64,000 nucleotides of DNA, from the NCBI RefSeq assembly GCF_002217395.1, contig NZ_MUHD01000002.1:96374-160373 (forward strand), in the 5' to 3' direction. The stretch comes from Flavobacterium plurextorum (GTDB taxonomy: Bacteria; Bacteroidota; Bacteroidia; Flavobacteriales; Flavobacteriaceae). The position numbers were made by a program, and so were the translations under genes. This document shows, piece after piece, positions 1-64,000 of the stretch (its first letter is position 1; each line of letters begins with the position of its first letter). The notes beneath the pieces were generated by a model. The model saw nothing but the letters and a program-made list of their open reading frames with translations, was not told the DNA's origin and ran no database searches.

Positions 1-391
1 CAAGTCCAACACCTTGTCCAAAACGACAAAGCATCAACAATAATGGCGCCGCAACACCTATACTGGCATAACTTGGTAAAAACCCAATAGTAACAGTCGA
101 AATACCCATTGTTAATAATGCTGCAACTAAAGTAAACTTACGTCCGATTTTATCACCATAATGGCCAAAAAAAGCGGAACCTAAAGGACGTGATAAAAAT
201 GCAATTGAAAAAGTCGCTAACGATTCCAGAGTCGCCATAGTCGAATCTGAACTTGGAAAAAATAATTGTGGAAAAACTAATACAGCCGCATTAGCATAAA
301 TATAAAAATCAAAAAATTCAATTGTAGTGCCAATCAGGCTTCCAAAAAGAACGTGTTTTAAAGAGTTCTTCTTTTTTGGGTTCGTTTCCAT
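1..391 (-). CDS. MFS transporter of the metabolite:H+ symporter (MHS) family, partial (C-terminus beyond window)
   Basis: Reading from the ATG at 391 downward gives 130 codons that are still open at base 1, so only the N-terminal third is present. The start, METNPKKKNSLKHVLFGS, leads into a first membrane helix with GTTIEFFDFYIYA, which is typical of the MHS branch of the major facilitator superfamily (ProP, ShiA, KgtP relatives). The MFS loop 2-3 signature appears as GHYGDKIGRK. Members import organic acids, betaines or shikimate with protons across the inner membrane. The substrate cannot be read from this part. The gene is divergent from bshC across 269 AT-rich bases. Confidence 0.85.
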   Translation of the reverse strand, partial: METNPKKKNSLKHVLFGSLIGTTIEFFDFYIYANAAVLVFPQLFFPSSDSTMATLESLATFSIAFLSRPLGSAFFGHYGDKIGRKFTLVAALLTMGISTVTIGFLPSYASIGVAAPLLLMLCRFGQGVGL

Positions 392-660
392 GTAAAATAG
401 ATATATATTTTTCTGCTACAAAAATAGGTTTTCACCTCTAATAATTCAATGATATACAAATTAGTTTTAAACCATTTACACATTATTAACAAATTTGATG
501 CATTTTATCATTTTTAAGAACAGCCAAAAACCGTAATTAAAAAACTGATTTTAAGACATTTATCTTAAAATTTAAAAATCAATTCTTAAGCAATCGTTAA
601 AACCAATTTTGACTGTATATTTTCATTAAATTTACAGCTGTCAAAAATAAATTTCAAATT

Positions 661-2250
661 ATGCCTACAGACTGTATAAGCTATCAAACTTCAGGATATT
701 TTTCTAAACTAATACAAGATTATTTAGATCAAAAATCAGAATTAAAGCCGCTGTACAATCATTTTCCTGCTTTAGAAAACTTTCAGAAACAAATCGCTGA
801 AAAAACTGCCAACTTTGACAATAACAATCGAATTCCTTTAGTTGAGACTTTAAAAAAACAATATCAAAACATAGAAGTTTCGAATTCTACTAAACAGAAC
901 ATTGAGCTTCTTGCACTCGAAAACACCTTTACAATTACAACTGGACACCAATTAAACTTGTTTAGTGGTCCATTGTATTTTTTATATAAAATTATTTCGA
1001 CCATTAATCTTACTAAAGAATTAAAAGCGAAATACCCATCGCACAATTTTGTTCCGATTTACTGGATGGCAACAGAAGATCATGATTTTGAAGAAATTAA
1101 TTACTTTAATTTTAAAGGAAAAAAATTCAGATGGAACAAAGAAAGTAACGGTCCAGTTGGAAGACTTTCGACTGAAGGTTTGGCAGAGTTTTTTGAAATT
1201 TATGCTTTAGAATTAGGCTCAAGTACAAATGCCAATGTATTAAAAAAGCTCTTTGCTGATGCTTATTTAAAACACGACAATCTAGCCGATGCAACTCGAT
1301 TTTTAGCCAACAGCTTATTTGCAGACTATGGTTTAGTAATCTTAGATGCTGATGATGCACACTTAAAACGTGCCTTTATTCCTTATGTAAAAGAAGAATT
1401 AGAAAAACAAACTTCATACAAAGCTGTTCAAAAAACAATTGAACATCTGGCAGCATATACTGTTCAGGTAAATCCGCGCGAGATTAATTTATTTTATATT
1501 GAAGATCACTTACGCGAAAGAATCATTTTTGAAAATGACAAGTATTTTGTGAACAATACGAAAATCTCGTTTTCAAAAGAAGAGATTTTCAAACTTCTAG
1601 AAAGCAATCCAGAAAAGTTCAGCCCAAATGTGATAATGCGTCCGCTTTATCAAGAAATTATCCTGCCTAACTTATGTTATATTGGCGGAGGCGGAGAAAT
1701 TGCCTATTGGCTTGAATTAAAATCTTTTTTTGATGCGGTAAAAATTACATTTCCAATGCTTTTAGTTCGTAATTCAGTTCTTTTAACAACAGAAAAACAA
1801 GTTAAAAAAGCAGATCAGCTGAATTTAAGCTGGAAAGATTTATTTACCAAACAGGAGAAATTAGTCAACACAATCACACATAAAATTTCGACATTTCCTA
1901 TTGATTTGACTCCGCAAAAAGACATTTTGAAAACACAATTTCAATATCTTTACGAACTGGCAGATCAAACTGACAAATCATTTTCGGGAGCTGTTAAAGC
2001 ACAGGAAATAAAACAGACAAAAGGTCTTGAAAATTTAGAAAAGCGTTTATTAAAAGCACAAAAACGAAAATTACACAATCAATTACAACGTGTTATTGAT
2101 TTACAATGCGAATTGTTTCCAAACAATAGTTTACAAGAACGCCATACCAATTTTTCTGAGTTTTATTTAGAAAAAGGCGAAGAATTAGTACCCCTTTTAT
2201 TGGAGAACTTGAAACCATTAGAAATGAATTTTAACATCATAACAATATAA
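661..2250 (+). CDS. bshC: Bacillithiol biosynthesis cysteine-adding enzyme BshC
   Basis: 529 aa, the usual BshC length. Residues 94-103 read TGHQLNLFSG and 135-145 WMATEDHDFEE, both hallmarks of the family. A lysine- and glutamine-rich coiled coil lies at about 450-500. BshC is thought to join cysteine to glucosaminyl-malate in the last step of bacillithiol synthesis, giving the main low-molecular-weight thiol of many Firmicutes and Bacteroidetes. bshA and bshB are not in the window, so the pathway is split on the chromosome. The gene stands alone, divergent from the MFS gene. The ATG at 661 is the first in frame and follows an AT-rich leader. Confidence 0.93.
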   Translation: MPTDCISYQTSGYFSKLIQDYLDQKSELKPLYNHFPALENFQKQIAEKTANFDNNNRIPLVETLKKQYQNIEVSNSTKQNIELLALENTFTITTGHQLNLFSGPLYFLYKIISTINLTKELKAKYPSHNFVPIYWMATEDHDFEEINYFNFKGKKFRWNKESNGPVGRLSTEGLAEFFEIYALELGSSTNANVLKKLFADAYLKHDNLADATRFLANSLFADYGLVILDADDAHLKRAFIPYVKEELEKQTSYKAVQKTIEHLAAYTVQVNPREINLFYIEDHLRERIIFENDKYFVNNTKISFSKEEIFKLLESNPEKFSPNVIMRPLYQEIILPNLCYIGGGGEIAYWLELKSFFDAVKITFPMLLVRNSVLLTTEKQVKKADQLNLSWKDLFTKQEKLVNTITHKISTFPIDLTPQKDILKTQFQYLYELADQTDKSFSGAVKAQEIKQTKGLENLEKRLLKAQKRKLHNQLQRVIDLQCELFPNNSLQERHTNFSEFYLEKGEELVPLLLENLKPLEMNFNIITI

Positions 2251-2258
2251 AAAGTCAG

Positions 2259-2337
2259 CCGCAAATTGCGCTAATTCAAACTAATTTCTAGTTGTAAAAA
2301 AGCAAAAAGTAATTAGACAAATTCGAGCAATTCGTGA
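2259..2337. repeat. Inverted pair of 9-bp-period arrays (AATTCGTGN family) after bshC
   Basis: Left arm is CCGCAAATT then GCGCTAATT (2259-2276). Right arm is AATTCGAGC then AATTCGTGA (2320-2337). Each arm is two 9-bp units and the arms are in opposite orientation. Related arrays lie at 33450-33508 and 43428-43445. The position directly after a stop codon fits a loose terminator hairpin, but no function is shown. Confidence 0.6.
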
Positions 2338-2460
2338 CTAAAAAACAATAAAGGAATAATTCTGAGAACCAAATAACCACCTTCTTCTCGAAATTATTGC
2401 CTCTCTAAACCAAATAGAAAAATTTTATAAAAGCAAAAATTAACCTATTTACCAAAAATT

Positions 2461-3732
2461 ATGACCAGAGAGCGCTTGATTTCGTTAGATGTCTTTAGAG
2501 GACTCACTATTTTATTGATGACTATTGTAAACAACCCCGGCGATTGGGGCAATGTCTATCCGCCTTTATTACATGCCGATTGGAATGGATGCACACCTAC
2601 TGATTTGGTATTTCCGTTTTTCATTTTTATAATGGGAGTTGCCGTCCCGTTGGCAATGCCGGATAAATTTTATGACGACTCCACTTTTAATAAAATCCTA
2701 GTTCGTTCTTTGCGAATGCTTTGTTTAGGGATTTTCTTTAACTTCTTTGGAAAAATTCAGTTATTTGGATTAGAAGGAATTCCACTTTTAATTGGCCGAT
2801 TAGCCATTACAATTGCTGTAGGTTATGCCTTAATGGGAAGTTTCAGTTCCAAAGTCAAAAACATACTAGCCTTTTCAATTCTCTTTATCTATCTATTTCT
2901 AGCTTACAGCGGTATTGAAGCTTATAGCAATGTAAGACTTCCAGGAGTTTTACAAAGAATTGCAATCGTTTATTTTGTCGTTTCTCTTTTATACTTAAAA
3001 ACGTCTCAAAAAACACAAATCATAACTGGAATCCTATTACTATTTGGCTATTGGGCAATCATGACTTTAATTCCTGTACCTGGAATTGGTGAAGCTAACC
3101 TTGAAAAAGGAACAAATTTAGCTTCTTGGATTGACAGTGTTTTACTAGAAGGACATATGTATCGCGGAACCATAACTTGGGATCCTGAAGGAATCTTAAG
3201 TACAATTCCATCAATCGTGAACGGAATTATCGGTTTATTAATTGGGCAGGTTCTACAAGCAAATACTATAAAAATACAAAAAGCACAAAAAATGGGTATC
3301 ATCGGCACGATACTTATCTTTTTTGGCTTAATCTGGGACATCGTTTTTCCAATAAACAAATCACTTTGGACAAGCAGTTATGTTTTGTACACTACAGGAT
3401 TAGCCACCGTATTTCTAGCGATTTTATATTATATAATTGATATTGCTAATTACAAGAAAGGCTTCAAACCATTTTTAATTTGGGGCGTAAATCCTATGAT
3501 TGTTTTCTTTACTTCGCAGATTATTCCGCAGGCTTTAGTAATGATCGAATTTCAGAATCCGCATAATACCTCGGAGAAAATCAACTTATTAAATTACTTG
3601 TATAGCTTTGGAATCGCACCATTTTTCAGCAATCCAATGACCGCTTCACTGGCTGGCGCGTTGACCTATGTTTGCATTTGGACGTTTATTTTATGGATAT
3701 TCTACAGAAACAAATTAATATTCAAAGTTTAA
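2461..3732 (+). CDS. HGSNAT/NagX-like membrane acyltransferase (DUF5009 type)
   Basis: 423 aa integral membrane protein with about ten to twelve hydrophobic helices. The N-terminus (RLISLDVFRGLTILLM, about residues 5-20) and the following LLHADWNGCTPTDLVFPFF match the family of human heparan-alpha-glucosaminide N-acetyltransferase and bacterial NagX. His38 lies where the HGSNAT catalytic histidine sits (KHASWNG in the human enzyme). By family it would move an acetyl group across the inner membrane onto an amino sugar; substrate is unknown. A second family member is at 16129-17319. It is monocistronic, with a 210-bp gap from bshC that holds a repeat. Confidence 0.8.
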   Translation: MTRERLISLDVFRGLTILLMTIVNNPGDWGNVYPPLLHADWNGCTPTDLVFPFFIFIMGVAVPLAMPDKFYDDSTFNKILVRSLRMLCLGIFFNFFGKIQLFGLEGIPLLIGRLAITIAVGYALMGSFSSKVKNILAFSILFIYLFLAYSGIEAYSNVRLPGVLQRIAIVYFVVSLLYLKTSQKTQIITGILLLFGYWAIMTLIPVPGIGEANLEKGTNLASWIDSVLLEGHMYRGTITWDPEGILSTIPSIVNGIIGLLIGQVLQANTIKIQKAQKMGIIGTILIFFGLIWDIVFPINKSLWTSSYVLYTTGLATVFLAILYYIIDIANYKKGFKPFLIWGVNPMIVFFTSQIIPQALVMIEFQNPHNTSEKINLLNYLYSFGIAPFFSNPMTASLAGALTYVCIWTFILWIFYRNKLIFKV

Positions 3733-3739
3733 ATTCATT

Positions 3740-3840
3740 AACCATATAAGTAATAGTAAGTTCACTTAAATAACTGCGCGCAAGAAATCTCCGCGAAGCA
3801 TAACGTATTTATAAAATGAACTTATATCACTTATATGGTT
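3740..3840. repeat. 101-bp two-stage inverted repeat (AACCATATAAGT / ACTTATATGGTT)
   Basis: Outer arms AACCATATAAGT (3740-3751) and ACTTATATGGTT (3829-3840), and inner arms TAAGTTCA (3757-3764) and TGAACTTA (3817-3824), are perfect complements. The centre holds CTGCGCG and CCGCGAAG. Bases 3821-3846 recur identically at 29635-29660, so this is a dispersed element and not only a local terminator. Confidence 0.75.
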
Positions 3841-3923
3841 TTAAAAACTACTTTTCTTAGTTAAAACATCATTCTAATATGTTTTAATTATGAAATTATT
3901 AAAATCAATTCATAAAAAAAGTA

Positions 3924-3931
3924 TACTTTTG
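3924..3931 (+). promoter_or_regulatory. Predicted Bacteroidetes promoter for ndk (-7 box TACTTTTG)
   Basis: TACTTTTG fits the Flavobacterium -7 consensus TAnnTTTG, 23 bases before the ndk ATG. No clear -33 TTG was found at the expected distance. Confidence 0.55.
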
Positions 3932-3954
3932 CACAAAATTTAATAAAATAAAAA

Positions 3955-4374
3955 ATGGCAACAAATAGAACTTTTACAATGATTAAGCCAGATGCTGTTG
4001 CAAACGGACACATCGGGAATATCTTAGCAATGATCACTAATGGTGGTTTTAAAATCGTTTCATTAAAATTAACTCAATTAACTGTAGCTGATGCACAAGC
4101 ATTTTACGCAGTTCACTCAGAAAGACCTTTCTACGGAGAATTAGTTGAATTTATGTCACGCGGACCAATTGTTGCTGCAATTTTAGAAAAAGACAACGCA
4201 GTAGAAGATTTCAGAACTTTAATTGGAGCTACAAATCCTGCTGAAGCTGCTGAAGGAACTATCCGTAAAGCATACGCTGCTTCTATTGGAGAAAATGCAG
4301 TTCACGGTTCTGACAGCGACGAAAATGCTGCAATCGAAGGTGCATTCCATTTTGCTGGAAGAGAGCAATTCTAA
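3955..4374 (+). CDS. ndk: Nucleoside-diphosphate kinase
   Basis: 139 aa, the standard single-domain length. It starts [15 protein letters not shown]. The phosphohistidine loop is NAVHGSDS with His117 as the phosphate-accepting residue. Ndk moves the gamma phosphate of ATP to other NDPs and keeps (d)NTP pools balanced in the cytoplasm. It is monocistronic with its own -7 box and is followed at once by a strong palindromic terminator. The gene is GC-richer than its surroundings, which fits high expression. Confidence 0.97.
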
Positions 4375-4424
4375 TTTATGATTTTAGAGTTCAGTATTAA
4401 TAATTATTGAACTTTGCACATAAT

Positions 4425-4456
4425 AAAAAAGCCGTTTCAAATTTGAAACGGCTTTT
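4425..4456. terminator. Bidirectional terminator between ndk and the convergent membrane protein gene
   Basis: GCCGTTTCAAA and TTTGAAACGGC (4431-4452) form a perfect 22-base palindrome, flanked by A6 on the left and T4 on the right, so it can stop transcription from both sides. Confidence 0.9.
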
Positions 4457-4481
4457 CTATTTTATTAATCTATGTAAACAA

Positions 4482-4943
4482 TTAAGCGTTCTCTCTTTTT
4501 AAAGTGCTTTCCATTTCGACTAAATCGACTAAGTTCTCTTTCAAGTTTGACTTTAAAGCATTGAAATTAGCATGATAAAAACTAGAAACACAACCTACTC
4601 TCTTTCCATCTTCAAGAATAAAAACAGACTCATAAAGACTGCCTTTTCCAGACTCGAACATAGTAGCAAAACCATCTAATTCAGCGTATTTATATACTTT
4701 AGATTTTCCTAATCCAAAGTAACGTTTCACACTTATACTGTCTTCATACATTTTTATGCTGTTCGCTCTAGTCTTCAATATAGTCAACCAAAAAACAACA
4801 ATAAACAATAAAAACAAAATGGCCAATATTGTATTTTCCTTAGGCGAAATAAAACATAAGTAAAAAGCCAAAAGCGGCAATGCGCTCAAATATGAAATTA
4901 AAACAATTGGAAAAATTTTAAACTTAGATTTTACGACTATCAT
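4482..4943 (-). CDS. Small membrane protein with PH-like C-terminal domain
   Basis: 153 aa. Two hydrophobic helices (about residues 10-31 and 38-55) are followed by a soluble beta-rich region with KMYEDSISVKRYFG and LDGFATMFESG, the pattern seen in bacterial PH-domain (YcxB/DUF304-like) membrane proteins. No catalytic motif is visible. It is the last gene of a minus-strand cluster after a lipoprotein gene and a DUF721 gene, 29 bp from the latter. A similar layout (helices, then PH-like domain) is seen in the protein at 50337-50930. Function unknown. Confidence 0.6.
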   Translation of the reverse strand: MIVVKSKFKIFPIVLISYLSALPLLAFYLCFISPKENTILAILFLLFIVVFWLTILKTRANSIKMYEDSISVKRYFGLGKSKVYKYAELDGFATMFESGKGSLYESVFILEDGKRVGCVSSFYHANFNALKSNLKENLVDLVEMESTLKRENA

Positions 4944-4972
4944 AATTTAACTCTCTATAACTTTAAAAAAGT

Positions 4973-5269
4973 CTATCTTAAAACTACATCTTTTACAACC
5001 TCACGACCTAACTCTTCATTAATCATCTTAACGATTTTAGATTTCCCATGACTCAACTCTTCCCTTAAAACGGCTGACCCAAGTTCAACATAAAGCGTGC
5101 TTCCTTTTAAAACAACATTTCTGGTATATGTATTCACTCCATTTCCCATCAACTGTCTCCAAGCCTCTTTTACATCGATCTGATCCATTCCAGGCTGCAA
5201 TTTATTCACCTGAATAATTTGCTGTAAAACATCCCCAATTGTACTTTGATTATTTAGTCTTTTTGCCAT
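4973..5269 (-). CDS. DUF721 protein (DciA-like)
   Basis: 98 aa. The sequence from STIGDVLQQIIQ through WRQLMGNGVNTYT to the C-terminal LYVELGSAVLREELS is the DUF721 domain. In several bacteria the family includes DciA, which helps load the replicative helicase DnaB; the Bacteroidetes proteins are short, like this one. The start codon lies inside the end of the upstream lipoprotein gene (20-bp overlap), which implies translational coupling. The role in replication is inference from family only. Confidence 0.8.
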   Translation of the reverse strand: MAKRLNNQSTIGDVLQQIIQVNKLQPGMDQIDVKEAWRQLMGNGVNTYTRNVVLKGSTLYVELGSAVLREELSHGKSKIVKMINEELGREVVKDVVLR

Positions 5270-5690
5270 TTTCTAAAATATTAACTGGTCCTGCTTTTTT
5301 ATAATGATATTCTTTATTTTGATCGTTCTTTACAACAAAAGTTTCATCTGAAACAGAGATCAACTCCTCACTCCATTTGGCATAATCAGTTTTATAATCC
5401 AAAAAAGTTCCTTTATCTGTAAATCTTACTGCAACATTTTCAAAAGTGTTTGTAGTTAAAAAAGTACCATCTAACTGCGCCATAACTTTCGTACGAGTAC
5501 CTTTATTTCCTTTTATTTGAAAATAATCAAAGTTCTCATTCATTCCGTATGCTTTTTCTTCACCTTTATCAAAAACCACCTTTTCAATTTCCCAGTAACC
5601 ATTAAGTTTTTCAATATCTGCGGGTTTTATTTCTTGTTTACAGCTTATAAACAAAAGCGATAAAACCAAAATCATAAAAGTGTTTTTCAT
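5250..5690 (-). CDS. Lipocalin-like lipoprotein
   Basis: 146 aa. The N-terminus is a lipoprotein signal with lipobox FISC, Cys17 being the predicted lipid site. The mature part has LNGYWEIEKV and alternating strands of about ten residues, as in small lipocalin-like domains of Bacteroidetes. Its 3' end overlaps the DUF721 gene by 20 bp, so the two are probably made from one mRNA. It is likely anchored in the outer membrane or periplasmic leaflet. Function unknown. Confidence 0.65.
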   Translation of the reverse strand: MKNTFMILVLSLLFISCKQEIKPADIEKLNGYWEIEKVVFDKGEEKAYGMNENFDYFQIKGNKGTRTKVMAQLDGTFLTTNTFENVAVRFTDKGTFLDYKTDYAKWSEELISVSDETFVVKNDQNKEYHYKKAGPVNILENGKKTK

Positions 5691-5711
5691 AATAATTTAT
5701 AATATTAATTT

Positions 5712-5797
5712 GGAGCTGATTCCTGCTGTCTGCTATATCTTTTCCTGCCTAAAGAAGCCAGAAAAAGGATACCGCTCCCATCAGGGCTAGGACTCCC
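5712..5797 (-). repeat. Dispersed element, copy 1 (TAGCCC...GGATA...GCTCC family)
   Basis: On the minus strand it runs TAGCCCTGATGGGAGCGG, TATCCTTTTT, a hairpin centre, then GGAATCAGCTCC. Copies 2-4 are at 7204-7276, 31090-31187 and 32288-32436. It is in the 5' region of the lipoprotein-DUF721 cluster. Confidence 0.65.
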
Positions 5798-5977
5798 ATT
5801 TTCAAAAGAAATTTAGTGAATCACAAAGATAAACTTATATAATTCAAAAGAAGTAAGAAGTAAAAAGTAAAATTAATAAAAACAAAAATAAGATTACCAT
5901 TAAACCATAAGTACAACCAAAAAGGCTGTCTATTATAACTTAACGAAATCTTAGATTCTTAAGAATTAATAAAATAC

Positions 5978-6157
5978 TTAATTTTTAGTACGCAGTCTTT
6001 TAAGAACTCCCATAAAAAAGAATCCTATTCCTAGAACAAGCAGAACATAGTAAAAAGAAAGACTGCTGTCTCTTAAAACATTTGCTAAAACAAAACACAC
6101 CACACTTGCAAAATAAAATACAACTGCCGATATATTTTTTAAAGAAGAAAAACTCAT
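5978..6157 (-). CDS. Small two-helix membrane protein
   Basis: 59 aa from the ATG at 6157, chosen because longer reading would run back into ftsY, and the ATG lies 7 bases after the ftsY stop. It starts MSFSSLKNISAVV and has two hydrophobic segments (about 8-25 and 33-51) and a basic tail, KRLRTKN. The tight spacing suggests co-transcription with ftsY. No family recognised. The 286 bases downstream hold no gene, only AT-rich DNA and repeat copy 1. Confidence 0.6.
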   Translation of the reverse strand: MSFSSLKNISAVVFYFASVVCFVLANVLRDSSLSFYYVLLVLGIGFFFMGVLKRLRTKN

Positions 6158-6164
6158 TATTATT

Positions 6165-7118
6165 TTATTTAAAGAAACTGTCAACGAATTCATATTTATT
6201 AAAGACTTGTAAGTCTTCAATTCCCTCGCCAACACCAATATATTTTACAGGAATTTGAAACTGGTCTGAGATACCAATCACAACACCGCCTTTTGCTGTT
6301 CCGTCTAATTTTGTAACTGCTAACGATGTTACTTCTGTTGCAGCAGTAAACTGCTTAGCTTGTTCAAAAGCGTTTTGACCTGTTGAACCATCTAAAACTA
6401 AAAGCACATCATGCGGCGCATCTTCAACCACTTTCTGCATAACACGTTTCACTTTAGAAAGTTCGTTCATCAAATTAACTTTATTGTGTAAACGTCCAGC
6501 AGTATCAATAATTACAACATCTGCATTTTGAGCTACAGCCGATTGCAAAGTATCAAAAGCTACAGAAGCAGGATCACTTCCCATATTTTGTCTTACGATT
6601 GGAACATCAACACGATCAGCCCAAACTTGTAACTGGTCTATTGCAGCAGCACGAAATGTATCTGCAGCACCTAAAACCACTTTGTAACCCGCCTTTTTAA
6701 ACTGATAAGCTAATTTACCTATTGTAGTAGTTTTTCCAACACCGTTTACTCCAACCACCATTAAAACGTATGGTTTTTTATCTTTTGGAATATCAAACTC
6801 TGTTCCTTCGCCTGTATTGGTTTCAGATAATAAACCACCTATTTCATCACGAAGAATTTGATTTAATTCGGCTGTACCTAAATATTTATCTTCGGCAACG
6901 CGTTTTTCAATTCTTTCGATGATTTTCAATGTAGTATTTACACCAACGTCTGAAGCTACCAAAACTTCTTCAAGATTATCTAAAACGTCGTCATCGACTT
7001 TCGATTTTCCTGCAACAGCTTTGCTTAACTTAGAGAAAAAAGTAGTTTTCGTTTTTTCAAGACCTTTATCTAAAGTCTCTTTTTTTTCGGTAGAGAATAA
7101 TTTTTTAAAAAAACTCAT
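6165..7118 (-). CDS. ftsY: Signal recognition particle receptor FtsY
   Basis: 317 aa, the short form without the long acidic A domain of E. coli. The NG domain carries the G1 loop GVNGVGKTT (123-131), DTFRAAA, DTAGR and TKLDGTAKGG. FtsY binds Ffh-ribosome complexes at the inner membrane and hands nascent membrane proteins to SecYEG, with GTP hydrolysis by both partners. It follows the ribosomal gene cluster on the same strand, a common arrangement in Flavobacteriia, but a repeat and a terminator separate them here. Confidence 0.96.
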   Translation of the reverse strand: MSFFKKLFSTEKKETLDKGLEKTKTTFFSKLSKAVAGKSKVDDDVLDNLEEVLVASDVGVNTTLKIIERIEKRVAEDKYLGTAELNQILRDEIGGLLSETNTGEGTEFDIPKDKKPYVLMVVGVNGVGKTTTIGKLAYQFKKAGYKVVLGAADTFRAAAIDQLQVWADRVDVPIVRQNMGSDPASVAFDTLQSAVAQNADVVIIDTAGRLHNKVNLMNELSKVKRVMQKVVEDAPHDVLLVLDGSTGQNAFEQAKQFTAATEVTSLAVTKLDGTAKGGVVIGISDQFQIPVKYIGVGEGIEDLQVFNKYEFVDSFFK

Positions 7119-7203
7119 TTTTTATTTATTGTTAGTTGTAGATTGTTTCTTTAGGGCTTTAAAACAATCCTAATGCTTATAGAATACCTTTTGCTTTTAA
7201 TTT

Positions 7204-7276
7204 AACCCCGACAGGAACGATATCCTTTGCTTGCCTTCTTTAGGCGAGTAAAGATAAAGAGTATGGCGGGAACTAA
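7204..7276 (+). repeat. Dispersed element, copy 2
   Basis: ACCCCGACAGGAACGATATC, a C/G-rich stem around TGCCTTCTTTAGGCGAG, then GGCGGGAACTAA. It matches copy 1 in order and spacing and lies between the DUF4295 gene and ftsY. Confidence 0.6.
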
Positions 7277-7336
7277 TGTTTAAAAAAAACACAAATTGTA
7301 TGGTTTCTACAAATTTTTAAACAAATATAAAAAATA

Positions 7337-7367
7337 AAAAAGCTACTTCCGAATGAAAGTAGCTTTT
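7337..7367 (-). terminator. Terminator of the rpmB-rpmG-DUF4295 cluster
   Basis: AAAAGCTACTT pairs with AAGTAGCTTTT around an 8-base loop, followed on the minus strand by a T-rich run. It lies 20 bases after the DUF4295 stop codon. Confidence 0.85.
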
Positions 7368-7386
7368 CTATATATTGTAAATGTAA

Positions 7387-7539
7387 TTATTTCTTTTTCA
7401 AGAAATTATCAACTTCTTCAGGAGCCATAATAGATTCTACGAATGTATATGCACCAGTTTTAGGAGATTTCACCATTTTGATGGCTTTTGATAATCTCTT
7501 AGAAGATGTTTGTAACGATGCTACGGTTTTCTTTGCCAT
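7387..7539 (-). CDS. DUF4295 protein, small basic ribosome-associated candidate
   Basis: 50 aa, MAKKTVASLQTSSKRLSKA at the start and EEVDNFLKKK at the end. This size, the basic N-terminus and the place right after rpmG match the Bacteroidetes-specific DUF4295 family. Conserved linkage to L28 and L33 suggests a ribosomal role, but that is inference. A terminator follows. Confidence 0.85.
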   Translation of the reverse strand: MAKKTVASLQTSSKRLSKAIKMVKSPKTGAYTFVESIMAPEEVDNFLKKK

Positions 7540-7610
7540 GATTCAAATGTTATTTGAAGTTTTATAAAACTCAAATGGCCAAACCACTGAGACTTATAAA
7601 TCTCTAATTA

Positions 7611-7793
7611 TTACTTAATTTCTTTATGAACAGTTACTCTTTTTAAGATTGGATTAAATTTTTTAATCTCTAATCTGTCTGGAGTATTTTTTTTGTTCTT
7701 AGTTGTAATGTATCTAGAAGTTCCTGGAACACCAGAAGTCTTGTGCTCAGTACATTCTAAAATTACTTGGATTCTATTACCTTTCTTTGCCAT
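7611..7793 (-). CDS. rpmG: 50S ribosomal protein L33
   Basis: 60 aa, [20 protein letters not shown] with the tail TVHKEIK, typical of L33. Only one cysteine (C14) is present, so the zinc-ribbon form (two CxxC pairs) is absent. It sits 27 bp after rpmB and before the DUF4295 gene. It is a structural part of the large subunit near the E site. Confidence 0.95.
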
Positions 7794-7820
7794 CTTGCTA
7801 TATATTTATTTAGGAAAAGA

Positions 7821-8057
7821 TTATTTGATAAATCCTTCTGACTGTGCTTTTTTCAAAACAGCAGTGATTCCATTTTTATTAATTGTTTTTATCGTAGATG
7901 CTGCTACTCTAAGAGTAATCCATCTATCTTCTTCTGGAAGATAAAAACGCTTTTTAACTAAGTTTACAGAAAACTTTCTCTTAGTTTTGTTCATAGCGTG
8001 AGAAACGTTATTTCCTACCATCGCTCTTTTACCTGTAAGGTCACAAACTCTTGACAT
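7821..8057 (-). CDS. rpmB: 50S ribosomal protein L28
   Basis: 78 aa. [20 protein letters not shown] is the L28 start; a basic core ([11 protein letters not shown]) follows. No second CxxC pair, so the zinc-free form. First gene of the rpmB-rpmG-DUF4295 cluster, 71 bp downstream of cinA; a cluster promoter may lie in that gap. Confidence 0.96.
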
Positions 8058-8128
8058 TATACTTATCTTTTATCGTTATTCAAAATCAGGGTGCAAAGAA
8101 AAGAAAAATAAACCATTGTAGCAAAAAA

Positions 8129-9382
8129 TTATTGCACAATTTTTAAAATTTCTTTCTGTAAAATTTCCAAACTCTTAATCGTGGCTCTATCTATCACTTT
8201 TTCACGTGGTTGGCCAAAGTTAAATTCTTCTACAATTATCTCAGTTGGGGTAGCCAAAGCTATAAAAACAGTGCCAATTTCAGCATCTGAATCACCTTTT
8301 GAGGGTCCGGCGTTACCAGTTGTCGCAATTGCATAGTCCGTTTTCAGTATTTCTTTCACATTCAAAGCCATAGCCGATGCAACCTGCGCACTAACTACCG
8401 AATATTCATCTATCAAATCCTGCGAAACACCGAGAACATTGACTTTAGCTTCTGTTGCGTACGAAACAACACTTCCTTTAAAATATTTCGAAGAGCCTTC
8501 AACCGAAGTCAACAACGAAGCAATTCTTCCTCCGGTACAACTTTCTGCTGTTGAAATCGTTTTATTTTGTCTGGAAAGAAATTTAGCGATTACAGTTTCT
8601 ATTGTTTCATTTTCTTCGTAACCAACTATTATATCATGAATTATAGCATCTAAAGATTTTACATTCTCTTCTATTGCTTTTTCTAACTCGGCTTTATCAG
8701 TTCCTCTGGCTGTTAATCGCAAACGCACTCTGCCCGGATTTGGCAGATAGGCTAATTTTATAAAATCAGGCAGATTATTTTCCCAAGCTTCTATACGTTC
8801 CGCAACTAAACTCTCTCCTTGACCATAGGTCAGAATAGTTTTATGAATGATATAGGGACGCTTATATTCTTTAACTATTTTTGGAATTATCTCTTCTTCG
8901 ACTAAATATTTCATCTCATACGGAACTCCGGGAAGCGAAATAAATACGGTATTTTCTTTTTTCATCCACATACCCGGCGCAGTACCCACTTGATTATGAA
9001 GCACTGTACAAGTTGACGGAACAAGAGCCTGATCTTTGTTTAATTGCGAAATTGGTCTTTTATAAAAACCTTCTATTAATTGTGTTACATGCGCCAAAAC
9101 TTCTGGATTAACAACTAACTCGTCATTAAAATACTCGCAAAAAGTTTTCTTTGTAACATCATCTTTTGTAGGCCCTAAACCGCCAGTCACTATAACAACA
9201 TCAACTTTGTTTTGCAATTGCTCAAAAGTATCTAAAATATGTTTTTTGTCGTCACTGATCGAAATCATTTCCGCAACTTCAACACCAATTCGATCGAGTG
9301 ATTTAGCAATAAAACCGGAGTTTGTGTCAATAATTTGACCTATCAAAATTTCATCTCCAATAGTTATAATAGCTGCCTTCAT
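8129..9382 (-). CDS. cinA: CinA family nicotinamide-nucleotide amidohydrolase
   Basis: 417 aa with both CinA modules. The N-terminal MoCF-like domain starts [18 protein letters not shown] and holds [14 protein letters not shown]. The C-terminal PncC domain holds [15 protein letters not shown] and [12 protein letters not shown]. Full-length CinA proteins act on ADP-ribose and NMN, recycling NAD breakdown products in the cytoplasm. The competence link known in Gram-positives is not implied here. It starts a minus-strand series leading into the ribosomal genes. Confidence 0.93.
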
Positions 9383-9550
9383 ATAAATATTATTTTCACT
9401 TGCCGTACTGCAAGTTGTTATTAGAAAGTAGATTGCTGTTTTTGCTTTATTTATAAGGAAATAAAAACTGGATTCTTTTCACAACAAATACCAGATGTGT
9501 GTTAAACGAAGTTTTTAGAAACTAAAGAATAACCTCAACAATAGAAGAAA

Positions 9551-9594
9551 TCCTTAATTCTTATTCTTTTCTTAAAAAAAATAAGAATTAAGGA
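9551..9594. terminator. AT-rich hairpin after the Hpt gene
   Basis: TCCTTAATTCTTATT (9551-9565) and AATAAGAATTAAGGA (9580-9594) are perfect 15-bp complements, 10 bases past the Hpt stop. Stem is AT-rich, so termination is likely but not certain. Confidence 0.6.
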
Positions 9595-9604
9595 AGTTTA
9601 AACC

Positions 9605-9949
9605 TTACAAATCAAAATCTTTCTTGATTTCTTTGATTGCATCTTTAACTTGTACTTTTATACTTTTAAAAGTCTCTATAATATCTTTTTTCTTCCCCTC
9701 GGCTTTTGTCCAAGCTTCTACTTGCAGAATCTCTTCAAAAGCAACATTTAACCCCATTAAATCTAATGTAGGCTTTATTTTATGAGCATAAGAATAGGCA
9801 TATTTGTGATCCTTTTTCTTAATTCCTTCTTTAATCTGTTTTAAATCTTCAGGGACTTCTGTAACAAATAAATTAAGAATTTCGTTTACAAATTCAGGAT
9901 CGTTATCTGAAAGCGCGTACACTTTCGAAAGGTTATACTTTAAGGCCAT
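9605..9949 (-). CDS. Stand-alone histidine phosphotransfer (Hpt) protein
   Basis: 114 aa, all helical in character. The phospho-acceptor motif is YSYAHKIKPTLDLMG with His56 as the site. Hpt proteins carry phosphate between hybrid histidine kinases and response regulators. No kinase or receiver gene is adjacent, so partners are encoded elsewhere. The start overlaps the stop of the FAH gene (TAATG), so they are translationally coupled although the functions look unrelated. A 15-bp hairpin follows. Confidence 0.85.
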   Translation of the reverse strand: MALKYNLSKVYALSDNDPEFVNEILNLFVTEVPEDLKQIKEGIKKKDHKYAYSYAHKIKPTLDLMGLNVAFEEILQVEAWTKAEGKKKDIIETFKSIKVQVKDAIKEIKKDFDL

Positions 9950-10560
9950 TATTTTACTTGTATTCTAAATAATTTTTTATCTTCTAAAAAGCCTTCTAAA
10001 ATATCATTAGGCTTAACCGATGCAACACCCGCAGGCGTCCCAGTAAAAATAATATCTCCAATTTTTAAGGTGAAAAATTGTGATACGTACGAAATCAGTT
10101 CATCAATTTTCCAAAGCATAAAGCTTGTATTTCCTTTTTGAACGGTTTCATTATTATTCTTGAGTTCAAACGTAAGATTTTCTAACGAAACAAAATCACT
10201 TTTAGGCAAAAAATCACCAATTACCGCAGACCCGTCAAAAGCTTTTGCTTTTTCCCAAGGCAATCCTTTTGCTTTTAATTTATCTTGTAAATCTCTGGCT
10301 GTAAAATCAATACCTACACTAATCTCTTCGTAATATTTGTTCGCAAACTTTGGCTCAATATATTTTCCAACTTTATTAATCTTCACAATTACTTCTAATT
10401 CGTGATGAACTTCTTCAGAAAATTCTGGAATTACAAACGGATGCTGTTTCAATAAAACTGCCGAGTCTGGTTTCATAAAAACCACAGGCTCATCTGGTCG
10501 TTCATTTTTTAACTCCTCAATATGATTGGTATAATTTCTACCGATACAAATAATCTTCAT
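9949..10560 (-). CDS. Fumarylacetoacetate hydrolase family protein (FAHD1-like)
   Basis: 203 aa, a single FAH domain. Motifs are FMKPDSAVL, HHELEVIV (metal ligand glutamate), GIDFTARDLQ and TGTPAGVA near the C-terminus. Short FAHD1-type proteins act as acylpyruvate hydrolases or oxaloacetate tautomerase/decarboxylase with Mg2+. Exact substrate unknown. It lies between an exonuclease gene and the Hpt gene on the same strand. Confidence 0.88.
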   Translation of the reverse strand: MKIICIGRNYTNHIEELKNERPDEPVVFMKPDSAVLLKQHPFVIPEFSEEVHHELEVIVKINKVGKYIEPKFANKYYEEISVGIDFTARDLQDKLKAKGLPWEKAKAFDGSAVIGDFLPKSDFVSLENLTFELKNNNETVQKGNTSFMLWKIDELISYVSQFFTLKIGDIIFTGTPAGVASVKPNDILEGFLEDKKLFRIQVK

Positions 10561-10572
10561 CTTTTAAAGGTG

Positions 10573-10640
10573 CTGAGATCCTGAAGCACTAAGACACTAA
10601 GAAGTTCGACTCTTAGAATCTTGGCGTCTTAGAACCTTAT
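10573..10640. repeat. Inverted pair of 8-bp-period arrays (NNNCTAAG family)
   Basis: CTGAG, CTGAA, CTAAG and CTAAG start at 10573, 10581, 10589 and 10597. The complement CTTAG, CTTGG, CTTAG and CTTA starts at 10612, 10620, 10628 and 10636. Spacing is exactly 8 in both arms. The array reaches into the stop codon of the exonuclease gene. Other copies: 24865-24893 and 43198-43226. Confidence 0.7.
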
Positions 10641-11407
10641 TTCGTATTTAGTTTTCTTAATTTAATTGCTGTTAAAACTTTTTTGGTATACAAAGGAAAG
10701 TCTGCATTTTGAATCCAGCTGAAGTAACCTGGCTCTGATTCCAGCACTTTCTCTACTTTTGCTCCTTTATGTTTTCCGAAAGTAAAAATCTCTTCATTGT
10801 CTTTATCAAAAGCAATCATTCCCGCAAAGTCTGCTATTTTTTTTCGGGTTGTAAATTCAGACAATGATTTCATATCATTCTCTAATTCTGGATAACGATC
10901 TAATTGTGCTTTTAAAATTTCGTAAGTTGCCATTGTATCTGCTTCTGCAGAATGGGCATTTTCAAGACTTTTTCCACAATAAAACTTCAAAGCCGCGCTT
11001 AATGTACGCTCTTCCATTTTATGAAAAATAGTCTGAACATCTACCGAAACTTTATTTTTCATATCAAAATCAACTCCTGCACGAAGCAATTCTTCCGCTA
11101 ATAATGGAATATCAAAACGATCTGAATTAAAACCTCCCAAATCACTGTCTTTAATCATATTGTAAACCTGCGGTGCTAACTCTGTAAAAGTTGGCTCATT
11201 TGCCACTTTCTCATCAGTTATACCATGCACAGCAGTTGTTTGCGGCGGAATTGGAATAGTAGGATTAACTAACCAAGTTTTACTTTCTTTATTTCCGTTT
11301 GGAAAAACTTTGAATATCGAAATTTCTACAATTCGATCTTTACCAATATCAATTCCAGTAGTTTCTAGATCAAAAAAACAAATTGGTTTGTTAAGCTTTA
11401 ATTCCAT
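10637..11407 (-). CDS. DEDDh 3'-5' exonuclease (DNA polymerase III epsilon-like)
   Basis: 256 aa. Exo I is FFDLETTG with Asp13 and Glu15; Exo II is GGFNSDRFDIPLL with Asp99; Exo III is AHSAEADTM with His152 and Asp157, so all five DEDDh residues are present. The C-terminal 70 residues (FGKHKGAKVEKV, FSWIQNADFP) form the small DUF3820-like extension common in Bacteroidetes relatives. It may proofread or trim DNA or RNA ends; it is not proven to be the replicase subunit. First gene of the exo-FAH-Hpt series. Confidence 0.88.
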   Translation of the reverse strand: MELKLNKPICFFDLETTGIDIGKDRIVEISIFKVFPNGNKESKTWLVNPTIPIPPQTTAVHGITDEKVANEPTFTELAPQVYNMIKDSDLGGFNSDRFDIPLLAEELLRAGVDFDMKNKVSVDVQTIFHKMEERTLSAALKFYCGKSLENAHSAEADTMATYEILKAQLDRYPELENDMKSLSEFTTRKKIADFAGMIAFDKDNEEIFTFGKHKGAKVEKVLESEPGYFSWIQNADFPLYTKKVLTAIKLRKLNTK

Positions 11408-11570
11408 TTTTAAATTTTATAAGTTTACAAATGTAATTTTTAAAGCGGAATTTCCTTTGCAAATTTTTATTTTTTTCCCCTAAATAAGTCCCTTTTTTAC
11501 ATTTTAACATCAAAATTTAGCAGCGAACAATTTCTTCTTAATCATATCTTCTTATTTTCCTACAAACAAA

Positions 11571-11598
11571 AAACCCGGAAAAACTAATTTCCGGGTTT
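11571..11598 (-). terminator. Terminator of the E2 gene
   Basis: AAACCCGGAAA and TTTCCGGGTTT form an 11-bp stem with a 6-base loop, 20 bases after the stop codon. On the minus strand the stem ends in a run with T residues. Confidence 0.88.
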
Positions 11599-11617
11599 GT
11601 ATCTAAATATCGATCGA

Positions 11618-12925
11618 TTAAAAATCGCGATCTACATCAAAAGCTTCTAAATACTCTGCTACTCTTTTTACAAAACTTCCTCCCAAAGCTCCATCAACAA
11701 CTCTATGATCGTAAGAGTGAGACAAGAACATTTTTTGGCGGATTCCGATAAAATCACCTTCTGGTGTTTCGATAACTGCAGGTACTTTACGAATCGCTCC
11801 AAGAGCTAAAATACCAACTTGAGGCTGATTGATAATTGGCGTTCCAAAAACACTTCCAAATGTTCCAACATTCGTTACTGTATAAGTTCCACCTTGTGTA
11901 TCGTCTGGTTTTAATTTTCCTGCTTTTGCACGGTTTCCTAAATCGTTGACAGCTTTTGCCATTCCAACAAGGTTTAACTGATCTGCATTTTTAATTACAG
12001 GCACAATTAGATTTCCGTTTGGCAATGCGGCTGCCATTCCTAAATTAATATTTTTCTTTTTGATGATATAATCTCCATCAACAGAAATATTCATTCCTGG
12101 GAAATCTTTTAATGCTTTCGCAACTGCTTCCATCATAATTGGCGTAAAAGTAAGCTTCTCTCCTTCTCTTTTTTCAAAAGCAGTTTTAACTCTTTCTCTC
12201 CATTTTACGATGTTTGTAACGTCAACTTCAATAAACGACTGTACGTGTGCGGAAGTTTGAACTGAAGCAACCATATATCCTGAAATCAGTTTACGCATTC
12301 TGTCCATCTCGATGATTTCATCACCTCCATTAACAGAAACTGGAACTGCCTGCTGACTTTTTTGAACTATTGGCTCTGCAGCTTTTGGTGCAGCTGCAGT
12401 TTGCGGAGCAGCAACGCCTGATTTTCTATTTTCTATAAACTTTAGAATATCTTCTTTTGTTACACGTCCATCTTTTCCCGAACCTGCAATATTGTTCAAC
12501 TCAGCGACAGAAACACCTTCTTCTTTTGCAATATTTTTTACTAAAGGAGAAAAGAATTTATCTGATCCTGAAAAATCTTGCGGTACAGAAACTGCTTCTT
12601 TAACCGTTTCTATTGTTTTTTCAATTTCTACTGCTTCTACAGGAACTACAGTTTCTTCAACAGCTTGCGCAGCTGGAGCATCACCTTCTGTTTCAATAAT
12701 AGCAATGGTTTGTCCTACTTGAACTAAATCGTCTTTACCAAACAATAGTTCAATTAAAACTCCTGACACTTCGCTTGGCACTTCGCTGTCAACCTTATCA
12801 GTTGCAATCTCTAGTACAGCTTCATCAGCTTCAATTCTGTCTCCAACTTCTTTCAACCAGTTTGTAATGGTTGCTTCAGCGACACTTTCTCCCATTTTTG
12901 GAAGTTTTAATTCAAATCTTGCCAT
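11618..12925 (-). CDS. 2-oxo acid dehydrogenase complex E2 (dihydrolipoamide acyltransferase)
   Basis: 435 aa with the full E2 layout: lipoyl domain 1-77 with Lys44 in ATDKVDSEVP as lipoylation site, Ala/Pro-rich linker, peripheral subunit-binding domain at about 128-168 (VTKEDILKFIENR), and the catalytic domain ending with SHSYDHRVVDG, where His407 and Asp411 are the transferase residues. The single lipoyl domain and domain order fit a branched-chain or 2-oxoglutarate E2 rather than the pyruvate one. E1 and E3 are not in the window, so exact substrate is open. Confidence 0.92.
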   Translation of the reverse strand: MARFELKLPKMGESVAEATITNWLKEVGDRIEADEAVLEIATDKVDSEVPSEVSGVLIELLFGKDDLVQVGQTIAIIETEGDAPAAQAVEETVVPVEAVEIEKTIETVKEAVSVPQDFSGSDKFFSPLVKNIAKEEGVSVAELNNIAGSGKDGRVTKEDILKFIENRKSGVAAPQTAAAPKAAEPIVQKSQQAVPVSVNGGDEIIEMDRMRKLISGYMVASVQTSAHVQSFIEVDVTNIVKWRERVKTAFEKREGEKLTFTPIMMEAVAKALKDFPGMNISVDGDYIIKKKNINLGMAAALPNGNLIVPVIKNADQLNLVGMAKAVNDLGNRAKAGKLKPDDTQGGTYTVTNVGTFGSVFGTPIINQPQVGILALGAIRKVPAVIETPEGDFIGIRQKMFLSHSYDHRVVDGALGGSFVKRVAEYLEAFDVDRDF

Positions 12926-13009
12926 ATTGTTATCCTCAAGGGTGATTTTGATTATCAGATTGCGAAATTACTGAATATTTTAAACATAAATTACATTTAA
13001 TATAATTTT

Positions 13010-14173
13010 TTACTCAATTTCCACAATTTGACCCATGTCATTTCGCGAATCGCTTCCAATTATAAAATTTGTATTTTTAGGGAAAATCTTAAAAGTAATG
13101 TTCTTATCTTTAAGAGTTTCTATGATTTTGATACATTTTTTGAATGAAACATACTGATTATCCAAAATAATCTCAACTCTTTTACCCTTAAAAATCAGGG
13201 ACGAATTTACCATTTTTTCTTTTTTTAAATCGAAAAACTGCACTTTATTTTTTAAAATAGAAGGTAATTTTTCAGACAAAATTTGATTTGAGGAGCAAAA
13301 AATAAAACTTTTCGGCGATGGTTTTACTTTTATTTTCCCTTGAAACATTTTGAAAAATGAAAAAGCAAAACTTCCTATTTGAATAAAAAATGTAAAAAAC
13401 CAAGATTTCTTAAAGTGCTTTTGATAAAAATAATTCATCGCTTCTTGAAAACGCTTCAAATATTTTTCATCCTTTACTGTACTTTCTCCTTTATAATGCA
13501 AAACAGTGGTTTCATGAAAATAATAATTTGATTTTTGAATCAAAAGTGCACGATAAGACAAGTCAATATCATCTGCATACATAAAGCAATTTTCATCGAA
13601 ACCCTTAAGTTCAAGGTAAAGATCTCGTTTCATAAACATAAAAGCACCCACCAAAATCTCAACTTTTCCGCTTTGATCTTTATTTAAATGCTGCGCATAA
13701 TAACGGTTAAATATGCTTGTTTTTGGAAATACTTTATACAAACCAAAAATCTTTGTAAAAGCAACCCAAGGAGTTGGAATACCACGTTTACTTTCTGGCA
13801 GAAAACTTCCCGTGCCATCAATTAATTTACAGCCTATTATTCCTAAATCTTTTTTTTCTTCGGCGAAAGCCAAAATTTTAGTAAATGTGTCTTCTGCAAC
13901 AACTGTATCTGGATTTAAAATACAAATGTATTTTCCAGCTGCATATTGAACTCCAATATTATTGCCTTTTGGAAAACCAAAATTGCGATTGTTCTGAATT
14001 AATCTAACGTTAGGAAATTTATTTTTCATCATCAAACAACTATCGTCAGATGAATTATTATCTACTACAATAATTTCGGCATCAAGTGTTAAAAGTGCTT
14101 CTTGAACACTCAAGACGCATTGTTCGAGAAAGTAACGCACATTATAATTAAGTATAACAACCGATAATTGCAT
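13010..14173 (-). CDS. Family 2 glycosyltransferase
   Basis: 387 aa. The GT-A start LSVVILNYNVRYFLEQC, the VVDNNSSDDS loop and ILNPDTVV (85-92, DxD-like position) identify GT2, most similar in style to rhamnosyl/WbbL-type transferases. One hydrophobic stretch near 257-275 suggests inner membrane contact; the remaining 110 residues are basic and not recognised. It probably adds a sugar to a cell-surface glycan or lipid-linked precursor. It is downstream of a BamA/TamA-like gene on the same strand, 31 bp away. Confidence 0.88.
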   Translation of the reverse strand: MQLSVVILNYNVRYFLEQCVLSVQEALLTLDAEIIVVDNNSSDDSCLMMKNKFPNVRLIQNNRNFGFPKGNNIGVQYAAGKYICILNPDTVVAEDTFTKILAFAEEKKDLGIIGCKLIDGTGSFLPESKRGIPTPWVAFTKIFGLYKVFPKTSIFNRYYAQHLNKDQSGKVEILVGAFMFMKRDLYLELKGFDENCFMYADDIDLSYRALLIQKSNYYFHETTVLHYKGESTVKDEKYLKRFQEAMNYFYQKHFKKSWFFTFFIQIGSFAFSFFKMFQGKIKVKPSPKSFIFCSSNQILSEKLPSILKNKVQFFDLKKEKMVNSSLIFKGKRVEIILDNQYVSFKKCIKIIETLKDKNITFKIFPKNTNFIIGSDSRNDMGQIVEIE

Positions 14174-14204
14174 GAAATTTTAAGTAATTTGATTTTTGGG
14201 GAAG

Positions 14205-15386
14205 TTAGAAATTTTCGGTCAAACCTAATCGCAGCGACCAATCGTTTTTACTAACTCCAAAATCCAGCACCAAATTACTATTATTCTGTTTATTCCATTT
14301 GATACGTAATCCTGTTCCAACAGCCGGATTCCATTTACTAAACTGATAGGTGTCTAGTTTTGAAACTGAGGAAATATTGGTAAAAAATACGGCGCCCCAA
14401 AAACCATTTTTTGAAATATCAGTTCGATATTCGGTTTCAAAATAAATAAGCGCATTACTTCTAAATCTATTTCTAGTAAAACCGCGACCCGTTTTCCCAT
14501 CTCGATCCCAGCCAATACTTGGCAGATCAAGATAATGCGGTTTCCCTCCAAAAGTCGACCAATAAAAAGCTCTGTACGCCAGAACTCGATGTTTGTGTTT
14601 GTTAAACGAATGATATTTTCTGGCATCAAAATAAATAGAATTCCATTTTTTACCATCAACTCCACTTGTATTCATTCTGTAATCTGCCTCAACATACAAG
14701 CCTTGTTCCGGATTTACATTGTTTTCTCTGGAGTCATACAAACCTTGAACCGCAAATCCTAACGAAGTTTCATCTGTAAAATCGCCGTTCATATATTTAG
14801 AATAATCCGTTTCTTCATCTATATAGGAATCCTCAGAAATATTTTGATAATTATCAAACAACACACCTAATCCCATTCTGAAATTACCAATAACTTTTCG
14901 GGTTACAAACTGATAAAACCTCCACTGCTGATAATCTAAGGTCGACATTTTATCTTCGGTATTATGCCCGCCCAAACCATAAGTATCTTGCGGATAAATC
15001 ATATAACGATAATCTCCAATAAAATTCCACTTATTATCTGCCGTATAAATATAAGACTGCACTGGAAAGACGTACTGTTTGGTGAAACTAAAATAAGGAG
15101 AAAAGGTAATTTGAGACATTCGTGTTGTTTTGCTGTCTCCTAAATAAAATGTGGTTAAAAATGACACTACTAATCCGGCACTTTTATTAGCATCTATAGG
15201 AACTGGAAGCAAAGAAAAAGCTACTTTTTTTTCTGATTTTATTCGAATAGAATCGTTTTTATGAAAAAGCTTATACAATACATCTAAAATGTCTTTCTGA
15301 TTATTCGAAATGGAATCATTTTGCGCGTAACAAAATGACATCCCAAAAAAGAAAAATAAAACAAGTACTGATTTTGCTTTTTTCAT
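14205..15386 (-). CDS. BamA/TamA family outer membrane barrel without POTRA domains
   Basis: 393 aa. A signal peptide ends at SFCYAQ. There is no POTRA region; after about 60 residues the protein goes straight into alternating barrel strands, with LGFAVQGLYDSRENNVNPEQGLY and a glycine-rich GWDRDGKTGRGFTRNRF, which resembles Omp85 barrels. The last strand ends in F, as expected for outer membrane proteins. In Bacteroidetes such short Omp85-like proteins are common, with unknown roles. Linked to a glycosyltransferase gene. Confidence 0.75.
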   Translation of the reverse strand: MKKAKSVLVLFFFFGMSFCYAQNDSISNNQKDILDVLYKLFHKNDSIRIKSEKKVAFSLLPVPIDANKSAGLVVSFLTTFYLGDSKTTRMSQITFSPYFSFTKQYVFPVQSYIYTADNKWNFIGDYRYMIYPQDTYGLGGHNTEDKMSTLDYQQWRFYQFVTRKVIGNFRMGLGVLFDNYQNISEDSYIDEETDYSKYMNGDFTDETSLGFAVQGLYDSRENNVNPEQGLYVEADYRMNTSGVDGKKWNSIYFDARKYHSFNKHKHRVLAYRAFYWSTFGGKPHYLDLPSIGWDRDGKTGRGFTRNRFRSNALIYFETEYRTDISKNGFWGAVFFTNISSVSKLDTYQFSKWNPAVGTGLRIKWNKQNNSNLVLDFGVSKNDWSLRLGLTENF

Positions 15387-15474
15387 TTCGTAAAGTTTTC
15401 GGAAACAACCTCTTACAAATTTAAAATTTTATTTAGAATAGGTAACTCTTTCAAAATAATAAAAAAGAAAATTA

Positions 15475-15482
15475 TATTTTTG
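15475..15482 (+). promoter_or_regulatory. Predicted -7 box TATTTTTG for the 15503 gene
   Basis: Fits TAnnTTTG, 20 bases before the ATG. No convincing -33 box. Confidence 0.45.
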
Positions 15483-15502
15483 ATGGTGAAACATCTTCAT
15501 TT

Positions 15503-16093
15503 ATGAAAAACAAACCGTCGATTATCCTGAACTATTTTCTTTTTTCTTTAATCTTACTGTTATCATACAGTTTTTCACCATTAACCGTTTTTTCGAGCTC
15601 AAACTTAGATCTTGTAAAAACTTCGACATGGTTTATTGCAGGTCCAACAAAAGAAACGCAGGAAACTATTAATAAAATCAGAAAAGAAAAGGGCATAATC
15701 AGAGTTACGGCAAAAGAAAATCCGACGGGTGAAATTGAACTGAATGTGATGATTTCAGAATCTAATTCGAATGATGGCGCTCCCACAAATTTATCCAAAA
15801 ACTCAAAATACGTTAGTATTACCTATAGGTCAAATGAATTGATAAAACTGCAAGCTCGTGAAGGAAATGAAGATGGCATTGGATGTGTACATGGCGGCTC
15901 ACACCCAAGAGTCGATCTTCCGATATCGGCTAAAGATTTTACAACAATAAAAATTCCGTGGACAGAATTCAAGCAAGATGGTCTTGCAAACGGAAAGGTT
16001 TTAAACATTCATAACCTTTGTAAATTCAATTTTGTAAACTACAATCCAACATCAAACGCAGTTTTAGAAATAAAATCTGTTCGTATTCATTAA
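15503..16093 (+). CDS. Secreted protein with carbohydrate-binding jelly-roll-like C-terminus
   Basis: 196 aa. A hydrophobic N-terminus (about 7-32) acts as signal or anchor. The C-terminal half has strand patterns KYVSITYRSNELIKLQ and FTTIKIPWTEFKQ followed by LEIKSVRIH, which resembles CBM11/CIA30 type galactose-binding folds. A GIGCVHGGSHPRVDLP loop carries Cys and His residues. No catalytic domain is present. It may bind a glycan at the surface; this rests on pattern only. Monocistronic, convergent with the acyltransferase gene. Confidence 0.5.
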   Translation: MKNKPSIILNYFLFSLILLLSYSFSPLTVFSSSNLDLVKTSTWFIAGPTKETQETINKIRKEKGIIRVTAKENPTGEIELNVMISESNSNDGAPTNLSKNSKYVSITYRSNELIKLQAREGNEDGIGCVHGGSHPRVDLPISAKDFTTIKIPWTEFKQDGLANGKVLNIHNLCKFNFVNYNPTSNAVLEIKSVRIH

Positions 16094-16128
16094 CCGTTTA
16101 TTACAAATAGAATCTCTTGTTTGACTTA

Positions 16129-17319
16129 CTATAAATGAAGCTGAATTTTATACTTATTACATACTTTCATAACAAAAAGCATAATTGTCGAAAATACAAG
16201 TGACCAAATTATTCCTGGAACTCCTACTCTAAAATAACCCGGAATAATATGAAATCCCAAAGCTTTGCAGAAATAGTAAATTACTCCGGGAAGAATGTAA
16301 ATCAATAAAGGATTTGCTGCGGCCGGCATAAAAAACGAACTCCATTTTGTTTGTTTCTTAACTTCCATTAACCAATACAAAAAGTAAAACAGGACGGTAC
16401 AAATTCCAGCAGAAAACATAGTCCAAGACGGAGTTCCTTTTATTTTTGAAATTCCAAAATAAGGGCGTAAAAAGTACCCAATTGCAAAAAACAAAATAGC
16501 AAAACCAATTACGGGCCAGTTTATTTTTTGCTGCGTTTTCCTGTCAAAAAACAATAACGAGATTATTACTCCTGCGCTCACTAAAGCAGCGTGCGTTAAA
16601 TGTCCGGCAATAAATTTAAACCAAGGCAAATTTGAAAGTGGAACATCGGCACTTAGATTTATTGAATTTGCAATTACACAAATAAACAAAAATGCGATCA
16701 TTGCCCATAATCGTCCTGAAACAAGCCAATAATAAATTACCGAAAATAGATACGCCCAGCCAATTAACCCTAGAATTCCCCACCATTTAGGTGTTATTCC
16801 AATTTCTCCAGTATCTTGTACATACAAAAAGTAAAGAATAACCAGAACGAGCATTCCGCCGTAATGAAGACTGTATTTTAACCAAACTGGAAAATCTTTA
16901 GGATATTTATTCCAAATAGGAATTGGCATTGCGTAGGCCAAAAGTGCCCAAAGCACTGGAGAAATAATCATTTTTGAAGCATCAAAACCATATTCGGCAT
17001 TAACCATAAAAACGCCAATAATGATTAAAGCCAAAGCTCTTTTTAAAGTGTGAATCCAAATTACTTTAGGACTATCTCCTTTTAGCAATCTTGCATTGAA
17101 AGCAAATGGAATTGACATGCCGACAATAAACAAAAAGGCAGGAAAAACTACATCAACAAAAGTCATCGCATCGGCATCTGCAGGCATATGTCTAAGCCAT
17201 TGCGGAACTTCTTTTATACTAGCCAATTCATTTACAAATATCATTACAAAAATGGTAATTCCGCGCAATGCATCTATCGATATAATCCTTTGATTGTATA
17301 AATTTTCTTTAATTTTCAT
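16129..17319 (-). CDS. HGSNAT/NagX-like membrane acyltransferase, second copy
   Basis: 396 aa from the ATG at 17319; the longer reading frame to 17346 adds nine residues without family similarity. The N-terminus RIISIDALRGITIFVM and FVDVVFPAFLFIVGMSIPF match the product at 2461-3732 and the DUF5009/HGSNAT family. His44 in LRHMPADA is near the catalytic histidine position, but the HASWNG-like context is not kept (HMPADA), so activity or substrate may differ. About ten membrane helices. Inner membrane acyl transfer to a sugar is the family expectation. Confidence 0.78.
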   Translation of the reverse strand: MKIKENLYNQRIISIDALRGITIFVMIFVNELASIKEVPQWLRHMPADADAMTFVDVVFPAFLFIVGMSIPFAFNARLLKGDSPKVIWIHTLKRALALIIIGVFMVNAEYGFDASKMIISPVLWALLAYAMPIPIWNKYPKDFPVWLKYSLHYGGMLVLVILYFLYVQDTGEIGITPKWWGILGLIGWAYLFSVIYYWLVSGRLWAMIAFLFICVIANSINLSADVPLSNLPWFKFIAGHLTHAALVSAGVIISLLFFDRKTQQKINWPVIGFAILFFAIGYFLRPYFGISKIKGTPSWTMFSAGICTVLFYFLYWLMEVKKQTKWSSFFMPAAANPLLIYILPGVIYYFCKALGFHIIPGYFRVGVPGIIWSLVFSTIMLFVMKVCNKYKIQLHL

Positions 17320-17484
17320 AAAGCACTTTGTTTTTGGTACTAACAAATTTAAAATAATAGACGAAATCTCGTTTTATTTCTAAAAAATATTTCAAAAAGA
17401 ATCTACCTCGAAATAAAATCTAGAATTAACTGTAAAATCAAAATGCAACAAAAAAACCTTTTTTATGTTAATCTCTTAATAGTG

Positions 17485-17492
17485 TACTTTTG
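17485..17492 (+). promoter_or_regulatory. Predicted -7 box TACTTTTG for the 17517 gene
   Basis: Matches TAnnTTTG, 24 bases upstream of the ATG. Confidence 0.5.
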
Positions 17493-17516
17493 TTTTTTGT
17501 TAATGTCTATTTGTAG

Positions 17517-18485
17517 ATGAAAAAAGTAATTTTCTTTTTCTTTATAGTTTTCACCTCAGCTTATTCTCAGGTTTCTGGCTGTACAGATCCTCTTTCGAAA
17601 AATTACAATCCAAAAGCGACTCAAAATGACGGAAGCTGTCTTTATAAAAGCATAAAAGTAAAACCTGAATATTCAATTAAATTAAGCGACTCTGTTAAAG
17701 AAACTTCAGGACTAATTGCATTCGACAATTTATTATGGACACACAATGACGATCATGACAAAACGATCTACGGATTGGATTCTATTGGAAAAATTAGACG
17801 AAAAATTATTCTTGAGCACACTGTGAATAATGATTGGGAAGAAATATCACAAGACAGCACACATATTTATATTGGCGATTTTGGAAATAATGCAAAGGGA
17901 AATCGAACGGATTTAAAGATTCTAAAAATAAACAAAACAGCATTTTTGAATGAAAATCCAAGTGTTGAAATAATTTCATTTAAGTACTCTGATCAAACTG
18001 ATTTTTCTGCAAAGAAGCCAAACACAACCAATTTTGACTGCGAAGCTTTTATAGTTTCTAAAGACAGCATTTATCTGTTTACTAAACAATGGAAATCTTC
18101 ACAAACAAATATTTACGTTTTACCCAATCGCACAGGAAATCATATTGCACAATTTAAAAGCACAATTAACACAAAAGGTTTAGTTACAGGTGCCGTTTTT
18201 CTTGAAAACAAAAAAACAATTGTGTTATGCGGTTACTCAAAAACAGGAAAGTCTTTTCTGCATTTATTATATGATTTTAAAAATGGAGATTTTTTATCAG
18301 GAAATAAACGTCGAATAAGTCTAAAACTCCCTTTTCATCAAATTGAAGGAATTGCGACAAAAGACGGACTTCATTATTTTATTACAAATGAATCTTTGAT
18401 TCGCAAACCAATCTTAAACAATCCTCAGCAAATGCATTATTTAAATTTGAGTTCAGTATTAAGCCAATATTTTAATCAGCCGTAA
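17517..18485 (+). CDS. Secreted beta-propeller-like protein with GCTDP...DGSC cap
   Basis: 322 aa. Signal peptide ends near SAYSQ. The mature protein begins with GCTDPLSKNYNPKA then NDGSC, a short disulfide-bounded motif often repeated in secreted Bacteroidetes proteins. The rest is made of repeated strands with SGLIAFDNLLWTHNDD, NDWEEISQD and YIGDFGNN, similar to SdiA-regulated/propeller proteins that sense or bind unknown ligands. No T9SS C-terminal domain. The last 14 bases overlap the convergent DUF4386 gene. Function unknown. Confidence 0.6.
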   Translation: MKKVIFFFFIVFTSAYSQVSGCTDPLSKNYNPKATQNDGSCLYKSIKVKPEYSIKLSDSVKETSGLIAFDNLLWTHNDDHDKTIYGLDSIGKIRRKIILEHTVNNDWEEISQDSTHIYIGDFGNNAKGNRTDLKILKINKTAFLNENPSVEIISFKYSDQTDFSAKKPNTTNFDCEAFIVSKDSIYLFTKQWKSSQTNIYVLPNRTGNHIAQFKSTINTKGLVTGAVFLENKKTIVLCGYSKTGKSFLHLLYDFKNGDFLSGNKRRISLKLPFHQIEGIATKDGLHYFITNESLIRKPILNNPQQMHYLNLSSVLSQYFNQP

Positions 18486-19161
18486 TTACTTTATCTTTTG
18501 CTCCCATTATAAGTAACCATAAACAAGTTCCTATTTCTCCCAGACTTGCAGGAAGTCTTACATAAGACGACATTCCTAGTTCTGAATAGTTAGGGAATAG
18601 TGCATTTCCGAAAAAATTAATCAAATAGCCAACGCATCCAAGCATCAATAAAACACCTAAAAATCTAGGAATTATTGCAGATTTAAAAACTAAGTATCCA
18701 AAAGGAAATAACCAAAGTCCCCAAAAAATTTGAACAATTAAATTTCCGAAATCATATTGATTTAAATAAAACATAATCTCTTCTTTTTGCTGTTGACCTG
18801 AACTTATAATAGAGAGAACTGCAAATTTATTCAGCATATTAACAAAAGAAATCGGCACGCTTACAATGGCTAAAACGACCATATATAAGGCATACGTTTT
18901 ATTGAAAGATTTAAGCAATTTGTATAAAACCAACGGCAGAAACAAAAAGAAAGTATAACAAATCAGACCGCTCACAATTCCGAGTCGAAATAGAAATTCA
19001 GCATTAACGATATTTGTTAAAGTGGCTGGCGGATTATCCCAAACTATTAATTTTGAAGGAACGTATCCTAAACTAAAAATTCCAGTTATTACAACTACAA
19101 AATACAATAAGCCAGCAATTCTGCCAGTATTTCTAAACGTTATTTTTGATTCTTCAGTCAT
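18472..19161 (-). CDS. DUF4386 membrane protein
   Basis: 229 aa with six predicted helices. The start TGRIAGLLYFVVVITGIF and the region GLWLFPFGYLVFKS match the DUF4386 family, found in many bacteria without known role. Its 3' end overlaps the convergent propeller gene by 14 bp. It follows the 143-aa membrane protein gene by 16 bp and is probably co-transcribed with it. Confidence 0.8.
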   Translation of the reverse strand: MTEESKITFRNTGRIAGLLYFVVVITGIFSLGYVPSKLIVWDNPPATLTNIVNAEFLFRLGIVSGLICYTFFLFLPLVLYKLLKSFNKTYALYMVVLAIVSVPISFVNMLNKFAVLSIISSGQQQKEEIMFYLNQYDFGNLIVQIFWGLWLFPFGYLVFKSAIIPRFLGVLLMLGCVGYLINFFGNALFPNYSELGMSSYVRLPASLGEIGTCLWLLIMGAKDKVITAD

Positions 19162-19177
19162 CTTTTATGTTTTAAAA

Positions 19178-19609
19178 TTAAACTTGTCTTGGCCATTTAA
19201 CTGCATTATAAACAATTATCGAAGTGAGAATACTTTCTACTAATGCCAGAAAAACATAAAAACTCCACCAAGGCGCTATTGAAGTAAAAGCAATCAACAG
19301 CATTATTGCCGTATAAAAAATTCCAAAAACAATATTGAGCCATCTATTTATTCTTGGTTTTAAAACAATCGATGCAAAAATCATTAAAGCCGGAACAGTC
19401 ATTAAAACTGCCGCAAAAAATAATTTTAAAGGAGAATCAAGTAGTGTTTCTCCACTTATAAAATCCTCAACTTTTTTTGGAACATAAAGCGAAAAGTAAT
19501 CTCCATAGATATAACAAAACATCACAGAAGTCCACAATGCCGAAAGTTTGATTTTTGTATTTACTTTAAAATCTTCAAAATCGCTGACACTTTTCTCTTT
19601 ATCACTCAT
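19178..19609 (-). CDS. Four-helix membrane protein (DUF6326-like)
   Basis: 143 aa. A short acidic cytosolic head is followed by four helices; LSALWTSVMFCYIYGDYFSL and KPRINRWLNIVFGIFYT are strongly conserved among similar Bacteroidetes proteins that I associate with DUF6326. First gene of a two-gene unit with the DUF4386 gene. Role unknown; such pairs often sit with MarR or AraC regulators, none of which is here. Confidence 0.6.
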   Translation of the reverse strand: MSDKEKSVSDFEDFKVNTKIKLSALWTSVMFCYIYGDYFSLYVPKKVEDFISGETLLDSPLKLFFAAVLMTVPALMIFASIVLKPRINRWLNIVFGIFYTAIMLLIAFTSIAPWWSFYVFLALVESILTSIIVYNAVKWPRQV

Positions 19610-19764
19610 AATTAAGAATTTAAGTTTTAAGTATGACGAATATCATCACAAATTGTTACAATCTTTTTATAATTCATTTTAGCAGCACGCTTTTATTCTA
19701 TTTTACATTAAATCAGGAAAAACAGGTTTAAAATTGCTCGTTTTTTTTCTCTAATTCAAAAAGC

Positions 19765-19772
19765 TATCTTTG
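19765..19772 (+). promoter_or_regulatory. Predicted -7 box TATCTTTG for the ABC-F gene
   Basis: Matches TAnnTTTG, 57 bases before the ATG, which would give a leader of about 50 bases. Confidence 0.5.
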
Positions 19773-19829
19773 CGCCGTCTTATTAGAATTTTTAATTAAT
19801 AAAAACTGAGTTTTCAGTTAGAAATCTTC

Positions 19830-21692
19830 ATGAATTACTTATCTGTAGAAAATATATCGAAGTCATTTGGCGAAAGAGTCCTTTTTGACAATATCTCTTT
19901 TGGAATCAACAAAGACCAAAAAATTGCTTTTATTGCCAAAAATGGTTCTGGAAAAACAACTATCATGAGCATCATAAATGGTTTAGACGAACCAGATACG
20001 GGACAAGTTGTTTTGAGAAAAGGAATTAGAATGGCTTTTCTGTCGCAAGACAATAATCTTCAGGATGAACTTACGATTGAGGAAAGTATTTTCGCTTCAG
20101 ACAATGAAACGCTTAAAATAATCGAAGCTTATGAAAAAGCTTTAGAAAACCCAAATGACGAAGAAGCCTATCAAAAAGCTTTTGACGGAATGGATCAGCA
20201 TAATGCTTGGGATTTTGAAACACAATACAAACAAATTTTATTCAAGTTAAAACTCGAAGATTTTAAACTTAAAGTAAAAAACCTTTCTGGTGGACAAAAA
20301 AAACGTCTTTCATTGGCTATTATCTTAATTAATCGTCCAGATTTATTGATTTTAGATGAGCCAACCAACCATTTAGATCTTGAAATGATCGAATGGCTTG
20401 AAAGCTATTTTGCCAAAGAAAATATTACTTTGTTTATGGTAACGCACGACCGTTTCTTTTTGGAACGTGTCTGCAATGAAATAATCGAATTAGACAACGG
20501 TAAATTATATCAATATAAAGGAAATTACTCTTATTATTTAGAGAAAAAAGAAGAGCGAATTACGTCTGAAAATTCTAGTATTGACAAAGCAAAAAATCTT
20601 TTTGTAAAAGAATTAGAATGGATGCGCCGCCAGCCAAAAGCGAGAACAACTAAATCTAAATCGCGTCAGGACGACTTTTATGTAATTAAAGAAAAAGCGC
20701 AAAGCCGACGTAAAGAAAACAAAGTCGAGCTTGAAATTAATATGGAAAGAATGGGAAGCAAAATTATCGAGCTTCACAAACTTTCTAAAAAGTTCAAAGA
20801 CCGCGTTATTCTTGACAATTTTAGCTTTGATTTTCAGCGTGGCGAAAGAATTGGAATTATTGGTAAAAACGGAACAGGAAAATCTACCTTTTTAAATTTA
20901 CTAACTGGAACAATTCCGCCAGACAGCGGTAGAGTTGTAAAAGGCGATACTATTAAAATTGGTTATTATACACAGTCTGGAATTAATCCAAAACCTGGAC
21001 AACGTGTAATTGATATTATAAAGGAGTACGGAGAATATATTCCGCTTGCAAAAGGAAAAATCATTTCGGCTTCACAATTGTTAGAACGCTTTCTTTTTGA
21101 TGCTAAAAAACAATACGATTATGTCGAAAAATTAAGCGGTGGAGAATTAAAACGTTTGTATTTATGTACGGTTTTAATTCAAAATCCAAACTTTTTGATT
21201 CTCGATGAGCCAACAAACGATTTAGATATTGTAACGTTGAACGTTCTTGAAAGTTTCCTTCTAGATTATCCAGGATGCTTGCTGGTTGTTTCGCACGACC
21301 GTTATTTTATGGATAAAATTGTTGATCACTTATTTGTTTTTAGAGGAAATGGCGAAATCGAAAATTTCCCAGGAAACTATTCTGATTTCCGCGCTTATGA
21401 AGACAGTGCCGATGTTGCTCAAAAAGAAGAAAACAAAGCTGAAAAGAAAGACTGGAAACAAAACAATCCAACTGGAAATTTGAGCTTCAACGAGCAAAAA
21501 GAATATCAAAAAATCGAAAGAGAAATTAAAGATTTAGAAATCGAAAAAACTAAAATCGAGCAATTATTCTCTGACGGAAAAGTTGCTGACGCCGATATTG
21601 AGAAAAAAGCAAACGAATTGCAAAATATCATAAACAAAATAGATAAAAAAGAAGAGCGTTGGTTTGAGCTTTCTGCTAAACTTGAAAGTTAA
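19830..21692 (+). CDS. ABC-F family ATPase (Uup-like)
   Basis: 620 aa with two ABC modules in one chain and no membrane helices. First Walker A AKNGSGKTT (36-44), signature LSGGQKKRLSL, Walker B LLILDEPTNHLDL. Second Walker A GKNGTGKST near 348 and LSGGELKRLYL. The linker between modules is rich in Lys/Arg (MRRQPKARTTKSKS). A C-terminal coiled coil from about 545 marks the Uup branch. ABC-F proteins act on ribosomes; Uup also touches branched DNA. Antibiotic protection is not implied. Own promoter. Confidence 0.93.
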   Translation: MNYLSVENISKSFGERVLFDNISFGINKDQKIAFIAKNGSGKTTIMSIINGLDEPDTGQVVLRKGIRMAFLSQDNNLQDELTIEESIFASDNETLKIIEAYEKALENPNDEEAYQKAFDGMDQHNAWDFETQYKQILFKLKLEDFKLKVKNLSGGQKKRLSLAIILINRPDLLILDEPTNHLDLEMIEWLESYFAKENITLFMVTHDRFFLERVCNEIIELDNGKLYQYKGNYSYYLEKKEERITSENSSIDKAKNLFVKELEWMRRQPKARTTKSKSRQDDFYVIKEKAQSRRKENKVELEINMERMGSKIIELHKLSKKFKDRVILDNFSFDFQRGERIGIIGKNGTGKSTFLNLLTGTIPPDSGRVVKGDTIKIGYYTQSGINPKPGQRVIDIIKEYGEYIPLAKGKIISASQLLERFLFDAKKQYDYVEKLSGGELKRLYLCTVLIQNPNFLILDEPTNDLDIVTLNVLESFLLDYPGCLLVVSHDRYFMDKIVDHLFVFRGNGEIENFPGNYSDFRAYEDSADVAQKEENKAEKKDWKQNNPTGNLSFNEQKEYQKIEREIKDLEIEKTKIEQLFSDGKVADADIEKKANELQNIINKIDKKEERWFELSAKLES

Positions 21693-21796
21693 TATTTTAG
21701 TTATAAATTTCCGTTTTCAAAAAAAATGAATTTTCCGACCAAAATATAGAGTAAAAACAAATTTTATATATTTACGACTTTTAAAACAAATACCAC

Positions 21797-22267
21797 ATGA
21801 AAAAATTACTAATTGCTTTTTCGATTCTTACTTTTTTTATTTCTTGCACAAGTGATTCAGGATTAGAAAGAATTCCTGAAAAAATAGATTATAGTGTTGA
21901 AAACGAAAAAGAAATCACAGATTATCTAGTTAAAAACAATTTAACGGCGAAAAAAACAACGACTGGTTTACATTACATTATTACAGAAGAAGGAACGGGT
22001 AAACAACCTATTTCGCAATCATCTGTTACGGTAACATACAAAGGTTCTCTTACCAATGGAAAAGTTTTTGACCAAAATGCCACAGGCGCAACTTTCCCAT
22101 TAAACAAGTTAATTTTAGGATGGCAGCAAGGATTACCATTTTTTAAAGAAGGAGGAAGTGGTCGTTTGTTTGTTCCAGCACATTTAGGATATGGCAGTAC
22201 TGCTGTTTCTGGGATTCCTGGAGGTTCTGTTTTAATTTTTGAAATTAAACTTATTACAGTAAATTAA
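21797..22267 (+). CDS. FKBP-type peptidyl-prolyl isomerase lipoprotein
   Basis: 156 aa. Lipobox FISC with Cys17. The FKBP domain runs about 60-155: SVTVTYKGSLTNGKVFDQN, LGWQQGLPFFKEGG, LGYGSTAVSGIPGGSVLIF. Core residues for proline isomerisation (Y, F, D, W, Y, I) are largely in place. It is too short and differs from gliding protein GldI, so a general periplasmic or outer-membrane foldase is the better call. Followed 28 bp later by a methyltransferase gene on the same strand. Confidence 0.9.
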   Translation: MKKLLIAFSILTFFISCTSDSGLERIPEKIDYSVENEKEITDYLVKNNLTAKKTTTGLHYIITEEGTGKQPISQSSVTVTYKGSLTNGKVFDQNATGATFPLNKLILGWQQGLPFFKEGGSGRLFVPAHLGYGSTAVSGIPGGSVLIFEIKLITVN

Positions 22268-22295
22268 TTCGTCTAAAAAACGAAACATTATAAGA

Positions 22296-23099
22296 ATGCT
22301 TTCCCAAATACGATCTTATCTAAAATTTCTTTGGAATTCTAAAAACGAACATGGTGTTCACTCGCCTTTCGTTTTTAGTCTTCTAACAAAATGTTTCTAT
22401 GATAAGAAACCTAAACCAGAATATAAAATTCTAAAAAATTACAGAAAGTCACTTCTTGAAAACAAAAATTTCATTGAAGTAACTGATTTTGGTGCAGGTT
22501 CAAAAGTCTTTAAATCTAATAAAAGACAGATTTGTAAAATTGCATCAACGGCAGGAATTTCTCCAAAACGTGCCGAACTATTGTTTAGAGTAACTAATTA
22601 TTTCAAACCAAATAACATTCTTGAAATAGGAACTTCACTGGGCTTAGCAACTTCTGCCCTAGCTCTTGGATCCCAAAGTCTCGGAACAAAAGCAAAAGTT
22701 ACTACTATTGAAGGATGTGCACAAACTGGAAATATTGCAAAAAATCAATTAGAAAAATTTGAATGCAAAAACGTTGAAAACATAATTTCAGAATTTGAAT
22801 CTTTTTTAATTTCTGAAAATCTATCCCAAAACTTCGGAACTAAAATTTACGATCTAATTTACTTTGACGGTAATCATTCTAAAAAAGCAACTTTAGCTTA
22901 TTTTGAACTTTTACTGCCGACAATCGACAACGATTCGGTTTGGATTTTTGATGACATTCATTGGTCTCAAGAAATGGAAGAAGCTTGGGAAATCATAAAA
23001 AATCATCCAAAAGTAAAAGTTACTATCGATACCTTTCAATGGGGATTTGTATTTTTTAGATACGAACAGGAAAAAGAGCATTTTGTAATTAGAGCATAA
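22296..23099 (+). CDS. Class I SAM-dependent methyltransferase (O-methyltransferase-like)
   Basis: 267 aa. The first 90 residues (HGVHSPFVFSLLTKCFYD, YRKSLLENKN) are typical of Bacteroidetes O-methyltransferase-like proteins. Motif I is ILEIGTSLGLATSAL and the acidic loop IYFDGNHSK/ WIFDDIHWS follows. Substrate unknown. It probably shares an mRNA with the FKBP gene and ends at a bidirectional terminator. Confidence 0.83.
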   Translation: MLSQIRSYLKFLWNSKNEHGVHSPFVFSLLTKCFYDKKPKPEYKILKNYRKSLLENKNFIEVTDFGAGSKVFKSNKRQICKIASTAGISPKRAELLFRVTNYFKPNNILEIGTSLGLATSALALGSQSLGTKAKVTTIEGCAQTGNIAKNQLEKFECKNVENIISEFESFLISENLSQNFGTKIYDLIYFDGNHSKKATLAYFELLLPTIDNDSVWIFDDIHWSQEMEEAWEIIKNHPKVKVTIDTFQWGFVFFRYEQEKEHFVIRA

Positions 23100-23104
23100 A
23101 AAAA

Positions 23105-23132
23105 AAAGACGATCAAAAATGATCGTCTTTTT
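23105..23132. terminator. Bidirectional terminator (GACGATC stem)
   Basis: AAAGACGATC (23105-23114) and GATCGTCTTT (23121-23130) form a 10-bp stem with a six-base A-rich loop. It is flanked by A and T runs and lies between convergent genes. Confidence 0.9.
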
Positions 23133-23154
23133 CATTTCAATAAAAACTTAAACT

Positions 23155-23811
23155 TTATTTTTTAGCAGCAGCAGTTTCTTCAGACTTCGCTCCTATTCTG
23201 TTTACTGTATACATTGGTGCAAATTTAAGTTTCAAACCAGCGATTTTTCTGTTATCTTCAGCAGTAAGGCCTTCTTTTTCAACTGTATTTTTACGGCTGT
23301 CAAGTGCCTCATACATAAGTTTAACTTCATCCCAGTCTTCTCTTGAATACTTATCTTTATTATTCTCAACCGTATGAACAAATTGCTGGTAAACACTATG
23401 GATATTTTTAGCATTTACCCAATCAAAATTCATATCATCACCAATTTTGCCTTCGCCAAATAAGGCATTACGCAATTGTTGTTTTGGGCTCGGACTTGGG
23501 GTAAAAAGGACAGTCATCTTATTTCTAAACTCTTCATACTTTACTTTACTCGTATTTATTTTCTCCGTTGCCGCAGTATTATCTTTAATATCTGCCAAAG
23601 CCATTTGAGCTTCTTCGGCTCTTTTATCATATTCAGTTTCTACACCTTTCCAATTTTCTTTCAAATCATCAGCAGTTACATTTTTAACTGAATCGACGTA
23701 AGCCACATAAGAATCAATCGTTTTTTGAGCCTTTTCTTGTTTCTCATCTTTACACGACGTAAAAATCAACGCAATAAATGCAATTCCTGAAACTAATTGT
23801 ATATTTTTCAT
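23155..23811 (-). CDS. Helical lipoprotein (DUF6565-like)
   Basis: 218 aa. Lipobox FTSC with Cys20. The mature part is charged and helical (EKAQKTIDSYVAYVDSV, ENWKGVETEYDKRAEEAQ), without metal or catalytic motifs, and ends in an Ala/Lys tail. The pattern fits DUF6565 lipoproteins of Flavobacteriia. Probably in the envelope; role unknown. Monocistronic. Confidence 0.6.
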   Translation of the reverse strand: MKNIQLVSGIAFIALIFTSCKDEKQEKAQKTIDSYVAYVDSVKNVTADDLKENWKGVETEYDKRAEEAQMALADIKDNTAATEKINTSKVKYEEFRNKMTVLFTPSPSPKQQLRNALFGEGKIGDDMNFDWVNAKNIHSVYQQFVHTVENNKDKYSREDWDEVKLMYEALDSRKNTVEKEGLTAEDNRKIAGLKLKFAPMYTVNRIGAKSEETAAAKK

Positions 23812-24116
23812 AATTCTGATTATTTAAGATTACATAACAAATATAGTTATAACCTTAAGTGTTTTATTACATAATTATCACTTTTACAGCAATATAAACA
23901 ATATAATTCAATAAAACTTAAAAAACATGATAATTACACAATAATAATTCAAAATGATATAACAGCATTTTCAATTCTAATTTTATATTATGCAAACAAG
24001 CACAAAAACTTAAATCAATATAAAAAACTACAATTTGTAACATAATTCAATTTAAAACTACTTATCGTTTATTGAAAAGTGTTTTGTACTTTTAAATCCA
24101 AAAATTGTAAAACGAA
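23812..24116. other. 305-bp AT-rich gap between divergent genes
   Basis: No reading frame, hairpin or repeat family was seen. It must hold both promoters. TACTTTTA at 24087-24094 is a weak -7 candidate for the ABC ATPase gene. Confidence 0.4.
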
Positions 24117-24803
24117 ATGGCAAATCCATTAATTAAAATAACCGACATAAAACGAAATTTTGTTCTAGGTAATGAAATTGTATATGTTTTAAAAGGAATT
24201 AATTTAGAAATCAACAAAGGAGAATATGTTGCATTAATGGGGCCTTCGGGATCTGGAAAATCAACTTTAATGAATTTATTAGGTTGTTTAGATACGCCAA
24301 CTTCTGGGCGATACATTTTAAACGGAAAAGATGTCAGCCAGATGAAAGATGATGAATTGGCAGGAATTAGAAACAAAGAAATTGGTTTTGTTTTTCAAAC
24401 CTTTAATCTTTTACCAAGAACAACGGCGTTAGACAATGTTGCATTACCAATGATTTATGCCGGACATTCAAAATCAGAACGAAATGCAAGAGCAGTCGAA
24501 GTATTAACGCAGGTTAATCTGGCAGATAGAATGGATCACCAGCCAAATCAGCTTTCTGGAGGTCAGCGTCAGCGTGTTGCTATTGCTCGAGCTTTGGTTA
24601 ACAAACCTTCTATTATTTTGGCCGATGAGCCAACAGGAAACTTAGACAGTAAAACTTCGGTAGAAATTATGAAGCTTTTTGGCGATATTCATGCACAAGG
24701 AAATACAGTAATTCTGGTAACTCACGAAGAAGATATTGCAGCTTATGCACATCGAGTTATTCGTTTAAGAGACGGATTAATTGAAAGTGATACGACGAAA
24801 TAA
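24117..24803 (+). CDS. ABC transporter ATP-binding protein, LolD/MacB type
   Basis: 228 aa. Walker A is GPSGSGKST, signature [15 protein letters not shown], Walker [12 protein letters not shown], with the H-loop in [13 protein letters not shown]. The sequence style ([28 protein letters not shown]) is of the MacB/LolD/FtsE branch, whose partners are mechanotransmission permeases. No permease gene is adjacent in the window, so the pairing is unknown. Substrate could be a lipoprotein, peptide or signal. Confidence 0.9.
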
Positions 24804-24864
24804 TTTTATAATTCAAATAGTTTAACCGTTTGTTTGGTTAATTGTTTAACTGCAAAAGGAAAAA

Positions 24865-24893
24865 CTCAGCATCTTAGAATCTCAGCATCTTTA
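24865..24893 (-). repeat. 8-bp-period array (NNNCTAAG family)
   Basis: CTCAG, CTTAG, CTCAG and CTTTA start at 24865, 24873, 24881 and 24889, exactly 8 apart, and read as CTGAG/CTAAG on the minus strand. It ends 7 bases before the start of the adenosyltransferase gene. Confidence 0.6.
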
Positions 24894-24899
24894 AAAAAA

Positions 24900-25469
24900 A
24901 TGAAAGTATATACAAAAACAGGCGACAAAGGAACTACGGCTCTTTTTGGAGGCACGCGAGTTCCTAAAGATCATATCAGGATTGACAGTTACGGAACTGT
25001 TGATGAATTAAATTCTTACATTGGATTAATTCGCGATCAAGAAATGGATTCTCATTATAAAACTATTCTAATAGAAATTCAAGATCGATTATTTACTGTT
25101 GGAGCAATATTAGCAACTCCACAAGAAAAAGAGGTTTTAAAAAACGGCGAGCTTCGTTTGAAAAACTTAGGCATTATTGATTCTGATATTGAATTACTTG
25201 AAAACGAAATTGACAAAATGGAGGAAAGTTTACCGCCAATGACTCATTTTGTTTTACCGGGCGGTCATCCCACCGTGTCACATTGTCATATAGCACGCTG
25301 CATTTGCCGCCGAGCAGAACGTTTGGCAGTGCATTTAAGCCATAATGAACACGTTCCTGAAGTAGCAATCAAGTACTTAAACCGACTTTCTGACTACCTT
25401 TTTGTCTTGGCACGAAAGTTGTCCTCAGACTTAAAAGCGGAGGAAGTGAAATGGATACCTCGCAAGTAA
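24900..25469 (+). CDS. PduO-type cob(I)alamin adenosyltransferase
   Basis: 189 aa from the ATG at 24900; the upstream in-frame start at 24834 would translate the octad repeat, so it was rejected. It begins MKVYTKTGDKGTTALFGG, then RIDSYGTVDELNSYIG, and has the ATP-site helix ICRRAERLAVHL, all PduO hallmarks. It converts corrinoid cobalamin to adenosylcobalamin, the cofactor of methylmalonyl-CoA mutase. That fits meaB at 43506 in the same genome. No cobalamin riboswitch is visible in the short leader. Confidence 0.93.
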   Translation: MKVYTKTGDKGTTALFGGTRVPKDHIRIDSYGTVDELNSYIGLIRDQEMDSHYKTILIEIQDRLFTVGAILATPQEKEVLKNGELRLKNLGIIDSDIELLENEIDKMEESLPPMTHFVLPGGHPTVSHCHIARCICRRAERLAVHLSHNEHVPEVAIKYLNRLSDYLFVLARKLSSDLKAEEVKWIPRK

Positions 25470-25471
25470 AA

Positions 25472-25549
25472 TTTTAGATTTTAGAGCTCCCTTTTTAGAT
25501 TTTTTTCAATGTATCAATCTAAAATCAACAATCTAAAATCTGCAATTTA
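25472..25549. repeat. 7-bp-period arrays (AATCTAA family)
   Basis: Left: TTTTAGA twice (25472-25485). Right: CAATCTA, AAATCAA, CAATCTA, AAATCTG, CAATTTA (25515-25549), five units with period 7. The arms are in opposite orientation, so a hairpin is possible after the adenosyltransferase gene. Confidence 0.55.
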
Positions 25550-25590
25550 GAAGACGTTCTTAAATTTTATTAAAATAAATCAAAATTTAC

Positions 25591-25620
25591 TTGTCTTTTT
25601 CAGTAAAAAATTTATTTTTG
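25591..25620 (+). promoter_or_regulatory. Full Bacteroidetes promoter for the DUF2795 gene
   Basis: TTG at 25591-25593 and TATTTTTG at 25613-25620 with 19 bases between, matching TTG-N17-23-TAnnTTTG. The ATG is 21 bases downstream. Confidence 0.65.
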
Positions 25621-25641
25621 CACAAACTAAACAGATAACAG

Positions 25642-25863
25642 ATGTATTGGACATTAGAATTAGCATCTTATTTAAGTGATGCGCCATGGCCTGCTAACAA
25701 AGACGAACTTATTGACTACGCTATTAGAGCTGGTGCTCCATTAGAAGTAGTTGAAAACCTTCAATCAATCGAAGACGAAGGCGAGATATATGAATCAATG
25801 GAAGAAATTTGGCCTGATTATCCAACAGACGAAGATTATCTTTGGAATGAGGATGAATATTAA
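25642..25863 (+). CDS. DUF2795 small acidic protein
   Basis: 73 aa. MYWTLELASYLSDAPWPANK, then RAGAPLEVVENLQSI and a very acidic tail (YPTDEDYLWNEDEY). The LASYLSDAPWPA core matches DUF2795. The strong promoter, short length and strong terminator suggest high expression. Function unknown; the same gene is often next to secA in related genomes, as here (88 bp upstream). Confidence 0.85.
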   Translation: MYWTLELASYLSDAPWPANKDELIDYAIRAGAPLEVVENLQSIEDEGEIYESMEEIWPDYPTDEDYLWNEDEY

Positions 25864-25869
25864 AAAATA

Positions 25870-25912
25870 AACCAAAGGAAAAAGTCTCATCACCGAGGCT
25901 TTTTTTTTGGTT
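25870..25912 (+). terminator. Terminator of the DUF2795 gene
   Basis: AACCAAA (25870) pairs with TTTGGTT (25906), with an inner AGTCTC/GAGGCT stem and a T9 run. It separates the small gene from secA. Confidence 0.8.
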
Positions 25913-25950
25913 CAAATACACAACATATAATAAAGAAATACTAATAAATT

Positions 25951-28900
25951 ATGAGTTTCATAAACAGCATCATCAAGGTCTTTGTAGGTGATAAATCTCA
26001 AAAAGATGTCAAAGCTTTACAACCTTATTTAAACAAAATTAAAACATTCGAAACCAGCTTAATGGCTTTATCTCACGATGACCTAAGAGCTAGAACTGTA
26101 TATTTTAAAGATAGAATTAAAGAAGCCAGAGCAGATAAAGATGCTAAAATTGCTTCGCTTAAAGCTGAAGTTGAAAACATCGAAGACATCGACAAAAGAG
26201 AAGATCTTTATGATGCAATAGACAGTCTTGAAAAAGAAGCTTATGAAATTTCTGAAAAAACTTTATTAGAAATTCTTCCAGAAGCATTTTCTGTAGTTAA
26301 GGAAACAGCACGTCGTTTTAAAGACAACTCATTTATTGAAGTTACTGCTACTCCAAAAGACAGAGAATTTTCGGCTTCAAAAACTTATGTTACTATTGAA
26401 GGTGACAAAGCTACTTGGGCTAACAAATGGAATGCTGCAGGTAAAGAAATTACTTGGGACATGATTCATTATGATGTTCAGTTAATTGGAGGAATGGTTC
26501 TGCACGAAGGTAAAGTTGCCGAAATGCAAACTGGTGAAGGTAAAACTTTGGTAGCTACACTTCCTTTATACTTAAACGCTTTGACAGGAAACGGAGTTCA
26601 CTTAGTAACAGTGAATGACTACTTAGCAAAACGTGACAGCACATGGAAAGCGCCTTTATTCGAATTTCACGGCTTAACTGTTGATTGTATCGATAATCAC
26701 CAGCCAAGTACTGAGCAAAGAAAAAAAGCATACGATGCCGATATCACTTACGGAACTAATAATGAATTTGGTTTTGACTACTTAAGAGATAACATGGCGC
26801 ATTCGCCTAGCGACTTAGTTCAAAGAAAACACAATTATGCTATTGTCGACGAGGTCGATTCTGTATTAATTGATGATGCAAGAACACCGCTTATTATTTC
26901 AGGACCAGTTCCTCAGGGAGATCGTCATGAATTTAACGAGTTGAAACCAAAAATCGAAAATCTAGTTGCACAACAACGTCAATTAGCAAATGGTTTCTTG
27001 GCAGAAGCTAAAAAATTAATCAAAGAAGGAAATACTAAAGAAGGCGGATTCTTATTATTAAGAGCTTACAGAAGTTTACCTAAAAATAAAGCATTAATTA
27101 AATTTTTGAGTGAAGAAGGAATCAAACAATTACTTCAAAAAACTGAAAACCAATATATGCAAGATAACAATCGCGAAATGCATAAAGTGGATGAAGCTTT
27201 ATACTTTGTGATTGAAGAAAAAAATAATCAGGTAGAATTGACAGATAACGGTATTAAATATCTTTCTGGAGATACTGATGCAGATTTCTTCGTTTTACCA
27301 GACATTGGTACAGAAATCGCTGCTATCGAAAAACAAAAATTAGATAAAGACGCTGAAGCTGAAGCTAAAGAAAGATTATTTCAAGATTTTGGAGTAAAAA
27401 GCGAGCGTATCCATACTCTTACACAACTTTTAAAAGCATATGCTTTATTCGAAAAAGATGTAGAATATGTGATCATGGACAACAAAATTATGATTGTCGA
27501 TGAGCAAACAGGTCGTATTATGGATGGTCGTCGTTATTCTGATGGATTACACCAAGCGATTGAAGCTAAAGAAAATGTAAAAATTGAAGCTGCAACTCAA
27601 ACTTTTGCAACCGTTACATTACAGAATTATTTCAGAATGTACAGCAAATTGGGTGGTATGACAGGTACAGCGGTAACAGAAGCTGGAGAGTTATGGCAGA
27701 TTTACAAATTGGATGTTGTTGAAATTCCAACCAACCGTCCAATTGCTAGAATTGACAAAGAAGATTATATCTACAAAACAACAAGAGAGAAATTCAACGC
27801 TGTTATCGAAGACGTTACTGAATTATCAAACGCTGGAAGACCAGTTTTGATTGGAACAACTTCTGTAGAGATCTCTGAATTATTAAGCCGAATGTTGAAA
27901 ATGAGAGGCGTTACACACAACGTTTTGAATGCTAAAATGCACAAGCAAGAAGCACAAATCGTTGAAGAAGCTGGTAAAGCCGGCGTTGTAACCATTGCGA
28001 CAAACATGGCTGGTCGTGGTACCGATATTAAATTATCTCCAGAAGTAAAAGCTGCAGGAGGTTTAGCAATCGTTGGTACAGAGCGTCATGATTCTCGTCG
28101 TGTAGACAGACAGTTACGTGGTCGTGCTGGTCGTCAAGGAGATCCAGGAAGTTCTCAATTTTATGTTTCTCTAGAAGATAACTTAATGCGTTTATTTGGT
28201 TCTGAAAGAGTCGCTAAAGTTATGGACAGAATGGGACTTCAAGAAGGTGAAGTTATTCAACATTCGATGATGACTAAATCTATTGAGCGCGCTCAGAAAA
28301 AAGTAGAAGAAAACAACTTTGGTGTTCGTAAACGTTTATTAGAATATGATGACGTAATGAACTCACAACGTGAAGTAGTTTACAAACGTCGTCGTCACGC
28401 ATTGTTTGGTGAGCGTTTAAAACTGGATATTGCAAATATGCTTTACGATACGTGCGAACTAATTGTAAGCAATAATAAAGTAACAAACGATTTCAAAAAT
28501 TTCGATTTTGATTTAATCCGTTACTTCGGAATTACTTCTCCAATCTCAGAAGCTGATTTTACAAAATTATCAGATATTGAAATTACAGGAAAAGTATACA
28601 AAGAAGCACTTGCTTTCTATACTGAAAAAACAGAAAGAAGCGCAAGAGAAGCTTTCCCAATTATTAAAGGAGTTTACGAAGAACCAAACAACCATTTTGA
28701 AAGAATCGTAGTTCCATTTACTGACGGAATCAAAACGCTTAATGTTGTTACAGACTTAAAGAAAGCATACGATAGCCAAGGAGCTCAGTTAATTGCTGAT
28801 TTCGAGAAAAACATCACACTTTCGATTGTTGATGAAGCTTGGAAAAAACACTTACGTAAAATGGACGAATTGAAACAATCTGTTCAATTGGCCGTTCACG

Positions 28901-29295
28901 AACAAAAAGATCCATTGCTTATCTACAAATTAGAAGCTTTCAACTTGTTTAGAGGAATGTTGGACAACGTTAACAAAGAAGTTATTTCATTCTTATTTAA
29001 AGGAGATTTACCTGCGCAAAACGTTCCTGAAATTCACGAAGCAAGCGAAGTGCGTCAAAAAGAAAATTTACAATTAAGTAAAGACGAAATTGTAAACAGC
29101 GAAGAAATTAATCGCGAAGCTGGAGAAACACAACAACGTCAGGTTACAGAAACCATTGTTAGAGAGATGCCAAAAATCAATCGTAATGACAATGTAACGA
29201 TTCAAGAAGTTGCAACTGGTAAAACAGAAACAATGAAATATAAAAAAGCAGAAACTCTTTTAGCTTCAGGAGCTTGGGTTATTGTTAAAGAATAA
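25951..29295 (+). CDS. secA: Preprotein translocase ATPase SecA
   Basis: 1114 aa, long compared with about 900 in E. coli. Walker A MQTGEGKT (192-199), [15 protein letters not shown] from 300, helicase motif [18 protein letters not shown]. Roughly 100 extra residues at about 325-425 ([19 protein letters not shown]) are the Bacteroidetes insert. The C-terminus ends in SGAWVIVKE without the CxCx8C(H/C) zinc tail that binds SecB. SecA drives secretion of unfolded proteins through SecYEG. It ends at a strong terminator. Confidence 0.97.
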
Positions 29296-29317
29296 TTTTT
29301 ATTTCAAATTACATATT

Positions 29318-29351
29318 AAACCCGACAAGTTTTTTAAAACTTGTCGGGTTT
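29318..29351 (+). terminator. secA terminator (CCCGACA family)
   Basis: AAACCCGACAAGTTTT (29318-29333) and AAAACTTGTCGGGTTT (29336-29351): 16-bp perfect stem with a two-base loop. Related stems at 43292-43324 and 49219-49251. Confidence 0.92.
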
Positions 29352-29460
29352 ATCATTTAAAAGAATCTTCGGTTGTTTGCAGAATCAGGTTCAAAAGTTA
29401 GGGATTAGACAATCTGAATAAGAAAAAAAGATCAAGAACAATTAATTTAATCTTATTTCG

Positions 29461-29660
29461 GATATGGCCCGCTGTTTCAACCGTGGGAGTGTTTGGGATA
29501 ATCGTTGTGTGCATTGTAACATAAATTTTGATATGCGTTATTCCCCAGTGGCTGAAACCACTGGCTATGTTTCCTAATAAGACCTGCTAATAAATTATGG
29601 ACAAAAATCTAAAATGCTCTTAATCTAAAATGTTCTTATATCACTTATATGGTTTTAAAA
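29461..29660. repeat. Composite repeat island between secA and the copper gene group
   Basis: The 392-bp gap 29296-29688 holds no gene. Beyond the secA terminator it contains a stem GCCAGTGG-like (CCAGTGGCTGAAACCACTGG at about 29552), a 16-bp tandem AATCTAAAATGCTCTT / AATCTAAAATGTTCTT (29606-29637), and 26 bases (29635-29660) identical to 3821-3846. Confidence 0.65.
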
Positions 29661-29688
29661 GAAAAGGGCAGCTCTTGAATATTTTTTT

Positions 29689-30141
29689 TTGAAAAAATTT
29701 AAAATAAGTTCTTTCCAAAACGAATTAAATGTATTTTTGCATTCGAAACAACGAAATCAAGCCTTGAAGAATATCTTCATCATATTACTTTCCGGTATAC
29801 TTTTACTGCCATCTTTTGGCAATTTCTTTGTTTATACTAATTTCAAACTAAATCAGGAAGAAATTGTAAAAACCATTTGTGTACAGCGTAAACAAGTTTT
29901 CAATACCTGTAACGGTCGATGCGAGCTTCAAAAAAGCTTGAAAAAATACGCCGATAACGAGAAAAAAATGGAAAACAATCTTAAAGAAAAATCAGAGATT
30001 GTTTATATTCAAAATACAATTACAGCACCTTACAACTTAATTGTGCCTATTACAACTAAAACACAAAACTTTTCTGTTTTAGACAAAAAACCTGTTTCTG
30101 TTTCGAACACTTCATTTCGTCCGCCATCCTATTTTATATAA
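29689..30141 (+). CDS. Small tri-cysteine membrane protein of the copper island
   Basis: 150 aa from a TTG start at 29689, following a nine-T run; an in-frame stop lies at 29656 and there is no ATG before residue 100, so TTG is the only good start. One helix (about 28-48) is followed by a periplasmic part with Cys64, Cys74 and Cys78 in CVQRKQVFNTCNGRCEL and a Lys-rich coil. Proteins of this shape regularly stand before MbnP/peroxidase genes in Flavobacteriia. Metal binding is inferred from the cysteines and neighbours only. Confidence 0.6.
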   Translation: MKKFKISSFQNELNVFLHSKQRNQALKNIFIILLSGILLLPSFGNFFVYTNFKLNQEEIVKTICVQRKQVFNTCNGRCELQKSLKKYADNEKKMENNLKEKSEIVYIQNTITAPYNLIVPITTKTQNFSVLDKKPVSVSNTSFRPPSYFI

Positions 30142-30247
30142 TTTTTAAATCTACTTTCAATTTTACAATTGAAATCATTTTTATTGCCCAAAAGCAATGA
30201 AACGTGCTTACGCACATCTCAAATTTAAATTATATAAAACTCATAAA

Positions 30248-31051
30248 ATGAAAAATACTTTATACAGAGCTTTAGCTATTGTAACACTATCTATATCTTT
30301 ATTTTCTTGTTCAAGCGACGATAACAACGAAACGATTACTGGAAACGGAAAAATCACTTTAAAATTTGACAATGCATTTGGAGCAAATGATCTAATTTTA
30401 AACACACAAGGAAACACAACTTCTAACAATGAAGTATTAAAAATCAGTCTTGTAAAATATATTGTCAGCAATGTTGTTTTTACAAAAGCTGACGGAACCA
30501 CTTTTACATACCCAAAAAGCAAAAGCTACTTTATTGCAGATGAATCTACTGCTACCGGACAACAATTTCAACTTGCTGATATTCCTGCTGGAGACTATAC
30601 AAAAGTAAAATTCGGAATTGGAGTTGATGAAGAACAATGGAAATTAGGCGCTGCTGGACAAGGTGATTTCTTAGCAAAAGCTGATGCTGCAGGAATGATG
30701 TGGTCTTGGGCTGCTGGATATAAGTTTTTAGCTCTTGAAGGCACATTTACTTCACCAACAGTTACAACTGCCACTCCATTTATGATTCACACCGGAAAAA
30801 CGGGAACAGATTATAACTATACTGAAGTGACTCTGGATCTTCCAACAAAAGCTTTAGTTCGTACGAACATTACTCCTGCCGTACACATTATCACAGATCT
30901 TTCGAAAATTATCGACGGGAAAAACAAAATCAAACTTTCTGACAACAACATGGGCGGAATGGGCGCGATGATTATGGGCGGTGCTAATTTGCCATTAATT
31001 ACTCAAAACATCTCTGCAATGTTTCGAGTAGATCACGTACATAACGACTAA
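30248..31051 (+). CDS. MbnP-family copper-binding lipoprotein
   Basis: 267 aa from the ATG at 30248, which gives a clean lipoprotein signal (LFSC, Cys21); the earlier ATG at 30197 adds 17 non-signal residues. The core GNGKITLKFDNAFGANDLI, VKFGIGVDEEQW and the C-terminal pattern match the MbnP family (periplasmic copper protein of methanobactin operons). Trp131, Trp152 and Trp154 are candidates for the kynurenine made by MbnH in known systems. His181, His213, a Met-rich MGGMGAMIMGG and a terminal HVH could bind copper. Own domain only; no methanobactin genes seen. Confidence 0.82.
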   Translation: MKNTLYRALAIVTLSISLFSCSSDDNNETITGNGKITLKFDNAFGANDLILNTQGNTTSNNEVLKISLVKYIVSNVVFTKADGTTFTYPKSKSYFIADESTATGQQFQLADIPAGDYTKVKFGIGVDEEQWKLGAAGQGDFLAKADAAGMMWSWAAGYKFLALEGTFTSPTVTTATPFMIHTGKTGTDYNYTEVTLDLPTKALVRTNITPAVHIITDLSKIIDGKNKIKLSDNNMGGMGAMIMGGANLPLITQNISAMFRVDHVHND

Positions 31052-31089
31052 ACTTATTTTCAGGAGCACAAAAGTTAGGGTTTAACAGA

Positions 31090-31187
31090 CCACTCGTCCC
31101 GCCATCCGTTAAATCTTTCACGGCATCCCGATCCCGAAGCTTCGGGCCGGGACCGCCGTAAAAGGATATCACTTCTGTCAGGGCTAA
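31090..31187 (-). repeat. Dispersed element, copy 3
   Basis: Minus strand reads TAGCCCTGACAGAAGTGATA, a G/C-rich stem with palindrome CCCGAAGCTTCGGG (31133-31146), then GGCGGGACGAGTG. It fills the 171-bp gap between the MbnP and peroxidase genes. Confidence 0.7.
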
Positions 31188-31222
31188 AAAACATCTTTTG
31201 TGCTTCTTAAAACCCAAAAATT

Positions 31223-32263
31223 ATGTTGAAAACAAAATATTTTCTTTATCTGATCATTCCATTACTATGGAGCTGTTCAGATCAAGATGACGAATATATA
31301 AATGTGCCGCTAGAATTTAAAGTTCCATCAAACTTTCCAGATCTTGCTTATAATATTGCTTTAAATCCACCAACAGAAAAAGGATTTGAACTAGGAAAAA
31401 AATTATTTTATGATGGTCGTTTAGCGTCTGACGGAGTAGTTTCCTGCGGTTTTTGTCACATACAAGCAAATGCCTTTACGCATCACGGACATACTGTAAG
31501 TCATGGTGTAGACAATGCTCAGGGAACACGAAACACACCTTCAATTCAAAATCTAGGTTTCCAAACTACTTTTATGTATGATGGTGCAGCTGATCATTTA
31601 GATTTACAGCCGTTGATTCCGCTTAAAAGTGTGATCGAAATGAATGGTGATTTGAATGCGATTCTAAAAATGATGAAAGCCGATAAAGAATATCAAAAAC
31701 TATTTGGGCAGGCTTTTGATGATGGTGCCATTACAACCGAAAATATGTTGAAAGCCCTTTCGCAATTTATGGTTATGGTGGTTTCATCAAATTCAAAATT
31801 TGACAAATACAGACGAAATGAATCTGGCGGAACTTTGACTTCTAATGAATTGGCAGGTTACGACTTATTCAAATCAAAATGTGCTTCATGTCATGCAACA
31901 GATTTACAGACTGACAATTCATTCCGAAACAATGGCTTAGCTGTAAATCCTGCCGTTAATGATGTTGGACGTTATAGAGTAACAGAACTGACAAATGATT
32001 ATTACAAATTTAAAGTACCGAGTTTACGAAATGTAGAAGTTTCTGCTCCTTATATGCATGATGGACGATTTGGAACTCTTGAAGGCGTTTTGGATCATTA
32101 TGCGAGCGGAATTGAAGATTCTCCAACTTTAGATCCAATTTTAAAACAAAACGGAAAATTTGGAATTGCACTTTCTGCAACTGAAAAAACACAAATAATA
32201 GCTTTTCTGAAAACGTTAACTGACAATCAATATTTAACAGATAAACGTTTATCAGAATATTAA
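31223..32263 (+). CDS. Dihaem cytochrome c peroxidase, MbnH/MauG-like
   Basis: 346 aa. Lipobox LWSC with Cys18. Two haem c sites: CGFCH (75-79) and CASCH (220-224). Between them lie the features of the CcpA/MauG superfamily, with GTRNTPSIQNLGF and VPSLRNVEVSAPYMHDGRF after the second haem. Next to an MbnP gene this composition points to MbnH, which oxidises a Trp of MbnP to kynurenine. A normal peroxidase role cannot be excluded. Periplasmic, lipid-anchored. Confidence 0.88.
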   Translation: MLKTKYFLYLIIPLLWSCSDQDDEYINVPLEFKVPSNFPDLAYNIALNPPTEKGFELGKKLFYDGRLASDGVVSCGFCHIQANAFTHHGHTVSHGVDNAQGTRNTPSIQNLGFQTTFMYDGAADHLDLQPLIPLKSVIEMNGDLNAILKMMKADKEYQKLFGQAFDDGAITTENMLKALSQFMVMVVSSNSKFDKYRRNESGGTLTSNELAGYDLFKSKCASCHATDLQTDNSFRNNGLAVNPAVNDVGRYRVTELTNDYYKFKVPSLRNVEVSAPYMHDGRFGTLEGVLDHYASGIEDSPTLDPILKQNGKFGIALSATEKTQIIAFLKTLTDNQYLTDKRLSEY

Positions 32264-32287
32264 AAAATATTTCCATAAAATCAGGTG

Positions 32288-32436
32288 CCCTAGCCCCGAT
32301 TGCAGTGGAAAGCCTTTTTGAAAAAAGATAAAATTTTTCTTGAGTTTATGAAGCGACCAACGGAAGCTTTATAAACTTTTAGAAAAATGAGATTTTGATA
32401 AAAGTTTGAAACGAAAAGCGGGATAAGCTCCTAAAA
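32288..32436 (+). repeat. Dispersed element, copy 4
   Basis: CTAGCCCCGATTGCAGTGG, then an AT-rich part with stem AGTTTATGAAGC / GAAGCTTTATAAACT, then GCGGGATAAGCTCC. It sits in the gap between the peroxidase and barrel genes, in the opposite orientation to copy 3. Confidence 0.7.
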
Positions 32437-32445
32437 ACAATAAAA

Positions 32446-33405
32446 ATGAAAAAATTAATAATAGTTTGCACTTTCTTGGTTGGATTTTCAGCCTTTAGTT
32501 CTACTGTAAAAGACAGTATTTCGACATTCACCTTTCAGCGTTTGGCACTTATGGAAGATTTTGACTGTGATGCCTGCGGTTGTTCTGCAAGCGGAGGAAG
32601 TATGGGTTTTAGCTCAATGTTGAATAACAATTTTGTTGGACTTCGATATTTTAAACAAAGCTATACAAGCCGTGACGGTATTTTTGCCAATTCGCCTTGG
32701 ATAGACGAAAATTTCAATACTGTTCAAGCCTGGGCAAGGATTCCGATTTCAGAGAAAATTCAGATTTCCGCTTTAATTCCCTATCATTTTCACGAACGAG
32801 CATTAACTGCCGGAACGCAAAGTATTGAAGGTTTAGGCGACATGACTGTTATGGGACTTTACACCGTTTATGAAACTCAAAAAGACAGTACGGTTTTTAC
32901 TCATAAACTAAATCTTGGTGGTGGAGTTAAGATTCCGACTGGACAATTTAAAGAGATTAATAATTTAGGAACTATAAATCAGAGTTTTCAATTAGGAACA
33001 GGAAGCTGGGATTTTCCTTTGGTTTCAGAATATGTTATCAAACATAAAAATCTAGGCCTGAACACTACTTTAAATTATATTTTTAAAACTGAAAACAGTA
33101 AAAATTACCAATACGGCGACCAGTTTAATTATGCTGGTACTTTTTTCTATTTGTTTGATGCAAATAAATTTCAAATTGTTCCACAAGCAGGACTTGCAGG
33201 CGAAGTTTACCAAACTAATAAACAACACGGACTTGATTTACCAAATACGGCAGGAGATATTTTGTTTGGAAAATTTGGCATTGAAGCCGGAAAAGATAAA
33301 TTTTCGATTGGCGTAAATGCCATGTTACCGATTAATCAAAATTTATCGAATGGTAATATGGAGGCGAATTATCGCTGGAGTATTAATTTGAATTATACTT
33401 TGTAA
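32446..33405 (+). CDS. Outer membrane barrel with N-terminal CDACGC motif
   Basis: 319 aa. Signal peptide to about residue 19, then LMEDFDCDACGCSASGG, with Cys41, Cys44 and Cys46 in a thin metal-binding-type cluster. After this come alternating barrel strands, with ARIPISEKIQISALIPYHF and FGIEAGKDKFSIGV, ending in WSINLNYTL, as in outer membrane proteins of the transporter/phenol-pathway style. Last gene of the copper island. Metal passage or sensing at the outer membrane is an inference. Confidence 0.7.
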   Translation: MKKLIIVCTFLVGFSAFSSTVKDSISTFTFQRLALMEDFDCDACGCSASGGSMGFSSMLNNNFVGLRYFKQSYTSRDGIFANSPWIDENFNTVQAWARIPISEKIQISALIPYHFHERALTAGTQSIEGLGDMTVMGLYTVYETQKDSTVFTHKLNLGGGVKIPTGQFKEINNLGTINQSFQLGTGSWDFPLVSEYVIKHKNLGLNTTLNYIFKTENSKNYQYGDQFNYAGTFFYLFDANKFQIVPQAGLAGEVYQTNKQHGLDLPNTAGDILFGKFGIEAGKDKFSIGVNAMLPINQNLSNGNMEANYRWSINLNYTL

Positions 33406-33412
33406 AAAGGCT

Positions 33413-33508
33413 CAAAGCTGCAAAGACACAAAGTCGCAAAGGTTTTTAGCTACGAATTACACAAATTTTTATAACATTTTAATTAGTGAAAATTCGCGTA
33501 ATTCGTGG
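33413..33508. repeat. 8-bp CAAAG array followed by inverted 9-bp AATTCGTGN arrays
   Basis: CAAAG starts at 33413, 33421, 33429 and 33437 (period 8). Then CTACGAATT/ACACAAATT (33450-33467) and AATTCGCGT/AATTCGTGG (33491-33508) form a 9-bp-period inverted pair. Lies between convergent genes. Confidence 0.7.
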
Positions 33509-33515
33509 CAAACTT

Positions 33516-34178
33516 TTATCTTGGATTCTCTTCGTAATAACGTGCCTCAATTCTCTTAATATCTTTGATAGAGTTTTTTGCCCATGAAAGACGTTTTTCT
33601 AAAATTTCTTCTTCAGACAATTGCCAGTTGATATCTGAATTTCTCAGTCTATTAGTTAGGTTTTGAATAATGATTGCAGCCGAAACAGAAATATTCAAAC
33701 TCTCGGTAAAACCAACCATCGGGATTTTAAGGAAACCATCGGCTTTCTCTAATATTTCTTCAGATAATCCATCTCGTTCTGTTCCAAAAAATAAAGCACT
33801 TGGTTTTGCAATATCAAAATCCTCAAGCAAGCAATCATTTTCATGCGGAGTAGTTGCAATAATTTGATAACCTTGATTTTTTAAAGTCGAAATACAATTG
33901 CTGACAGAATCAAACTGATTGATATCTACCCATTTTTGAGCGCCCATCGCAATTTCCTTGTCGATTTTTTTTCCATATCGCTGTTCAATAACATTTAGTT
34001 CCTGAATTCCAAAAACTTCACAACTGCGCATTACAGCACTTGTGTTATGCATTTGAAAAACATCTTCAACAACAATAGTAAAATGTTTAGTACGATTTCC
34101 AAGTACGTTTAGAAATCTTTCTTTACGATTATCCGTTAATATATTTTCAAGAAAAGCGAGGTAATCTAAATCAACCAT
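33516..34178 (-). CDS. trmH: tRNA (guanosine-2'-O)-methyltransferase TrmH
   Basis: 220 aa, SpoU/SPOUT family. Motif 1 HNTSAVMRSCEVFGI, motif 2 FFGTERDGLS, motif 3 IPMVGFTESLNISVSAAI give the knotted SAM site. The C-terminal extension (LSEEEILEKRLSWAKNSI) is the TrmH tail. It methylates the ribose of G18 in the D-loop of tRNAs. Convergent with the copper island; ends 6 bases after the repeat group. Confidence 0.92.
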   Translation of the reverse strand: MVDLDYLAFLENILTDNRKERFLNVLGNRTKHFTIVVEDVFQMHNTSAVMRSCEVFGIQELNVIEQRYGKKIDKEIAMGAQKWVDINQFDSVSNCISTLKNQGYQIIATTPHENDCLLEDFDIAKPSALFFGTERDGLSEEILEKADGFLKIPMVGFTESLNISVSAAIIIQNLTNRLRNSDINWQLSEEEILEKRLSWAKNSIKDIKRIEARYYEENPR

Positions 34179-34234
34179 TATAATTTTATTTGCTGCAAAA
34201 ATACATTTTAAAGAATAGTCGAATTAGTTTTATT

Positions 34235-34615
34235 CTATTTTTTACTAAAAATGCCGTCTAAAACTTGATAAAAAACAGCTTCGCCAAATGTTTTATTATC
34301 CTTTTCGTCAGGAAAAATAGGCTCTGGTTTTATATTACTCATCTCTTTTTTCAGTAATAACCTTGTATTTACCAAAGAGTAATATTTTCCTGCTTCTATT
34401 TTTGTTGGAGTAAATCCTGGTTTCGGATTATAAATTGAAAATGGAGCAGAAGAATTATAATACTTCTGAAATTGGACCGCTAATGGAGTTTCTTTTAAGA
34501 ATGAAAATGCCATTAAATCATCATTTTCACTAAATAAATTTTTATTTTTAGAAACTGATTGTCCAAAAAAAGAAATGCTCACTAAAAAAAATCCAATTAA
34601 AAATAGTCTTTTCAT
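34235..34615 (-). CDS. Small secreted protein
   Basis: 126 aa. A signal peptide ends near SFFGQ. The rest is a mixed region with KYYNSSAPFSIYNPKPGF and GKYYSLVNTRLLL, with no Cys and no known motif. It is divergent from the sirtuin gene, leaving about 100 bases for promoters of both. Not recognised. Confidence 0.5.
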   Translation of the reverse strand: MKRLFLIGFFLVSISFFGQSVSKNKNLFSENDDLMAFSFLKETPLAVQFQKYYNSSAPFSIYNPKPGFTPTKIEAGKYYSLVNTRLLLKKEMSNIKPEPIFPDEKDNKTFGEAVFYQVLDGIFSKK

Positions 34616-34717
34616 CTGATAAAAATAAAGTATAAAAGTAAGAAAAAACTATTTTTATAATCAAACCAAAAGATAAATTCTATTTTGCGAAAAAATAGAT
34701 CGAAAATAATTAATGAT

Positions 34718-35419
34718 ATGAAAAAGAAACTTGTGGTATTAACTGGTGCTGGAATAAGTGCCGAAAGCGGTATTAAAACCTTTCGAGACAGCGATGGTTT
34801 ATGGGAAGGCCACGACGTTATGGAAGTTGCGACTCCCGAAGGCTGGCACAAAAACCAAGATTTAGTATTGGATTTTTACAACAAAAGGCGCCAACAGCTT
34901 AAGGAAGTGAATCCGAATTTAGGTCATCAGATTTTAGCTGAATTAGAAAAAGACTTTGATGTTTATATTGTTACTCAAAATGTTGATGATTTGCATGAAC
35001 GCGCTGGAAGCTCAAAAGTTTTGCATTTGCATGGAGAATTATTGAAAGTAAGAAGCACAAAAAATCGCGAATTAATTCTAGACTGGACTAATGATTTACT
35101 TAGTGGTGATCTTGATAAAAACGGTCATCAGTTGAGACCGCATATTGTTTGGTTTGGTGAAGAAGTTCCTGCGCTTGAAGAAGCCATTTCGATTGTCGAA
35201 GAAGCTGATTATTTGGCCGTAATTGGAACTTCTCTGCAAGTGTATCCTGCGGCTGGATTAATTTCATATACGTACAGCATTACTCCGGTTTTCTATATAG
35301 ATCCTAAACCAATTTCGATTCCTAATATTCAGAACAAAGTTGAAGTTATCGCTAAAACTGCGACTGAAGGAGTTGCAGAAATGAGAAAGAAATTATTCGA
35401 ATTGGAAAAAATATCATGA
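34718..35419 (+). CDS. cobB: Class III sirtuin, NAD-dependent protein deacylase
   Basis: 233 aa from the ATG at 34718; a TTG at 34685 is less likely. NAD motif GAGISAESGIKTFRDSDGLW (10-29), QNVDDLHERAG, catalytic His105 in LHLHGEL, and IGTSLQVYPAAG. The Tyr54-x-x-Arg57 pair (DFYNKRR) marks the SIRT5/CobB class that removes succinyl and malonyl groups. The usual four zinc cysteines are absent: between HGEL and RPHIVWFGEE there is no Cys at all. Its stop overlaps the next start (ATGA). Confidence 0.9.
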   Translation: MKKKLVVLTGAGISAESGIKTFRDSDGLWEGHDVMEVATPEGWHKNQDLVLDFYNKRRQQLKEVNPNLGHQILAELEKDFDVYIVTQNVDDLHERAGSSKVLHLHGELLKVRSTKNRELILDWTNDLLSGDLDKNGHQLRPHIVWFGEEVPALEEAISIVEEADYLAVIGTSLQVYPAAGLISYTYSITPVFYIDPKPISIPNIQNKVEVIAKTATEGVAEMRKKLFELEKIS

Positions 35420-36108
35420 TTGTAGAAAATCTTTTACAGCAACTATCGCAAATAGGTTTCTGGACACAATTACTAATTTTTACACTAGAAAACGGTATTT
35501 TGTTGTTGATGGCTATTTTAATTGGAAAAGTAATCGAACCCAAAAACACTATTTTAAGTATAAAAGATCGAAAATGGGTTATTTCGAGTTTGATCTGCAA
35601 TATATTAATTACTGCTTTAGGGTTTAAACTGTATCAATTGCAAATAATTCGAATTGATTTTTCGCCCTCTTTAACTTCCGCTGTAATCGATACTCTTGTA
35701 CTCATTATTTTGATGGACTTTTTTATGTTTTGCTTTCATTATCTAGCACATACTCTAAAATGGTTTTATCCAATTCACAAATTGCATCATACACACATAA
35801 AGACCAATGTTTATAGTTTATTTGTGCTTCATCCAGTAGAAACTCTCGGATTTGGTTTTATATGGCTTATTCTCATTTCTATTTTTCAATTTAATTACAT
35901 CAGTATAATAGTTTATCTGTTCTTAAATTTGATGTATGGAATATTTGGTCATTTAGAAAAAGATCTATTTCCTGCATTTTGGCACAAAAGCTTAATCACA
36001 AAATGGATTTCTACAACAAAATTTCACGCTGATCATCATAAAAATGAAGCTCATAATTTTGGTTTTTACTTTACCATTTGGGATAAAATTTTCAAAACTA
36101 ATATTTAA
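35416..36108 (+). CDS. Sterol desaturase / fatty acid hydroxylase family membrane protein
   Basis: 230 aa with four to five helices. The di-iron histidine boxes are HYLAH, HKLHHTHIKTN and HADHHKNEAHNFG. Its start lies inside the end of the sirtuin gene (4-bp ATGA overlap), so translation is coupled. Family members hydroxylate or desaturate fatty acyl chains or polar lipids in the membrane using O2. In Flavobacteria likely substrates are ornithine or sulfonolipids, but nothing here decides it. Confidence 0.85.
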   Translation: MIVENLLQQLSQIGFWTQLLIFTLENGILLLMAILIGKVIEPKNTILSIKDRKWVISSLICNILITALGFKLYQLQIIRIDFSPSLTSAVIDTLVLIILMDFFMFCFHYLAHTLKWFYPIHKLHHTHIKTNVYSLFVLHPVETLGFGFIWLILISIFQFNYISIIVYLFLNLMYGIFGHLEKDLFPAFWHKSLITKWISTTKFHADHHKNEAHNFGFYFTIWDKIFKTNI

Positions 36109-36127
36109 CACGGTACGTATAATTACT

Positions 36128-36273
36128 TTTAACACATAGAAACATAGGTTTTGCGGTCGAAAATTAGGCGTTTCACTTTTTTAAAACACACATAACTACC
36201 TTATGTGAAAGAAACATGTTGCTTTTTATTTCCTTTTTTTTTGGTTATAAATTCTATGTTTCTATGTGTTAAA
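36128..36273. repeat. Long-stem inverted repeat with 8-bp CATAG units
   Basis: TTTAACACATAGAAACATAG (36128-36147) and its perfect complement (36254-36273), 20-bp stem across a 106-base loop. CATAG units are 8 bp apart. Occupies most of the 297-bp gap before purB. Confidence 0.75.
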
Positions 36274-36373
36274 CTATTCTTTTTTTGCAATTATACCCAA
36301 TGGATTAATTATTTAATTTGAAAGTTCCTATATAATAACGCTTCGGTAATTTTCAGAAGTTTTAACAATAGCT

Positions 36374-36381
36374 TATATTTG
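36374..36381 (+). promoter_or_regulatory. Predicted -7 box TATATTTG for purB
   Basis: Fits TAnnTTTG, 24 bases before the purB ATG. No purine-type operator was recognised. Confidence 0.55.
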
Positions 36382-36405
36382 CACCTTTCGAAAAACAACA
36401 TAACA

Positions 36406-37752
36406 ATGACTACTTTAAACGAACTGAATGCTATATCGCCAATTGATGGAAGATATAGAAATAAAACTCAAAATTTAGCACCTTTTTTCTCAGAAGAAGC
36501 TTTGATAAAATATCGCGTATTGGTTGAAATTGAATATTTCATTGCCTTATGCGAAGTGCCTTTGCCTCAGCTTTCAGACATAGACTCTAGTTTATTTGAC
36601 AGCTTAAGAGATATTTACAAAAAATTCTCTACTGAAGATGCGCTTTGGATTAAAGAAACGGAAAAAGTAACCAATCACGATGTAAAAGCGGTTGAATACT
36701 TTATTAAAGATGCATTTGAAAAATTAGGTTTGTCTAAATACAAAGAATTTATTCACTTCGGACTGACATCACAAGATATTAACAACACTGCAATTCCGCT
36801 TTCTACAAAAGAAGCATTCGAGCAAGTTTACATGCCGTCTCTAATTAGTTTAATTTCTAAACTAAAAGAGTTAAGTGTAGAATGGGCTGCCGTTCCAATG
36901 TTGGCACGCACGCACGGACAACCAGCTTCACCTACACGTTTAGGAAAAGAAATTTTGGTTTTTGTAGAGCGTTTAGAAGAGCAAATGCGTTTGTTATTTA
37001 ATATTCCTTTTGCGGCTAAATTTGGTGGAGCAACAGGAAACTTCAATGCACATCATGTAGCTTACCCACAGATTGACTGGAAAAAATTCGGAAATAAATT
37101 TGTAGAAACAGATCTAGGTTTACACCATTCTTTTCCAACAACACAAATTGAGCATTACGATCATTTTGCAGCATTCTTTGATGGTTTAAAAAGAATCAAC
37201 AACATTATTATTGACTTAGATCGTGACATTTGGACTTATGTTTCAATGGAATATTTTAAGCAAAAAATAAAAGCAGGTGAAATCGGTTCATCAGCAATGC
37301 CGCATAAAGTAAATCCAATTGATTTTGAAAACTCAGAAGGAAACTTAGGGATTGCAAACGCTATTTTTGAGCATTTAGCAGCTAAATTACCTATTTCAAG
37401 ATTACAGCGCGATTTAACTGACAGTACCGTTTTACGTAATGTTGGAGTTCCAATAGGACACACGATTATTGCTTTTGAAGCTACTCTAAAAGGTTTAAAC
37501 AAATTATTATTAAACGAAGGTAAATTTGCTGAAGACTTAGAGAAAAACTGGGCTGTAGTTGCAGAAGCAATTCAAACTATTTTACGTCGCGAAGCATATC
37601 CAAATCCATACGAAGCATTAAAAGGGTTAACAAGAACAAATGAAGCCATTGATAAAAATGCAATACACAATTTCATTGCAACTTTAGAAGTTTCTGATGC
37701 TGTTCGAGCTGAATTAATGCAGATAACACCTAGTAATTACGTAGGAATTTAA
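36406..37752 (+). CDS. purB: Adenylosuccinate lyase
   Basis: 448 aa from the ATG at 36406; a TTG at 36379 overlaps the -7 box and is rejected. Fumarase-superfamily signature GSSAMPHKVNPIDFENSEGN at about residues 296-315 with the catalytic serine loop; TSQDINNTA and TQIEHYDH also match the PurB form with HGQPASPT. It cleaves SAICAR and adenylosuccinate in purine synthesis. Monocistronic with a strong terminator. Confidence 0.95.
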   Translation: MTTLNELNAISPIDGRYRNKTQNLAPFFSEEALIKYRVLVEIEYFIALCEVPLPQLSDIDSSLFDSLRDIYKKFSTEDALWIKETEKVTNHDVKAVEYFIKDAFEKLGLSKYKEFIHFGLTSQDINNTAIPLSTKEAFEQVYMPSLISLISKLKELSVEWAAVPMLARTHGQPASPTRLGKEILVFVERLEEQMRLLFNIPFAAKFGGATGNFNAHHVAYPQIDWKKFGNKFVETDLGLHHSFPTTQIEHYDHFAAFFDGLKRINNIIIDLDRDIWTYVSMEYFKQKIKAGEIGSSAMPHKVNPIDFENSEGNLGIANAIFEHLAAKLPISRLQRDLTDSTVLRNVGVPIGHTIIAFEATLKGLNKLLLNEGKFAEDLEKNWAVVAEAIQTILRREAYPNPYEALKGLTRTNEAIDKNAIHNFIATLEVSDAVRAELMQITPSNYVGI

Positions 37753-37773
37753 ATAAAACCTAAAATATTTTCT

Positions 37774-37809
37774 AAAAAAAAGCTATCTTTATCGAGATAG
37801 CTTTTTTTT
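37774..37809 (+). terminator. purB terminator
   Basis: AAAAAAAAGCTATCT (37774-37788) and AGATAGCTTTTTTTT (37795-37809), 15-bp stem with a six-base loop and T-tract. Confidence 0.92.
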
Positions 37810-37985
37810 TAACACAGGAAGTTAATCCAGATTCAAACAAAAATCCTTTTGTCGAAAAAATTTCGTTTTTTTTCACTCCTGTTAAATGGCTGACGAAAGC
37901 ACCAGGAACCAATTTAAAAGGGCTATTTGAGTAAACAGCTTAAATATAAAATCTGACTAAGCTCCTTAAAACAAAAATACCCTTT

Positions 37986-40235
37986 ATGATTGCCTTAAAC
38001 GCCGCTGCCGAAAGTACACACCATTTGCAACCCTTAATCAGTGATCTGGGATTAATCCTGATGACTGCTGGAATCGCTGTTTTATTATTTAAAAAAATGA
38101 AACAACCTCTAGTTTTAGGATACCTGATTGCAGGATTCTTAGCTGGAAACCATTTTGATTTTTTCCCTTCAATAACCGATATGAAAAGTGTTGAAGTATG
38201 GGCCGAAATTGGGGTTATCTTTTTGCTGTTTAGTTTAGGACTCGAATTTAGTTTTAAAAAGCTGATGAAAGTTGGAGGCACCTCCTCCATCACCGCAATA
38301 ACCCAGATTTTATTCATGACCATTATTGGCTATTGCGTAGGACAATGGATGGGATGGGGAAAAATGGACAGCGTTTTTCTTGGCGCGACACTCTCAATCT
38401 CATCAACAACGATTATTATTAGAGCCTTTGATGAACTGGGGGTAAAAGGTAAAAAATTCGCCGGAATTGTATTTGGTGCCTTAATAGTCGAAGATATAGT
38501 TGCCATTTTAATGCTTGTTTTATTATCGACTATTGCAGTCAGTGATCAGGTTTCAGGCGCCGAATTATTACAATCAGTTCTAAAACTGGTTTTCTTTTTA
38601 ATCATTTGGTTCCTAGGAGGAATCTTTATTATACCAACGATTCTTAAAAAAGCCAAACATCTTTTGACAGATGAAATGCTTCTTATTATTTCATTGGCAT
38701 TATGTTTAATGATGGTTGTGTTTGCTGCAAAAGTTGGTTTTTCTCCAGCATTAGGGGCATTTATAATGGGTTCTATCATTGCCGAAACTACTATGGCAGA
38801 AAAAATAGAACATTTAATTCAGCCCGTAAAAGATCTATTTGGAGCCGTTTTCTTTGTATCAGTCGGAATGTTAATTAATCCAGACACCTTAATTACTTAT
38901 GCGCTCCCTGTTGCCTTAATTACACTTATAACCATTTTCGGAAAAGCATTTAGTTCCTCATTCGGAGCCTTGCTTTCTGGACAGCCGCTTAAACAATCCG
39001 TTCAAACTGGTATGAGTTTAGCACAAATTGGTGAGTTCTCTTTTATTATTGCCACTTTGGGAATGACATTAAAAGTTACCAGCGATTTCTTGTATCCAAT
39101 TATTGTTGCTGTATCAGCAGTTACAACCTTTACAACTCCATTTTTAATTAAATATTCAGATCCTTTCTCTGAATTTCTTGAGCGAAAGCTGCCAAAAAAA
39201 TGGGTTAAAAACATAAACCGTTACAGTGTCAATGCACAAGCGATAAAATCAGTCAGCACATGGCAAATCGTATTAAGAGCATCTATAACCCAAATCATAC
39301 TGCACACCATAATTATTGTTGCTATAATTTTACTATCATCAAAATTTGTTGCTCCTTTGGTTGCTGATACTCGTTTTGGCAACACCTTAGCTGCACTTAT
39401 TACACTAGTAATCATTGCTCCTTTTTTATGGGCGCTTTCACTGCGTCGCGTAAAAGTTGAAGAAGTTGAAACTTTATGGGAAGAACGTAAATATCGAGGC
39501 GCACTTTTAATGCTTATATTAATTAGAATGAGCCTTGGATTATTCTTCGTAGGTTTCTTATTGAATATTTTCTTCTCTCCATTAGTAGCATTTGTTGCAC
39601 TTATTATTGCAATTGGAGCGTATCAAATTTTCCCTAAAAAACTAAACGAACAATATCATAAAATTGAGAATCACTTTTTAAAGAACTTGAACGATCGTGA
39701 AAATAAAAAAATAGACAGAAGATATGCTAATCTTATGCCTTGGGACGGTCACATGTCTATTTTTGATATTGGAAAAGAATCAAACCTTGCAGGTAAAACA
39801 CTTGAAGAATTGCGAATTCGAGAAAATATGGGAATAAACATCGCTTTTATTCGACGTGGAGAAATTACAATCCCGATTCCAACTAAAAACGAACGATTGT
39901 TTCCTGGTGATGAGATATGTGTTATTGGGACTGATGAACAAATTGCACAGTTTACTACTTACTTAAAAAATGAAATTGAAGCTCCTAACAACAGCGAAGA
40001 ATCTGATATCGTACTTCGCCAATTAGAGATTTCAAACGAAGATTTTATTCAAAAAAGTATCGGTCAATTTAGAGGAAGAACCGGCGGACTTGTTGTAGGA
40101 ATTGAACGTAATGGTAATCGAATTTTAAATCCTGAATCTAATATCATTTTAGAAAAAAACGATATTATCTGGGTGGTAGGCGATAAAAAACGAATGAACG
40201 AATTAATGCAAAAAAGTACACACGTTGCATTTTAA
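37986..40235 (+). CDS. Kef-type monovalent cation:proton antiporter (CPA2) with two TrkA-C domains
   Basis: 749 aa. Roughly the first 400 residues hold twelve helices with GYLIAGFLAGNHF, FLLFSLGLEFSFKKL and LGATLSISSTTIIIRAFDELG of the CPA2 fold. A second, unusual hydrophobic block of four helices (about 425-545) follows, then TrkA-C domains at about 585-655 (GHMSIFDIGKESNLAG) and 680-740 (GGLVVGIERNGNRIL). There is no Rossmann TrkA-N domain. The ion (K+ or Na+) is not readable. Inner membrane; pH or osmotic homeostasis. Confidence 0.88.
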   Translation: MIALNAAAESTHHLQPLISDLGLILMTAGIAVLLFKKMKQPLVLGYLIAGFLAGNHFDFFPSITDMKSVEVWAEIGVIFLLFSLGLEFSFKKLMKVGGTSSITAITQILFMTIIGYCVGQWMGWGKMDSVFLGATLSISSTTIIIRAFDELGVKGKKFAGIVFGALIVEDIVAILMLVLLSTIAVSDQVSGAELLQSVLKLVFFLIIWFLGGIFIIPTILKKAKHLLTDEMLLIISLALCLMMVVFAAKVGFSPALGAFIMGSIIAETTMAEKIEHLIQPVKDLFGAVFFVSVGMLINPDTLITYALPVALITLITIFGKAFSSSFGALLSGQPLKQSVQTGMSLAQIGEFSFIIATLGMTLKVTSDFLYPIIVAVSAVTTFTTPFLIKYSDPFSEFLERKLPKKWVKNINRYSVNAQAIKSVSTWQIVLRASITQIILHTIIIVAIILLSSKFVAPLVADTRFGNTLAALITLVIIAPFLWALSLRRVKVEEVETLWEERKYRGALLMLILIRMSLGLFFVGFLLNIFFSPLVAFVALIIAIGAYQIFPKKLNEQYHKIENHFLKNLNDRENKKIDRRYANLMPWDGHMSIFDIGKESNLAGKTLEELRIRENMGINIAFIRRGEITIPIPTKNERLFPGDEICVIGTDEQIAQFTTYLKNEIEAPNNSEESDIVLRQLEISNEDFIQKSIGQFRGRTGGLVVGIERNGNRILNPESNIILEKNDIIWVVGDKKRMNELMQKSTHVAF

Positions 40236-40254
40236 AATCTAATTATATATAAAA

Positions 40255-40282
40255 AAAGCCACAGATTAATTTCTGTGGCTTT
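40255..40282. terminator. Bidirectional terminator between antiporter and peroxiredoxin genes
   Basis: AAAGCCACAGA and TCTGTGGCTTT form an 11-bp stem, flanked by A7 and T8 runs. Confidence 0.92.
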
Positions 40283-40289
40283 CTTTTTT

Positions 40290-40928
40290 TTATTTATTTG
40301 GCTGCGGTGTCATACGCAGATAAGGTTTTATAGGTGTATGTCCTTTAGGAAACTTTGCAGGAATATCACTATCCGGAATCGCTGGTGCAATTACCACATC
40401 TTCTCCGTCTTTCCAGTTTGCCGGTGTAGCAACGCTATAATTGGCTGTTAACTGCAAACTATCAATAACACGAAGCAATTCGTCAAAATTTCTTCCAGTT
40501 GATGCTGGATAAGTCAAAGTCAACTTGATTTTTTTATCGGCGCCAATTACAAAAACAGATCTCACCGTAAATTTATCACTTGCATTTGGATGAAGCATAT
40601 CATACAAAGTCGCTACTTTTTTATCCTCATCAGCAATAATTGGAAAATTAACTTCAGTATTCTGAGTTTCGTTGATGTCTTTAATCCAATCTAAATGCGA
40701 TTGTAAGCCATCTACACTCAAAGCAATAACCTTGGTATTTCTTTTTGTAAACTCAGGAACATAATTCGCTACAGTTCCCAATTCAGTTGTACAAACAGGA
40801 GTAAAATCTGCTGGGTGCGAAAATAAAACTCCCCAAGAATCTCCTAACCATTCATGAAAATTAATTGGTCCCTGCGTGGTTTCTGCATGAAAATCTGGAG
40901 CTATATCGCCTAATCTTAATGTTGACAT
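40290..40928 (-). CDS. Peroxiredoxin, 1-Cys (Prx6) type
   Basis: 212 aa. Active-site HPADFTPVCTTELG, with peroxidatic Cys46. There is no second Cys in a resolving position, and the long C-terminal arm (RMTPQPNK end, TPANWKDGEDVVI) is that of Prx6. It reduces H2O2 and alkyl peroxides; the reductant is likely a small thiol, and bacillithiol (bshC in this window) is a reasonable but unproven candidate. Monocistronic, cytoplasmic. Confidence 0.92.
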   Translation of the reverse strand: MSTLRLGDIAPDFHAETTQGPINFHEWLGDSWGVLFSHPADFTPVCTTELGTVANYVPEFTKRNTKVIALSVDGLQSHLDWIKDINETQNTEVNFPIIADEDKKVATLYDMLHPNASDKFTVRSVFVIGADKKIKLTLTYPASTGRNFDELLRVIDSLQLTANYSVATPANWKDGEDVVIAPAIPDSDIPAKFPKGHTPIKPYLRMTPQPNK

Positions 40929-41039
40929 AATTTATCTTTTTTAGTTCCTCTAAAATTAACTAAAAAATACATTTAGAAAACATGTAAGAATTAAAAAAAA
41001 GTTAAAATTCTATCTTATCTATATAATTACTATTTTAAA

Positions 41040-41951
41040 CTAAATAAAACTCACCACAAAGTACCAGAATGCAAGGGTTACAAACGAAATTGGAATTCCA
41101 AAACCAATCATCATACTGCTCAATTTTGGTTTTAAACCATAAGTAGAAGCCAAAATTGCACCAGTAATCATTGGCGCCATAGCAATTTCTATAATTGTAA
41201 TCTTTATAGCTTCAGAATGCTGCTTAAAAACAAATACATATAATATAAAGATAATGAGCGGTGTCACTATAAGCCTAAAGAAAAGTCCGAGCTGCAAGAA
41301 TTTCCAATGTTTGCTTTTTCGATCAAAAGTGAGTTGTAATCCAACCGAGAATAAAGCCAAAGGCGTAACTAAACTTCCTAATTTTAATAGTAAAGATTGA
41401 ATATTTATATCTAAATCATAATTCCAAACATTCAATAAACAAGCTGCAACGAAAGTTATAAAAGGCGGAAAGAAAATTATCTTTTTTGTAATGCTTTTAA
41501 AATCAGGATTTCCTTTAGAATAAAAAGCAGCAACAAAAACACCAAGTGTAGAAACCACAACAAAAGTTCCGGGTTGATCTACCAAAACAGCAGTTTCTAA
41601 ACCTTTCTTGCCAAACAAAGCTTCAATAATAGGATAACCCAAAAATGACGAATTACTTAATCCTGCCGTTAAAACCAAACAGCCGATTAGTTTGTTTGAC
41701 CAGCCTAATCGTCGTCCTAAAAAATGAAAAAAAACAAAAGCAAGAAAAAAACTAATCCACCCTGCTCCTATTGGAAACAACAATTCGCTGCTCCATTTTA
41801 TTTTCGGAATATGATATAAAGTAATCGCGGGAAGACATAAATAAATGACAATTTTATTGATTGTTTTATAAATATGAGTAGGAAATCGCTTTACATTTTG
41901 CAAAAGCAATCCTAAAAATAAAAAGAAGAATATTATAATAAAGTTGCTCAT
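41040..41951 (-). CDS. AEC family transporter
   Basis: 303 aa from the ATG at 41951 (MSNFIIIFFFLFLGLLLQ); the longer start at 41969 adds six residues that do not extend the family match. Ten helices in two inverted blocks; LVLTAGLSNSSFLGYPI and GAILASTYGLKPKL are family motifs of the auxin efflux carrier type. Substrates in bacteria are mostly malate and other organic acids; none is indicated. Divergent from the Rrf2 gene, with 129 bases between. Confidence 0.85.
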   Translation of the reverse strand: MSNFIIIFFFLFLGLLLQNVKRFPTHIYKTINKIVIYLCLPAITLYHIPKIKWSSELLFPIGAGWISFFLAFVFFHFLGRRLGWSNKLIGCLVLTAGLSNSSFLGYPIIEALFGKKGLETAVLVDQPGTFVVVSTLGVFVAAFYSKGNPDFKSITKKIIFFPPFITFVAACLLNVWNYDLDINIQSLLLKLGSLVTPLALFSVGLQLTFDRKSKHWKFLQLGLFFRLIVTPLIIFILYVFVFKQHSEAIKITIIEIAMAPMITGAILASTYGLKPKLSSMMIGFGIPISFVTLAFWYFVVSFI

Positions 41952-42053
41952 ATCAAGGGTTAAGCACAAAAATAAGTATTTATAAGTTAGTAACTACTAA
42001 GGGCTAAGCACAAAAAAAAACGTTAAATTTGTTTTTTGTGTTATAAAACTCCT

Positions 42054-42077
42054 TACATTTGTAACATATTTTATTAC
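42054..42077 (+). promoter_or_regulatory. rrf2-family gene promoter (TACATTTG) with overlapping operator GTAACATATTTTATTAC
   Basis: -7 box TACATTTG at 42054-42061. A 17-base site at 42061-42077 with dyad ends GTAA/TTAC starts on the last base of the box. It recurs at 42511-42527 with one mismatch, in front of the next gene. Likely autoregulation by the Rrf2 protein. Confidence 0.65.
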
Positions 42078-42080
42078 AGT

Positions 42081-42488
42081 ATGATTTCAGGTAAATTTGC
42101 CATAACGATTCACATTCTTACTTTGCTGACTAAATTCCCTAATGATTATTTATCATCAGAGTTTATTGCCGGCAGTATCAATTTAAATCCTGTTTTGGTT
42201 CGAAAAGAAATCGCAAACCTAAAAGCACATCATATTGTAGAAAGTAAAGAAGGTAAAAATGGCGGAACAAAATTGGCCGTAGATGCCGCGAAATTGACTC
42301 TAAAAGAGATTTTTGAAATGACTTTTGAAACTATTAATTTGGGATATGCAAAAAATGAACCTAACCCAGATTGTCCTGTTGGAAAAAAAATCAATCAAAA
42401 TCTAGCTGATTTATACACCGAAATGAATCAGAAAGTAAGCGCACAACTAGAGAATATTTCGCTTGAAGATTTTTCGAACCAATTTTAA
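42081..42488 (+). CDS. Rrf2 family transcriptional regulator (YwnA-like)
   Basis: 135 aa from the ATG at 42081; the frame is open to 42036 but that part precedes the predicted start site. Winged HTH: FAITIHILTLLTKF, SEFIAGSINLNPVLVRKEI, wing GKNGGTKLA. Only one Cys (Cys98, in NPDCPVG) and no Fe-S triad, so IscR-like cluster binding is unlikely; the thiol-switch subgroup YwnA fits. A matching inverted site lies at its own start and before the next gene. B. subtilis ywnA is likewise next to ywnB. Confidence 0.88.
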   Translation: MISGKFAITIHILTLLTKFPNDYLSSEFIAGSINLNPVLVRKEIANLKAHHIVESKEGKNGGTKLAVDAAKLTLKEIFEMTFETINLGYAKNEPNPDCPVGKKINQNLADLYTEMNQKVSAQLENISLEDFSNQF

Positions 42489-42510
42489 AACTATTTTTTT
42501 ATCCTAAACT

Positions 42511-42527
42511 GTAACATTTTTTATTAC
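42511..42527. promoter_or_regulatory. Second Rrf2-type operator GTAACATTTTTTATTAC
   Basis: 16 of 17 bases match the site at 42061-42077; dyad GTAA/TTAC. It is 18 bases before the reductase ATG, so the same regulator may bind both. Confidence 0.6.
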
Positions 42528-42545
42528 TAAATAAATTTATATATT

Positions 42546-43187
42546 ATGAAAATCGCAATTATTGGAGCAACAGGATTTGTAGGCTCAGCAATCTTAAATG
42601 AATTAGCAGACAGAAAACATAACATTTCTGCAATTGCTAGAAATCCAAAAGACAATACAAACGCAACTTGGATTGCCGCAGATATTTTTAATGTTGATGC
42701 TTTGGCAGAAGCTTTAAAAGGACACGATGTTGTAGTAAATGCATTTAATCCGGGTTGGACAAATCCTAATATTTATGATGATTTCCTTAACGGATCAAAA
42801 GCAATTCAAGAAGCTGTAAAAAAATCAGATGTAAAACGTTTTATTACCATTGGAGGCGGAGGAAGTTTATTTGTTGCTCCAAATTTACAAGCCGTAGATA
42901 CTCCAGATTTTCCAAAAGAATATTACGCCGGTGCAACTGCAGCAAGAGATTATTTGAATATCTTAAAAGAAGAAAAAGATTTAGATTGGGCATTTTTTAG
43001 TCCGGCATTTGAAATGCATGCAGGAACTAAAACAGGAAGAACTGGTAAATATCGTTTAGGTTTAGAAAACCCAGTTTTTAATGACGAACAAAGAAGCATC
43101 TTATCTGTAGAGGATCTGGCAGTTGTTATTGCTGACGAAGTTGAAAATCCAAAACATCATCAAGTTAGATTTACAGCTGGATATTAA
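42546..43187 (+). CDS. NAD(P)-binding reductase-like protein (NmrA/YwnB-like)
   Basis: 213 aa. Rossmann start MKIAIIGATGFVGSAILNE with the GxxGxxG loop, followed by AADIFNVDALAEALKGHDVVVNAFNPG. No catalytic Tyr-Lys of SDR reductases is obvious. YwnB-like proteins are co-located with Rrf2 regulators in several phyla and thought to be quinone or redox related. A likely Rrf2 operator lies in its leader, 57 bases after the regulator gene. Confidence 0.85.
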   Translation: MKIAIIGATGFVGSAILNELADRKHNISAIARNPKDNTNATWIAADIFNVDALAEALKGHDVVVNAFNPGWTNPNIYDDFLNGSKAIQEAVKKSDVKRFITIGGGGSLFVAPNLQAVDTPDFPKEYYAGATAARDYLNILKEEKDLDWAFFSPAFEMHAGTKTGRTGKYRLGLENPVFNDEQRSILSVEDLAVVIADEVENPKHHQVRFTAGY

Positions 43188-43197
43188 TTTTAAGATG

Positions 43198-43226
43198 CTA
43201 AGGCTCTAAGATTCTGAGATACTAAG
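43198..43226 (+). repeat. 8-bp-period array (NNNCTAAG family)
   Basis: CTAAG, CTAAG, CTGAG and CTAAG start at 43198, 43206, 43214 and 43222, exactly 8 apart, 10 bases after the reductase stop. The 318-bp gap 43188-43505 holds no gene. Confidence 0.6.
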
Positions 43227-43291
43227 TTTTTTTTCATATTAAAGCTAAGTTCTGTATGTCATTTTGAGCTAGAAACTCTATAATACTACTC

Positions 43292-43324
43292 AGACCCGAC
43301 AGGTTTTAAAAACCTGTCGGGTCT
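43292..43324. terminator. CCCGACAG-family hairpin
   Basis: AGACCCGACAGGTTTT pairs with AAAACCTGTCGGGTCT; almost the same stem as the secA terminator. It lies in the gap after the reductase gene. Confidence 0.85.
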
Positions 43325-43427
43325 CTTTGTGTCAAAAAAAATGCTGCTAAACAATCTTTGTCGAGCTATTTCTGTCAATTCTTTGGCTTCGTTCAGGAAG
43401 AAAAAAATATGATAACAAATTAGTAGA

Positions 43428-43445
43428 AATTCGTGTAATTCGTGG
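43428..43445 (+). repeat. 9-bp-period array (AATTCGTGT AATTCGTGG)
   Basis: Two 9-base units; the block 43437-43450 (AATTCGTGGCAAAC) also occurs at 33500-33513. Confidence 0.55.
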
Positions 43446-43457
43446 CAAACTAACTTT

Positions 43458-43487
43458 TTGAAACTGTTTTTGTTTTCAGTACTTTTA
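43458..43487 (+). promoter_or_regulatory. Predicted promoter of meaB (TTG-N19-TACTTTTA)
   Basis: TTG at 43458-43460 and TACTTTTA at 43480-43487 with 19 bases between; the last base differs from the TAnnTTTG consensus. Ends 18 bases before the start codon. Confidence 0.5.
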
Positions 43488-43505
43488 CACTATTAAAAAA
43501 GTATT

Positions 43506-44603
43506 TTGTCAAGTTTAAAGAAACAGTCAAGCAGTTTAACTGAAAAAGCTGGAATTTCATCACCCGAAATCACCAATGTTTCGGCTATTAATCAAATTAA
43601 AAACAAACGCAGACAACAACCTTCTGCCAGCGAATTAATATCTGGAATTCTTTCTGAAAATAGAACGGCTCTTAGTCGTGCTATTACTCTTGTCGAAAGC
43701 ACAAATCCTGAACATACTGAAAAAGCGAACGAAATTATAAACGGCTGTTTACCTCATGCAAATAAATCTATCCGAATAGGAATTACGGGAGTTCCCGGTG
43801 TTGGCAAAAGTACTTTTATCGAAGCTTTTGGAACCTATCTTACACAGGCAGGAAAAAAAGTAGCAGTTCTAGCCGTTGATCCAAGCAGTTCGATTTCCCA
43901 CGGAAGTATTTTGGGAGATAAAACACGCATGGAAGAATTGGTTAAAGATGAAAATGCTTTTATACGCCCGAGTGCCTCAGGAGAAACTTTAGGCGGTGTG
44001 GCACGCAAAACCCGCGAATCAATAATCTTATGTGAAGCTGCTGGTTTTGATACTATAATTATTGAAACAGTTGGTGTTGGTCAAAGCGAAACGGCTGTGC
44101 ACAGCATGGTAGATTTTTTTCTTTTATTAAAAATTTCTGGTGCCGGCGATGAGCTTCAAGGTATTAAACGCGGCATTATGGAAATGGCAGATGCTATTGT
44201 AATTAACAAGGCAGACGGCGATAATATCAAAAAAGCAAATCAGGCAAAACTTGAGTTCAATCGAGCTTTACATTTATTTCCTCCAAAAAAATCAAACTGG
44301 CAGCCAAAAGTAACTACTTGCAGTGCCATAACAAAAGATGGAATTACGGCTATTTGGGATACAATTTCTGATTATCTTGAACTAACAAAGGAAACCGGTT
44401 TCTTCCAAGAGAAAAGAAAGGAACAAAATCATTTTTGGATGATGGAAACAATAGACGAGCAATTAAAGCAAAATTTCTATAACAGCCCTGAAATCATTTC
44501 CCTTTTAGAACAAAATAAAAAAGCAGTTCAAAATAATGAAATTTCACCTTTTGCGGCTGCACAAAGTTTATTAAAATTATATTTTAATAAAGGTTCAAAG
44601 TAG
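43506..44603 (+). CDS. meaB: Methylmalonyl-CoA mutase-associated GTPase MeaB
   Basis: 365 aa from a TTG start; an in-frame TAA at 43494 and lack of any early ATG force this choice. G1 GITGVPGVGKST (about 95-106), ETVGVGQSETAV, VINKADGDN and a C-terminal dimerisation arm fit the MeaB/ArgK family. It protects and reactivates adenosylcobalamin-dependent mutase. The mutase subunits are not in this window; the PduO enzyme at 24900 supplies the cofactor. Confidence 0.9.
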   Translation: MSSLKKQSSSLTEKAGISSPEITNVSAINQIKNKRRQQPSASELISGILSENRTALSRAITLVESTNPEHTEKANEIINGCLPHANKSIRIGITGVPGVGKSTFIEAFGTYLTQAGKKVAVLAVDPSSSISHGSILGDKTRMEELVKDENAFIRPSASGETLGGVARKTRESIILCEAAGFDTIIIETVGVGQSETAVHSMVDFFLLLKISGAGDELQGIKRGIMEMADAIVINKADGDNIKKANQAKLEFNRALHLFPPKKSNWQPKVTTCSAITKDGITAIWDTISDYLELTKETGFFQEKRKEQNHFWMMETIDEQLKQNFYNSPEIISLLEQNKKAVQNNEISPFAAAQSLLKLYFNKGSK

Positions 44604-44725
44604 CAAAGATTCAAAGAGACAAAGGTTTTCTCTAGCTTGTCTTTTCTTAGTCTAAATTCATAAAAGTAAAAAGGTTCAAAGTAACAAAGTCATTAACTCT
44701 GTTTCTTTGAACCTTTGCATCTTTG
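44596..44725. repeat. CAAAG octad arrays in an inverted layout, probable bidirectional terminator
   Basis: CAAAG at 44596, 44604, 44612, 44620 and at 44677, 44685; CTTTG at 44705, 44713, 44721. AAAGGTTCAAAG (44670-44681) and CTTTGAACCTTT (44705-44716) are a perfect 12-bp stem between two convergent genes. The first array covers the meaB stop codon. Confidence 0.7.
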
Positions 44726-44739
44726 TACCTCTTTTAAAA

Positions 44740-46674
44740 CTATTTTTTTCTAAGCTTGTATTTGCTTTCTTTATATAAATTACCTGCTGTAATTACGTGT
44801 GCCAAGGCATCTTTTGCCAACTCTTCGTTTAATTTTACAGGAACTAAAGTCGTATCATTTTTAACCTCAAACTGAAGAGGTTTTAAATTAGGCTGCATAA
44901 TTACAACCTGATTTTCAACTCTAAATGCATTGATATCGTTAAACTGCATAATTGCTCTTCCTTGTACTTTCTCATCAAGTTTACTTAGATTTCTACCTAC
45001 CATTGGAGTTTCGAAAGGAAGTCCTAAATAACTTAATAATGTTGGCGGAATATCAATTTGACTTGCTAATTTATTATAAACAGCACCTTTTGGAACTCCA
45101 GGTCCCATAATAAATGCAGGAATATGAAATTTGTTTATTGGCACTAAATTTTTTCCGTATGTTCTTGTATTATGATCCGCAATTACAATAAAGATTGTAT
45201 TTTTAAAATAAGGCTCTTTTTTAGCCATTTCAAAGAATTTTCCAATTGAAAAATCCGCATACTTCATAGCATTATTTACCGTTGCAGGTTTTGAATCATA
45301 AGGTTTTATTCGGCCTGCAGGATATTCAAAAGGTTCATGATTTGAAGTGGAGAACATTAAAGAGAAAAATGGTTTGTCACCTTTTGCCTTAAAATAATTA
45401 TTTGCTTTTGTAACTAAATCTTCATCAGAATAGCCCCAAGTTCCTTTAAAAGCATATTTATTTCCATCTGATTCAAAATCTTCTTGATCTACAATATCTT
45501 GAAAACCATTTCCGTTGAAAAACGACGCCATATTATCAAAATTGGCCATTCCTCCGTAAATAAAACTCGTATCGTATCCTTTTTGTTTTAAAGCATCTGC
45601 AAGTGTAAAAAATCCTTGCTGCGAATTTCCAAGTTTTACAACGCTTTCTGACGGTGATGGTAAAAATCCGGTTACAACTGCTTCAATTCCGCGAACACTT
45701 CTTGTTCCTGTACAATACAAATTGGTAAACAATAATCCTTCTTTTGATAATTTATCAAATTCTGGCGTCAGCGGTTTTCCTCCTAAAATTCCAACATATT
45801 CAGCACCTAAACTTTCTTGTAAAAAAATCACCAAATTATATGGCTTTTTCAAAACAGAATCTGGCTGCTGTACATGAAGAAACGGAATTTCAGCATCTGT
45901 AAAATCGTTTGGACCAGCAATCATGTATTTTTTCACACGAGCGATTGCTTCAGCTTCATCCATTTTACCGTACATTTTTGTGTTTCCTTCATTTTTAATC
46001 GAATAAGCAGCAAAAGCAACAGTATAAAATGAATTTAATCCTAAAGTATTTGTCAATTGATCTGTTGAAAAAACAGCATTACTGGCATTGATAGGACGCT
46101 TTGAAGTAAGACTTGAACGTGCTCCAAAAAACAATAAAAATGCTAGTAATGGAAAAACCATTAATTTGAATTTATATGGAGTACTTGTTGTATGAAAATA
46201 TTTTTTCCCTTTTTTGAAAGCAAAATAAAGTACAACTCCTAAAATTAAAAAAGTTACAATTATTGAAGTCAGATAACTTTTTAAAAGCATTCCAACAACT
46301 TCCTTTGGATAAATAAGATAATCTAAGAAAATTTTATTGGGACGTGTATCGTATTGTTTTACAAAATCAGGCGTAGCTAATTCTACAAAAAGAATCAGAA
46401 ACAGGAATAAAAAACTATAAATTACCAAAAAATTATTGGTGAACTTAAGCCATTTATTTGGTAAAAAAGTAATCAAAACGGCTGGTAAAAATGACAAATA
46501 GCAAAGTAAAATCAAATCCATTCGCAAACCGATTGGAAAAATATACCAGAAATTTGGAGTTTCTACTACTCTTTCTTTAAATAGAAAAAATAAAAAGATT
46601 CGGCTTAAAGTAGTAATCAGTAATCCGATTAAAATAAAATTAACTATAGGTTTTAAATAACGTAAATTTTTCAT
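44740..46674 (-). CDS. LTA-synthase-like sulfatase-fold membrane protein
   Basis: 644 aa. Five helices in the first 185 residues, then an alkaline phosphatase/sulfatase-type domain: IFLQESLG (Glu287 as a metal ligand candidate), CTGTRSVRG near 321-329 with the nucleophile threonine, FSTSNHEPFEYP, and IVIADHNTRTYG. This is the LtaS/phosphoglycerol transferase group, present in Gram-negatives as envelope phosphoglycerol or phosphoethanolamine transferases. Substrate unknown. Active domain in the periplasm. Confidence 0.85.
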   Translation of the reverse strand: MKNLRYLKPIVNFILIGLLITTLSRIFLFFLFKERVVETPNFWYIFPIGLRMDLILLCYLSFLPAVLITFLPNKWLKFTNNFLVIYSFLFLFLILFVELATPDFVKQYDTRPNKIFLDYLIYPKEVVGMLLKSYLTSIIVTFLILGVVLYFAFKKGKKYFHTTSTPYKFKLMVFPLLAFLLFFGARSSLTSKRPINASNAVFSTDQLTNTLGLNSFYTVAFAAYSIKNEGNTKMYGKMDEAEAIARVKKYMIAGPNDFTDAEIPFLHVQQPDSVLKKPYNLVIFLQESLGAEYVGILGGKPLTPEFDKLSKEGLLFTNLYCTGTRSVRGIEAVVTGFLPSPSESVVKLGNSQQGFFTLADALKQKGYDTSFIYGGMANFDNMASFFNGNGFQDIVDQEDFESDGNKYAFKGTWGYSDEDLVTKANNYFKAKGDKPFFSLMFSTSNHEPFEYPAGRIKPYDSKPATVNNAMKYADFSIGKFFEMAKKEPYFKNTIFIVIADHNTRTYGKNLVPINKFHIPAFIMGPGVPKGAVYNKLASQIDIPPTLLSYLGLPFETPMVGRNLSKLDEKVQGRAIMQFNDINAFRVENQVVIMQPNLKPLQFEVKNDTTLVPVKLNEELAKDALAHVITAGNLYKESKYKLRKK

Positions 46675-46734
46675 TAGATGCTTTAGACTATTTTTTGATT
46701 AAGGCAAACTATAGAGACACATTGTTGTGCGTTT

Positions 46735-46962
46735 CTACTCTTCGTAACGATTTATTTCTCGGTCATAGAACTCATTTGCCAAAACAATCAAACCTTCCAT
46801 TTCTGCATTTAACTCCGCTTCATCAAGATCTTCGGCTTCTTCCATAAACTCAACCTCATCATCTTTTAGATTGATTATAAATCTAGGGTAATCAAGGTGA
46901 ATGATAAAAATATCATCTGGAAAATCAGTATTATCTCCAAGTAAAAATTTAGGTAGTTCCAT
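46735..46962 (-). CDS. Small acidic conserved protein
   Basis: 75 aa, pI strongly acidic (EEAEDLDEAELNAEMEG). Starts MELPKFLLGDNTDFPDDIF, with an HLDYPRFII strand pattern. No known motif. It lies alone between two large minus-strand genes. A 46706-46740 stretch (TAGAGACACA ... TGTGCGTTTCTA) just after it resembles the hairpin at 51795. Conserved hypothetical in related genomes as far as I recall. Confidence 0.6.
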   Translation of the reverse strand: MELPKFLLGDNTDFPDDIFIIHLDYPRFIINLKDDEVEFMEEAEDLDEAELNAEMEGLIVLANEFYDREINRYEE

Positions 46963-47089
46963 TTTTATTTATTTATTATTTTGTTTTATTTTTTTGCTTT
47001 ACCCGAAGTTATCGAGACGCAAGGATTAAACTATTTATTATTTGTTTAAGTCATTTAATCCGTGCCAGATTCTTATTTTCTGCTCAAAT

Positions 47090-48475
47090 TTAAGTATTTG
47101 AAACTGAATTAGTATTTAATTTCCTAGTTAAATAATGAAAGCGCATGAATAGAAAAATTGCCGCTGCAGTTAATCCTGCCAAAAGTCCAATCCAAACACC
47201 TTGAGCTTTCCATTCTGTATGTTCGCCTAAATAATATGAAATTGGAAAACCAATTATCCAATAAGCTACAAATGTTATATACATTGGGATTTTTACATCT
47301 TGTAAACCACGTAAAGCACCAAGAACAACTACCTGAATTCCATCAGAAATTTGAAAAACTGCTGCAATTAAAAGTAATTTTGATGCAATGCTGATTACTT
47401 CTGTATTATCCATAAGCTGCCCGCTGTTTTCCATATTTAAAAAGATGTAAGGCAGATGATTGTGAAAAACAACAAACAATATTGCAAAAAATGTTTCTAT
47501 TATAATGGCAAGCAAAAAAATTGAACGTGCCACAACAATTAGTTTTTTATAATCTTGTAATCCTCTCTGATTACTAACTCTAATCATCGAAGTTACACTT
47601 AATCCCATGGCAAACATAAATGTCATCGAAGCAAGACTTAAAGCAATTTGATTGGCCGCTTGGCTCGTTTTACCAATATTTCCGCAAAGCCATATTGACG
47701 CTGTAAACAATACAACTTCAAAAAGCATTTGCATTGCTGATGGAAATCCAATACTTATAATTTTTTTGATGGTAGCTTTTTTAATTTCCTGAAAGCTGAA
47801 GTTCTTGAAAAAACGCTTTAAATCATTTCTTCTAGAAAGCATGATATGCATAAACATAACTAAGAAAATCCTAGAAATTACAGTTCCTAAAGCGGCACCA
47901 ATAATTCCCATTTTTGGAAAAATCCATATTCCGTAAATCAACACATAATTGATTCCTACGTGCAGTACATTTGCCATAATCATTGCATACATAGAGTATT
48001 TTGTCAATGATAATCCGTCAGCAAATTGTTTGTATCCTTGATACATAATTAGCGGAATCAACGAAAAAGCCACCCAGCCCAAATACGGTTTTGCTAAAAC
48101 AATTACTTCTTCTGGCTGCTGCAATAATTCCATGATAGGCTTCGCAAACATAATTACCGTAAAAAGAACTAATCCTAGAATGGTACATAAAAATAATCCA
48201 TGATGAAAAGCGGATCTAATTTTAGTATCATTTTTTTCGGCATCACCTTCGGCAACAATTGGAGTAATAGCGGTAGAAAAACCAATTCCTAAAGACATTG
48301 CAATAAAAATCATACTGTTGCCCAGAGAAACTGCTGCCAGTTCAGTACTTCCAAGTTTTCCCACCATTATATTATCGACAATACCAATTAAGGTATGTCC
48401 GACCATTCCTAAAATTATGGGATATGCTAATTTTAAATTGTATGAAAACTCTTTGGTGTACTGCTTTAAATTCAC
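47090..48475 (-). CDS. MATE family multidrug/organic cation efflux transporter
   Basis: 461 aa, twelve helices. N-terminal LAYPIILGMVGHTLIGIVDN, VGKLGSTELAAVSLGNS and the duplicated second half fit the NorM/MATE fold. Driven by Na+ or H+; substrate not readable. Monocistronic. Confidence 0.92.
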   Translation of the reverse strand: MNLKQYTKEFSYNLKLAYPIILGMVGHTLIGIVDNIMVGKLGSTELAAVSLGNSMIFIAMSLGIGFSTAITPIVAEGDAEKNDTKIRSAFHHGLFLCTILGLVLFTVIMFAKPIMELLQQPEEVIVLAKPYLGWVAFSLIPLIMYQGYKQFADGLSLTKYSMYAMIMANVLHVGINYVLIYGIWIFPKMGIIGAALGTVISRIFLVMFMHIMLSRRNDLKRFFKNFSFQEIKKATIKKIISIGFPSAMQMLFEVVLFTASIWLCGNIGKTSQAANQIALSLASMTFMFAMGLSVTSMIRVSNQRGLQDYKKLIVVARSIFLLAIIIETFFAILFVVFHNHLPYIFLNMENSGQLMDNTEVISIASKLLLIAAVFQISDGIQVVVLGALRGLQDVKIPMYITFVAYWIIGFPISYYLGEHTEWKAQGVWIGLLAGLTAAAIFLFMRFHYLTRKLNTNSVSNT

Positions 48476-48665
48476 TTCTATTCTTTTTTAGTGTGCAAAG
48501 ATAATCAGAAGCTTCGAATTCTATTCTATTAATAAAAAGATAAGCCAATTTTAAGGTGAATTTTGGCTAAACGCAATATTATGTAACGATTTTTAAAAAT
48601 TATATAACGAGCTCCAAAGGTCTTGATTCTACTTTTACAGTATTAGAAATTCAAAAAAAATTGTC

Positions 48666-49181
48666 ATGAGAAAATTACAAATGTTATGCCTGGCGACTTT
48701 CGCTTTTTTATACGCCAATACCACTTTCGCTCAAGACAGTGAAACAAAAAATTACGATCAAGGTTTTAGATTAGGATTTGGTGTGAATGGCGGAATACCA
48801 ACTGACAATGATTACAGATGGTCGCTTGGTGGAGATGTTCGTTTACAATACGATTTATCTAAAAAAACATCGTTGACTTTAACTACAGGTTTTACAAACT
48901 TGTTTATGAAAGATCAAAATGGAGTTGAAGTAAAAGATCTTGGATTTATACCTGCTAAAGCTGGTTTTAAAGCTTTCATCTGGGAAGACCAATTTTACGT
49001 TCTAGGTGAAGTAGGTGCAGGTTTTGCCGTAACAAATGGCTATAACGACACTACTTTTTTGTGGGCGCCGGGAATTGGATACGCCAATAAGTACATTGAT
49101 ATTAGTGTTCGTTACGAAGACTATAACAAATTCAATACCAACCAAGTGGCGTTACGTTTAGCTTATGGTTTTAAATTATAA
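48666..49181 (+). CDS. Small outer membrane beta-barrel protein
   Basis: 171 aa. Signal peptide ends at TTFAQ. Eight to ten strands, with FRLGFGVNGGIPTDN, WSLGGDVRLQYDLSKK and the last strand QVALRLAYGFKL, typical of OmpA/OmpW-like single barrels. It starts an isolated transcript with a CCCGACAG terminator. Confidence 0.72.
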   Translation: MRKLQMLCLATFAFLYANTTFAQDSETKNYDQGFRLGFGVNGGIPTDNDYRWSLGGDVRLQYDLSKKTSLTLTTGFTNLFMKDQNGVEVKDLGFIPAKAGFKAFIWEDQFYVLGEVGAGFAVTNGYNDTTFLWAPGIGYANKYIDISVRYEDYNKFNTNQVALRLAYGFKL

Positions 49182-49218
49182 AAAGAAAGGTTTAATTTAT
49201 TATTTTGTTTTTGGTAAC

Positions 49219-49251
49219 AAGCCCGACAGTTTTCATAGTCTGTCGGGTTTT
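49219..49251 (+). terminator. CCCGACAG-family terminator of the barrel gene
   Basis: AAGCCCGACAG and CTGTCGGGTTTT stem with a ten-base loop and T tail. Confidence 0.88.
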
Positions 49252-49314
49252 GTTTTTTATAATTTCTTATTTCTAAAAAAAATTATCTAATCATCAAATT
49301 GACACATTATCAAA

Positions 49315-50193
49315 TTAATCCTTTTCTAATGCTTTTTTATACATTTCAAAATTAGCTTTTATTTTATCGTCCAATTCTGGTTCTTTAATATCAGTGTGTT
49401 TTTGCATTTCTTCCCAAATAATTTTTGCCACAATATAACGTGCCATTTCCTTATCGTCGGCAGGAACTACATACCACGGCGCATAATCTGTAGAGGTTTG
49501 ATTAATTGCTTCTTCGTAGTATTCCTGATATTCTGCCCAATGCTCGCGTTCCTTCAAATCACCTGGTGAAAATTTCCAATGATGTTTCTCCTCTTCTAAA
49601 CGGCGCAACAAACGTTTTTTTTGTTCGTCTTTGCTTAAATGCAAAAAGAACTTCATTATAATAGTTCCGTTTTGAGCAATATGTTTCTCGAAATTATTAA
49701 TCTGCTCAATTCTATTTTCCCAAAACTTAGGCGTAATATCATCGATAGATTTAATGTCTGGTAAATTCTCTGACAAGATATATTCGGGATGCACACGAGT
49801 TACTAAAACATTCTCATAATGTGTTCTATTAAAAATGGCGAACTTTCCTTTCTCGGGTAAAACAATATAATGACGCCATAAATAATCGTGTTCCAGCTCG
49901 CTTGAATTTGGTGTTTTAAAACTATGAACTACTACTCCACGCGGATTAAATTCTTTAAAAACTTCCCGAATCAAACTATCTTTTCCTGAAGTATCCATTC
50001 CTTGAAGGCAAATTAAAACCGCATATTTATTATGAGCATACATTACGTCCTGCAAATCACTCAATTTAGCTTGAACCTTATCCAATTTCTCTTCCTTTTC
50101 ATCGTCATCAGCATCAATATTTAACAAAGTAGGAAGTTTACTTAGTTTGATTTTATCTGTAACTTTAAAATCTTTCGGGTCTATTGATTTCAT
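49315..50193 (-). CDS. Polyphosphate kinase 2 family protein
   Basis: 292 aa. Walker A LQGMDTSGKDS (63-73), the lid region LEEEKHHWKFSPGDLKER and Walker B-like FNRTHYENVLVTRVH (121-135) identify PPK2. Such enzymes make GTP/ATP from GDP/ADP or phosphorylate AMP with polyphosphate. Length is that of the single-domain class; nucleotide preference cannot be read. Divergent from the PH-like membrane gene. Confidence 0.93.
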   Translation of the reverse strand: MKSIDPKDFKVTDKIKLSKLPTLLNIDADDDEKEEKLDKVQAKLSDLQDVMYAHNKYAVLICLQGMDTSGKDSLIREVFKEFNPRGVVVHSFKTPNSSELEHDYLWRHYIVLPEKGKFAIFNRTHYENVLVTRVHPEYILSENLPDIKSIDDITPKFWENRIEQINNFEKHIAQNGTIIMKFFLHLSKDEQKKRLLRRLEEEKHHWKFSPGDLKEREHWAEYQEYYEEAINQTSTDYAPWYVVPADDKEMARYIVAKIIWEEMQKHTDIKEPELDDKIKANFEMYKKALEKD

Positions 50194-50235
50194 GTTTTTT
50201 AGTTTTTTGTATCATAAATATACTACTTTTACGAA

Positions 50236-50253
50236 TTCCGATAACTATCGGAA
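50236..50253. repeat. Palindrome TTCCGATAACTATCGGAA
   Basis: 8-bp arms TTCCGATA and TATCGGAA with a two-base centre between the divergent ppk2 and 50337 genes. It could be a small operator or a dispersed iterated palindrome. Confidence 0.5.
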
Positions 50254-50336
50254 CTGCTATTCATTGCAATACTTTTTAATAAATTGCTCTCAAGGTTAAA
50301 CAGTTGTTCTTAAAACAAGCTTTTAGATAAGAAAAA

Positions 50337-50930
50337 ATGCAGCGATTCAATATTTATAAAAAATCAAAAAAGTTTCATTGGAGCAGCGCTTCAATATTTT
50401 TTTCATTACTATTATTGTTGTACTTAATTTATTTTATTAAGAATAATTTATTTTCTCTAGCCAAAGGATTATCTGAAGACGCATTTTTAAAATCCGCCCT
50501 TTTATTCTCTTTTATTATATTAGTACTAAAATCAATTGGTTTAATAAAACCTAAAGCCTTAAATGGTACGTTTAGCGGCTTTTTAGAGTTTTTTGAAGAT
50601 GCTATAATTATAGATGACGAGAAATTTCAAATTGAAGAAATCAAATTAGTTGAAATTTCTAATAATGATTACTACGGTAAACCAACGAAAAATGGCTTTG
50701 ACTCTTCGTTATCAAGCGGAATAGAAAATCGAATAACTCTTACGCTAAATTCTGGAGAAAGAAAAACATACTACTTTGAATTGTACAATCAATATGATTT
50801 AGGAAAAGTTGAGGATGAACTAGTTTCATATTATTTAAAAGGAAAAATGAAGTTTACAGAACTTTGCAAAATATTAAAATTAAAACAATCAGAAATAGAG
50901 GAATATAAAAATCAAATTACTCTTCTCTAA
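50337..50930 (+). CDS. Membrane protein with PH-like domain
   Basis: 197 aa. Two helices (about 17-35 and 50-67), then FSGFLEFFEDAIIIDDEKFQIEE and ITLTLNSGERKTYYF, beta-rich like bacterial PH domains, then a C-terminal amphipathic part (ELCKILKLKQSEIEEY). Similar layout to the product at 4482-4943. Followed by the next gene after 11 bp, so probably one transcript. Confidence 0.55.
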   Translation: MQRFNIYKKSKKFHWSSASIFFSLLLLLYLIYFIKNNLFSLAKGLSEDAFLKSALLFSFIILVLKSIGLIKPKALNGTFSGFLEFFEDAIIIDDEKFQIEEIKLVEISNNDYYGKPTKNGFDSSLSSGIENRITLTLNSGERKTYYFELYNQYDLGKVEDELVSYYLKGKMKFTELCKILKLKQSEIEEYKNQITLL

Positions 50931-50941
50931 CAGAAACATTC

Positions 50942-51778
50942 ATGGAAAAATTCACATTAGAAATATTATTTCAAATCATAGGAATCGGTTCGGCATCAGG
51001 ATTATTTTACAATAATGATGCACTTTATGTAATTGGCGACAACAGCGGATTCTTATACGAATACAATATGCAGAATCAGCAATTAAATCAACACGCTTTA
51101 ATTGACAATCCGACACAGAATATTCCAAAAAACTTAAAACCTGATTTTGAGTCGCTGACAAATCATAATGATACTTTGTATATTTTTGGTTCTGGTTCAA
51201 CCGAAAATAGAAACAAAATGATTGAGTTCGACCTTAAATCTAAAACTGTTTTACAAAAGAATAATTTGGTCGACTTATATGGTTTAATGCAAAATTTTGG
51301 AGAAATAAAACCTGAAGATTTCAATCTGGAAGGTTCTATTTTCGACGGTGAAAACTGGTATTTGTTTAATCGCGGAAATGGCGTTTCAAACAAAAACACC
51401 ATTTTTACGATTCACGCCAAAAGTCTTGGTGAAGAATTTGCCTTAATTTCTGTGAATTATAAACTTCCAAAAATAAAAGGTATTCGTTCCAGCTTTACTG
51501 ATGCCATTTTAGTTGAAGACAAAATCTATTTTCTTTCTACAGTCGAAAATACTAAATCAACTTACGATGACGGTGAAATCTTAGGAAGTTTCATTGGCCG
51601 AATCGATCAGAAAACCATGAAAATAGATTTTACTCAAAAAATTACTTCAACCAATAAATTCGAAGGTTTAACTTTTTACAAAAAAGAAAACAACAAAATT
51701 GAGTTCTTGCTTTGCGAAGATAATGATACAGAAGTTTTAGAAACTAAGATTTATAAATTGACATTGCCTGTTAAATAA
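50942..51778 (+). CDS. Propeller-like protein of unknown function
   Basis: 278 aa without a clear signal peptide. Repeated strand pairs such as GSASGLFYNNDALYVIGDNSG, LYIFGSGSTENRNKMIEFD and DAILVEDKIYFLSTVEN suggest a small beta-propeller (DUF6929-like, low certainty). Second gene of a pair with the PH-like membrane protein gene. Confidence 0.5.
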   Translation: MEKFTLEILFQIIGIGSASGLFYNNDALYVIGDNSGFLYEYNMQNQQLNQHALIDNPTQNIPKNLKPDFESLTNHNDTLYIFGSGSTENRNKMIEFDLKSKTVLQKNNLVDLYGLMQNFGEIKPEDFNLEGSIFDGENWYLFNRGNGVSNKNTIFTIHAKSLGEEFALISVNYKLPKIKGIRSSFTDAILVEDKIYFLSTVENTKSTYDDGEILGSFIGRIDQKTMKIDFTQKITSTNKFEGLTFYKKENNKIEFLLCEDNDTEVLETKIYKLTLPVK

Positions 51779-51794
51779 ATTTTTACGCATAGAA

Positions 51795-51855
51795 TATCGT
51801 AGAGACGCACTGCGGTGCGCCTCTACGATAAAACCTTTGTAGCTTTGTAACTTTG
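51795..51855. terminator. GTAGAGACGCAC hairpin plus CTTTG octads before the ECF sigma gene
   Basis: TATCGTAGAG (51795-51804) and CTCTACGATA (51821-51830) with an inner CGCAC/GTGCG stem form a long hairpin 16 bases after the propeller gene stop. CTTTG follows at 51835, 51843 and 51851, period 8. Confidence 0.75.
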
Positions 51856-51935
51856 AACCTAAAAAAAATATTTTTTTTCACCCCTGTCCCAACCTTTTTA
51901 TCTTTTTCTCTCTCTATATAAGAAAGACAACAATT

Positions 51936-52472
51936 GTGATAAACGAGACTCAAATAGCAAACTGTAAAAAAATGCATCGTGATGCCCAGCGTCAGGTGTA
52001 CGAATACATGGCGCCAAAGCTGTACCGCCTTTGCAAACGATATTTAAAAAAGGAAGAAGAAATCGAAGAAGCTTTGGCAGATTCATTCTTTACCATTTTC
52101 ACCAAACTGGATCAATTGAAAGAAGCATATGCTTTTGAAGCTTGGGCTAGAAGAATAACGGTAAATCATTGCTTGGCGACTATTAGAAAAGAAACTAACT
52201 TCAATATGTATCTGGATGATGTTAAGCTGATTTCGCAGCCTTCAACAGAGGAATTAACAACATTAGAAGAGGAAGATTTACTTAATTTATTAAACCATAT
52301 TCCAGACGGCTGTAAAACAGTATTTAACCTTTTTGTTATTGAAGGTTTTGCGCACAAAGAAATAGCCGAAATGCTAAAGATCTCCGAGGGCACCTCAAAA
52401 TCACAATTGAATGCCGCAAAGACCAAATTAAAAGAACTGGTTAATAAACTCTATTATCAAAAAGCAAAATAG
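51936..52472 (+). CDS. ECF RNA polymerase sigma factor
   Basis: 178 aa from a GTG start at 51936 (an ATG at 51972 would cut the first helix of region 2). Region 2: HRDAQRQVYEYMAPKLYRLCKRYL and FEAWARRITVNHCLATIR. Region 4: IPDGCKTVFNLFVIEGFAHKEIAEMLKISEGTSKSQL HTH. It is 2 bp before the membrane partner gene, and thus one operon with it and the VWA gene. Confidence 0.93.
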   Translation: MINETQIANCKKMHRDAQRQVYEYMAPKLYRLCKRYLKKEEEIEEALADSFFTIFTKLDQLKEAYAFEAWARRITVNHCLATIRKETNFNMYLDDVKLISQPSTEELTTLEEEDLLNLLNHIPDGCKTVFNLFVIEGFAHKEIAEMLKISEGTSKSQLNAAKTKLKELVNKLYYQKAK

Positions 52473-52474
52473 TC

Positions 52475-53443
52475 ATGGACAATCAAGATAAATTATTCGA
52501 TAAAATAAAACAAGCTTCGCAAAATGCCGAGTTTAAAGACTTTCCTGGAATGGAAAAAGTCTGGTCGCGCGTTGAAGAAAAATTGGACAAAAAAGAAGAT
52601 AAAAAAACAATCGCATTGTGGAAAAAAATTGCTGTTGCCGCTTCTCTTCTTTTATTGATTTCTTTAGGTTCTCAATTTTTTCTTTCGGATAAAAAATCAG
52701 CAACTGAAACACAAGAAGTAGTGATTCAAGAAAAAGAAAAATCTAAAGAACCTGTTTTAAATCAAGAAAACACAATTCCTTCTTCTGGTTCTGGGCTTGT
52801 TTCAAATGAAGAAGCTGCTGAAATTTTAGAAAAACAAAATAAAGGACAAAAAGCTGTCGCCATTCATGAAGAAGCAGCTCCAAATATTCAAGCAATAGAA
52901 CCTTTAGCAGACAAAAAAGTTTATACAGAACCTCTTGCTTCAGCTCCTGCACTTGTTGCTCCAGTTCAGCAAAATTATGCTGAAGAACAAGACAATGCTG
53001 CATTTTCTAAAGAAGAAACTGTCTCAGCCGCTAGATATTCAAAAGCCAAAGAATCGACTAAAGTTGCTTATGGTGCAAAACAATTTCAAAGCGTTAAAAA
53101 AAGTACGCCTTTAGTAATTTTAAACGGGAGTGCAGTAGCTCACAGCGATGATGCCAAAAAAGACAAAATGCTGCAGAATGAGCTTCCGAATCTAAATCCA
53201 GAAAACGTAGATTCACTTGTAATTCTTGATGAGCCTTTGTACATCATCGATGGGATTTACTATTCAGAAAATGATTTATTTGGCAATAACCCAACAAGTC
53301 CATATGCGCCTTTAGACAAACAGGATATTAAAACAATAACCATTTTACAAGACCTTGAAGCTACAGAAAAATACGGCGAAAAAGGTAAAAAAGGAGTTGT
53401 CATAATTACTACAAAAACAGGAAAACCTACTCCGAAAAAATAA
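52475..53443 (+). CDS. Anti-sigma-like membrane protein with TonB-plug-like tail
   Basis: 322 aa. A cytosolic head of 50 residues (FPGMEKVWSRVEEKL) could bind the sigma factor; one helix at about 51-70. The periplasmic Glu/Lys/Ala-rich stretch leads to a C-terminal piece of TonB plug domain, IIDGIYYSENDLFG and ITILQDLEATEKYGEKGKKG followed by VVIITTKTG (about 258-318). No barrel is present. Starts 2 bp after the sigma gene. Anti-sigma role is inferred from order and topology. Confidence 0.65.
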   Translation: MDNQDKLFDKIKQASQNAEFKDFPGMEKVWSRVEEKLDKKEDKKTIALWKKIAVAASLLLLISLGSQFFLSDKKSATETQEVVIQEKEKSKEPVLNQENTIPSSGSGLVSNEEAAEILEKQNKGQKAVAIHEEAAPNIQAIEPLADKKVYTEPLASAPALVAPVQQNYAEEQDNAAFSKEETVSAARYSKAKESTKVAYGAKQFQSVKKSTPLVILNGSAVAHSDDAKKDKMLQNELPNLNPENVDSLVILDEPLYIIDGIYYSENDLFGNNPTSPYAPLDKQDIKTITILQDLEATEKYGEKGKKGVVIITTKTGKPTPKK

Positions 53444-53448
53444 TTCCA

Positions 53449-53481
53449 AGCTTTGTCAAAGTCTGCAGCTTTGACAAAGCT
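53449..53481. repeat. CTTTGTCAAAG hairpin
   Basis: AGCTTTGTCAAAG and CTTTGACAAAGCT, 13-bp perfect stem with a seven-base loop, 5 bases after the membrane protein stop. Related copy at 57155-57187. Confidence 0.7.
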
Positions 53482-53514
53482 AAATCCGAACATTAATTCT
53501 TAAAACTTACTATC

Positions 53515-55638
53515 ATGAAAAGTTTAAAACTTATTTCATCAGGCATTGCTATGCTTATATGTTTCGTAACCATGGCACAGCAAAGAGCTATTACAGGAAC
53601 AGTTACAGATGTAAATTCTACTCCGCTTCCCGGCGCTAATGTCTTTATTAAAGAATCAAAAACATCTGCTGTCACCAATTTTGACGGAAAATATACTATT
53701 AAAGCTGAAAAAGGAGACGTTCTCGTTTTTAGTTATATTGGTATGAGTACTGAAAATGTAGTTGTAAAAAATTCAAATGTAATTAATGTTACATTGAAAG
53801 AAAGCGCTAACCAACTGCAAGAGGTTGTTACAACTGCTTATGCTTCTACAAAAAAGAAAATGACAACAGGATCCGTAATGATGATTCGAGGTACAGCGGC
53901 AGGCGTTGCAGTTTCATCAAATAACCAATATCTCGCGGCTCCGAGTGTTGCTATACGAGGAGTTGGATCAATTTCGCCTAAAAATGAACCCATGTACATT
54001 GTTGATGGTGTTCCTGTAAAAGCAGATCAAATGGCAAAAATTAATCCGAATGACATTGATGACGTAAAAGTTCTAAAAGACGAATCAGCCGCCTCTCTTT
54101 ATGGCAGTAAAGCTGCAAATGGCGCTGTTGTAATTGTAACTAAAAATGAACTTTACAAAAATCTTTCGGAAAAAGAATTAGACAAAAAATTAAACATTAT
54201 TAGACCAATTCCAGCTCAACCAACTCAGGAAGATTATGATACTTTTGTAGAAAATGCTTTTGAAAGCCCAAAAACAGCACCGCTTTCTACATTTTCTATT
54301 GATGTTGACAATGCTTCTTACACTAACATTAGACGTTTTTTGAACAACGGACAAGAAGTTCCAAAAGATGCTGTACGTGTTGAGGAAATGGTAAACTTCT
54401 TTAAATACAATTATCCACAGCCAAAAGATCAGCACCCGTTTTCTATTAACACTGAAGTAAGTGAGTCGCCTTGGAATTCAAAAAACAAAATTTTGAAAAT
54501 TGGTTTGCAAGGAAAAAATATTCCAACCAATGATTTACCAGCTTCAAATCTTGTTTTCTTAATTGATGTTTCAGGATCGATGAGCGACATGAATAAACTG
54601 CCTTTACTAAAACAATCTTTAAAAATATTGGTAAATGAATTACGTGCAAAAGACAAAGTGGCAATTGTAGTTTATGCAGGAGCAGCCGGAGTGGTTTTGA
54701 AACCAACTACGGGAGATGAGAAAAAAACAATAATTGAAGCGCTGGATAAATTAGAAGCTGGAGGAAGTACTGCCGGCGGAGAAGGAATTGAACTTGCTTA
54801 TAAAATTGCATCTGAGAATTTTATTAAAAATGGCAATAATCGCGTGATTCTAGCAACTGACGGAGATTTTAATGTGGGAAGCTCTTCTAATTCTGATATG
54901 GAAAAATTAATCGAAGAAAAAAGAAAAACTGGTGTTTTTTTAACTTGTCTGGGTTATGGAATGGGAAATTACAAAGACAGCAAAATGGAAATCTTAGCCG
55001 ATAAGGGAAACGGAAATTATGCTTACATTGATAATATTCAGGAAGCCAATCGTTTTTTAGGAAAAGAATTTAAAGGTTCGATGTTTGCCATTGCCAAAGA
55101 TGTAAAAATTCAGATCGAATTTAATCCGAAACAAGTTCAGGCGTATCGTTTGATTGGTTATGAAAACAGAAAACTTCGTCCAGAGGATTTTAAAAATGAC
55201 GCTATTGATGCAGGAGAATTAGGAAGCAATCATACGGTTACAGCTTTGTATGAAATTATTCCAGCCGGCGTAAAAAGCGATTATTTAAATGTTCAGCCAG
55301 ATGATTTAAAATACACTAAAACGGAAACCAATTCTGCTAATTACAGCAGTGAACTGGCGACAATAAAATTCCGTTACAAAAAACCAGACGGAGATAAAAG
55401 CATCGAAATGGTTCAGATAATTAACAATAAATCGGTTGCTTTAGATAAAGCGAGTGATGATTTAAAATTCAGCTCAGCCGTGGCTTGGTTCGGATTAAAA
55501 TTAAGAGATTCTAAATTGATTGCTGACAAATCATCTGAAGAAATCGTGAAATTAGCCAAACAAGGAATTTCAAATGACGACGATGGTTATAAAGCTGAAT
55601 TTATCCGTCTTGTAGAGACTTCAAAGCAGTATAATTAA
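53515..55638 (+). CDS. Secreted VWA-domain protein with CarboxypepD_reg and TonB-plug fragment (YfbK-like)
   Basis: 707 aa. Signal peptide to Gln22 (FVTMAQ). CarboxypepD_reg-like repeat 26-95 (ITGTVTDVNSTPLPGANVFI). Plug-like segment 146-210 (YIVDGVPVK, NPNDIDDVKVLKDESAASLY). Then VWA_N (FSIDVDNASYTNIRRFL), VWA domain with MIDAS DVSGSMS (Asp351, Ser353, Ser355) and the YfbK-type DUF3520 end. No barrel. Surface or periplasmic. Follows the sigma and membrane genes after a hairpin. Confidence 0.85.
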   Translation: MKSLKLISSGIAMLICFVTMAQQRAITGTVTDVNSTPLPGANVFIKESKTSAVTNFDGKYTIKAEKGDVLVFSYIGMSTENVVVKNSNVINVTLKESANQLQEVVTTAYASTKKKMTTGSVMMIRGTAAGVAVSSNNQYLAAPSVAIRGVGSISPKNEPMYIVDGVPVKADQMAKINPNDIDDVKVLKDESAASLYGSKAANGAVVIVTKNELYKNLSEKELDKKLNIIRPIPAQPTQEDYDTFVENAFESPKTAPLSTFSIDVDNASYTNIRRFLNNGQEVPKDAVRVEEMVNFFKYNYPQPKDQHPFSINTEVSESPWNSKNKILKIGLQGKNIPTNDLPASNLVFLIDVSGSMSDMNKLPLLKQSLKILVNELRAKDKVAIVVYAGAAGVVLKPTTGDEKKTIIEALDKLEAGGSTAGGEGIELAYKIASENFIKNGNNRVILATDGDFNVGSSSNSDMEKLIEEKRKTGVFLTCLGYGMGNYKDSKMEILADKGNGNYAYIDNIQEANRFLGKEFKGSMFAIAKDVKIQIEFNPKQVQAYRLIGYENRKLRPEDFKNDAIDAGELGSNHTVTALYEIIPAGVKSDYLNVQPDDLKYTKTETNSANYSSELATIKFRYKKPDGDKSIEMVQIINNKSVALDKASDDLKFSSAVAWFGLKLRDSKLIADKSSEEIVKLAKQGISNDDDGYKAEFIRLVETSKQYN

Positions 55639-55696
55639 TAAATATTTTATTACATTTGGGTTCTAAAATCTAAACACTAATTTTTTTAAAAAACGT

Positions 55697-56284
55697 ATGA
55701 ACCCAATTTTAAGCCAAAATCTATTTTTAGTAAAAGAACATGTCGGAATGTTTAAAGCTGCTAACAATTATGATATTTACAATCCTGAAACGAATCAAAT
55801 AACTATGAATTGCCGTGAGAACAATCTTGGTTTTTTCACAAAAATGATGCGTTTCACAGATTATAAAAGAATGACTCCTTTTAATGTTGAAATTACAACC
55901 GCTTCTGGAGAAAAATTAATTTCGGTAAAACGAGGTATTGCAGTTTTTCGCTCAACAGTTGAAATATTTGATGAGAAAGATAGATTGGTAGGAACCTTCA
56001 AACAAAAGTTCTTTTCTATTGGCGGGAAATTTGAAATCATGGATAAAAATGAAAAACCAGTTGCTACTTTACAAGGAAAATGGACAGGTTGGGACTTTAA
56101 ATTTTCACACGAAAACAAACAACTTGCTCAAGTAAGTAAAAAATGGGCTGGTTTAGGTAAAGAGTTTTTTACAAGTGCTGACAATTACGTGCTTCAAATC
56201 GAAGACAATGTCGCAGCAGACAGTTCACTTAGACAATTAATTCTTGCTGCCGTAATGTGTATTGACATGGTTTTGAAAGAATAA
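55697..56284 (+). CDS. LURP-one/scramblase-related protein
   Basis: 195 aa. Starts LSQNLFLVKEHVGMFKAANNYDIYNPET; repeated strands with FRSTVEIFDEKDRLVGTFKQ and GGKFEIMDKNEKPVATLQGK are the LURP-one/phospholipid scramblase-like twisted barrel. No signal peptide, one C-terminal hydrophobic helix (LRQLILAAVMCIDMVL). Role unknown, lipid or membrane handling is a guess. Gap of 58 bp from the VWA gene. Confidence 0.75.
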   Translation: MNPILSQNLFLVKEHVGMFKAANNYDIYNPETNQITMNCRENNLGFFTKMMRFTDYKRMTPFNVEITTASGEKLISVKRGIAVFRSTVEIFDEKDRLVGTFKQKFFSIGGKFEIMDKNEKPVATLQGKWTGWDFKFSHENKQLAQVSKKWAGLGKEFFTSADNYVLQIEDNVAADSSLRQLILAAVMCIDMVLKE

Positions 56285-56316
56285 CAAAGTTGTTAAACTT
56301 AGATTAAGAAAATACT

Positions 56317-56377
56317 TGAAAGCATCATTTTAGTTTGCAAAAGCTTTATTTTTGTAATACTTAAAATGATGCTTTCA
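56317..56377. promoter_or_regulatory. 16-bp inverted repeat bracketing the SDR promoter
   Basis: TGAAAGCATCATTTTA (56317-56332) and TAAAATGATGCTTTCA (56362-56377) are exact complements; TATTTTTG at 56347-56354 lies between them and fits the -7 box. The ATG is 20 bases beyond. Confidence 0.6.
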
Positions 56378-56397
56378 GCATTTCTAAACAATAAATC

Positions 56398-57114
56398 ATG
56401 ACAAGCTTAAAAAATAAAAATGCTCTTATTACAGGAGCTGGAAAAGGAATTGGAAAAGCAATTGCAATTGCTTTGGCAAAAGAAGGTGTAAACGTAATTC
56501 TGGTTTCAAGAACTCAAGCCGATGTTGATCAATTGGCAGATGAAACCACTAATTTAGGTGTTAAATCTTTAGCTCTTTCTGCAGATGTTTCTGATATTAA
56601 TTCTATAAATACTGCCGTTGAAAAAGCTTTAGCTGAGTTTAAACATATTGATATTTTAATCAACAGCGCGGGAATTGCTTCTTTTGGAAAATTCCTAGAT
56701 TTAGAACCTTCGGCTTTTGAAAAAATTATACAGGTAAATTTAATGGGAACTTATTACGCAACACGCGCCGTAATCCCAAATATGATAGAAAGACAAACTG
56801 GCGATATTATTAATATCTCGTCAACTGCTGGTTTAAATGGTAATGCTCTAACGAGTGCATACAGCGCTTCTAAATTTGCAGTTTTAGGCTTAACTGATTC
56901 TCTTATGCATGAAATGAGAAAACACAACATACGTGTTACTGCTTTGACTCCAAGTACTGTTGCAACAGATATGGCAAAAGATTTAAACTTAACAGATGGA
57001 AATCCTGAAAAGGTTATGCAATCTGAAGATATTGCCGAATTAGTTGTTGCACAGTTAAAATTAAACCGAAGAGTATTTATAAAAAGCAGCAGTATTTGGT
57101 CAACGAATCCTTAA
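56398..57114 (+). CDS. Short-chain dehydrogenase, FabG-like
   Basis: 238 aa. Cofactor loop [16 protein letters not shown], catalytic Ser and Tyr-x-x-x-Lys in [20 protein letters not shown]. 3-ketoacyl-ACP reductase type by sequence; substrate may be another ketone as no acyl carrier genes are nearby. The promoter lies in a large inverted repeat. Confidence 0.9.
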
Positions 57115-57154
57115 AATTCGAATTGTTATTGGGACCTTCAAAAAATCTCTGATA

Positions 57155-57187
57155 AGCTTTGTCATAGTTTAAAACTTTGACAAAGCT
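57155..57187. repeat. CTTTGTCA hairpin, second copy
   Basis: AGCTTTGTCA (57155-57164) and TGACAAAGCT (57178-57187) with an inner AGTTT/AAACT stem. Sits between the SDR gene and the next gene, 25 bases before its ATG. Confidence 0.6.
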
Positions 57188-57212
57188 CTTAACAGCCTTA
57201 ACACAAAATCAA

Positions 57213-57722
57213 ATGGAACAATACTTAAGACAATTAATAGCAATAGAATTTCAGGATAAAAAAGAAATTTTCACAGGTTTTCTTATTGATTATTCTGATG
57301 ACTGGATTCTGCTTCGAAACAATCCTGTTGATTATATCTTGGATGGTTTTGTTATTTTAAAAAACAAAAATATCGAAGCTGTTCACAGAGATCAGGATTT
57401 GGCTTTTACAGAAAAAGTAATTCGTCTAAAAGGCTTAAAAACAAATGCCGAAGATATTATTCCGATTCGGGATTTGAATTCGATTTTAAATTTCATAAAC
57501 AATAAACATGGTATTTTTCAGATTTCTAAAAAATCAGCAAAATCAGCTTATTTAGGAAAATTAATTTCTTTAAATGATGAAGAACTTCTAATTGATTTCT
57601 TGGATACAAAAGGTCAATTTGGCGGAGAATTAAGTTTTAATCCGGAAAAAATCCGAGTTATTGAATTTGACACCGATTATATCAATTCTTTGAAATTGGT
57701 GATTCCTGAAAATCAGAAGTAA
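57213..57722 (+). CDS. Conserved hypothetical protein
   Basis: 169 aa from the ATG at 57213; the TTG at 57177 sits inside the hairpin and is rejected. The first part (LIAIEFQDKKEIFTGFLIDYS DDWILL style) resembles a small Sm/SH3-like beta barrel repeated twice (ISLNDEELLIDFLDTKG), with no signal peptide or catalytic motif. A strong terminator follows. Confidence 0.55.
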   Translation: MEQYLRQLIAIEFQDKKEIFTGFLIDYSDDWILLRNNPVDYILDGFVILKNKNIEAVHRDQDLAFTEKVIRLKGLKTNAEDIIPIRDLNSILNFINNKHGIFQISKKSAKSAYLGKLISLNDEELLIDFLDTKGQFGGELSFNPEKIRVIEFDTDYINSLKLVIPENQK

Positions 57723-57730
57723 GATGTTTT

Positions 57731-57771
57731 AAAACAACAAAGCCCTTTATAAAAAAGGGCTTTGTTGTTTT
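57731..57771 (+). terminator. Strong terminator after the 57213 gene
   Basis: AAAACAACAAAGCCCTTT (57731-57748) and AAAGGGCTTTGTTGTTTT (57754-57771), 18-bp perfect stem with a five-base loop. Confidence 0.92.
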
Positions 57772-57818
57772 TTATCATTTTGAAGAAGGAAACCCTAGCG
57801 ATAGCGAATAAGCGAAGC

Positions 57819-57900
57819 AAATCACACTCGTCATTTCTCATTAAAAATTTATAATCTTTGTCGACTCACTAGTGTGATTTCTCCCTTTGGTCGAAATGAC
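57819..57900. repeat. Nested inverted repeat (AAATCACACT / AGTGTGATTT)
   Basis: Arms AAATCACACT (57819-57828) and AGTGTGATTT (57871-57880), plus GTCATTTC (57830-57837) and GAAATGAC (57893-57900) in alternate order. Looks like a dispersed repeat remnant. Confidence 0.5.
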
Positions 57901-57934
57901 AAACTATATGGTAACTTTGGATTACTTTAAAAAT

Positions 57935-59269
57935 TTAAGCTTCCGCTAATTTATTTACAAACTCCAAACGAACACTTCCGTCTTCATCAATTTTAGTTAA
58001 ATTAATTTCCTGCAGCGTATTTATTAATTCAGGATTCCATGGTGTTTTTACTTTTACGTAATTCTCTGTAAAACCATGAATATAACCTTCTTTATTTTCT
58101 CCTTCAAAAAGAACTGTTCTGTTTGTTCCTAATTGGGTTTCATAAAATGCACGACGTTTTTTTACAGATAAACCGCGAAGCATTTTACTTCTTTTTGCTC
58201 TTACATTTGCAGGAACAACTCCAGGCATATCTATAGCTTCTGTATTATCTCTTTCAGAATAGGTGAAGACGTGTAAATACGAAATATCCATTTCGTTTAA
58301 GAAATGATACGTTTCTAAGAAATGTTCATCTGTTTCTCCAGGAAAACCAACAATTACGTCAACTCCTATACAAGCATGAGGCATCACTTCACGAATTTTA
58401 TTCACTCGTTCTGTATACACTTCACGCAAATAACGACGTTTCATTAATTTCAAGATATCATTGCTTCCTGATTGCAACGGAATATGGAAATGCGGTACAA
58501 AAGTGCGGCTTTTTGAAACAAATTCTATCGTTTCATTTTTCAACAAGTTTGGCTCGATAGATGAAATTCTTAAACGTTCAATACCTTCAACTTTATCTAA
58601 AGCTTGAACTAATTCTAGAAAAGTATGTTCGTGTTTTTTATTTCCAAACTCTCCTTTTCCGTAATCTCCAATATTAACACCGGTTAAAACAATTTCTTTA
58701 ATATTTTGAGCTGAAATTTCTTTAGCGTTCTGCAAAACGTTTTCTAAAGCATCACTTCTAGAAATTCCTCTTGCCAAAGGAATTGTACAATAGGTACATT
58801 TATAATCGCAACCGTCTTGAACTTTCAAGAAAGCTCGAGTACGATCTCCTATTGAATAACTTCCAACATAAAAATCAGCTTCAGCAATCTCGCATGAATG
58901 AACTTCACCCATGTCATTTTTGCTTAAGTCATGAATATAATCTGTAATCTTAAACTTTTCTGTAGCGCCAAGAACCAAATCAACTCCGTCAACATTTGCT
59001 AATTCTTCAGGTTTTAACTGCGCATAACATCCCACGGCTGCAACAAATGCCTTGTCATTAAGTTTCATTGCTTTCTTTACTACCTGCTTAAACTGCTTAT
59101 CGGCATTATCTGTTACTGAACAAGTATTGATTACATAAATGTCTGCAACTTCTTCAAAATCGACACGGTCGAATCCTTCGTCATTAAAATTTCTGGCAAT
59201 TGTAGATGTTTCTGAAAAATTCAGTTTACATCCAAGCGTATAAAAAGCAACTTTTTTTCTATTTTCCAT
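57935..59269 (-). CDS. mtaB: tRNA t6A37 methylthiotransferase MtaB
   Basis: 444 aa. The methylthiotransferase domain has Cys14, Cys50 and Cys81; the radical-SAM cluster is CDYKCTYC (154-161). A TRAM-like end (VKTPWNPELINTLQEINL) follows. It makes ms2t6A at position 37 of tRNAs reading ANN codons. The C-terminus is as long as expected. Monocistronic. Confidence 0.93.
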   Translation of the reverse strand: MENRKKVAFYTLGCKLNFSETSTIARNFNDEGFDRVDFEEVADIYVINTCSVTDNADKQFKQVVKKAMKLNDKAFVAAVGCYAQLKPEELANVDGVDLVLGATEKFKITDYIHDLSKNDMGEVHSCEIAEADFYVGSYSIGDRTRAFLKVQDGCDYKCTYCTIPLARGISRSDALENVLQNAKEISAQNIKEIVLTGVNIGDYGKGEFGNKKHEHTFLELVQALDKVEGIERLRISSIEPNLLKNETIEFVSKSRTFVPHFHIPLQSGSNDILKLMKRRYLREVYTERVNKIREVMPHACIGVDVIVGFPGETDEHFLETYHFLNEMDISYLHVFTYSERDNTEAIDMPGVVPANVRAKRSKMLRGLSVKKRRAFYETQLGTNRTVLFEGENKEGYIHGFTENYVKVKTPWNPELINTLQEINLTKIDEDGSVRLEFVNKLAEA

Positions 59270-59759
59270 GGGAACACACTACGTTTTAAGCAGTAAGATA
59301 TTATATTTATGTCTCTTTTAAAGAGTTTGCAAATTTACGTACAATATTCTTTAAAATGAAATCAATAATACACTATATATCAATATTTTGCATTAAACGT
59401 CTATTTAAAATCGTCTTAATTAACCATATCGCAAATCGCAGGCATAATTAATTCTAAAAAAACAAAATCACGATTCAATAAGAATAAAATGACAAAAACA
59501 TCGATTAAATGCAAATTACATCGATAAAGTGCGTTTTTTTCAAGTATTGGCTTAAAATTTTCTTACATTTAACTTTGTTTAAGTCTTTAGCAAGATTTAA
59601 TTCGGATTCTAAAATAAATGACCGTTATTACTAATATTATAACAATTCGAACATAACAATTTTGAAATTCAATCGTTATGTTGTTGTTTTGTTACAAAAA
59701 GCATGGGAACGCCGAAAACCAGAAAGAGTAGGCAAAAATTAAAAATTACAAATTCCATT
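59270..59759. other. 490-bp gene-free AT-rich region with a 33-bp inverted repeat
   Basis: AACATAAC (59650-59657) and GTTATGTT (59675-59682) flank a nearly symmetric centre, GAAATTC. No reading frame or tRNA-like structure was seen. It lies between divergent genes. Confidence 0.5.
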
Positions 59760-60278
59760 ATGAAAGCATTTTTACCCACAATCTGCTTAATGTTCTTAAC
59801 CATCTTTAGTTCGCAAGCGCAAACTAATACTCCTGCTGCAAATCCATTTCCGTCTATCAGTACCTTAACAACTTGGGCGAGCTTAAATTCTCAATCTCAA
59901 TTTGATATTGCTATTCGTGCAGTTGGATTTAAATTTGAAGTAAAAGAACCAGGCGAAGGATCTACAGCTTATACTTATATTCGTAAAGTTACGGTAAACG
60001 AAGTAAACTATACAGACAGAATTGTTTACAGAATTACAAACAATAACTCAGCAAGTATTATTTCATTAGTAACAGCTTCAACTGATTTGGTAAGTTTATA
60101 CACACCTCAATTGGCTACTTTTAAAAATAACAACTGTAAAACTGAAATGTCTAAAGACAAAAACACAACTTGCAGCTGCTACGAAAGTGCAAACTTTGCG
60201 ATTGACTTATGCGACGAGCGTGTTAAATTGACAATGGGAGACGGAAATAAGTATTTTGTTTCTGTAGCTAAAAAATAA
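59760..60278 (+). CDS. Secreted protein of unknown function
   Basis: 172 aa from the ATG at 59760; the frame extends to 59703 but only with a poor leader. Signal peptide ends at FSSQAQ. The mature part has two Cys pairs near the C-terminus (NNCKTEMSKDKNTTCSCYE, then LCDERVKL), which could form disulfides. No T9SS signature. A convergent terminator follows. Confidence 0.55.
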   Translation: MKAFLPTICLMFLTIFSSQAQTNTPAANPFPSISTLTTWASLNSQSQFDIAIRAVGFKFEVKEPGEGSTAYTYIRKVTVNEVNYTDRIVYRITNNNSASIISLVTASTDLVSLYTPQLATFKNNNCKTEMSKDKNTTCSCYESANFAIDLCDERVKLTMGDGNKYFVSVAKK

Positions 60279-60317
60279 AATACTTTTCAGGTATTTATAA
60301 AAACTTCGAGCTGTTTT

Positions 60318-60363
60318 CCAAATCTTTGCAAATCTTAAACGAGATGAGTTTACAAAGATTTGG
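60318..60363. terminator. Inverted repeat CCAAATCTTTG / CAAAGATTTGG
   Basis: 11-bp perfect arms (60318-60328, 60353-60363) with a 24-base loop, between convergent genes. Confidence 0.6.
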
Positions 60364-60384
60364 GACACAATTCTTAGAACAATA

Positions 60385-60912
60385 TTATACGTTTGGATTC
60401 TTTAATTCGTACCAAACTTCTAATTCTTCTTCATGCTCAAAAGAATTTACATATCGTAAACCTAATTTTTCGAGTGTTTTTCTTGAATTCTCATTTCCAG
60501 CATCTGCATAGGCATAAACTGCATCTGCTTTTAAATCATTAAAAGCATAATCTATAAAAGCTTTTCCAGCTTCAGTTGCATATCCTTTTCCCCAATGTTT
60601 CTCTATAAAGCGATAACCAATCTCATAGAAATTTTTATGGTTGTTGATTTCATCGGTAATAAATTTAATTCCAGACCAACCTAAAAACTCATTTGTTTCT
60701 TTTAGAATTACTGCCCAGCGTCCAGTTCCAAAATCTTTATATTGCTGCTGAAGATTTTCGATGTATGCCGCACTTTGTTCAATGGCAGTAACAGGTTTAT
60801 TTCCGATGTAAATATGAACATTCGGATTAGAGTCTAATTCGAACATTCCATCAACGTCTGAAATAATTACCTCACGCAATAGCAAACGCTCAGTTTCGAT
60901 TGGTTTTTTCAT
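60385..60912 (-). CDS. GNAT family N-acetyltransferase (RimJ/RimL-like)
   Basis: 175 aa. TERLLLREV start, the acetyl-CoA loop EKHWGKGYATEAGKAFIDYAF and YADAGNENSRKTLEKLG are of the RimJ/RimL branch. Substrate unknown: N-terminal amine of a protein or a small amine. Starts 6 bp after the HAD gene, so probably co-transcribed. Confidence 0.88.
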   Translation of the reverse strand: MKKPIETERLLLREVIISDVDGMFELDSNPNVHIYIGNKPVTAIEQSAAYIENLQQQYKDFGTGRWAVILKETNEFLGWSGIKFITDEINNHKNFYEIGYRFIEKHWGKGYATEAGKAFIDYAFNDLKADAVYAYADAGNENSRKTLEKLGLRYVNSFEHEEELEVWYELKNPNV

Positions 60913-60918
60913 AAAAAA

Positions 60919-61722
60919 TTAATTTAGAATATATTTTTGTACTACTTCGGCAACACCATCATTATTATTTGAAGCCACAATTACGTTTGCTCTATCACGC
61001 AATTCAGGCGTAACATTATCGACCCAAACACCTAAACCAGCATATTCAATCATTGTTAAATCATTTCCTGCATTTCCAACCGCAATAATTTCACTTTGAT
61101 GAATATTCAGCTTTTCGGCCAAAAGTTTTAAACTAGCAGCTTTATCAATTCCCTGCTGTGCTGCTTCCAAGAAAAACGGTTTAGACATCGAAACACTCAA
61201 ATGCGGCATTGCTTCAATTAAATCATTTTCCACGGTTTTTAGATAGACCGGATTTTCAAGTAAAATACATTTTACAGCTGGTCGATCAATGTAATCTTTA
61301 AAGTTTGCCACTTTGCGATGCGTCATTCTTGTAATTTCCTTTTCAACTTCGATATATTCAGAATCTGTTTCGCTTATAATTTCATCATCCAAATAGGTTA
61401 TGATATGCGTTTTCGTTTTCACACTGTAATCATACAAATCGTGAATTTGTTCAACAGTCAATTTCTGCTCAAATAAAACTTGATCATCTTTTGCCTGACT
61501 TATAATAGCACCATTAAACGAAATTATATAGGAATCATTCAAATCTAGTTCTAATTCCTTAGCATAAGAAGTCATTGCAGAAGTTGGTCTTCCAGAAGCC
61601 AAAACGACATAAACACCTTTTGCCTGAGCTTGTAAAAGTACCTTTTTATTTAAATCTGATATTTTATGATCATCTGTCAACAAGGTATCATCCATGTCGA
61701 GAACTAACATTTTGTATTGCAT
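60919..61722 (-). CDS. Cof-type HAD-IIB phosphatase
   Basis: 267 aa. Motif I LDMDDTLL, motif III near LKLLAEKLNIHQSEIIAVGNA, motif IV AVGNAGNDLTMI; cap type C2B between. Substrates are likely sugar phosphates or FMN/PLP. Second in a minus-strand run after DUF2007. Confidence 0.9.
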   Translation of the reverse strand: MQYKMLVLDMDDTLLTDDHKISDLNKKVLLQAQAKGVYVVLASGRPTSAMTSYAKELELDLNDSYIISFNGAIISQAKDDQVLFEQKLTVEQIHDLYDYSVKTKTHIITYLDDEIISETDSEYIEVEKEITRMTHRKVANFKDYIDRPAVKCILLENPVYLKTVENDLIEAMPHLSVSMSKPFFLEAAQQGIDKAASLKLLAEKLNIHQSEIIAVGNAGNDLTMIEYAGLGVWVDNVTPELRDRANVIVASNNNDGVAEVVQKYILN

Positions 61723-61784
61723 GCTTTTTTTGTTTTCAGCGCTCAGTCTCCGTTTTCTATTTCCATTGTGACTGAAGACTTCTT

Positions 61785-62003
61785 TTAAATACTCATTCTG
61801 AAATCTTCGATAACTGGATTCGCTTTTGCAAAATCTGTTTCTTGAATAAAAATCTCAACAGCAAGATCTGTACGAGGGAAACCTCCTAAACGAGACGATT
61901 GAATATTATCTTTTTTAACTGTTTCTACACCCGCTTCTTCTAATTTTCCTTGTAAAGCAATTGCTAAAACTTCACTTCCTGAATACACCTTCATTAATCC
62001 CAT
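61785..62003 (-). CDS. DUF2007 protein
   Basis: 72 aa. KVYSGSEVLAIALQGKLEEAG and VEIFIQETDFAKANPVI fit the DUF2007 family (PII-like ferredoxin fold, often proposed as a signal transducer). It lies 30 bp downstream of the helicase-like gene. Alternative ATG three codons later. Confidence 0.85.
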   Translation of the reverse strand: MGLMKVYSGSEVLAIALQGKLEEAGVETVKKDNIQSSRLGGFPRTDLAVEIFIQETDFAKANPVIEDFRMSI

Positions 62004-62033
62004 AACACTTTATTTTTTAATTCTAATTTCTGA

Positions 62034-62699
62034 CTATTCTTCCTCTTCAATATCTTCTTCGTCCTCATCCAATTCTTCTTCACCTTCTTCATCCATATCG
62101 AAAAAATAAGGCTCTAACAGCATTTTATCTGTCAGAATCTCGATACGTTCTGTCAAAGTTTCAGCAAAAACTATACGCTGTGTTTTTGCAATGCTGTTTG
62201 AAATACGCATTATTTTAGTTTCATGACGCAATTTCAAAATAGGATCTGCATCGTCAAGAATAAACATTTTTAAACGGTTTACATTGTAACCTGCCGTCGA
62301 AAACATGTCGCTTAATTTATTTGGTGTTCCAATTAAAACATCAATTCCCGTAGAAATATAATTTTTATCGTAATCCATGTCACCTTTATCGTGTACACCG
62401 TAAACCTCAAGATTAGTATATTTTCCATACTTTTCAAAAAGCTCTTCCATTGCAAGAACCTTTTCTTTATCTTCAACAATAATCAAAGCACGAGGCGATT
62501 CTTCGGTTTTTCCTGCCAATTGCTGAATAACATTCAATACAATCGTAGTTGTTTTACCACTTCCTTCCGGAGAAACAATTAAACAATCCGCACCACTTTT
62601 TATAGTCGAAAAAGTTTCCTGCTGTAAAGCATTTGCTTCTGTTAAACCATTCTCAATTAGGGCGTCCTGTAATTTCTCGTTTATTTTTTTTAGTTTCAT
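62034..62699 (-). CDS. One-domain DEAD-box-like ATPase
   Basis: 221 aa, only half of a DEAD-box helicase. Motif I SPEGSGKTT (43-51), a Q-motif-like NALQQETF, TPNKL (125-129), motif II DDAD at 149-152 in place of DEAD, and FAET (178-181) in place of SAT. No second RecA domain is found; the end is an acidic tail of Glu/Asp. The stop is followed by an unrelated gene, so a fused C-terminal half is absent. RNA-binding accessory role is a guess. Confidence 0.8.
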   Translation of the reverse strand: MKLKKINEKLQDALIENGLTEANALQQETFSTIKSGADCLIVSPEGSGKTTTIVLNVIQQLAGKTEESPRALIIVEDKEKVLAMEELFEKYGKYTNLEVYGVHDKGDMDYDKNYISTGIDVLIGTPNKLSDMFSTAGYNVNRLKMFILDDADPILKLRHETKIMRISNSIAKTQRIVFAETLTERIEILTDKMLLEPYFFDMDEEGEEELDEDEEDIEEEE

Positions 62700-62707
62700 T
62701 TTTTTAT

Positions 62708-62783
62708 GCTTTAAGCTTTAAGCTATACGCCGTAAGCAAAAATTATTTATAATTTTAACAGCCAAAAGCGTAAAGCTTATAGC
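62708..62783. repeat. Inverted pair of 7-bp arrays (GCTTTAA)
   Basis: GC at 62708, 62715, 62722, 62729, 62736 (GCTTTAA GCTTTAA GCTATAC GCCGTAA GC) and on the other strand at 62761, 62768, 62775, 62782. Period exactly 7. Confidence 0.65.
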
Positions 62784-62799
62784 CTATTTCGCGAAGCAC

Positions 62800-63963
62800 C
62801 TATTTGCTTGCAAACATTTTAACATCATTTTCAGAAATTTCGTTTCCTCCTAAAATAATCAATCTTTCGACTACATTTCGAAGCTCACGAATATTTCCTG
62901 TCCAATCGTATTCTTGCAATAATTTTATGGCTTGCGCCGAAAATCCTTTTACAGAATTTCCCTGCTCTGAAGCAATTTTTTCTGCAAAATGTGTTATCAA
63001 AGCTGGTATATCGTCACGTCTTTCATTTAATGGCGGTACTTTTATTAATATAACTGCCAAACGATGGTATAAATCTTCACGGAAACGACCTTCGGCAATT
63101 TCTGTTTTCAAATCTTTATTGGTTGCAGCAACCACACGAACATCAACTTTAATATCCTTTTCTGCCCCGACTCTAGTAATCATATTTTCCTGAAGTGCGC
63201 GCAAAACTTTGGCTTGCGCCGAAAGACTCATATCACCAATTTCATCTAAGAAAATAGTTCCTTTATCAGCAGCTTCAAACTTTCCAGCACGATCTTTAAC
63301 CGCCGATGTAAAAGCACCTTTTACGTGCCCGAACAATTCACTTTCGATCAATTCGCTCGGAATTGCAGCACAGTTAACTTCGATTAAAGGGTAATTAGAG
63401 CGCTCACTTTTTTCATGCAATTGATGTGCGACTAATTCTTTACCTGTTCCGTTTGGACCAGTAATTAAAACTCTGGCTTCTGTTGGAGCTACTTTATCAA
63501 TCATCACTTTAATATGATTAATTGATTCGCTCTCGCCTATCATTTCATAATTCTTACTGACTTTTTTCTTTAGAATTTTATTCTCGACAACTAATTGTTT
63601 TTTATCTAAAGCATTACGAACTGTATTTAGCAAACGATTTAAATCTGGCGGTTTTGAAATGTAATCAAAAGCTCCTAAACGCATTGTATGAATCGCCGTT
63701 TCCATATCGCCATGACCTGAGATCATAACCATCGGAATTTCTGGTTTTATTTTTTTTGCTTCTTCTAAAACCTCAACACCATCCATTTTTGGCATTTTAA
63801 TATCACACAGAACCAAATCGTAATCGTTGTTTTTTATTTTTTCAAGACCTGCAACTCCATCTTCAGCTTCATCAACTTGATACGAATCATTTTCTTCTGA
63901 TAATATTTTTACCAAAACTCTTCTGATTGCTGCTTCGTCTTCGATAATTAGTATTTTACTCAT
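62800..63963 (-). CDS. Sigma-54-dependent response regulator without HTH
   Basis: 387 aa. Receiver 1-120 with Asp54 (VLCDIKMPKM) and Lys104; AAA+ domain about 140-380 with Walker A GPNGTGKE, the sigma-54 loop GAFTSA (216-221, usual GAFTGA) and Walker B GTIFLDEIGD. The chain stops at NDVKMFASK, just after the AAA+ lid, so the Fis HTH is missing. It may act from solution, without an upstream enhancer site. No kinase gene next to it in the window. Confidence 0.9.
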   Translation of the reverse strand: MSKILIIEDEAAIRRVLVKILSEENDSYQVDEAEDGVAGLEKIKNNDYDLVLCDIKMPKMDGVEVLEEAKKIKPEIPMVMISGHGDMETAIHTMRLGAFDYISKPPDLNRLLNTVRNALDKKQLVVENKILKKKVSKNYEMIGESESINHIKVMIDKVAPTEARVLITGPNGTGKELVAHQLHEKSERSNYPLIEVNCAAIPSELIESELFGHVKGAFTSAVKDRAGKFEAADKGTIFLDEIGDMSLSAQAKVLRALQENMITRVGAEKDIKVDVRVVAATNKDLKTEIAEGRFREDLYHRLAVILIKVPPLNERRDDIPALITHFAEKIASEQGNSVKGFSAQAIKLLQEYDWTGNIRELRNVVERLIILGGNEISENDVKMFASK

Positions 63964-63979
63964 TTTTTCTTCTAAGGTT

Positions 63980-63992
63980 CAAAGTTGCAAAG
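63980..63992 (+). repeat. CAAAG octads at the right edge
   Basis: CAAAG at 63980 and 63988, period 8, in the leader of the sigma-54 regulator gene. Array may continue beyond the window. Confidence 0.45.
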
Positions 63993-64000
63993 GTATAGAG

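Follow-up and report, generated by a model that had tools for sequence, protein, structure and literature searches.

The pair formed by the lipoprotein MbnP and the diheme enzyme MbnH (TIGR04052/TIGR04039, PF20243) is described as occurring far outside methanobactin operons (PMC3621798), and CorA/CorB and MopE/SACCP of methanotrophs also combine a surface copper protein containing kynurenine with an adjoining gene for a diheme enzyme (PMC3912023, PMC3621798). CruR of Bordetella pertussis, a DUF2946 protein, is a small exported protein with a Cys motif and, at conserved spacing, a Pro-Pro 3 residues from its end, with RAPP shown to stall; such proteins head copper-uptake operons that include OprC-type receptors, PepSY_TM, and MbnPH-like genes (PMC9426467). 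CutF of Rhodobacter capsulatus, with fewer than 150 aa, a Pro-Pro in its terminal region, a Cys motif, and an RNA stem shielding the next start, activates its target in the presence of copper (PMC9973294). Copper acquisition and the sensing of copper lack are poorly known in Bacteroidota. A recent survey reports copper-related genes headed by RAPP/RGPP leaders in a range of lineages, though not in groups such as Bacteroidota (PMC12992588), and a copper-gene survey of the related genus Bizionia mentions an OprC-like receptor but neither MbnP nor MbnH (PMC11213822).

The window analyzed here is a stretch of 64,000 nt from Flavobacterium plurextorum (GCF_002217395.1, NZ_MUHD01000002.1, 96,374-160,373). 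Its locus at 29689..33405 holds four ORFs on one strand, encoding a tri-Cys protein, MbnP, MbnH, and an outer-membrane barrel (Table 1), and the ORF positions bear out a sequence-only reading that had placed them there. That reading also depended on the genes staying together in relatives, and 59 of 61 loci retrieved via MbnP similarity indeed keep this order, with differing flanking genes, which is more than a chance arrangement. Judged from sequence, the order is conserved in Flavobacterium. A second tri-Cys gene, behind the barrel and ahead of a TonB receptor (its identity checked for locus L032), is found in 15 of the 59 order-keeping loci, giving these two-unit loci one tri-Cys gene per unit. 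Among the literature matches listed, including those naming 'MbnP', no published description of the four-gene cassette was found.

Table 1. Features of the four-gene locus, in window coordinates
Feature	Position	Strand	Details
Promoter-like TATTTTTG	29732..29739	+	By position; presumed Bacteroidota -7 element
Tri-Cys ORF (putative leader)	29764..30141	+	125 aa, TTG start, hydrophobic N-terminus
Codons of invariant C-x9-C-x-G-x-C	29878..29922	+	C39, C49, C53
Pro-Pro codons	30121..30126	+	In C-terminal F-R-P-P; proposed arrest site
5' arm of predicted long-range RNA helix	30132..30144	+	MFE fold; overlaps leader ORF end and stop codon
Three predicted hairpins inside the helix	30155..30215	+	30155-30174, 30179-30202, 30204-30215
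3' arm of predicted helix	30227..30239	+	Ends 8 nt before MbnP start codon
MbnP-like lipoprotein	30248..31051	+	Lipobox Cys21, no other Cys
WxW motif of MbnP	30701..30709	+	W152, W154; invariant 37/37; aligned to WNW of 7l6g
C-terminal His-Val-His of MbnP	31034..31042	+	
Flavo-1 RNA (RF01705) between MbnP and MbnH	31091..31189	-	54.8 bits, gathering 42
MbnH/MauG-like diheme enzyme	31223..32263	+	Two CxxCH (CGFCH, CASCH), lipobox
Flavo-1 RNA (RF01705) between MbnH and barrel	32288..32429	+	53 bits, gathering 42
Outer-membrane barrel	32446..33405	+	COG4313/FapF fold
CDACGC of barrel	32566..32583	+	Residues 41-46, disordered N-terminal tail

In a class-wide sample, in favor of the preferred explanation, a tri-Cys gene lies within 4 kb of the barrel in 36 of 37 cases and a listed MbnP in 28 of 37. 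Of 60 MbnP neighborhoods, 23 contain both tri-Cys gene and barrel and 4 are discordant, and MbnH is out of range in 11, a count against the explanation we prefer. The genome gave 0 matches to MbnB (PF05114), whose model matched 2 of 14 controls, and 0 to MbnC (TIGR04160), whose model matched no control either.

We consider it somewhat probable that the tri-Cys gene is a copper-sensing leader controlling translation of a set of MbnP, MbnH, and outer-membrane channel that likely captures copper at the cell surface, in Flavobacterium and many relatives. What can be read from the sequence itself is the gene order, the MbnP/MbnH kinship, the invariant Cys motif with its Pro-Pro spacing, and the complementarity at the leader end. 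At low copper, a ribosome would stall at the Pro-Pro codons and mask the 5' arm of the helix, leaving the 3' arm open and MbnP translated. Copper bound by the three Cys of the nascent, probably exported chain would release the stall, whereupon the helix would close and uptake would be switched off. MbnH would oxidize Trp152 of MbnP to kynurenine, enabling MbnP to hold Cu(I). Inward passage of copper would fall to the Cys-tailed barrel. The sign of the response, off with copper, we infer by borrowing from CruR; that of CutF is opposite.

The kinship of MbnP and MbnH, as the sequence-only reading had claimed it, stands. The MbnP product scores 151.4 bits against the PF20243 profile (curated cut-off, 27), structure comparison gave the MbnP fold (7l6g), and its start is supported by M16 of the extended ORF, invariant in 62/62. 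The score for TIGR04052, a four-Cys equivalog, is 43.3 bits against a curated cut-off of 140, and the protein has one Cys only. Of three Trp residues picked out earlier, Trp152 and Trp154 are invariant in the aligned MbnPs and Trp131 is not, while the proposed terminal HVH and Met-rich stretch are both present. MbnH reportedly oxidizes the first Trp of the MbnP WxW, a finding attributed to Manesis et al. in 2021, and W152 is predicted to become kynurenine. WxW occurs in 59 of 62 MbnPs; its loss where MbnH is missing was not seen, and of the three exceptions one lacks a nearby MbnH. An HxH tail is present in 15 of the 28 MbnPs whose neighborhood includes a barrel or tri-Cys gene and in 0 of the other 34, and was rejected as a mark of the cassette, with only 2 independent supported tree contrasts and a powerless sign test.

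MbnH matches PF03150 (E 5.7e-49), in line with the earlier MauG/MbnH-like diheme call, and its best PDB match is MbnH itself (6e1c, E 4.8e-43); TIGR04039, at 215.2 bits versus a curated cut-off of 362.85, is still its top NCBIfam match. The two genes share with the described pair their adjacency, WxW, the MbnP fold, and MbnH kinship. They differ in having no four-Cys motif, in missing both equivalog cut-offs, in the HxH at the end of MbnP, and in the two further genes that regularly accompany them. CorA/CorB and MopE/SACCP are not among the sequence matches. For the barrel, Foldseek returned 4rl8, a COG4313 channel (6.1e-10), and FapF (1.3e-9), a shared barrel fold at 12-14% identity; PF13557 has no match in the window barrel and is carried by 1 of 120 homologues among the matches listed. 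The CDACGC noted earlier near its N-terminus is well kept, with C41, D42, C44, and G45 invariant in 34/34 and C46 in 33/34.

The tri-Cys gene required more revision. It had been given as 150 aa starting at 29689, but this TTG lies upstream of the promoter-like TATTTTTG, which we take to be a Bacteroidota -7 element (consensus TAnnTTTG), and homologues are shorter (111-148 aa in 117 of 120 among the matches listed), making the TTG at 29764 the likely start. The resulting protein, its N-terminus hydrophobic as judged by sequence, has P120-P121 and a next start 106 nt past the stop, and so passes the CutF-like filters of fewer than 150 aa, Pro-Pro within the last 15 residues, and a same-strand gene within 1,000 nt, as given in PMC9973294. 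The list produced there, 40% from Bacteroidota (normalized; 19% raw), may include the tri-Cys family, which 80 of 149 sampled genomes carry. The Cys motif is invariant in 32/32 aligned homologues, as are P120 and P121, and motif and C-terminal Pro-Pro occur together in all 127 of a wider set, separated by 63-73 residues from the last Cys (group medians 65-66, sd 1.4-2.5). [HRK]PP tails occur in 39 of 51 leaders versus 0 of 514 background ORFs. Most leaders (109/127) have no upstream same-strand gene within 60 nt, 14 of them having no such gene on the stretch at all; the 18 within 60 nt count against a leader.

Like CruR, the tri-Cys protein is small and probably exported, has a Cys motif at conserved spacing from a C-terminal Pro-Pro, and comes first in copper operons; with CutF it shares a Cys motif and a predicted RNA stem over the next start. 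Unlike CruR, it has no DUF2946 match: 32 family members together matched 15 families, PF11162 not included, and the genome gave 0 matches (1 of 14 controls matched). It has C-x9-C-x-G-x-C rather than CXXC, about 66 rather than 45 residues from Cys to Pro-Pro, and a predicted translational helix rather than Rho termination. Its tail is FRPP, and FHPP or FRPP, not RAPP, is found in most of the 127; this and the missing DUF2946 match count against the arrest model. Weak Pfam matches, TGF_beta among them, were taken as chance. Upstream DNA yielded only common words, mostly AT-rich or Flavobacterium-internal, and no motif was accepted. In support of the promoter-like element, 20 of the compared upstream regions share the 12-mer ATGTATTTTTGC.

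Three invariant Cys and frequent copper-type neighbors would also suit a periplasmic or membrane-anchored Cu(I) carrier between MbnP, barrel, and inner-membrane uptake, with a structural Pro-Pro, close to what the sequence-only reading had proposed. We regard this as unlikely. Few residues beyond the Cys, the Gly, and the C-terminal Pro-Pro are invariant (the first row of the alignment shares 17-28% identity with many members), carriers do not usually keep a tail motif at near-fixed spacing within a few residues of the stop, and two-unit loci place one copy ahead of each unit. For CutF, an early conjecture of a chaperone role gave way to the demonstration that it acts as a leader (PMC9426467; PMC9973294). 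The tri-Cys protein is now predicted to be a sensor.

The end of the leader mRNA is complementary to the region preceding the MbnP start, and the MFE fold of this junction in the window has a z of -5.46. Folding strength was rejected as stand-alone evidence because MbnP-MbnH junctions fold equally strongly (median z -4.67, 44 junctions), probably owing to the Flavo-1 RNAs, and only a test of own versus swapped arms was kept, in which own arms pair better (-10.52 versus -7.05 kcal/mol, p <= 5e-5, 21 representatives). Without the three top loci the difference is weaker (p 0.007), and the strictest threshold leaves 4 representatives (p 0.042). Among 28 Flavobacterium sequences, 10 of the 13 helix pairs never vary, and because the arms are nearly invariant no covariation appears within the genus. 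With the leader end blocked, the MbnP start is predicted to be more open (0.73, up from 0.42). Outside the L005-L065 set the occupancy test was negative (22/47 better than control), and long-range pairs, in 26/47 junctions, were no better than the 23/50 among other junctions, the latter result lowering our confidence in the leader model and in its extension to a family. The controls (110 of 118 junctions folded) also had such pairs in 37/44 MbnP-MbnH and 7/16 MbnH-barrel junctions. In the F. plurextorum genome, the junction at L130 has the helix and both at L003 lack it.

Four copies of the tri-Cys gene were found in the genome, each at a copper-type locus. One is the copy described above. Two flank an OprC-like receptor plus MbnP-MbnH at L003, where the receptor has no Pfam match and owes its OprC kinship to a separate comparison, and one, at L130, precedes genes for a YtkA protein and for a receptor like OprC (E 3.4e-20). 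Elsewhere, the gene stands before TBDT and PepSY_TM (L131) or beside SCO1 (L146, L148). A P-type ATPase, recognized by eye from DKTGT and CPC, adjoins the second MbnP-MbnH pair at L003.

Such an ATPase would fit an operon for copper capture and storage or detoxification, in which MbnP would bind surplus Cu(I) at the surface and the barrel would serve as exit channel, as would the reports that CutF-like leaders also precede efflux genes and that copper raises the CutF target (PMC9973294). We find this improbable, as leaders of this family also stand ahead of OprC-like receptors, the model OprC imports copper (PMC8610252), and CorA and MopE are described as copper-repressed (PMC3912023, PMC3621798). 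A cassette for a soft metal other than copper, or an MbnP-MbnH pair that makes a redox cofactor, is very unlikely given the MbnP fold with WxW and the OprC and SCO1 neighbors.

Extending the copper-sensing leader beyond this locus, we tentatively suggest, at slightly less than even confidence, a Bacteroidota family of arrest peptides (C-x9-C-x-G-x-C, ~66 residues, F[HR]PP), with no sequence kinship to CruR, that would switch copper-uptake units through a ribosome-opened helix at the next start. Its spacing would set the Cys at or beyond the translocon, reading copper outside the cytoplasm, with one leader per MbnP-MbnH-channel cassette or TonB receptor. That the recent survey (PMC12992588) missed Bacteroidota leaders would follow from the F[HR]PP motif. 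If true, the leader would be a Bacteroidota counterpart of a switch already described in other bacteria and one more metal-sensing arrest peptide, MbnP-MbnH and an unassigned Cys-tailed channel would be tied to copper, and one small, recognizable gene would mark copper-uptake units across the class.

The four ORFs downstream of secA, all on one strand, encode a tri-Cys protein, an MbnP-like lipoprotein, a dihaem enzyme (MbnH) and a barrel. The host genome is Flavobacterium-like, 5.06 Mb in size and of a class that we take to be Bacteroidia, and its MbnP is 98% identical to those of F. oncorhynchi and Flavobacterium sp. YO12, the nearest named matches. The sequence-only reading had proposed a conserved four-gene unit with an MbnP-MbnH pair. 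The pair is real and the unit was borne out, as 59 of 61 loci fetched by MbnP similarity keep the same order and strand, with flanking genes that vary from group to group. The pair is duplicated in one locus, and another (Hymenobacter, L065) is without the barrel and has a divergent tri-Cys gene. At the Flavobacterium locus L010, a second, divergent pair is placed ahead of the barrel.

In a sample of the class, MbnP is present in 104 of 149 genomes, the tri-Cys protein in 80 (E <= 1e-4) and the barrel in 37 (E <= 1e-8), and gene order is not fixed (e.g., tri-Cys, barrel, MbnP, MbnH). Neighborhoods were taken for 60 of the 150 MbnP matches listed, biased to high scores; barrel and tri-Cys gene occur together in 23, tri-Cys only in 3, barrel only in 1 and neither in 33 (Fisher p = 2.5e-12, uncorrected for kinship). 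Because a tri-Cys gene lies within 4 kb of 36 of 37 barrels, versus a listed MbnP for 28 (both for 27), barrel and tri-Cys gene form the tightest pair, with MbnP a frequent partner. The sole neighborhood having a barrel without a tri-Cys gene (L080) contains a small Cys/His-containing ORF ending in RAPPVS, an instance of the RAPP tail within the class. At L126, where MbnP lacks a tri-Cys gene, a small Cys-rich ORF with the end WTPPKIG lies upstream of MbnP and is possibly another leader type.

The first ORF is present as proposed, but its start, placed at 29689, is most likely the TTG at 29764, given the promoter-like TATTTTTG upstream and the homologue lengths, 111-148 residues in 117 of the 120 homologues listed. 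In an alignment of 32 members, many of which share just 17-28% identity with its first row, only I34, C39, C49, G51, C53, P120 and P121 are invariant. In all 127 collected members 9 residues separate the first two Cys, and the last Cys precedes Pro-Pro by 63-73 residues in all 127 (group medians 65-66), followed by 2-4 residues in 120 and 1 to 11 in the remainder. Outside the first set, 39 of 51 members have a [HRK]PP tail in that position, versus 0 of 514 other ORFs, each of at least 250 aa. Profile searches gave no DUF2946 match, and curated NCBIfam models gave no convincing one.

This layout recalls a known copper leader. In the available text on CruR of Bordetella pertussis, the peptide is exported, with a CXXC motif and, 45 residues further on, a RAPP after which three residues remain to the C-terminus, a spacing probed by mutation; it heads copper-uptake operons of TonB receptors, PepSY_TM, SCO, PCuAC and MbnPH-like genes, and its arrest, relieved by copper, leads to operon expression (PMC9426467). 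The tri-Cys protein likewise has a Cys motif, a C-terminal Pro-Pro, a near-constant spacing and copper-type company. CutF of Rhodobacter capsulatus is described as a related leader, which detects extracytoplasmic copper and opens an RNA stem covering the start of the next gene (PMC9973294); there copper is the inducer, the opposite sign to CruR. As 40% (normalized) of the 5,334 CutF-like proteins listed are from Bacteroidota (PMC9973294), the tri-Cys family may already be counted among them. The available part of a RAPP/RGPP leader survey reports leaders of TonB-related genes as widespread in Gram-negatives and copper-gene leaders as missing in Bacteroidota (PMC12992588).

The RNA between the tri-Cys gene and MbnP has a predicted folding energy of -23.6 kcal/mol, which none of 200 shuffles matched (z -5.46). 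One arm lies shortly past the Pro-Pro codons and spans the leader stop, and the other ends 8 nt ahead of the MbnP ATG. Among 28 Flavobacterium sequences, 10 of 13 helix pairs never vary, wobble positions and post-stop bases included, which is constraint and not covariation; in other lineages the arm sequences differ, often remaining complementary. Permuting arms among 21 dissimilar representatives of 112 leader junctions scored own arms at -10.52 and swapped ones at -7.05 (sd 0.62), with p <= 5e-5. The result stands at thresholds giving 13, 21 and 46 representatives, within Flavobacteriaceae (14 representatives, p = 0.0016) and minus L065 (p = 2.5e-4), and weakens to p = 0.007 once the three best are removed and to p = 0.042 with the 4 representatives that pass the strictest threshold. 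The same test gave p = 0.08 both for other gene junctions (29 representatives) and for MbnP to MbnH junctions (6 representatives). When the leader end was blocked in the model of folding, openness of the MbnP start in the window rose from 0.42 to 0.73. Compared with a control block, this block did better in 39 of 45 junctions from loci L005-L035 and 28 of 31 from L036-L065, versus only 22 of 47 elsewhere. Plain folding strength of leader junctions is not special against control junctions, nor is the long-range pair count outside L005-L065 against other junctions. Two Flavo-1 RNAs (RF01705) may alter expression between genes of the set.

Features of the four-gene set and of related loci
Locus	Feature	Coordinates	Strand	Remark
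Window	Promoter-like TATTTTTG	29732-29739		upstream of tri-Cys start
Window	Folded RNA	30121-30262		predicted
Window	5' arm	30132-30144		pairs with 3' arm
Window	3' arm	30227-30239		pairs with 5' arm
Window	MbnP	30248-31051	+	
Window	Flavo-1 RNA	31091-31189	-	antisense, between MbnP and MbnH
Window	MbnH	31223-32263	+	
Window	Flavo-1 RNA	32288-32429	+	sense, between MbnH and barrel
Window	Barrel	32446-33405	+	
L010	Second MbnP-MbnH pair	3446-5266		
L080	ORF with RAPPVS end	9490-9804	-	
L126	ORF with WTPPKIG end	6818-7195	-	
L003	Second MbnP-MbnH pair, OprC-like receptor, YtkA-domain protein, two tri-Cys genes	6840-12796		

Of 100 tri-Cys genes listed in the class sample, 51 lie near a listed MbnP or barrel; 20 stretches were fetched for the remaining 49, holding 21 of them. 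All nine large neighbors scanned there are TonB receptors, SCO1 is in two loci, and local models found MbnP in five, a weak barrel match in six and MbnH in one; at L143 and L149 no neighbor was recognized. The own genome has four tri-Cys copies (the window, two in locus L003, one in L130). The L003 receptor between two tri-Cys genes has PDB matches to OprC only, a copper-uptake TonB receptor, and no Pfam match; its CTDKM fits the CxxxM motif described for OprC (PMC8610252). Past MbnH at L003, a P-type ATPase gene, recognized by eye, lies on the opposite strand. At L130 the tri-Cys gene precedes a YtkA-domain protein and a receptor matching OprC only (3.4e-20). The L131 copy, located at the secA site, has behind it a TonB receptor together with a PepSY_TM protein, a combination reported to surround the copper importer CrtA (PMC12914433). 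At L136 and L142, the TonB receptors that neighbor tri-Cys genes have Cys-rich stretches close to the N-terminus, such as CACVGACSC in L142.

The barrel model, built from 34 sequences (mean pLDDT 76, pTM 0.73), matches the COG4313 channel 4rl8 (Foldseek 6.1e-10) and FapF (1.3e-9), with pLDDT below 50 for residues 16-54, which include CDACGC. C41, D42, C44 and G45 are invariant in all 34 sequences, and outside Flavobacterium the C..CGC pattern is kept in only part of the barrels found. The gene is single-copy in its own genome, Pfam and NCBIfam searches of the protein gave no match, and several sources annotate homologues as "transporter."

The suggestion that the small Cys proteins pass or take up copper is modified for the first gene, for which the favored reading is a copper-responsive leader and not a carrier. 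We infer each putative step, namely the leader role, arrest, copper binding and kynurenine formation. The MbnP-MbnH pair and the CruR/CutF type of control are already known; what is new would be a variant of that control, joined to the pair and to an uncharacterized Cys-tailed channel.
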